Shown: positions 1 to 23,818 of the stretch, piece after piece | Layout of the letters: the number at the start of each line of letters is the position of its first letter | How positions within the stretch are numbered: the first letter of the stretch is position 1 | Virus record (IMG/VR): IMGVR_UViG_3300030118_002232 | Location: 1 to 23,818 of that record | Length of the DNA: 23,818 bases | Strand: one strand, 5' to 3' | Source of the DNA: a virus | The notes under the pieces: model-generated | Databases searched by the model: none | The model's input: the letters and a program-made list of their open reading frames with translations, nothing else | Told to the model about the DNA's origin: nothing | Program-made: the position numbers and the translations under genes

Positions 1-920
1 ACAACAACGTGCAGAGCATCGTTTGTTCCGTCTCGTCTGGATACATAATTATTTGTTTTTGGTTTGTTGAGTACAGATCTCCATGTCACTGTAGCAAAAT
101 CACTACCACCGTCTGCCACACTTGTTAGTATGTTTTGACTGTTGTACCAATCAGCAGATGTTATGGTAGAACCAAAGGCACTTGTTGTACCTGAGTTGTT
201 TACAATGTTGAGTGTCTCGCCTGTCTTGAACTCAAACTGTGAGTTCTGCTGATACTCTACTAATGTTTCTGTACCATCTATGACTGTACTTACGACTTTG
301 ACATCGATTGTAGTTGCAGTCTTTCCTGTGATAACACCTTTCAGTATACCTGATGCAGCAGTGACTGTACCAACACCGATTGTGTTTCCTGTCAACGCCT
401 GTGTTACACCAAATCCAACTTTAGTAGCAGCGATTGTGCCATCCTCTAATGTCGGTGTGATGATTTGATCGGCAGCATTATCAATGATTGCTACCTTTAC
501 ATTTTCTGACCAGTGACCTGGATTTTTTGCAGCGAAATACCAAGTGGTATCATCTGCCTGATTATTGTTGTAATCCTCTAATCCTTCGAGTAGAAGAGTA
601 ATACTTGCTGAACCAACCGCAGCGTTTGCTGTGTTGAGGTCACCACCTACACATCTTACAATGTCTAACTTACCACCGTATGATAAGAAATTCGATGCTG
701 CATACCACGTTTCGTAGTGATAATCTGTGGTACCCACGCCTGGTTTACCAAATATTTCAACTAAATCATTCTCATTGTTTACTCTGGTGATCTCGTTACA
801 AGGTCCCTTTGCGAAGGGAGCTGCTAAACCACCAACAACATTCAGAGTGAAATCCACTCCTCCTCTTGTGAGGTCTACCTCTCTAACTGAAATACCTGGA
901 GATGCAAGTCTTAATGCCAT
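1..920 (-). CDS. gp18: Tail sheath protein gp18, N-terminal part (runs off left edge)
   Basis: This is the contractile tail sheath subunit, which polymerises around the tail tube and drives contraction. Reading from the ATG at 920-918 gives 306 open codons to the window edge, so the C-terminal part lies outside. The N-terminus begins MALRLASPGISVREVDLT and is followed by a GGLAAPFAKGP segment. Both are typical of gp18 in T4-like marine phages and form the first beta region, where ASPGV..RE is conserved. The start is supported by a GGGAG ribosome site five bases upstream and a perfect late promoter octamer 38 bases upstream. It follows the sulfotransferase gene, whereas in T4 gene 18 directly follows 17. 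The accessory cassette therefore separates terminase from sheath here. Family identity is recognised from motifs and position, not from an alignment. Confidence 0.93.
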   Translation of the reverse strand, partial: MALRLASPGISVREVDLTRGGVDFTLNVVGGLAAPFAKGPCNEITRVNNENDLVEIFGKPGVGTTDYHYETWYAASNFLSYGGKLDIVRCVGGDLNTANAAVGSASITLLLEGLEDYNNNQADDTTWYFAAKNPGHWSENVKVAIIDNAADQIITPTLEDGTIAATKVGFGVTQALTGNTIGVGTVTAASGILKGVITGKTATTIDVKVVSTVIDGTETLVEYQQNSQFEFKTGETLNIVNNSGTTSAFGSTITSADWYNSQNILTSVADGGSDFATVTWRSVLNKPKTNNYVSRRDGTNDALHVV

Positions 921-925
921 TCTAA

Positions 926-930
926 CTCCC
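926..930 (-). promoter_or_regulatory. Ribosome binding site of gp18
   Basis: GGGAG on the minus strand sits five bases before the ATG at 920. It fixes that start, because the open frame would otherwise run off the window with no reference. The leader also contains a small CCC-ATA-GGG inverted repeat that would partly include this site. Confidence 0.7.
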
Positions 931-956
931 TATGGGTCCTTCTTTTTAGACTGAAA

Positions 957-1787
957 TTATTTATAAAAAAGACGGTCTTTCCATGCTTTAGGTACATTAT
1001 CGTACTCATCATATATCCACTTCATGTTGTCGTATGCAAGTTTCCATGTGTCCTTATCAAGGTCACACCACTGTGAATACAAATCATCTTTCATCTTTGA
1101 GAGTCGTGCTATCTTACTATATCTTGGTTTGATATCATACTCTAAGAAGTAAGACAGAGGGTAGGTGTGACCAGCATAGAACTCCTCATTTATGATTACC
1201 TTTACATTATTTTCTCCCCACACTCTCACATACTTCTTATACTTGTCAACGTAACTCAGATTAGGATCATCAAATTTCATGTGTGACTGTGGTGTCCCAC
1301 CCTCTGTCAATGACTTTCTATTACAAACTGACCACAACCTTCTTATAGGATCTCTGAGCATCATCACCACCTTGATGTCAAAATGTTTGAGTAACTCATC
1401 TTTGATTGACAGCATGAACTCTTCTGTCAGTTGTTGTTCTGAATTAGAGAAGTCAAGAAGAGACTGATACTTACCCTCTATCTCTTTCCACAATTTGACA
1501 TAGTAACTAATGTAGTTTTCAAGACTAGGTTCTTTATCAAACGTATGTTCAGGCATGAACATGTTGTCTGGTAGTGACCATGGTCTGTACATACCTTTAC
1601 CGTACCTCTTCTTACTCTGATGTAGTTTCTCTCTATCTTTCTCTACCTGTGGTGACTGTATGTGAAGTAGATAATTACTCTCTTTTACACCACCACCATG
1701 TCCATACTTGTTACTCCATAATGTATAGTACAATGACGATGTACCAGATGAGGGGTACCCTGCATTCAATAGAAGTTTAGGTTTCAT
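957..1787 (-). CDS. PAPS-dependent sulfotransferase-like protein
   Basis: This 276-residue protein has both cofactor-binding motifs of the sulfotransferase superfamily. The N-terminal P-loop-like 5'-phosphosulfate loop is GYPSSGTSSL (residues 10-19). The 3'-phosphate motif is RDPxxRxxS (residues 145-153, within MMLRDPIRRLWS). Known members transfer sulfate from PAPS to sugars, lipids or tyrosines; the acceptor here cannot be read. No signal peptide or membrane segment is visible, so it should act in the host cytoplasm. Its ATG (1787-1785) overlaps the radical SAM stop as ATGA, which implies coupled translation with that gene. Its 3' end carries the late promoter of gp18. The motif spacing is canonical, unlike the two plus-strand sulfotransferase-like proteins at 9982 and 10845. 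Carbohydrate sulfotransferase is the most likely class. That it modifies the same target as the radical SAM pair is an inference from gene order. Confidence 0.82.
   Translation of the reverse strand: MKPKLLLNAGYPSSGTSSLYYTLWSNKYGHGGGVKESNYLLHIQSPQVEKDREKLHQSKKRYGKGMYRPWSLPDNMFMPEHTFDKEPSLENYISYYVKLWKEIEGKYQSLLDFSNSEQQLTEEFMLSIKDELLKHFDIKVVMMLRDPIRRLWSVCNRKSLTEGGTPQSHMKFDDPNLSYVDKYKKYVRVWGENNVKVIINEEFYAGHTYPLSYFLEYDIKPRYSKIARLSKMKDDLYSQWCDLDKDTWKLAYDNMKWIYDEYDNVPKAWKDRLFYK
958..965 (-). promoter_or_regulatory. T4-type late promoter (TATAAATA) for gp18
   Basis: The minus strand reads TATAAATA, the exact T4 late promoter octamer recognised by the phage late sigma factor with its clamp-loaded co-activator. 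By T4 spacing, transcription would start near 952. That gives a leader of about 32 bases before the gp18 start, with a good ribosome site inside. The octamer overlaps the last codons and the stop of the sulfotransferase gene (TAT AAA TAA), so the cassette ends exactly where sheath transcription begins. The motif is seen directly; activity is inferred. Confidence 0.75.
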
Positions 1788-2395
1788 ACGTACTTCCTTA
1801 CAGACACACCATCTATGTTAGAATAATTATCGTCAGGTTGTAAAGACTTCAATGCATCTGTGCCCCACCTACCTGAGTCAATCTGCATGAATTTTATATT
1901 GTGCTCCTTTGCTATCTGCTTACAATGTTCAACATCTTTCTGATTGTAATTGAAGACTATGTACTGCCATGTAGTAGGCACACCAAATGATGCACACTTC
2001 AACATGATGTCAAATAATTTCTCTCCGTCTTGATTGATTCTATACTTATGACTGTCCTGTGGTAAACCATCTATTGCAAACACCCACTCTATATTTTTAC
2101 CTCTCGACATTATGAATGATTTTGTCCACCACATCTTTGGTCTTGCTGCTACAGCAGTGTGAACTACAACTTTTCTATTCTTTCTCAAGCATATAGCAAG
2201 GAGGTTGTGAAAGTTTGGATGTAGTACAGGGTCAGAGACCTGACCACAAAATGTAATCGCTTTGAAAAAATTAGATATCTTCTCCATGTCCGACTCTGTA
2301 AGGTCAGAACCAGGTACATGTTTGAACTTATCTCTTGCACAACCTGGACATCTATTAGCACATCTATTTGATAGATCTAAGTTGATTCCGTACAT
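1784..2395 (-). CDS. Radical SAM core protein lacking its own C-terminal SPASM domain
   Basis: This 203-residue protein (from the ATG at 2395) carries the radical SAM cluster motif CxxxCxxC in LSNRCANRCPGCARD (Cys 12, 16 and 19), right after the first beta strand GINLDLS. Later strands look like a partial TIM barrel: FCGQVSDP replaces the GGE motif, followed by WVFAIDGL and WQYIVFNYNQ. Radical SAM enzymes cleave S-adenosylmethionine to a 5'-deoxyadenosyl radical and modify peptides, sugars or RNA. The C-terminus ends soon after the barrel and has no cysteine cluster. A SPASM-like domain is instead encoded just upstream, overlapping by 19 bases. A TTG at 2416 would add seven residues (MSSLLWI). 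I prefer ATG 2395 because the core motif normally lies close to the N-terminus. The stop overlaps the sulfotransferase start (ATGA). Substrate unknown. Confidence 0.85.
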   Translation of the reverse strand: MYGINLDLSNRCANRCPGCARDKFKHVPGSDLTESDMEKISNFFKAITFCGQVSDPVLHPNFHNLLAICLRKNRKVVVHTAVAARPKMWWTKSFIMSRGKNIEWVFAIDGLPQDSHKYRINQDGEKLFDIMLKCASFGVPTTWQYIVFNYNQKDVEHCKQIAKEHNIKFMQIDSGRWGTDALKSLQPDDNYSNIDGVSVRKYV

Positions 2396-2646
2396 GATCC
2401 ACAATAATGATGACAAACATGAGGGGCACTTTCTGGATCGTTCTTTATAACATCAAAGAAAGACTGCCATTCATCTGATAATATTATATCACTTATCTTA
2501 TCTACATTCTCTACCTTGAATTTTTCTTGCACGAGTTCAGGTATCAGATCCATGTTCTCATGATCCATCCAACAACATGGTAGTAGGTATCCAGTAGCAC
2601 TCCAACCAAAGAACCCCCACTTATCGAGGCACTTTGGTTTGATCAT
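2377..2646 (-). CDS. Stand-alone SPASM/twitch-type iron-sulfur domain protein
   Basis: This 89-residue protein starts at the ATG 2646-2644, which overlaps the gp17 stop as ATGA. A GTG at 2661 would add five residues and is less likely. Residues 6-24 fit the first half of the SPASM signature, C-x(9-15)-G-x4-C: Cys6, Gly19 and Cys24, inside GYLLPCCWMD. A second group, Cys78, Cys82 and Cys85 (HVCHHYCGSC), lies near the C-terminus. SPASM domains bind auxiliary 4Fe-4S clusters and normally form the C-terminus of radical SAM enzymes such as anaerobic sulfatase maturases and peptide-modifying enzymes. Here the domain is a separate gene placed 5' of the radical SAM core gene, with a 19-base overlap. 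It therefore probably works in trans as the auxiliary-cluster subunit. The domain call rests on cysteine spacing, which I see directly; the partnership is inferred. Confidence 0.72.
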   Translation of the reverse strand: MIKPKCLDKWGFFGWSATGYLLPCCWMDHENMDLIPELVQEKFKVENVDKISDIILSDEWQSFFDVIKNDPESAPHVCHHYCGSCTEST

Positions 2647-4292
2647 AGATGATACTCCCACATGAATGACCTGTCACCATACTCATCTGCTTTCTTCCAT
2701 CTATCACCATCTGAGTCTACCTCCTCATAATCTTCCAATCCATCAAGCACAAAACCAAACGGTGCCATGTCCTGTTCTATAGCATTCTTTTGCTCTTCGT
2801 ATATACGTTTTCTTACATCTTGATCTGTCATCTCTTTGAAGTAGTCCTGTGCCACCAACCATGAGAATATAACAAGACACATGGCAAGGTCATCATTACA
2901 ACCTTCCTCTGCCTCAAACGATTGCTTCTTCTGTATGAACGTGGTCAATTCAGATATGATATTATAATCACAGAATATAAGTTTGTCCTCCTCTATCAGT
3001 GTCTTCAGGTTAGAGCAACCTACCTTCTTTGTAGTGGTGCTCATCTTGACACCTAGTTGTGTCTTGACACCAGAGAATCCTGATCCCACTATCTGACCTG
3101 CTCTACCACGCATGGCAACCATAAGTAAGTTCTCATACTCTAGGTCATAGAATAGTATGGATGCAACCTGATCACCAATATCATTGACCTCACACAAGAC
3201 ATATGCATTGTTGTACGCTGTTGCTACCTCCTCAATTACAGATGGGAATAGCATTGGTTTTATCTCATTGTCTCTATATGTTGCCACTATCTTGTATGGG
3301 AACTCCGTGATATCAGCAACGATGAATGCACTATAGTCTTTAGACACACCTCTCGCTACGTCCACTGTCACAATGTAATCTCTCTTAGGGTATGGTCTCT
3401 CATACACAGACAGTTTGCCATTCTGTTCTATTGGTTGCTCATACACCAGTGACTTGAGTTTTGATGCTGCTATCAGTGTGTCTACAGATCCTAGGAACTC
3501 ACACTCAAACTCAATAGCAAACTGTTGCTTACTCGTGTTCTTTATCGTCTGTTCTTTCCACTTGGCATTTCTACCTGGCACCTCAGACCAGTGCACCTCA
3601 GTTGCAACATACTCATTCTGTCCACGTTCAGCATCATGCCACATACGATAGAAGTGATTCATACCATGTGGAGTGGATACTATTATAACCTTCGTAGATT
3701 TACCAGAAGATATAGTAGGATACACAGACGCAAAGAAATCATCTGCAAGATGGTTCTGCACGAATGCAAACTCATCAAGGAAGATGATGTTGAATGACAT
3801 ACCTCGAACTGCTGATGCAGATGTAGATGCTGCTATTATTTTTGATCCGTTTTCGAGTTCCATAGAACCCTTATTCCACGCAACGATTCCTTGCTGCATC
3901 CACCTCGGCAAGTTTTCATACGCCAGTTGTAATCGTCCGAGCAGATCTCTAGCAGTCGCTGCTTTATTAGCGAGAATTCCGATGTTGACATTATCGTTGA
4001 AGATAGCGTAATGGAGAAGATATGATACCACCGTTGTAGACTTACCAGTCTGTCGTGGCATTTTACAGATATTAAACCTATGCTTATGAAAATTCTTTAG
4101 TAGTTTCTTTTGAAACTTATACATGTTGAAATGAACAAGACCCTCATCCACGTTCACTATTCGTATATGCTTCTCTGTGAAGTATACTGGGTCGTTCTTA
4201 CACTTGAGGAATTCTTTTACATCTTCCTCAGTGAATTGTTGTTGAGTATTTGCTTTCTTTAGATTCGGATTACCAAGATAAATGTCACTCAT
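2643..4292 (-). CDS. gp17: Terminase large subunit (DNA packaging ATPase and nuclease)
   Basis: This 549-residue packaging motor protein docks on the portal, pumps DNA into the prohead and cuts the concatemer. The ATPase domain shows Walker A at residues 79-86 (PRQTGKST), Walker B with catalytic glutamate at 170-174 (IFLDE), and a coupling motif STPHG at 206-210. The RNase H-like nuclease domain shows the acidic triad of the T4 family: Asp311 (TVDVARG), Glu368 (CEVND) and an Asp pair at 467-468 (CNDDLAM). The length is slightly below T4 gp17 (about 610 residues). The start is ATG 4292, after the short spacer behind the Lys/Ala-rich gene. Its stop overlaps the start of the SPASM gene by ATGA, so cassette 1 is translationally coupled to the motor gene. 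No sign of an intron or homing endonuclease, which some T4-like phages carry near this gene. Confidence 0.97.
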   Translation of the reverse strand: MSDIYLGNPNLKKANTQQQFTEEDVKEFLKCKNDPVYFTEKHIRIVNVDEGLVHFNMYKFQKKLLKNFHKHRFNICKMPRQTGKSTTVVSYLLHYAIFNDNVNIGILANKAATARDLLGRLQLAYENLPRWMQQGIVAWNKGSMELENGSKIIAASTSASAVRGMSFNIIFLDEFAFVQNHLADDFFASVYPTISSGKSTKVIIVSTPHGMNHFYRMWHDAERGQNEYVATEVHWSEVPGRNAKWKEQTIKNTSKQQFAIEFECEFLGSVDTLIAASKLKSLVYEQPIEQNGKLSVYERPYPKRDYIVTVDVARGVSKDYSAFIVADITEFPYKIVATYRDNEIKPMLFPSVIEEVATAYNNAYVLCEVNDIGDQVASILFYDLEYENLLMVAMRGRAGQIVGSGFSGVKTQLGVKMSTTTKKVGCSNLKTLIEEDKLIFCDYNIISELTTFIQKKQSFEAEEGCNDDLAMCLVIFSWLVAQDYFKEMTDQDVRKRIYEEQKNAIEQDMAPFGFVLDGLEDYEEVDSDGDRWKKADEYGDRSFMWEYHL

Positions 4293-4296
4293 AGAA

Positions 4297-4875
4297 TCAT
4301 AATTTGTTTAGATAATCTTTGAACGTTATTCCTTCCTTTGCGAATGATGATGTACCAAATGCTCCACTGGTAGCAGAGATAGATTTCTTAGCATACTCAC
4401 CACCCTTTTCTGCTGCTTTCTTTGTAACATCACCAGTCTTTTGCATTGCTTTTTTAGCAGCTTCTTTTTTCTTGGTGGTTAGTTTGTCAATCGCCTTGAG
4501 TTTCCTCTCACCTCTTTTTGTTCTAGTGTCACTAGGACCGTCTGGTTTGGTCTTTGACATATCAGGTCTGCTTGCCTGATCTTTTTTTATTTTTTTATGT
4601 AATGCTCTATCTTTATCATAAAGATCTCTATTGAACTCACCAGTCTTAGGATCTTTATACTTAGGGTTTCTGACGTTAGGTCGCTTGAATCTGACTGGTT
4701 TGGTTGCAGGTTTAGTTGCTTTAGTTGCACTCTTTGCTGCACCTTTAGCAGCACTACCTGTTGCTTTTGCTGCACCCTTTGCCATTTTTGCAGCACCCTT
4801 TGCAATTGCTTTACCAGCGACTGCTAAACCTTTTCCTACAGCAGCAAGAGGTGCTGCTTCTTGTACGTTTTCCAT
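4297..4875 (-). CDS. Lys/Ala-rich basic protein, histone H1-like composition
   Basis: This 192-residue protein lies between gp16 and gp17. Residues about 15-60 are a low-complexity run of AKGAAK/ATK units that resembles histone H1 tails. A basic, proline-containing segment (KPVRFKRPNVRNPKYKDPKTG) follows, then a lysine-rich helical stretch (KKKEAAKKAMQKTGDVTKKAAEK). The C-terminus ends in EGITFKDYLNKL. No enzyme motif is visible. The composition suggests binding to DNA or to an acidic surface. Its place beside both terminase subunits suggests a packaging or internal virion role, but that is inference. The C-terminal TFKDYLNKL resembles TYKQYMSEL at the N-terminus of the 56-residue protein at 7752-7922 (see findings). 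The start is ATG 4875, four bases after the gp16 stop. Similar lysine-rich structural proteins are known in marine T4-like phages, though I cannot assign a named family. Confidence 0.75.
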   Translation of the reverse strand: MENVQEAAPLAAVGKGLAVAGKAIAKGAAKMAKGAAKATGSAAKGAAKSATKATKPATKPVRFKRPNVRNPKYKDPKTGEFNRDLYDKDRALHKKIKKDQASRPDMSKTKPDGPSDTRTKRGERKLKAIDKLTTKKKEAAKKAMQKTGDVTKKAAEKGGEYAKKSISATSGAFGTSSFAKEGITFKDYLNKL

Positions 4876-4878
4876 GTT

Positions 4879-5283
4879 TTATTTAGACTGTTTAGACATG
4901 TCCTTCAACATCTTTTGAAGGTCGGATGTACTACCCACAAACATAGCATTGTTTGTGACTGACTTAGGTCCTGACTTGTCCTCGTCAAGATCTTTCATCT
5001 TCTTTTGTAGATCAATCAACTTGTCAGTTGTATCTGCTACGTGTTTGATCAATTGACCTGCTACTTCATATGCTCTAGGGTGTTGAGAGTCTTGACATAC
5101 ATCGAGTATACCATTGACTGCCTCTTGTCCCTTCTCAACTAGATCATACAATTGGGCACGACTGTACTCATAATCCTTTTCGGGATCATTTTGTTCACCA
5201 GACTTAGCAATTCTCTTTTTTTCACGGACAATTTCAGACTTCACATCTAGTGCTTTATCAATAGCATCATAAGAATTTGACAT
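4879..5283 (-). CDS. gp16: Terminase small subunit
   Basis: This 134-residue protein is the small terminase subunit, which recognises the DNA end or concatemer and regulates the large subunit's ATPase and nuclease. The central helical region (DLVEKGQEAVNGILDVCQDS, then QHPRAYEVAGQLIKHVAD) and the C-terminal NNAMFVGSTSDLQKMLK match the pattern of gp16 in marine T4-like phages. The protein is predicted to be almost all helix, with a coiled-coil core (VADTTDKLIDLQKKMKDLDE) as expected for a ring-forming subunit. The start is ATG 5283, with a GGAAA ribosome site about six bases upstream. It sits between gp15 and the Lys/Ala-rich gene, in the conserved order 15-16-17. Length is usual for the family (T4 gp16 is about 164). 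Confidence 0.92.
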   Translation of the reverse strand: MSNSYDAIDKALDVKSEIVREKKRIAKSGEQNDPEKDYEYSRAQLYDLVEKGQEAVNGILDVCQDSQHPRAYEVAGQLIKHVADTTDKLIDLQKKMKDLDEDKSGPKSVTNNAMFVGSTSDLQKMLKDMSKQSK

Positions 5284-5338
5284 GCTTTTCCAAATAATTA
5301 CAGAGCAAATATTCGGAGGATTCGGGGTATTTTTTAAT

Positions 5339-5346
5339 TATTTAGA
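5339..5346 (-). promoter_or_regulatory. Possible late promoter (TCTAAATA) before gp16
   Basis: The minus strand reads TCTAAATA, six of eight matches to the T4 late octamer, overlapping the gp15 stop. T4 spacing predicts a start near 5333 and a leader of about 50 bases before gp16. The 58-base gap (5284-5341) holds nothing else except a short direct repeat (CCGAAT twice). Weak match; activity not shown. Confidence 0.3.
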
Positions 5347-6385
5347 TATCAGTGCCTTGTACTGTGCTATATTCTAGTCCATCAGCATCAAAGAATGACC
5401 TAGATTCTGTGAATCCAAACTCGTCACCTACCTCAATGAGTGCACTATCTTGAGCGTCAACTTGACTTATGCTAGTACCTGCATAGTGCTCTGTTATCTT
5501 ACTACCAAACTGTCCCCTTTGTACCAAGAGATTAGTACCATTGATCTCTCTGATTCTGAATACCTCTGAGTTGATTTGGATATATGTGTTTGTAGATAGT
5601 GATGCAGCAGATGACACAGAGATCAGTGTCTGTTTAGTTGTTATCTCTGCTGTGATCGTAGTAACAGTGTCATCATTGTAGTCTTTGACTGCCTGTGGTA
5701 CGACTGTGTATCTCTGTGCTCTTGGTGCTTTGATAGCAGTAGAGTAATCGACTTGTACCTTCTTGATAACACCAGACTCGTCTGTTGGAACCTCTTGATA
5801 GAAGTATGTCTTTGCAATAAAATCTAGATCGTATTGTATAAATCTACGAGTTGAGAAATCACCTTCATACTCATCTGAGAAAGATACATTAGCAAGAGTG
5901 AAAGGTATATCTCTCTTCTCCTCTACACCCTCAAGCATATTGACAGTGACACTATATGCAGGTTGGAAGAATGGTAATATTTGTTCTATGATCTGTAGTG
6001 CATCATCTTGTAACTTAGTAGCAAAACTCAATCTAAATCCTATTTCATATGGCACAGGTAAAAATATTTTTTTGTGTTTTGTTTTATCAGAACCCTTACC
6101 TGTAAATTTTGTGACAGGTGATGACTTACGACTTGGATCATAAGCATACGATGTCAACTCAAAAGATATTCTAGGTAATGTGATTGCAATGTTGTCATCA
6201 AAATTTGACTGCTGTTCTATCCTTGCAAGGAACCTCTGCATAGGTCCGTATGCTATAGGCACCTTGATCTGACTGATTGCTTTGCCATCGTCAGCAAACT
6301 TCTTGATCTTGATATTGTTGAACAATGTACCGAAAGCGATTACAGTCTTCCTGATTGTCTCGTTGTAGAAATAATTACCTACCAT
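5342..6385 (-). CDS. gp15: Tail sheath stabiliser and completion protein with a C-terminal extension
   Basis: In T4, gp15 caps the tail and joins it to the neck. The N-terminal two thirds carry the family hallmarks: an ETIRKTVIAFGTLFNNI segment near residue 10, VPIAYGPMQRFLARIEQ around 43-59 and ITLPRISFELTSYAYD around 68-83. The protein is 347 residues, longer than T4 gp15 (about 272). The extra length is a C-terminal region (roughly residue 240 on) containing TLISVSSAASLSTNTYIQI, then EVFRI...VQRGQFGS and H-AGTSI. This pattern recurs in the giant protein at 15670-22740 as an ITRGNDDTFARTYPVGTPV segment, so a shared beta module is likely. The start ATG 6385 overlaps the gp14 stop (TAATG), implying coupling in the 13-14-15 block. 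Confidence 0.92.
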   Translation of the reverse strand: MVGNYFYNETIRKTVIAFGTLFNNIKIKKFADDGKAISQIKVPIAYGPMQRFLARIEQQSNFDDNIAITLPRISFELTSYAYDPSRKSSPVTKFTGKGSDKTKHKKIFLPVPYEIGFRLSFATKLQDDALQIIEQILPFFQPAYSVTVNMLEGVEEKRDIPFTLANVSFSDEYEGDFSTRRFIQYDLDFIAKTYFYQEVPTDESGVIKKVQVDYSTAIKAPRAQRYTVVPQAVKDYNDDTVTTITAEITTKQTLISVSSAASLSTNTYIQINSEVFRIREINGTNLLVQRGQFGSKITEHYAGTSISQVDAQDSALIEVGDEFGFTESRSFFDADGLEYSTVQGTDI

Positions 6386-7752
6386 TACACTTCACCAAAT
6401 GGGTTTCTTTCTGTAAAGTCTAAGATGCTGCTATCAGATCGAGTCTCTATCTCATCACCTGAGTTGTAAGCATCATCGTCATCATAGTCGATACTATCTA
6501 GTGCGTACTGAGCAGTACCGAATCCAATATTACTTATGTTTTCTCCAACTGCAAAGTTACCAGATAGATTTCTAGCAAGCAGTGTATTAGTTGCAGTATC
6601 CCAATCAGTTACAAACGCTGTTGTGAGTGATGACTCACCAGTTATAATCTGACCATACTTGAATGTACCACTACCGAATGTATTTGCAGCACCCACTGTT
6701 ATGACAGGTGCAGAGGTATAACCATGACCTGCACTTAGAATATCAATGTGAGTGACCCTATTAGTTGTTGTATTGATACGTGCGGTGAGCACACCAACTT
6801 CTCCACCTGCAGCAGGGTTGCTGACACTTACTAATGGAGGACTGAAGTAACCTGCACCACCAGTAGTTAGAGTGATACCTGTAATTACACCACTTGTACC
6901 AAGACCTGCAACTGCACTTGCACCTACACCCTTACCATCCTCAGGTATGAATTGTATATTTGGTATCTGTGTATAACCTGCACCAGGATTTGTTATCCTT
7001 ATATCAGACACCCTCAATGATGTATTGAGTCTTGATCCTGAGGTAGATGTGATTGCAACTGCAGTCGCTTGAGTTCCACTGTCAGGTGGTTCAATGACAA
7101 TGGTAGGTGCATTGGTATACCCTGCACCACCACTTATCAAATCAATCTTGTATATACCACCATTACCTATGGTTGCTGTTGCTGTTGCCCTTGTTCCCTT
7201 GTCACCTAGTTTCATTGTGACATTGTAACCCTCATCTTCAAAGTCATCATCAATAGCAGTGACACCAGTATCAATAACCTCATCCTCAAACTCGAAGGGT
7301 TCACATGTAAGTTCATATGTGTACCTGTCACGTAACATATAGAAGTTTTCTATATCATTTACATACTTTATCTCAAATATAATATCCCTGAGTGGGAAAT
7401 ACATGAGGTCACCCTCATTAGGTCTTGATTGTGATAGTAGAGGTGCAATACCTTGATCATATCTCTCAATAGATATGACTATCTTCATCTCTGCTGTTGA
7501 CCTTACACCAAACTTTGTCAGTAAATTATATCCAGAATCAAATCCTTCATATGATGTTATGTAACCTTCAATTGGAAATGACTTATCAAACTTTGAACTT
7601 GTTATCTCTCTCATCACATCCTTCTGATTTACAAGGCTGCGTGGCATGTAGATGAACTCAATACCATGTATCTGGATTGTCTCATTAGACAAATCTCTCA
7701 ACAGGTTTTGTTCACCCTTGCTACCTTGTAAGAAGAACGGATTGAGTGCCAT
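6385..7752 (-). CDS. gp14: Neck protein gp14 with an inserted four-repeat glycine-rich domain
   Basis: This is the neck protein that, with gp13, seals the filled head and receives the tail. Residues 1-160 are the gp14 core (NPFFLQGSKGEQNLLRDLSNE, IHGIEFIYMPR, EYKYVND-type strands). The last 40 residues (SIDYDDDD... to DFTERNPFGEV) are the usual acidic tail ending in NPFxE. Between them, about residues 185-365 hold four glycine-rich beta repeats with the signature GxGYxxxPxI/V: GGAGYTNAP at 208, GAGYTQIP at 257, GGAGYFSPP at 298 and AGHGYTSAP at 341, spaced about 43-49 residues. This makes the protein 455 residues against 256 in T4. Similar repeats occur in the gp8 part and the giant protein of this window. 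They may be exposed on the neck, like whisker or decoration domains; that is inference. Start and stop are both in TAATG overlaps. Confidence 0.92.
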   Translation of the reverse strand: MALNPFFLQGSKGEQNLLRDLSNETIQIHGIEFIYMPRSLVNQKDVMREITSSKFDKSFPIEGYITSYEGFDSGYNLLTKFGVRSTAEMKIVISIERYDQGIAPLLSQSRPNEGDLMYFPLRDIIFEIKYVNDIENFYMLRDRYTYELTCEPFEFEDEVIDTGVTAIDDDFEDEGYNVTMKLGDKGTRATATATIGNGGIYKIDLISGGAGYTNAPTIVIEPPDSGTQATAVAITSTSGSRLNTSLRVSDIRITNPGAGYTQIPNIQFIPEDGKGVGASAVAGLGTSGVITGITLTTGGAGYFSPPLVSVSNPAAGGEVGVLTARINTTTNRVTHIDILSAGHGYTSAPVITVGAANTFGSGTFKYGQIITGESSLTTAFVTDWDTATNTLLARNLSGNFAVGENISNIGFGTAQYALDSIDYDDDDAYNSGDEIETRSDSSILDFTERNPFGEV

Positions 7753-7922
7753 TATACTCCTAAATCTTTCAAGAAGTTCAACCTTCTTATTTCTTTATCC
7801 TTTTTATTTCTAGAGGTTTTATCAATGATATCCATACCTTTCATGATACCATCGTAATCTAGATGTTTCATGTCACCAACTGATCTTATAAGTTCTGACA
7901 TGTATTGTTTGTATGTTTTCAT
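7752..7922 (-). CDS. 56-residue protein with a capsid-targeting-like N-terminus
   Basis: This short gene fills the gap between gp13 and gp14. Its ATG (7922-7920) overlaps the gp13 TAA by one base and its TAA (7754-7752) overlaps the gp14 ATG by one base, so it sits in a perfect chain of TAATG junctions. That makes it very likely to be translated. The protein starts MKTYKQYMSELIRSVGDM and ends RRLNFLKDLGV; it is highly charged and probably helical. The first ten residues resemble the capsid-targeting sequence of T4 internal proteins (MKTYxEFIAE), which directs proteins into the prohead and is cut off by the gp21 protease. A role as an internal or scaffold-associated peptide is therefore possible. 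Alternatively it is a small neck accessory protein. I know of no named family for it. Confidence 0.78.
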   Translation of the reverse strand: MKTYKQYMSELIRSVGDMKHLDYDGIMKGMDIIDKTSRNKKDKEIRRLNFLKDLGV

Positions 7923-8773
7923 TATCCTATGAAGTCTAAAGGTGGTAATTCAAACTCGTTTGCCATTTTTGCTTCCAGTGCATCCAACTCTGCCACACCA
8001 TCATCATATAGTTGTCTCCCATTCATCTCCACACCGCCAGGTAATTTGACACCTTGGAACTTGATGAGATTCTGACCCCACTGCTTCTTCAACAATGCAG
8101 TGAAGTATTTCTTGACCCACCTATCATTGTATACCTTGGGGTAATCATTAGGATCTAATACTCGATAACACTCTATGATAAGATAATCATCTTCCTTCAT
8201 GCTACTGTAGTCAGAGTCAATATACAATCTATTCTGTCTTCTGTTGAATCTGATTTGCTTGTCTGGGTGTAATATAAAATCTATATCCTCAAGATATCTT
8301 TTAGTCATTGTATACTGCATCAACTCCATAGAACTGAAGTAGTATATCTCATTCAAGAATAACTGATATGTCAAGTTGAACATATTAGATGCAATAGCAC
8401 GACTATCAACCTTCCAGACTTTCTCTATTCCTATGACTGCATCTGGTATTTGAATATAGTTTTGTGTTTCTTCAAAAGAAAATACAGTTGATCCTATACC
8501 TGTGATATTACCTGTAGCAGTTGTGGTTGTGATACCAAGTGAAGAGTGTGCTCCACTATGTCCACTTGCTTGCACAGTATCTGTAAATTGTTCAGTTATC
8601 TTATGTTTTAGATACATCTTCTCCACACCATCCATGTGACGGTCATGGTAGAAAGTAAAAGTATCATCCAATAGATCTTCTATTTGCTCGTCAGCAACAT
8701 TGATCTCAAGCACAGGAGCTCCGAGTTTTCTCTTCCCGTACTCTGCTAATTCTTGTCTTGTTGAGGGTGCCAT
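7922..8773 (-). CDS. gp13: Neck protein (head completion)
   Basis: This 283-residue protein matches gp13, the neck protein that binds the portal and with gp14 closes the head (T4 gp13 is about 309 residues). Characteristic parts are the start TRQELAEYGKRKLGAPVLEI, then VADEQIEDLLDDTFTFYHDRHMDG. The middle VWKVDS... and LFLNEIYYFSSMELMQYTMTKRYLEDIDF is followed by a beta segment IRFNRRQNRLYIDSDYS and ECYRVLDPNDYPKVYNDRWVKKYFTALLKKQWGQNL near the C-terminus. It lies directly upstream of the 56-residue gene (TAATG) and downstream of the fibre-like gene, separated by eight bases that include a CCTAAATA motif. Conventional in length and content. Confidence 0.95.
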   Translation of the reverse strand: MAPSTRQELAEYGKRKLGAPVLEINVADEQIEDLLDDTFTFYHDRHMDGVEKMYLKHKITEQFTDTVQASGHSGAHSSLGITTTTATGNITGIGSTVFSFEETQNYIQIPDAVIGIEKVWKVDSRAIASNMFNLTYQLFLNEIYYFSSMELMQYTMTKRYLEDIDFILHPDKQIRFNRRQNRLYIDSDYSSMKEDDYLIIECYRVLDPNDYPKVYNDRWVKKYFTALLKKQWGQNLIKFQGVKLPGGVEMNGRQLYDDGVAELDALEAKMANEFELPPLDFIG

Positions 8774-8781
8774 GTTCTTAT

Positions 8782-9897
8782 TTAGGAGCGTCTGATGACA
8801 ATATCTACCTGATCACCTGCAGTTAGACCTGCACCATCAGTGAGTGCAACTGAAGGACTTCCTATTGTAAAGTCCTCTGTCTGATTGAGTATCAGACCGT
8901 TGTGATATACCTGCATATTATTTGCAGAGATGTCAGCATTAGTAGGAGTGAAACTCGTCTGCCCTGCTGTGGCAGTAAATTGGTCATCAGCAGTATCACA
9001 GGTTATTTCTACATGATCACCTGCCTCACACGCTGCTGTCAGGGTCACAGGTGCTGACACACCATAGTCTGTACCGTTTCTTAGTTTGACACCGTTGACA
9101 TATACCTTGAAGTTCTTCTGTGCTGACAGGTTTCCCGTCAATGCAAATAGAGTTTGACCTTCTGTAGCAGTAAAGTATTCTTCATCAAATGTATGACCAA
9201 AATATACAACAGATCTAACTTCATCATTTAGATTTACACCCTCATAAAAAGTTATCGTACTATTAGCGGATGCTATGAAATCTCTAGTTGCTGCACCAGC
9301 ACCAGCTGGTCTCATCTTTAGACCATTCAAGAACACCTGATGACTAAAGGTGCTCGTACCATCATTGTGTGGGTGAGGTGTGCTGAATGCAGTTTGACCT
9401 GCTGTAGCTGTTTGTATACCTGCAGAGATAGTAGTAGAAGATCCTACGGGTGCACTTCCACCACCAGAGAGAGTCTTGAACGAGAGATTTCCAGCACCAT
9501 CCGTAACCATGGCCTGATCTTCTGTCCCGTCGGACGACGGGAAACGGAATCCAGATATGGTTGATATACCAGTTGAAAATATATTTGCTCTTACCGATAC
9601 AAATGTAGATACACCTGTGAAGTTTGCATGATTGAACGTTGCAACATCTGAAACATTCAAATCACCATTGAGATCTGTATCTCCGTCTACTCGTAAACTT
9701 TGTGCAAGGACAGTTTCTGTAGAAAGTCCTACTTCCCTGACAGTTGTTCCGACTCCCACACCATTGACACCTGCAGCAATGAAGACCTTACCGTCTGCGG
9801 TGTTGATTGCAAATTCCCCTAAGTCCAGTGTATTAGGGTAATGTGGTACCTTTCCAGCGACACTAGATCGCTTTATCTTTATCTTTGGAGCTGGCAT
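8782..9897 (-). CDS. Fibre-like virion structural protein with three GQT-F repeats
   Basis: This 371-residue protein starts with a receptor-binding-type N-terminal motif (IKIKRSSVAGKVP, then LGEFAINTADGKVFIA), like the N-terminus of phage tropism determinants and short fibres. A fibre shaft region follows (LNGDLNVSDVATFNHANFTG). The C-terminal half holds three repeats of TAT(A/E)GQTxF followed by VxxNGxxL and DF/DY, at about residues 163, 243 and 308 (for example TATAGQTSF then VYHNGLILN). These probably are beta-sandwich units of a tail or fibre protein. It sits upstream of gp13, where T4 has wac and other fibre-related genes. Expression is probably late, from the CATAAATA box at 9949-9956. 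The start is ATG 9897, although no strong ribosome site is visible. Exact virion location unknown. Confidence 0.8.
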   Translation of the reverse strand: MPAPKIKIKRSSVAGKVPHYPNTLDLGEFAINTADGKVFIAAGVNGVGVGTTVREVGLSTETVLAQSLRVDGDTDLNGDLNVSDVATFNHANFTGVSTFVSVRANIFSTGISTISGFRFPSSDGTEDQAMVTDGAGNLSFKTLSGGGSAPVGSSTTISAGIQTATAGQTAFSTPHPHNDGTSTFSHQVFLNGLKMRPAGAGAATRDFIASANSTITFYEGVNLNDEVRSVVYFGHTFDEEYFTATEGQTLFALTGNLSAQKNFKVYVNGVKLRNGTDYGVSAPVTLTAACEAGDHVEITCDTADDQFTATAGQTSFTPTNADISANNMQVYHNGLILNQTEDFTIGSPSVALTDGAGLTAGDQVDIVIRRS

Positions 9898-9927
9898 TGT
9901 ATAGCTTGTTTGGTATATACCTGATGT

Positions 9928-9943
9928 GACTGTATATACAGTC
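9928..9943. repeat. Perfect 16-bp palindrome in the divergent promoter region
   Basis: GACTGTATATACAGTC is exactly self-complementary. It lies between the fibre gene (minus) and the sulfotransferase-like gene (plus). It overlaps the candidate -35 box of the plus-strand promoter. By T4 late spacing it also begins at the predicted first base of the minus-strand late transcript, where it would form a 6-bp stem with a 4-base loop at the 5' end. It could be an operator, a 5' mRNA stabilising hairpin, or both. Confidence 0.8.
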
Positions 9944-9963
9944 CAGATTATTTATGTTATAAT
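9935..9963 (+). promoter_or_regulatory. Sigma70-like promoter for the plus-strand sulfotransferase block
   Basis: A perfect -10 box TATAAT (9958-9963) is preceded, after a 17-base spacer, by TATACA (9935-9940), four of six matches to TTGACA. It faces the first plus-strand gene and would start transcription near 9970, leaving only about a dozen leader bases with AAGG as ribosome site. A host-type promoter here fits early expression, unlike the late genes around it. Motifs are seen; activity is inferred. Confidence 0.55.
9949..9956 (-). promoter_or_regulatory. T4-like late promoter (CATAAATA) for the fibre gene
   Basis: The minus strand reads CATAAATA, seven of eight matches to TATAAATA. The predicted start is 9943, the first base of the palindrome, giving a leader of about 46 bases to the ATG at 9897. 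It lies inside the spacer of the opposing sigma70-like promoter, so the two promoters should interfere with each other. Confidence 0.55.
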
Positions 9964-9981
9964 TAGATAAAGGTACTGATT

Positions 9982-10695
9982 ATGATGAACAAGACGCTTG
10001 TCGTGCTCACGGGACCTCAAGGTTCGGGCAACCACCTTTGGTCTAAAATTTTCTCACTTCACCAAGACGTTTTTGGTTGGAAGAGTCTCTTAGATAATTA
10101 CTGGGAGGCACACCGTTTTTCAGAGCCCTTTGCGGAATATTGGAGGGATCCATCCACTCTGCATAAATTTGACTGGTCGCTTAGTCAATATTTTTTTACT
10201 TCTATAAGTATCCCACTTGGCATACAAAGTAAAGGGACGAAATGGTGTCCAAACGTCGAGCAGTTTTGCTCCAATGCACAGGACTTGGGTATTGATACCA
10301 GAGTCATAGTCATAGGTAGGGATCAGAACATACTCCATAATCAACAAACTAGAATACGAGAAGAATCCACCACAAGACACTTCCTAGATCAATTACCTAA
10401 ATTCAAAAATCCACAATTCCTTAGTTACGAATTGTTATATTTGTATAAATCAGAATATTTGAAGTCATTAGACATAGGTATACCAATAGCATGGTACGAT
10501 GATAGAGTAAATGAAATACTAGAACAAGATGCGAATGCAAAGTATATCGGATATGTCAAAGAGAATCCTCTTGACGATGGTAATAAGACTGGAGTTCCCT
10601 TTCCATGGAATCCAAACAATCCAGAGTATCGAAAACCAATAACAAAAGAGACGGATCATGCCTACGATGAAGGATCGAATGGGAAATGCTGCTAG
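9982..10695 (+). CDS. Sulfotransferase-like P-loop protein, copy 1
   Basis: This 237-residue protein begins TLVVLTGPQGSGNHLW, a P-loop (GPQGSGNH, residues 11-18) typical of sulfotransferase and kinase folds. A second conserved site, VIVIGRDQN (residues 107-116), occupies the place of the 3'-phosphate motif of PAPS sulfotransferases but reads RDxN rather than RDPxxRxxS. A later LSYELLYLYKSEYLKSLDIGIP fits the helix after it. It is clearly paralogous to the protein at 10845-11462 (shared GPQGSGNHL, VxGWxSLxDxYW, EPFAxYW and RDxN). Because the motif is altered, the donor could be PAPS or another phosphorylated nucleotide. Start ATG 9982, or ATG 9985, follows AAGG. Its 3' end overlaps the small membrane protein gene. 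It is encoded against the direction of the late genes. Confidence 0.75.
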   Translation: MMNKTLVVLTGPQGSGNHLWSKIFSLHQDVFGWKSLLDNYWEAHRFSEPFAEYWRDPSTLHKFDWSLSQYFFTSISIPLGIQSKGTKWCPNVEQFCSNAQDLGIDTRVIVIGRDQNILHNQQTRIREESTTRHFLDQLPKFKNPQFLSYELLYLYKSEYLKSLDIGIPIAWYDDRVNEILEQDANAKYIGYVKENPLDDGNKTGVPFPWNPNNPEYRKPITKETDHAYDEGSNGKCC

Positions 10696-10951
10696 GATTT
10701 GGAAATATGCACTCGGATCATTCTCAGACGACAGAACAAAAGAATATGACAATCACGTACTTGTGGTACGGTCTGTTATATTTTTTACCTACCTCATTAC
10801 TAATTGCTTTATTATTAGCGGAGTAATCCGCCACTGGAATGCCAATGAAAAAACTACTGATTGTGACAGGACCTCAGGGATCTGGGAATCACCTGTTCGC
10901 CAGAATACTATCTCTACACCCCAACGTGGTTGGGTGGGAGAGTCTACATGA
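10679..10951 (+). CDS. Small membrane protein, C-terminus overprinted by the next gene
   Basis: This protein of about 90 residues starts MGNAARIWKYALGSFSDDRTKEYDN, followed by one hydrophobic segment of about 22 residues (VIFFTYLITNCFIISGVI) and RHWN. The start ATG 10679 is chosen because GAAGGA lies four bases before it; ATG 10667 and 10658 have no such site. The layout (short polar N-terminus, a WKYALGSF motif, single transmembrane segment, RHW) resembles a small conserved protein of marine T4-like phages, which as I recall ends soon after RHW; I cannot verify that here. In this copy the frame runs on for about 35 more residues of unremarkable composition across the start of the second sulfotransferase-like gene (113-base overlap). 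It overlaps the first sulfotransferase-like gene by 17 bases. Function unknown; a membrane partner of the flanking enzymes is possible. Confidence 0.62.
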   Translation: MGNAARIWKYALGSFSDDRTKEYDNHVLVVRSVIFFTYLITNCFIISGVIRHWNANEKTTDCDRTSGIWESPVRQNTISTPQRGWVGEST

Positions 10952-11462
10952 TAAGTATTGGGTTCCTAGTGATGAAGAACCATTTGCAAGATACTGGGTA
11001 CATCCAGAAGAACTAGAATTTCCTGAGGGTGATTTCTTCTGTGCTAATGTCAGTGTGCCTTTCTTCTATGATGGTGTCAGACAAGTACCAAAAATAAAAG
11101 AGGTTGCACAGAAAGCGATATCGCTAGGTGTACAACCTATCATTGCAGTTATTGTTAGAGACAGAAATATAAACGAACTACAGCAAGTAAGAGTGGGTGG
11201 TGAGTGCACCATGGACACTGCACTAGAATACTATAAAGATATGGCAGTACACTTCATAGATCACGAAGCATTCTTTCTATACAAAGAAAAGTATGTTGAG
11301 TACCTTGGTCGTATGCTAGAATTTCCAGTCATAAAAGAAGGCATCGACAACTTTATAAGCGTCGATGCCAACCATAAGTATGTCTTTCCCTGCAAGAAGC
11401 ATTGGTTAGACGATGAGATCCGTAAGGGTCGTAAGACCTTTAAACAACGGCTAGAGGAGTAG
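10845..11462 (+). CDS. Sulfotransferase-like P-loop protein, copy 2
   Basis: This protein of about 205 residues starts KKLLIVTGPQGSGNHLFARIL, with the same P-loop as copy 1 at 9982-10695. It also shares VVGWESLHDKYW, EPFARYWVHP and a central IIAVIVRDRNINELQQVR in which RDRN replaces the canonical RDPxxR. It lacks the longer C-terminus of copy 1. The ATG at 10845 is preferred because GGAA lies about five bases upstream; ATG 10839 would add two residues. A tight inverted repeat (GCGGA-GTAA-TCCGC, 10819-10832) lies just before the start, inside the membrane protein gene. Its stop lies 23 bases inside the 3' end of the convergent ferritin-like gene. Tandem duplication of one ancestral gene is the simplest origin. 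The acceptor is unknown. Confidence 0.75.
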   Translation: MKKLLIVTGPQGSGNHLFARILSLHPNVVGWESLHDKYWVPSDEEPFARYWVHPEELEFPEGDFFCANVSVPFFYDGVRQVPKIKEVAQKAISLGVQPIIAVIVRDRNINELQQVRVGGECTMDTALEYYKDMAVHFIDHEAFFLYKEKYVEYLGRMLEFPVIKEGIDNFISVDANHKYVFPCKKHWLDDEIRKGRKTFKQRLEE

Positions 11463-12114
11463 CAGTGTTCTTGTTGCTGATCTCTAGGAGATCTGCTCTC
11501 ATTTTCTCTACAAGTCCAAGTACATGTGCTTGAAGATCTTCTTTACCCTCAACAATTTTGGAGAGTGTACGTCCACCTAAGTTTGAGTGGAATCCTTCAT
11601 CTTTAGCAATAGTTGCATAACGTGAGGAGATAAATCTATCTTCTACACAGTCTGCCATTTCGTTCCATACTGCTTCTGCTCTTCCTTCTGCTACCAATTG
11701 GTATGCAGCAAGTGCAGCTTCATCTTCTGATGCTTCATACTTCTCAAGAAGTGATGCACCTTTTGCCTGAGGTTTTTCTGCCTCTTCAGCAAATGCAGCA
11801 GCAACATCTAGTTCTTCACCAGTGATGTGCTCGATTACTTCCTTTACCATACGGAAGTGCTTTGCTTCGTCCATAGCTTGACGGCTTAGTAGTTCTAAGT
11901 CTTTTACGTCAGTAGAAGGATCTGCGGATGCAACTTGACCAGCGATTGCGTACATGTTCTGAGCTTCGTTGACCATACGTCCACGGAAGTGCTCGACAAG
12001 ATACTCATCAGATGGTTTCGATGCAAAGAAACGACGAACGTTTGAGCGTGATGCTTCAAACAATTCTTTGTTTCCTTCCTTGATCTTCTTGACGAAATCT
12101 GTTCCAGAAAGCAT
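11440..12114 (-). CDS. Ferritin-like di-iron carboxylate protein
   Basis: This 224-residue, nearly all-helical protein has the four-helix di-iron ligand set. Glu50 is in VNEAQNMYA, Glu83 and His86 in MDEAKHFRMV, Glu143 in LVAEGRAEAV (Glu147 is an alternative), and Glu173 and His176 in AKDEGFHSNL. This E, ExxH, E, ExxH pattern is shared by ferritin-like oxidases and hydroxylases such as MiaE, the PaaA/PaaC family and related oxygenases. An alanine- and glutamate-rich linker (about 103-130) joins the two helix pairs. No signal peptide. It could be an oxygen-dependent hydroxylase or an iron or peroxide-handling protein; sequence alone does not decide. It is convergent with the plus-strand block and lies downstream of the methyltransferase gene. 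An ACTAAATA box and an AGG site precede the ATG at 12114. Confidence 0.78.
   Translation of the reverse strand: MLSGTDFVKKIKEGNKELFEASRSNVRRFFASKPSDEYLVEHFRGRMVNEAQNMYAIAGQVASADPSTDVKDLELLSRQAMDEAKHFRMVKEVIEHITGEELDVAAAFAEEAEKPQAKGASLLEKYEASEDEAALAAYQLVAEGRAEAVWNEMADCVEDRFISSRYATIAKDEGFHSNLGGRTLSKIVEGKEDLQAHVLGLVEKMRADLLEISNKNTATPLAVV
11476..11496 (+). terminator. Possible terminator hairpin between convergent units
   Basis: A stem GATCTC-TAG-GAGATC (11479-11493), extended by two GC pairs across one mismatch, starts 14 bases after the stop of the second sulfotransferase-like gene and is followed by CTCATTTTCTCT. It lies inside the coding region of the ferritin-like gene. The U-run is weak, so this is a tentative call. 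Confidence 0.28.
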
Positions 12115-12136
12115 TTGTAATTACCTATCTACAGTG

Positions 12137-12697
12137 TTATTTAGTATATATGAAGAAAAGTCGTTTGTGACCTTGTTTCACTTGCTCAGTTTCAAGACAC
12201 TTGATAGTGTAATTAAAACGTGATGCAATATTATTTATCTTTTTTTCTGTCCATGGAAACCAAGTGATGTCAGTGTCTGACCAGTCATGCGGTATGCCAG
12301 GATTGACTCTGAAGATTGCTTCTTTCCTCCAAAGTCTGTGCAGCACATCAATCTGGTGATCTATAGTTTCTTCGTCACCAAAGTTTATAGATCCCAGACA
12401 AAGTGCAATCTCAGATGTAGGACCTTTGTAGTCCTCTAGTGACACCTTGATATCTGCAGCATCGTTGTATGGATCGATACCGATTAGATTTTTTATTTTA
12501 CCCTTGAACCTGTTGTATCCACACCCTATGTCTATGACACTGGAAGGTGTCTGATCATTGACATAATCGACCAACTGATAGCCAGAATACTGAAGGCATT
12601 CAAAATTTTGGTCTTGCCAGATCCCACTAAAATACTCACTCAGTTTTTTCTTCAAGTTCTCCACCGTCAACTGCCTCTGGCACAGGTCCTGTGACAC
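12137..12697 (-). CDS. Class I SAM-dependent methyltransferase-like protein
   Basis: This protein has up to 186 residues. Motif I, VIDIGCGYNRF (glycine loop around residues 54-64), is followed by LIGIDPYND, the acidic strand-2 end that would bind the ribose of S-adenosylmethionine. A post-I segment IALCLGSINFGDEETIDHQ fits motif IV and a helix. The C-terminal half is short, with no recognisable DNA- or protein-targeting domain. The start is uncertain: GTG 12697 lies 62 bases inside the upstream coiled-coil gene, and internal TTG or GTG codons near 12655-12664 would reduce that overlap while keeping EYFSGIWQDQNFECLQYSG. It lies between the coiled-coil gene and the ferritin-like gene. The target may be a small molecule, a glycan or a protein; I cannot tell. 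Confidence 0.72.
   Translation of the reverse strand: MSQDLCQRQLTVENLKKKLSEYFSGIWQDQNFECLQYSGYQLVDYVNDQTPSSVIDIGCGYNRFKGKIKNLIGIDPYNDAADIKVSLEDYKGPTSEIALCLGSINFGDEETIDHQIDVLHRLWRKEAIFRVNPGIPHDWSDTDITWFPWTEKKINNIASRFNYTIKCLETEQVKQGHKRLFFIYTK
12138..12145 (-). promoter_or_regulatory. Possible late promoter (ACTAAATA) before the ferritin-like gene
   Basis: Six of eight matches to the T4 late octamer, overlapping the methyltransferase stop. T4 spacing predicts a start near 12132 and a leader of about 18 bases containing AGG. Weak evidence alone, but the CTAAATA form recurs at other gene junctions in this window. Confidence 0.3.
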
Positions 12698-12830
12698 CTA
12701 TCTTCTCTTGATAAGACTGAACCTGTTTTTGTAGAGTCAAGATCTTTGCCTCAAAAGCAATGTTCTGAGCAGTCAGAGTGTTGATTCTGTTTTGATATAC
12801 CTGAAGAACTGCGTTTACTTCTTCATTCAT
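12636..12830 (-). CDS. Small coiled-coil protein
   Basis: This 64-residue protein is mostly one helix with heptad-like spacing (NAVLQVYQNRINTLTAQNIAFEAKILTLQKQVQSYQEKI), followed by an acidic tail GGELEEKTE. Proteins of this size and pattern are frequent beside tail fibre genes of marine T4-like phages. I cannot give a family name. The start is ATG 12830. The 3' end overlaps the longest version of the methyltransferase frame. A plausible role is as a small oligomeric fibre-associated or chaperone-like protein, inferred from position only. Confidence 0.65.
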   Translation of the reverse strand: MNEEVNAVLQVYQNRINTLTAQNIAFEAKILTLQKQVQSYQEKIGVTGPVPEAVDGGELEEKTE

Positions 12831-12849
12831 GATGAAAGATTATATAACT

Positions 12850-12857
12850 GATTTATA
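12850..12857 (-). promoter_or_regulatory. Possible late promoter (TATAAATC) before the coiled-coil gene
   Basis: Seven of eight matches to the late octamer in the short gap after the fibre gene. The predicted start (about 12844) leaves only about 14 leader bases before ATG 12830, and no clear ribosome site is visible. Tentative. Confidence 0.35.
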
Positions 12858-12861
12858 TATG

Positions 12862-14466
12862 CTAGAACGAGCCACCGTCTATGGTTATGTTTTCTAATGA
12901 CCTTGTTGTACCAGAACAAGATATAACTTGAGTTTGACCTGCACAGTCATTCACAAATAGAGATCCAATCTCTAGTCCTGAGTATGCACTTGCTGTCAAT
13001 ACCCCTGCTGACTCAGATACTTCTGCACCTAGTGCTATTCTACCTGCTGAGTCATCCCAATATATCGCTGCTTTCTTTGCAGAACCACTGTAGTAGTTCA
13101 ATACAAGACCAACGTCTTTGTCTGTGTCACTGCTGAGTGCACCACCGTCAACAACTTGTAGTTCAAGAAGAACGTCTTCAATAGTTGTGTTTGTTGTATT
13201 GACCTGAGTGGTAGTACCATTTACTGTCAAGTTACCACCAATAGTCAAGTTGGTAGTTACACTTGCAGCACCTGTGACTGTCAATGTAGATCCGTCAAAG
13301 GTAAGGTTACCACTATCTTCTAGTTCACCAGATGAACCTGCAAGAACTACTCTTCCAGATGTAAGGTCGGCTACTGCTGCTGATGTAGCAGAAACTGTAC
13401 CACCTGACTGGTTACCAGTTACGTTACCAGTCACGTTTCCTGAGACGTTACCTGTAACAGCACCTGTAAGAGCACCAACAAAACTTGTTGATGATAGAGC
13501 ACCTGTGCTTGGATTATATGTGAGTCCTGTATCTGATTCTAGACCTTGTGCACCAGTAGCACCATCTACAAATACTGGGAACACAGTTTCGTTCGTAGTA
13601 TTGTTTGCAGTGATAGTAGAAGTTGCTGCTAATGTAGCAGTGTCTGCATTACCTGTTGTATCTTGAGAACCTGCAGTGTTTACACCTGGTAGGTTGATGT
13701 TTGCTGTACCATCGAATGATACACCACCTATATTTCTTGCTGTTTCTAATGCTGTTGCTGTTGCTGCGTTACCTGAAGTATCTTGGTTACCTGAAGCATT
13801 GACACCTGGCAAGTTGATATTTGCTGTACCATCAAATGATACACCACCTATTGTCCTTGCGTTCGCTAGTGCTGTAGCAGTTGCTGCATTACCTGTACAT
13901 GATCCTGATGAACCAGAGACGTTACCAGTGACAGCACCTGTGAGGTTACCTGAGAATGATGACGCTGTCAGTTCTCCTGATGATGCATTGAATGTAAGGT
14001 TTGTTCCAGTCTTAGGTTGAATGTCACCTGTTGCTTGGGTGGCAAACATTGGGAAGCATGTAGTATCAGCAGATTCATCTGTTACTGCAATATCACTAAC
14101 TGCACCAGAGTTTTGGGGTGCAGTATCAAATGAAAGTTCTCCTGACGAATTACATTTCAAGAATCCATTATTGACTGCTGCTGCTGGCATCACGTAGACT
14201 TGGTTGTCTGACAATGAAGCAGGTGCCTTGATAGTGATAGCACTTGCACCGTTGTTCTGTGCCTCTACTAATTTTACACCTGAGGCATTAGTGGCATCTC
14301 CCTTTTCCCAGAATCTTGCTGACCCTATAAATTGGTTGTTAGTTGTTGTAGAGTCTATACCAACATATAGATCATTCTTATCAACGGTGAAACCTGGTTC
14401 ACCTGCTTGTAAACCTGGCAAACTCGCAAGGTTACCTCTCTTAAACTGTAATACTGGAGCAGCCAT
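12862..14466 (-). CDS. Tail fibre-like repeat protein
   Basis: This 534-residue protein has an N-terminal receptor-binding-type motif (LQFKRGNLASLPGLQAGEPG, then VDKNDLYVGID), related to the N-terminus of the 371-residue fibre-like protein. The central part is low-complexity and rich in Ala, Thr, Gly and Asn. Shaft repeats include two copies of about 40 residues containing GGVSFDGTANINLPGVN (about residues 205-285). Further on, a GxVTGNVSGNVTGNVTGNQ stretch resembles fibre shafts. The C-terminus (NLTVNGTTTQVNTTNTTIED, LNYYSGSAKKAAIYWDD and SLENITIDGGSF) is a common ending in fibre proteins of marine T4-like phages. It probably forms a trimeric fibre or a baseplate-associated spike. An AATAAATA box and AGGA site precede the ATG at 14466. 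Receptor unknown. Confidence 0.85.
   Translation of the reverse strand: MAAPVLQFKRGNLASLPGLQAGEPGFTVDKNDLYVGIDSTTTNNQFIGSARFWEKGDATNASGVKLVEAQNNGASAITIKAPASLSDNQVYVMPAAAVNNGFLKCNSSGELSFDTAPQNSGAVSDIAVTDESADTTCFPMFATQATGDIQPKTGTNLTFNASSGELTASSFSGNLTGAVTGNVSGSSGSCTGNAATATALANARTIGGVSFDGTANINLPGVNASGNQDTSGNAATATALETARNIGGVSFDGTANINLPGVNTAGSQDTTGNADTATLAATSTITANNTTNETVFPVFVDGATGAQGLESDTGLTYNPSTGALSSTSFVGALTGAVTGNVSGNVTGNVTGNQSGGTVSATSAAVADLTSGRVVLAGSSGELEDSGNLTFDGSTLTVTGAASVTTNLTIGGNLTVNGTTTQVNTTNTTIEDVLLELQVVDGGALSSDTDKDVGLVLNYYSGSAKKAAIYWDDSAGRIALGAEVSESAGVLTASAYSGLEIGSLFVNDCAGQTQVISCSGTTRSLENITIDGGSF
13640..13900. repeat. 120-bp period direct repeats within the fibre gene
   Basis: A 50-base stretch at 13682-13731 recurs at 13802-13851 with four mismatches. 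Flanking parts (GTTACCTGAAGTATCTTG-like) repeat with the same 120-base period, corresponding to 40 residues of the fibre shaft. A more decayed unit lies just before. Such repeats can recombine and change shaft length. Confidence 0.8.
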
Positions 14467-14490
14467 TTTTGATTGTTTTTCCTGTCTTTA

Positions 14491-14498
14491 TATTTATT
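14491..14498 (-). promoter_or_regulatory. T4-like late promoter (AATAAATA) for the fibre gene
   Basis: The minus strand reads AATAAATA, seven of eight matches to the T4 late octamer; cyanophage late promoters are reported as NATAAATA. The predicted start near 14485 gives a leader of about 19 bases with AGGA before ATG 14466. Confidence 0.5.
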
Positions 14499-14501
14499 AA
14501 A

Positions 14502-14921
14502 TTACCAAGTTCCAGCGTCGAGATCAATCTTATCATCTAGTTCTACGTCAAGTTTATCGACAAGGTTGTTTATAACGGTATCACTGAATCCAGCAGGTCC
14601 TGAAATGTTACCTACAGCAGAGTCTACAATAGCATCTGGGGAAACAAATTTGAAATTATCTTCGACAGCATCATAGGTAAGGATAAAGCTTGTGCCTATC
14701 CCTGCACTTATAGCGGTTGAATTAATATCTGAGATGTCTCTTAGATTTGCCACTTCTTCTTCTCCAGCAGTGAATACAGTTCTCTGTTCACCTAGAGATA
14801 CAATAAAGAATTCATCATCTCGTTCAATGTCAAATACTTCTTTGTCTCTAGAAAATCTAACTGATGGTTGTGCCCCTATATCATCGTCAGCATGTGATGA
14901 ACTAAGTCTGATGTTAGACAT
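14502..14921 (-). CDS. Probable virion structural protein of unknown family
   Basis: This 139-residue acidic protein starts MSNIRLSSSHADDDIGAQPS and ends DDKIDLDAGTW. The first half is beta-like (FDIERDDEFFIVSLGEQRTVF), followed by a region SGIGTSFILTYDAVEDNFKFV that resembles the segments preceding fibre repeats. The second half looks helical (DTVINNLVDKLDVELDDKID). There is no enzyme motif. It starts one base after the stop of the upstream gene and ends 35 bases before the fibre gene. It is therefore likely to be a baseplate or fibre-associated component, or an accessory for the fibre. I do not recognise a named family. Confidence 0.7.
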   Translation of the reverse strand: MSNIRLSSSHADDDIGAQPSVRFSRDKEVFDIERDDEFFIVSLGEQRTVFTAGEEEVANLRDISDINSTAISAGIGTSFILTYDAVEDNFKFVSPDAIVDSAVGNISGPAGFSDTVINNLVDKLDVELDDKIDLDAGTW

Positions 14922-14922
14922 A

Positions 14923-15264
14923 TCATAATGCCGATGTAGGGTTTACCATTACTTGCCCAGTGAAAATCTTTGTTTTTGCACCAGAAAAGTTATTAGTGAT
15001 CAGCACATCATACTCGTATCTACCTGAGGTTATGATACCAGTTTGTGCAGGTGTCATGGATAAAGTCACCTGACCGTCAGCAGGTGTAGATCCATACGTC
15101 ACAGCAAATCCTATTGAACCTGCTGCTGTGGCATGTTTTCTCATCTTCGCACTAAAACTGAATCCGTTGAGATTCAACGGGGAGTTATCTTGCTTCTTCA
15201 CATCGAATGTTGAAGAGAAGGTTGCCCCTTGTTCTATTTGAATATTGACTGATGGAACTGCCAT
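14923..15264 (-). CDS. Small beta-sandwich structural protein (baseplate or fibre accessory)
   Basis: This 113-residue protein starts MAVPSVNIQIEQGATFSSTF and has alternating beta-strand pattern: LNLNGFSFSAKMRKHAT, GQVTLSMTPAQTGIITSGRYEYDVLI, and KTKIFTGQVMVNPTSAL at the end. The arrangement (EQGATF, then SAKMR, T-AQT-I-xxGxYxYDV, GxVxVxPxxS) is seen in small Ig-like baseplate or upper-baseplate domains of many phages. The role here is inferred from that and from the structural neighbourhood. It starts five bases before the stop of the neighbouring small coiled-coil gene's spacer and has no clear ribosome site. It ends one base before the next gene (TGATATG). Confidence 0.72.
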   Translation of the reverse strand: MAVPSVNIQIEQGATFSSTFDVKKQDNSPLNLNGFSFSAKMRKHATAAGSIGFAVTYGSTPADGQVTLSMTPAQTGIITSGRYEYDVLITNNFSGAKTKIFTGQVMVNPTSAL

Positions 15265-15268
15265 GGTA

Positions 15269-15481
15269 TTATTTATTCTGTTTAGTAATTAGTTGTTTCA
15301 ACATCTCAATCTCTTCCTTCAATCTGTCTATCTCATTCTTTTGTGACAGACGTGCCTTCTTATCATTCATGTAGCGTTCGTACGCTGCACTATCCGTGTT
15401 CACTATCGCTGTCGTCTTTGCATCCCTCATCAGTGACGGATGATTCTCTACTGGGATTTTTTTTGATGGGGTATGTCTCAT
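15269..15481 (-). CDS. Small protein with C-terminal coiled coil
   Basis: This 70-residue protein starts at ATG 15481, supported by GGAGG nine bases upstream (15491-15495). A TTG at 15484 would add one residue. The N-terminal half (RHTPSKKIPVENHPSLMRD, AKTTAIVNTDSAAYERYM) looks like a short conserved virion peptide seen in marine T4-like phages. The C-terminal half (KKARLSQKNEIDRLKEEIEMLKQLITKQ) is a clear two-heptad or longer coiled coil. It probably oligomerises or bridges larger structural proteins. Function unknown. Its 5' part overlaps the doubtful 46-codon frame at 15390-15530. Confidence 0.75.
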   Translation of the reverse strand: MRHTPSKKIPVENHPSLMRDAKTTAIVNTDSAAYERYMNDKKARLSQKNEIDRLKEEIEMLKQLITKQNK

Positions 15482-15530
15482 CAAGTGTGCCCTCCAATAC
15501 TTCTGCTGCTAGTGACCATGCGTTGATCAT
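15390..15530 (-). CDS. Possible 46-residue protein overlapping the next gene
   Basis: The frame opens at ATG 15530, which overlaps the stop of the 47-residue gene as ATGA, and runs for 46 codons (MINAWSLAAEVLEGTLDETY, then a Ser/Asp-rich tail ending SEHG). About 92 bases overlap the 70-residue gene in another frame. The first 20 residues look like a natural amphipathic helix, while the tail has the composition of an out-of-frame shadow. It may be a short peptide that couples translation to the next gene. No family recognised. Confidence 0.38.
   Translation of the reverse strand: MINAWSLAAEVLEGTLDETYPIKKNPSRESSVTDEGCKDDSDSEHG
15491..15495 (-). promoter_or_regulatory. Ribosome binding site of the 70-residue gene
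   Basis: GGAGG on the minus strand, nine bases before ATG 15481, is one of the strongest Shine-Dalgarno matches in the window. It decides that start even though the site lies inside another possible short frame. Confidence 0.65.
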
Positions 15531-15670
15531 GTTCTTTTACCATTGCTAGGATACAGAGATTTTATTCTCTTTTTACGTAGTTCCTCTTTCTTTCTTTTCA
15601 TCTCTACCTCTTCGTCCCACCATTCTACTGGCCAACGTCGAACTTTCAATGCAGAAAGGAACTTCTTCAT
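15527..15670 (-). CDS. 47-residue basic protein following the giant structural gene
   Basis: The ATG (15670-15668) overlaps the stop of the giant gene as TAATG. The frame runs 47 codons to a TGA that overlaps the next ATG as ATGA. The protein starts MKKFLSALKVRRWPVEWWDE and continues with a charged helix rich in Lys, Arg and Glu (EMKRKKEELRKKRIKSLYPS). Three tryptophans in seven residues (WPVEWW) are unusual. It is probably a small virion or assembly peptide, because it is coupled to a structural gene; I cannot name a family. A longer minus-strand frame crossing this area (15573-15893) is an out-of-frame shadow of the giant gene. Confidence 0.65.
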   Translation of the reverse strand: MKKFLSALKVRRWPVEWWDEEVEMKRKKEELRKKRIKSLYPSNGKRT

Positions 15671-18600
15671 TATGCCACAGCGATGGCACGGAAGTCAAGT
15701 AACTCAGGTGCTTGTGCTTGGTTTGTTGATGAGAAGCAAACCTTGACTTGGAATCCTGTGAATGGAGGTAAACCATTCTTTGTGAATTCATACTCAAGGA
15801 ACTGATCTTCCAAACTAGGAACCACGTTTCTATCAGGTCTACCACTGTTGTTCTTCTCAGATATAACAAACCCAGATGAGTCAAGGTTCTCATAACCTGG
15901 CATCAACTCAAACACTTTGTCTAATGAATCAGCGTCTGCTCTGAATAGTCTGTACAACACTCTGACATCTGCAGCTGGTGGTCTGAACGCAGCGAATAAT
16001 ACTTTGAGTGATGTTGCAGGGTTCTCCAACATTATAACTTTTGTTTGATATAGTTGATTATGTGGATCATCAAGTTGATTTGCCTTACTGCTTAGAGCAT
16101 AGTTATCAACAGGTTTGTTGATTCTATTAGTTGTGACATTTATAGAACTCTTGAATGCATCAATCACAGGTGATACATCCTCATTAGTAGTGCTCAAGTT
16201 CAAATCAACAGTAAGAGATTTCTCACCTGGTCTTGTAGACAACTGTGCTGATTCATTTACCTTAGAAGCAACCATACGAACTGTGTCAAACTTAGTTTCA
16301 TTTACAAGTGATATACTATCGTAACCCTTGTCTGAGAATGACGCTTCACCGCCACTAACACTTGTTGCAGATGTAGTTCTCATACTTGAATTGATTACAG
16401 TTCCCTTAGGTATGCTGTGAGCGATGGCAGGTGAGATTGTATCAAATACTATGTTTGTACTTGCTTTACCTCTTGTGCCTCCACCTGGCTTGTCCTTAGT
16501 GAACAACGCAGATCCAGTGATCTTGACATGATAGGAGTCGAGAGTTGTTTTCTCGTCTATGGATGTTGATGCGTTTATGATAGAGTGATTTGTGTTTATC
16601 TTTCTAAGAGATACACCAGACAACTCATACTTCTGTACAGGTGTGCCCACTGGATAGGTTCTTGCAAAAGTATCGTCATTACCTCTGGTTATAGTACCAC
16701 TCAACTGGTTAGTACCAACAGATGTGTATTGAATAATCTCGTCACCAAGTAATGCAAAACCAGGATTGCTGGATGATACTTGTGACCCTTCAAAGAAGTT
16801 GAATCCAATACTACTTGCTACGCTGACCACACTGGTGTCACTGACACCATATGCAACAGTTGTTTTTGTTGGAACTGTGTCACCTGTGATGCCATTTATC
16901 TTGACTGTATTATTTGCAGCATAGTTTCCATGGTTAGGATGACTTACTTTGAAATGTAATCCATCATACTGATCAGTGTTTGTTGTCACTGTGGATGGTA
17001 TGATATTATTCACAGTTACACCATAACCTAATGAAGCATCATGATACTGTATGGGATTGGTGGTGTCGAATGTTCCCTTACTGTTAGTAAGAAGAAGTGA
17101 GTTTACACCAGTTGTTACACCAACAGTGAGAAGAAGATTCTGTCCTAGTCCCTTGTTACCAAGAGATGCAGTCAATGTGTCACCCACATTATAACCTGTT
17201 CCTGTATTGTCATTGATGACTGTGACTCCTGTAACCACATTACTTGATACAGTCACGACACCTACGGCTCCTGATCCTGATCCTGTGAGACTTACGAACT
17301 CGACTGATGGGTATGTTGCATCTTCATAATTTGTACCACCATTTGTGATGGTGAGAGTGCTGGCTGTCTGTCCAAGATGTCCAAGTTTTGCTGCCACAAT
17401 ACCTGATGCTCCCGAATTGGAATCTTGTTTGATTTCTGTGCCAAGGTCTATGATACCATCACCGATGGCAGATCCAAGACCCACAGTTACACGTTTTGCA
17501 AATGTCTCTATTGGATTTTCTGGAAGATTGTTTCTAGTGTCAAATGTATCTAATTGAGGATTATAGAATCTTACTGTACCTGAGTTCAATGTGAACTTCG
17601 CCTTCCTTGCTGTATACTTCATGTCTTCCAACTGTGATGGAGTCCATGTGCCAGCAGTCTGACCCTTGAATAGAGAACCTAGTGATGGTTGTTTTGTTAC
17701 GATAACCTTTCCAAGTTCAGTGTTGTCAGCTGTTGATATGTCAGCCTCACCCACTTGACAGATCCACTGGTTGTATTCAGATGTTGCAGTTACTATAACA
17801 AAAGCATACTCTCCTCTAGGTAAGTAGATTGGAGATGGGAATGTGAATGTAGTTGGTACAGTTGCATCTGATGATACGTTGACTTGATCAGGGTTCAGTA
17901 TTACTTGTCCATTCTTGACAATGTTTCTTGATGGATATCCATTGACAACATTCACTACCCTCACATCAAGTGGTATGGTGTCAGATTTAGTAGCGAAGAA
18001 GAAGTCAACTGATGTCATAAAGATACCAGGATTTTCTTCTACTTGGAATGTCTGAGCAAGAGGGTCATCATCAACTTCCTGTACTTGTTGAACAATGGTA
18101 TTCTGAATGTTAGTAATATTGTTTGTTACGTTAGTAATGTTGAATATTACTGGTTCAGGTATGACAGGAGGTGCTGGCTCTGTTCTCTCAAGGGTAGTAT
18201 TTGTTATCAAAGTACCCTCAGAGAAGTGGTCTGCTGCAGCTCTTGAGAAGTTCAAGCCAGGATAATTATCCTGTGACCTTAGACTTGATAGTAGAGCTGT
18301 ATTTGTACCATTCTCAAATCTTTCTGGTGGGATATAGTATGATCCAAGCAGTGCACCAAAGTCATCTGATATAAGTCTGATTTGATTGATCTCTGCCTCT
18401 GCACCACTGGTCTCTCCTACTAATCTCATACCTACAAGAGCAAATCCAAAGAAGTTACCATCTGACTTTTGATTCAATGACTGTATATCTACGTTCAATA
18501 CAGTTGTAGTCTCAGAGTACGCTGATGATAAACCTACATTCGCTGTGTATGGGTTATTAGTGAAAGTAATTGTAGGATTGTTGAAAGGTCCGTCTTTGTG

Positions 18601-21600
18601 GTTAGGTGCTGCTAATCTGAATCTTAGATCTACACCCTGACTTGCATTCTGTGATGATACTGCAAGACCTCTTACTGTTTCACCCACTTGGAAGGCACCC
18701 TGTATAGGTGTAACTTCAAGTAGTTTTGGTATGGTACGGATATTGTTCTCAAGCATATCCTCACCAGCAAACGAGTTGTAGTGATTCGTGCCTGGCTTCA
18801 ATCGAGTAGCGGTGAACGCAATGTTCTGCTCTCTCATGTTTGGTATTGCTTCCTCTTCTATGATGATGTCATTAGAGAATCCTATACCATCATCTTGCAC
18901 CTCAAATACTCTTTCAGTAAAGATGTCAGACTCTGGATTTAGTACAAGATTACCATTCCAACTTCTCATCATGTATGGGTTTATATTCTCTACTCTTGTC
19001 GCAAATGGTTGAGATCTATCGAGCACCTCTTCATAATCTAAGGTGACTATGTCACCAGTCATTTTGATATTAGGAGAACCTAAATCGGTTGCGAATCTAG
19101 GGTCAACTGAAAGATCTGGGCTGCCATTAGTACCCACAACACTAGCAGAGCCAATAAGGAGATCGATACTATCAAAGTGCTTTCTTGGTGTGAGTTTTCC
19201 TTCATCTATATCATACTTGAGGAATGGAACTGTCTTGTCAGCAACAAGGAAGTTTCTAAATGGATCAACCACAAAACCATTCTTGAACCTATCAAGACCA
19301 GTGGTAGGATCAGTTATAACAAGACTCTCAGTTTTATTTTCTAAAAGGGATAGTGCTGTTACCTCTTCAATGTTCCTTATTCTTTGATCAAGGTCACCTA
19401 TCTGCTTCATCGTGTAACGTTTGTTAGCACGGAAGTCAATCTTTACCTCACGTTTTGCATTGTAAACGTATGGTTTATAGGTTATCTTTGCCAATTCAAA
19501 TGACTCAGATATACCTTCAGGTTCAACAGGTTTCACAGCAGGTGTTCCTTGCTGTATAGTGAATGTTGAATCTCTGTTCAAGAACAATCTATCTATCCTA
19601 CCAAGGTAGTGATTGTAATCAAACGTTATGTTCTCATCAGTCACAAGAACTGCAGGTGACTGACCACTGCCACTAAAATCTCTTGAATCAAATTCAAATG
19701 GTGATCTAGTGCCACTGTACTGGGCTACTCTTGGTCTTAGGTCAATAACATCAGTGTTCCTTATGTTATCAAAAGCAGGTACACTATCATAATTGTTCTT
19801 CGTGTAACTATTGGCTGTAAGAATGTCACCAGAGTCTTCTGAGTTTATAACATAATGATCGAAGAAGACTGTGAGTCTACCTTGAGGTTCAGGGAACCCT
19901 TGCTTACGAACTATTCTACCATAATCATAATACTCGGCTCTCTGTCCTGTATCAAGAACAAAATTACCTCTGATGTTAGGATCACCTGATTCTACATTCG
20001 ATAGTATTGCTCTCACACCACTCTCTTCAAATGTCACCTCTTCATTCTCTATGAATGTAGATGCATTTTTGAAGAGCACATTTACTTTAGTCGTACCACT
20101 TCTTGATAAGACTTGTGCTGATGCACCAGAACTCTTACCCACTCCAATCTCACCAACTATGACATCAGTGTTATTACCATTAGGTCCGTTGAATGAACCT
20201 AGTGTCATGTTTGGTATCACTGCATCACCTGTGCCAGATGATTCAAACACTGCAACTATACTTACTACGTCAGGGACATCAAGAGATATCTCTCTGTCCT
20301 GTACTCTCTGTCCAAAAATAGCACTTGGTGTAAGACCATCACCCACACCTGTAGATATACCTGAGTTTGTTCTACTAGATCCTGTTATTACCTTTGTCGC
20401 TTCTCTTATAAGTGTCTTTTGTTTTGATTTTACCTTTGATTTTTGTTGTGTGCTATGTACAATTACAGAAGATTGACTCGCTGTCAAACCTGATATTGTG
20501 ACACCTTTACCACCACCAGTAATCACAACCTGATCTGATGTAAGATCTTCTACAGACCCATCAGAATATGAAACTGTATATCTCTCCTCATCAAATGGAG
20601 CATAGACCAATTCTGTACCAGTCAATGATGGTAGATCCAACTGACCAGAACCGTTTGTGCTTTGACCTGTATTCTCCACCCTTATCTGAAGAAGTGAATC
20701 AGTAAGATCTAATGACTCAATATTTGTATTTGCTAATTCAGAATATAAGAAACCACTTGTAGAATTTCTCAACTGACCTGCTACAATTTTCAGATCACTT
20801 ACTGTTGTAGTAGCACTAGGTAGTGCCTTGTGGCACACACCTGATACTGTATTAGGTGCAGCAACAACAGTTATATTATTATTTGTTGCACTTACTGCAC
20901 TGACCACGTTGAATGTAATGTCTGTCTGTCCACCACGTTTGTAGGATATTACATCTCCAACTTTGAAATTACTTACCCAACCTGGTGTACCACTTGTTAC
21001 CACTCCACCACTGGTGATACTAAATGATCTACCTGTAAGATCTTTCTTTGTCTCAAGAAGTACATCGGCAGCGAATGTTCTACCTGCTGCTGTAGATCTC
21101 ACTGACTTGACATCAGATAAATCGAAATCACTTATCGCTGTGATTACTCTACCATTGAGTTCACCATTGATTAGTATTTGCTCGTCTAATAGGAATGAAC
21201 CTGATACCTGATTCAATTGTATTGTTGTGCTATTGCCTACTGCAGAACGTAAGAATCCTCTTGCACCACTGTTCCTACCCTCGATAACAGCAGGTAGAGA
21301 GATGGAGTGTGCTTGGTTTATAGTAAGTTGAGTATCTGTTTGTATATCAAAAAGGAATATTTCAAATACACTAGCGTCGCCTGTATAACCTGAGTTCTGT
21401 AGTTTGTAATCATATACTCTTGCTCTACCAATAGAATCACCAGCAGCACTTGATTTAGAAGAACCAAGTCTTGCACTTCGTAAGTCAAGAAAGTCTGAGG
21501 TAGCAGCAGATAAGTTGATTCTGGCAGATCCAAAGACATTGTTCAATCTAAGTCTGTTACCTGCTTGAAATGGCACAGCAGAAGACTCAACCAATCTTGT

Positions 21601-22740
21601 TGTTCTTGGTTTTTCTACGTCAATATAGTTTGATCCTACAGTCTTAGTCTCATATCCTTTTACGTATGCTTTACCTGGACCTACTCTTATATTCAATAGA
21701 TCTTTGCTAGGCACATTACCATCATCAGTTTTATTTTCTGGGAAGAATGTACCGAATACACTATGTCTATCGTTCAAACATTCTTTCGACTCTAAATCAA
21801 ACTTAGTGACATAGTAGTCACCACTCTCATCATATGTTCTTCTAGCAAATTCTTTTGCTAACTCACCATATAGTGTTGTCTCAATTATCTTCTTTGTATC
21901 ACCTGTATCTAATCTCTGTAACTCAATAAAATTCTCGTCTTGGAAGTCGTCTAGTTCTTTCTTAATAAGTGATAAACTAATCTTGAGCCTATCAGCACCA
22001 GGAGCAGTGTAATTGGAGAATCCAGCAGCATTATCGTATAAACTATTATCATCAACAGCAGTGACAATCTCCTCTTTAACATTGAATCCAACTCTGTATG
22101 ATGGTAGGTTACTGTACTGATCAAGTATAAGTGTCTCAGGTAAAACTTCTACAAACGCACCTCTGGCAAAGAATACACCTCTAGTGATTGTGAATGCAGA
22201 ACCTATGGATGTGGCATTGGAACTTATAGCAGTAGCAAAGTCAGACCCATTAGATATTGTTGTTACGCCATAATTTATATCTGCCAAAGTAGTGAGTGTC
22301 TCACCATCTAAGAATTGCTCTGACAAATAATCATCAGAACTCTTCTCATACTTGACAAATAGGGTAGTATTATTTGTGACAGAACTAGCAGAAGATAATA
22401 CCTTGACTACCTTTGCTGTGATACCTGAAGTCTTTCCTTTTATACTAACACCCACCAACTTATCATAATAGAGTTCTACAGGAACACCAAAAAATGTAGA
22501 CTCTATTTTGATAGAGGTATACTGAGCATCATACTTGAACACACCAGGAATCACCATAGATCCCTCTTTGAAAATGTGTTTACCAAACTTCTCTACCTGA
22601 TTTTGCAGAATAGATTGTAGAGTGGTTAGTTCTCTTGCTTGTATCGGACTGCCAGGTTTGAAAAGAACTCGATTGAAGTTCTTTGATGAGTCGAAATCAT
22701 CAAAATATGGACTGACGTTTAGGTTGGTGTTCTGTGGCAT
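15670..22740 (-). CDS. Giant virion structural protein (DUF4815-type, baseplate region)
   Basis: At 2356 residues (about 250 kDa) this is the largest gene here. The N-terminus NVSPYFDDFDSSKNFNRVLF, then PGSPIQARELTTLQSILQNQVEKFG, is the hallmark of the DUF4815 family of phage structural proteins. The middle (near residues 1525-1555) has an Asn/Thr/Ile/Val-rich segment (NITNVTNNITNIQ) leading into DPLAQTFQVEENPGIFMTSVDFFF and IPLDVRVVNVVNGYPSRN. That block recurs in baseplate proteins of marine T4-like phages. Later parts hold Gly-rich GG-Y type repeats (ITNGGTNYEDATYPSVEFV and TGTGYNVGDTLTA) and a TRGNDDTFARTYPVGTPV module shared with gp15. It lies directly after gp8 (two-base gap), where T4 has gp9, gp10, gp11 and gp12. 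It probably replaces or fuses several of those baseplate functions. The exact role is unproven. Confidence 0.88.
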   Translation of the reverse strand: MPQNTNLNVSPYFDDFDSSKNFNRVLFKPGSPIQARELTTLQSILQNQVEKFGKHIFKEGSMVIPGVFKYDAQYTSIKIESTFFGVPVELYYDKLVGVSIKGKTSGITAKVVKVLSSASSVTNNTTLFVKYEKSSDDYLSEQFLDGETLTTLADINYGVTTISNGSDFATAISSNATSIGSAFTITRGVFFARGAFVEVLPETLILDQYSNLPSYRVGFNVKEEIVTAVDDNSLYDNAAGFSNYTAPGADRLKISLSLIKKELDDFQDENFIELQRLDTGDTKKIIETTLYGELAKEFARRTYDESGDYYVTKFDLESKECLNDRHSVFGTFFPENKTDDGNVPSKDLLNIRVGPGKAYVKGYETKTVGSNYIDVEKPRTTRLVESSAVPFQAGNRLRLNNVFGSARINLSAATSDFLDLRSARLGSSKSSAAGDSIGRARVYDYKLQNSGYTGDASVFEIFLFDIQTDTQLTINQAHSISLPAVIEGRNSGARGFLRSAVGNSTTIQLNQVSGSFLLDEQILINGELNGRVITAISDFDLSDVKSVRSTAAGRTFAADVLLETKKDLTGRSFSITSGGVVTSGTPGWVSNFKVGDVISYKRGGQTDITFNVVSAVSATNNNITVVAAPNTVSGVCHKALPSATTTVSDLKIVAGQLRNSTSGFLYSELANTNIESLDLTDSLLQIRVENTGQSTNGSGQLDLPSLTGTELVYAPFDEERYTVSYSDGSVEDLTSDQVVITGGGKGVTISGLTASQSSVIVHSTQQKSKVKSKQKTLIREATKVITGSSRTNSGISTGVGDGLTPSAIFGQRVQDREISLDVPDVVSIVAVFESSGTGDAVIPNMTLGSFNGPNGNNTDVIVGEIGVGKSSGASAQVLSRSGTTKVNVLFKNASTFIENEEVTFEESGVRAILSNVESGDPNIRGNFVLDTGQRAEYYDYGRIVRKQGFPEPQGRLTVFFDHYVINSEDSGDILTANSYTKNNYDSVPAFDNIRNTDVIDLRPRVAQYSGTRSPFEFDSRDFSGSGQSPAVLVTDENITFDYNHYLGRIDRLFLNRDSTFTIQQGTPAVKPVEPEGISESFELAKITYKPYVYNAKREVKIDFRANKRYTMKQIGDLDQRIRNIEEVTALSLLENKTESLVITDPTTGLDRFKNGFVVDPFRNFLVADKTVPFLKYDIDEGKLTPRKHFDSIDLLIGSASVVGTNGSPDLSVDPRFATDLGSPNIKMTGDIVTLDYEEVLDRSQPFATRVENINPYMMRSWNGNLVLNPESDIFTERVFEVQDDGIGFSNDIIIEEEAIPNMREQNIAFTATRLKPGTNHYNSFAGEDMLENNIRTIPKLLEVTPIQGAFQVGETVRGLAVSSQNASQGVDLRFRLAAPNHKDGPFNNPTITFTNNPYTANVGLSSAYSETTTVLNVDIQSLNQKSDGNFFGFALVGMRLVGETSGAEAEINQIRLISDDFGALLGSYYIPPERFENGTNTALLSSLRSQDNYPGLNFSRAAADHFSEGTLITNTTLERTEPAPPVIPEPVIFNITNVTNNITNIQNTIVQQVQEVDDDPLAQTFQVEENPGIFMTSVDFFFATKSDTIPLDVRVVNVVNGYPSRNIVKNGQVILNPDQVNVSSDATVPTTFTFPSPIYLPRGEYAFVIVTATSEYNQWICQVGEADISTADNTELGKVIVTKQPSLGSLFKGQTAGTWTPSQLEDMKYTARKAKFTLNSGTVRFYNPQLDTFDTRNNLPENPIETFAKRVTVGLGSAIGDGIIDLGTEIKQDSNSGASGIVAAKLGHLGQTASTLTITNGGTNYEDATYPSVEFVSLTGSGSGAVGVVTVSSNVVTGVTVINDNTGTGYNVGDTLTASLGNKGLGQNLLLTVGVTTGVNSLLLTNSKGTFDTTNPIQYHDASLGYGVTVNNIIPSTVTTNTDQYDGLHFKVSHPNHGNYAANNTVKINGITGDTVPTKTTVAYGVSDTSVVSVASSIGFNFFEGSQVSSSNPGFALLGDEIIQYTSVGTNQLSGTITRGNDDTFARTYPVGTPVQKYELSGVSLRKINTNHSIINASTSIDEKTTLDSYHVKITGSALFTKDKPGGGTRGKASTNIVFDTISPAIAHSIPKGTVINSSMRTTSATSVSGGEASFSDKGYDSISLVNETKFDTVRMVASKVNESAQLSTRPGEKSLTVDLNLSTTNEDVSPVIDAFKSSINVTTNRINKPVDNYALSSKANQLDDPHNQLYQTKVIMLENPATSLKVLFAAFRPPAADVRVLYRLFRADADSLDKVFELMPGYENLDSSGFVISEKNNSGRPDRNVVPSLEDQFLEYEFTKNGLPPFTGFQVKVCFSSTNQAQAPELLDFRAIAVA

Positions 22741-22742
22741 CG

Positions 22743-23818
22743 TTAGAATTCTAAGATGATTTTAATATCTTCTCGTTGGTTTGTCGCTCTAGTAACTTCA
22801 GGTCTTTGGTCAACGTAGATGATATTACCAGAGTATTTTTTGATCTCTGGGTTCGCCAATCCACTGTTATATGTTTGTCCAAAGTAGTATGTTCTTGAGT
22901 TTACTGTAGTTGAAACTCCCGTAAAACCTGTGTCAATTGACAAGGTTTCTGTTCCTCCTGTGGTAGTGACAATGACGTTAGTATTGCCTCCACTTGCAGG
23001 GTTAGCAGTGAATCTATTTAGTTTGTAACCAAAGGTGGGTTTATTACCTGAGGTGTCATTAGTAGCAAGGGATCTGTCTTGCCAATACTGCAATGATTTT
23101 GTGACTGGGTCATATCCTATGATCTGACCTACAGCAGTAGATCCAAGTCCTACTGTTTGTGTGATCTGACCATCCACTGCAACTGACATACTGGTTGTTG
23201 CTGCCCCTGCTAGTCTCAATCCATATACCCCTGATGCAGATGAGGCAGTAAGTAAATTAGTACTACCAAATTGCTGTGGGTTTTCTATAATACCTATTCT
23301 TGCGAATTGGTTACCAGTTGGAAAGTCTGGGTTTGTGACATCACTGTTCTCAATACGAGAATATACAAGCACTTTATTAGCACCTAATTCTCTGTATATG
23401 TCTGCCCCGTGACCGCCTGGTGGTGGCACGATAACAGAGAATGAAGCACCACTTCCTGTAACCACATCATCTAGATCAAGAGTTCCAAAAGAATATCCAC
23501 TACCACCATTCGTCACCTGAACAGCAGAGGGTTTACCGTTGATGAATGTGACAGATGCCAGACCATCAGATCCATCTCCTCTTATAGGAACAGCGTTCTT
23601 TGTACCATTGAACTGATATGTCGCATTCGTGACATCTTCAATCACAATAGTTTCTATCTTACCATCTACAGCAGCGTTTCTTACATCTGCAACTGCTGTA
23701 TTTGTTGCCCAGTTTTGTGGCACTGGTATAAACTCAGCACTGTCAAATTTTATAATATCACTTGGTTTTATAGTATAAAGATACTTCCAAACATAACCAT
23801 CACTCTCTAACCTCGGTT
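22743..23818 (-). CDS. gp8: Baseplate wedge subunit gp8, C-terminal part (runs off right edge)
   Basis: The frame is open from the window edge (first full codon at 23816) to the TAA at 22745-22743, giving 357 visible residues. The GTG at 23723 is an internal Val, not a start. The upstream codons read SDGYVWKYLYTIKPSDIIKF then FIPVPQNW, which is the conserved GYxWKYLYTIKPSD region of gp8 in marine T4-like phages. The end (GNIIYVDQRPEVTRATNQRE then DIKIILEF) is the equally characteristic C-terminus. T4 gp8 is a wedge component of about 334 residues; the marine forms are longer. It carries a Gly-rich QVTNGGSGYSFGTLDL repeat like those in gp14. Its stop is two bases before the ATG of the giant protein, so the two are probably translated together. 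Confidence 0.92.
   Translation of the reverse strand, partial: PRLESDGYVWKYLYTIKPSDIIKFDSAEFIPVPQNWATNTAVADVRNAAVDGKIETIVIEDVTNATYQFNGTKNAVPIRGDGSDGLASVTFINGKPSAVQVTNGGSGYSFGTLDLDDVVTGSGASFSVIVPPPGGHGADIYRELGANKVLVYSRIENSDVTNPDFPTGNQFARIGIIENPQQFGSTNLLTASSASGVYGLRLAGAATTSMSVAVDGQITQTVGLGSTAVGQIIGYDPVTKSLQYWQDRSLATNDTSGNKPTFGYKLNRFTANPASGGNTNVIVTTTGGTETLSIDTGFTGVSTTVNSRTYYFGQTYNSGLANPEIKKYSGNIIYVDQRPEVTRATNQREDIKIILEF

Follow-up and report, generated by a model that had tools for sequence, protein, structure and literature searches.

Comparing related phage sequences, we show that a 16-bp palindrome in front of a phage tail-fibre gene belongs to a covarying, single-strand-specific RNA leader tied to that one gene. 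The comparison demonstrates conservation at the RNA level, strand polarity, a position at the predicted +1, specificity for the fibre gene and one copy per genome. The leader lies in the window, by which we mean the whole 23,818-nucleotide stretch analysed (positions 1 to 23,818 of IMG/VR record IMGVR_UViG_3300030118_002232), which is part of a T4-like cyanomyovirus whose large terminase shares 75-82% identity with its counterparts in cultured Kyanoviridae and in marine single-cell viruses. Tail fibres determine which hosts a phage can infect, and to our knowledge little is known about how fibre amount and timing are set in marine T4-like phages. The leader is present in the cultured phages P-SSM2 and S-B43, which makes the question of fibre control testable in existing infection systems; it also provides a sequence signature by which metagenomes can be searched for the fibre gene and its promoter, and offers a possible specific RNA-protein pair. 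We found no fibre leader motif of this kind in the literature searched, and large catalogues of candidate phage and microbiome RNAs could include such a leader. Its features suggest a hitherto undescribed RNA element that switches or stabilises fibre production, and not a switch at the DNA level between the opposed promoters.

The divergent gap and its palindrome

The start codons of the fibre-like gene and of a P-loop gene on the opposite strand are 84 bases apart by our count; the initial annotation gave 85 and had the positions of the octamer, the early promoter and the palindrome right (Table 1). On the fibre strand, CATAAATA has the form of a T4-type late promoter, a NATAAATA octamer that precedes the start by roughly one turn of the helix; NATAAATA is the published late motif of cyanophages (PMC2984593), and the octamer core is invariant among close relatives. 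The late start is predicted from the octamer position, with T4 late octamers set at -13 to -6. On the other strand, variation at the site was read from sixty relatives of the P-loop gene. TGN-TATAATTA is present in 46 of 46 distinct relatives, a conserved -10, whereas the hexamer under the palindrome shifts whenever the hairpin changes and matches a -35 at 0 to 4 of 6 positions, and is not conserved as a -35. The plus-strand promoter is thus best read, from its sequence, as an extended -10 promoter. Because its TG shares 2 bp with the late octamer, simple early/late exclusion is possible, and the palindrome is not needed for it; the early/late switch would be at most a lineage-specific side effect of this overlap.

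The P-loop gene and a second one at 10839-11462 (plus strand) are tandem paralogues with a GPQGSGNHLW/F motif, on the strand opposite the virion genes. Neither has a confident match in Pfam, PHROGs or NCBIfam, and no relative of the first was found in cultured phages. A small ORF separates the two (10679-10843, plus strand), and its DNA shares 77.6% identity, over 147 bases, with a P-SSM7 gene annotated 'Rnf-Nqr' (PSSM7_186).

Table 1. Features of the divergent gap and its flanking genes, in window coordinates.
Feature	Position	Strand	Basis and remarks
Tail-fibre-like gene, 371 aa	8782..9897	minus	N-terminal module M-xxP-KIKIKRSSVAGKVP co-occurs with the leader
Predicted 46-nt 5' leader of the late fibre transcript	9898..9943	minus	Folds into two hairpins, -9.1 kcal/mol
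Hairpin 2, GGU-AUAU-ACC	9912..9921	minus	Ends 14 nt before the fibre AUG; UANAUA apex common to relatives, stem covaries
Hairpin 1, GACUGU-AUAU-ACAGUC	9928..9943	minus	Begins at the predicted +1; sequence, comparison, covariance model
T4-type late promoter octamer CATAAATA	9949..9956	minus	Sequence; predicted +1 at 9943
Sigma70-like promoter TATACA-17-TATAAT, with TG extended -10	9935-9963	plus	Sequence
TATACA, weak -35-like hexamer within the palindrome	9935..9940	plus	4/6 match; not conserved as -35
Extended -10 TGTTATAAT of the opposed sigma70-like promoter	9955..9963	plus	TGN-TATAATTA kept in relatives
P-loop (GPQGSGNHLW) gene	9982..10695	plus	Driven by the plus-strand promoter; lineage-specific neighbour outside the leader

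The sequence GACTGTATATACAGTC at 9928-9943 is, as the initial annotation claimed, a perfect 16-bp palindrome that covers the early -35-like hexamer and whose first minus-strand base is the predicted late +1. The palindrome by itself is not significant, because about 0.5 perfect palindromes of at least 16 bp are expected per window (first-order Markov model of the window) and there is a second one, CAGGATAATTATCCTG, at 18258-18273 within a 2356-aa ORF. Its meaning comes from being conserved at its site. A search of the 23.8-kb record for other copies, which had been advised, returned none besides 9928-9943; the exact 16-mer occurs in 38 IMG/VR stretches, about 32 of them at the same kind of leader site, and in close relatives the palindrome is conserved as a hairpin in fibre leaders. 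We rejected a terminator, as the hairpin opens the unit and its stem is not followed by a run of T on the fibre strand, and a LexA-like box, which the CTG-N6-CAG spacing does not fit.

Only this palindrome had been considered previously, and the second hairpin at 9912-9921 was missed. Both hairpins carry a U-[ANAU]-A apex. The fold of the 46-nt leader has a z of -2.68 against dinucleotide shuffles; such single-sequence thermodynamic z-scores are modest, as expected with short hairpins. A covariance model of the leader (R1) matches 9910-9957 on the minus strand at E 1e-10, the window having been in its training set. No Rfam family scores above its curated threshold at the element. Kissing between the two loops was rejected, since, for example, ACAU and AGAU are not complementary.

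Conservation as RNA in front of one fibre gene

The hairpin pair is found in many aquatic phages (P-SSM2, S-B43, DSL-LC02 and more than 100 viral contigs), upstream of fibre genes that share an N-terminal module. Relatives of the fibre-like protein match the tail fiber family phrog_17885, and for the N-terminal module itself we found no Pfam entry and no solved relative. A pattern search that fixed only the octamer, the two loops and GGU/ACC matched at least 120 viral stretches. Among the matches listed, 103 new loci represent 88 distinct segments, and 86 of the 88 have a helix-1 stem of at least 4 bp, pairing that the pattern did not require; some matches are related sequences, so these counts are not independent events. 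Nearly all of the listed loci precede a protein starting like M-xxP-xIRIKRSAVPGKxP. As a control, 257 Gb of cellular contigs gave about 64 pattern matches with a stem of at least 5 bp in 4, two of which are fibre genes on contigs, binned into MAGs, that are probably phage.

To obtain an unbiased set, we chose loci by the fibre N-terminal module alone (alignment A2) and then read the upstream region. An ANAU hairpin of at least 5 bp is present in 60 of 68 distinct regions (dinucleotide-shuffled mean 1.9, maximum 7), and both hairpins in 51 of 68 (shuffled mean 0.1, maximum 2). Together with the cellular-contig control, this protein-selected set rejects an artefact of the search pattern.

The stems change and the pairing is kept. 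Fibre-strand variants of hairpin 1 include GACUGU-ANAU-ACAGUC, GACAGU-AGAU-ACUGUC and AGUGGU-AUAU-ACCACU, with GGU-ANAU-ACC downstream, and in cultured phages the stems are unrelated (ACACUU-AUAU-AAGUGU in S-B43, GCAGU-AUAU-ACUGC in P-SSM2, GAGGGUU-ACAU-AACUCUU in DSL-LC02, UGGUGGU-AUAU-ACCACCA in DSL-LC03). In P-SSM2 the fibre gene is PSSM2_293, and its hairpin has its first base at about record position 214828. A comparison of the leader DNA with cultured phages returned chance matches only. In an alignment of 63 distinct hairpin pairs, both partners have changed at 9 of the 11 base pairs (164 cells, versus 41 in shuffles), and the covariation score of 0.678 compares with 0.168 in shuffled and at most 0.192 in slid alignments and was reached by none of 500 shuffles. 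Excising the hairpins centred on their ANAU loops favours pairing in this alignment, a bias that the slid controls and a free-loop test address. Helix 1 is paired in 100% of cells in 49 distinct leaders, with G-U at the base in 17; read on the other strand, these basal pairs would be A-C mismatches. In the stems, G-U is more frequent than A-C (23 to 7).

The loops have a strand as well. When the tetraloop was left free, the best apex of hairpin 1 was UANAUA in 58 of 62 leaders, with N other than U in 12 and the reverse orientation in 0, and that of hairpin 2 was UANAUA in 53 of 62, with N being C in 18, A in 17, U in 17 and G in 1. For hairpin 2, UANAUA with N other than U outnumbers the reverse orientation by 36 to 0. 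On the fibre strand, and there alone, the second loop position is free to vary while the third stays A, the pattern of an RNA loop and not of a double-stranded dyad or operator. Compensatory changes in the helices and a consistent tie to one gene family are what a structured cis-regulatory RNA exhibits.

The leader is also independent of the P-loop unit. In P-SSM2 and S-B43 the hairpins precede the fibre gene with no opposed early promoter. At six loci (L013, L122, L125, L137, L143, L149) both hairpins and the late octamer stand before another fibre gene (MASPILQFKRGN...), and the P-loop promoter is absent from the opposite strand; this fibre gene is homologous to window 12862-14466, and profile comparison makes its N-terminus a probable distant homologue of the first module (hhalign probability 73%, E 3e-5). 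Conversely, L108 and L109 have neither octamer nor hairpins, yet the extended -10 of the P-loop gene is still there. In P-SSM2, S-CAM7 and ACG-2014f (L157, L272, L273) the gene immediately preceding the fibre gene encodes a putative or HNH endonuclease, which may have to do with the exchange of fibres.

Specificity, position and a sister group

A UANAUA 5' hairpin is found in 121 of 144 fibre leaders, a set that is partly pattern-selected, versus 3 of 165 other late-octamer leaders; at least 2 of these 3 appear to be fibres missed by the classifier. A general property of late leaders is rejected by the 162 of 165 that have no such hairpin. The octamer and its predicted distance from the start are like those of T4-type late promoters (NATAAATA in cyanophages, PMC2984593), but ordinary ones have no conserved leader structure. 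When 35 records were searched with R1, 22 had exactly one match, including P-SSM2, S-B43, S-B05, DSL-LC02 and DSL-LC03, and 13 had none, among them the cultured cyanomyoviruses S-SM2, Bellamy, S-T4 and S-CAM7; the element is common, not universal. In P-SSM2 and S-B43 the N-terminal module occurs once, immediately behind the leader.

The commonest offset between the start of the hairpin-1 stem and the predicted +1 is 0, and most fall within -2 to +3. The earlier view that the late fibre transcript would begin with a hairpin is supported as a prediction, and the hairpin is conserved and covaries as RNA. Hairpin 2 ends about 7-23 nt before the AUG across relatives. The idea that it is kept only as a GGU Shine-Dalgarno was rejected: it is often at least 17 nt from the AUG, and stems such as GCU/AGC, UCU/AGA and GUU/AAC occur. 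In T4-like leaders an SD-like 4-mer at -16..-4 is present in only 44 of 129, and hairpin 2 does not clearly cover the Shine-Dalgarno, so that the case for translational control rests on proximity and on a sister group of fibre genes.

These sister fibres, starting MANTIKLKRSAVAGK, have neither the late octamer nor the 5' hairpin, and mostly carry one AUG-proximal UANAUA hairpin. A single such hairpin 14-16 nt before the AUG is present in 42 of 60 distinct upstream regions, versus 0.7 in Markov sequences. It is nested in a covarying outer stem that pairs the Shine-Dalgarno (GUCC/GGAC, UCCC/GGGA, UCCU/AGGA, CCUC/GAGG). The outer-stem pairing was reached by none of 2000 permutations of the 5' flanks among sequences, a test used because the register of the stem shifts and RNAalifold missed it. 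We regard this group as the best clue to mechanism, given that a module-linked hairpin is placed where control of translation would be possible. At the sister loci L443-L522 the nested hairpin region is 45 nt upstream of the fibre start. Just 5' of hairpin 1 at L336, L354, L357, L366, L501 and L516, in a group without the late octamer, there is a GGTGGG...CCCACC inverted repeat that may be the terminator of the preceding gene.

A proposed mechanism and its alternatives

In our proposal the element regulates one late fibre gene in cis as an RNA leader, combining a protein-read apex, translational control and 5'-end protection, and we consider this reading fairly probable. Late transcription from NATAAATA would start at the foot of hairpin 1, so that the 5' end of the fibre mRNA would be a hairpin, and a few bases further along would come another hairpin, again with U-[ANAU]-A at its apex, ending about 7-23 nt before the AUG. 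A putative protein would recognise the apex common to both; on hairpin 2, aided by hairpin 1, it would control translation initiation and thereby the amount or timing of fibre protein. The 5'-terminal hairpin would also shield the mRNA end. We infer the start at hairpin 1, the apex-binding protein and the translational outcome, including the direction of control, from position, apex conservation and the sister group. A more specific proposal, and a doubtful one, is that the basic N-terminal module KxKRSAVPGK, or the fibre trimer, binds both UANAUA hairpins of its own mRNA and stops translation when fibres exceed attachment sites, forming an RNA feedback loop common to unrelated tailed phages and carried along in fibre swaps. 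The module is attractive as a candidate binder only because it travels with the leader.

It is possible, though on balance unlikely, that the leader is purely an mRNA stabiliser, in which the 5'-terminal hairpin protects against 5'-end-dependent decay, hairpin 2 adds another obstacle, and the loop has no specific protein reader. Hairpin 1 starts at or within a few bases of the predicted +1, and its stems vary freely while pairing is kept, just as a barrier would allow. Against this, both hairpins retain U-[ANAU]-A, although the loop of a mere barrier would be free to change; in the sister group, where the late octamer and the 5' hairpin are missing, the hairpin near the AUG is the only one retained; and other late mRNAs do not have this hairpin. 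The sister group also bears on a translation enhancer, in which the hairpins would keep the AUG region accessible as a standby site. Although hairpin 2 lies just upstream of the ribosome footprint and the stretch from there to the AUG is mostly unstructured and A/U-rich, the sister hairpin closes a stem that hides the Shine-Dalgarno, pointing to repression, and we find an enhancer very improbable.

We give little credence to a recombination anchor, a block from late promoter to N-terminus kept for fibre-gene swapping with the hairpins as passengers. Fibres of both the KIKIKRS and the MASPILQFKRGN type do follow the leader, and their lengths are very diverse, but stem sequences diverge while pairing is kept, the opposite of what a homology anchor needs. 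Least credible, and strongly disfavoured, is a DNA operator on which a dimeric protein would repress the early P-loop unit. The initial annotation gave the palindrome two roles: that of a 5' RNA hairpin for the late unit is supported, the hairpin being conserved and covarying as RNA, and that of an early operator is not. In favour of an operator, the palindrome lies over the -35 region of a promoter with a conserved extended -10. A dimeric operator would, however, vary symmetrically around a conserved half-site, whereas here the half-sites vary, with stems turning to unrelated sequences, and the apex changes asymmetrically, on the fibre strand only. Moreover, most relatives have no opposed promoter: hairpins occur without an early promoter (P-SSM2, S-B43 and the L013/L122 type), and L108/L109 have the promoter without the palindrome.

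Among known systems, the T4/RB69 gene 43 translational operator is a hairpin bound by gp43 (review PMC3014915). The fibre leader resembles it in being a short RNA hairpin just upstream of a phage gene start, with a conserved apex and a variable lower stem, and the position of hairpin 2 and the Shine-Dalgarno pairing in the sister group likewise place structure next to or over the ribosome binding site. The gene 43 operator differs in having a UAAC loop, a replication gene, a single hairpin and a known binder, as against UANAUA, a fibre gene, tandem hairpins and a putative binder. Escherichia coli ompA and T4 gene 32 have 5'-terminal stabilising stem-loops. Like these, the leader has a hairpin at or near the mRNA 5' end; unlike them, it has a conserved loop sequence, a second copy near the AUG and a single fibre gene. 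Promoter-early stem-loop (PeSL) cassettes, reportedly described in T4-type phages by Arbiol et al. 2010, also have a stem-loop beside a phage promoter in a shuffled region. In contrast to PeSL cassettes, in which the stem-loop and an early promoter go together within one unit, the fibre-leader hairpin is inside the predicted late transcript, and most relatives have no early promoter at the site.

Two further features of the window are recorded here. For the octamer AATAAATA (15277-15264, minus strand), the ATG at 15264 is so near that transcription from it would begin on the start codon itself. A radical SAM-like gene at 1784-2416 lies beside unassigned genes at 957-1787 and 2377-2661 (window 957-2661, minus strand), and this cluster is inserted between the terminase large subunit and sheath genes, an unusual place for cargo genes.
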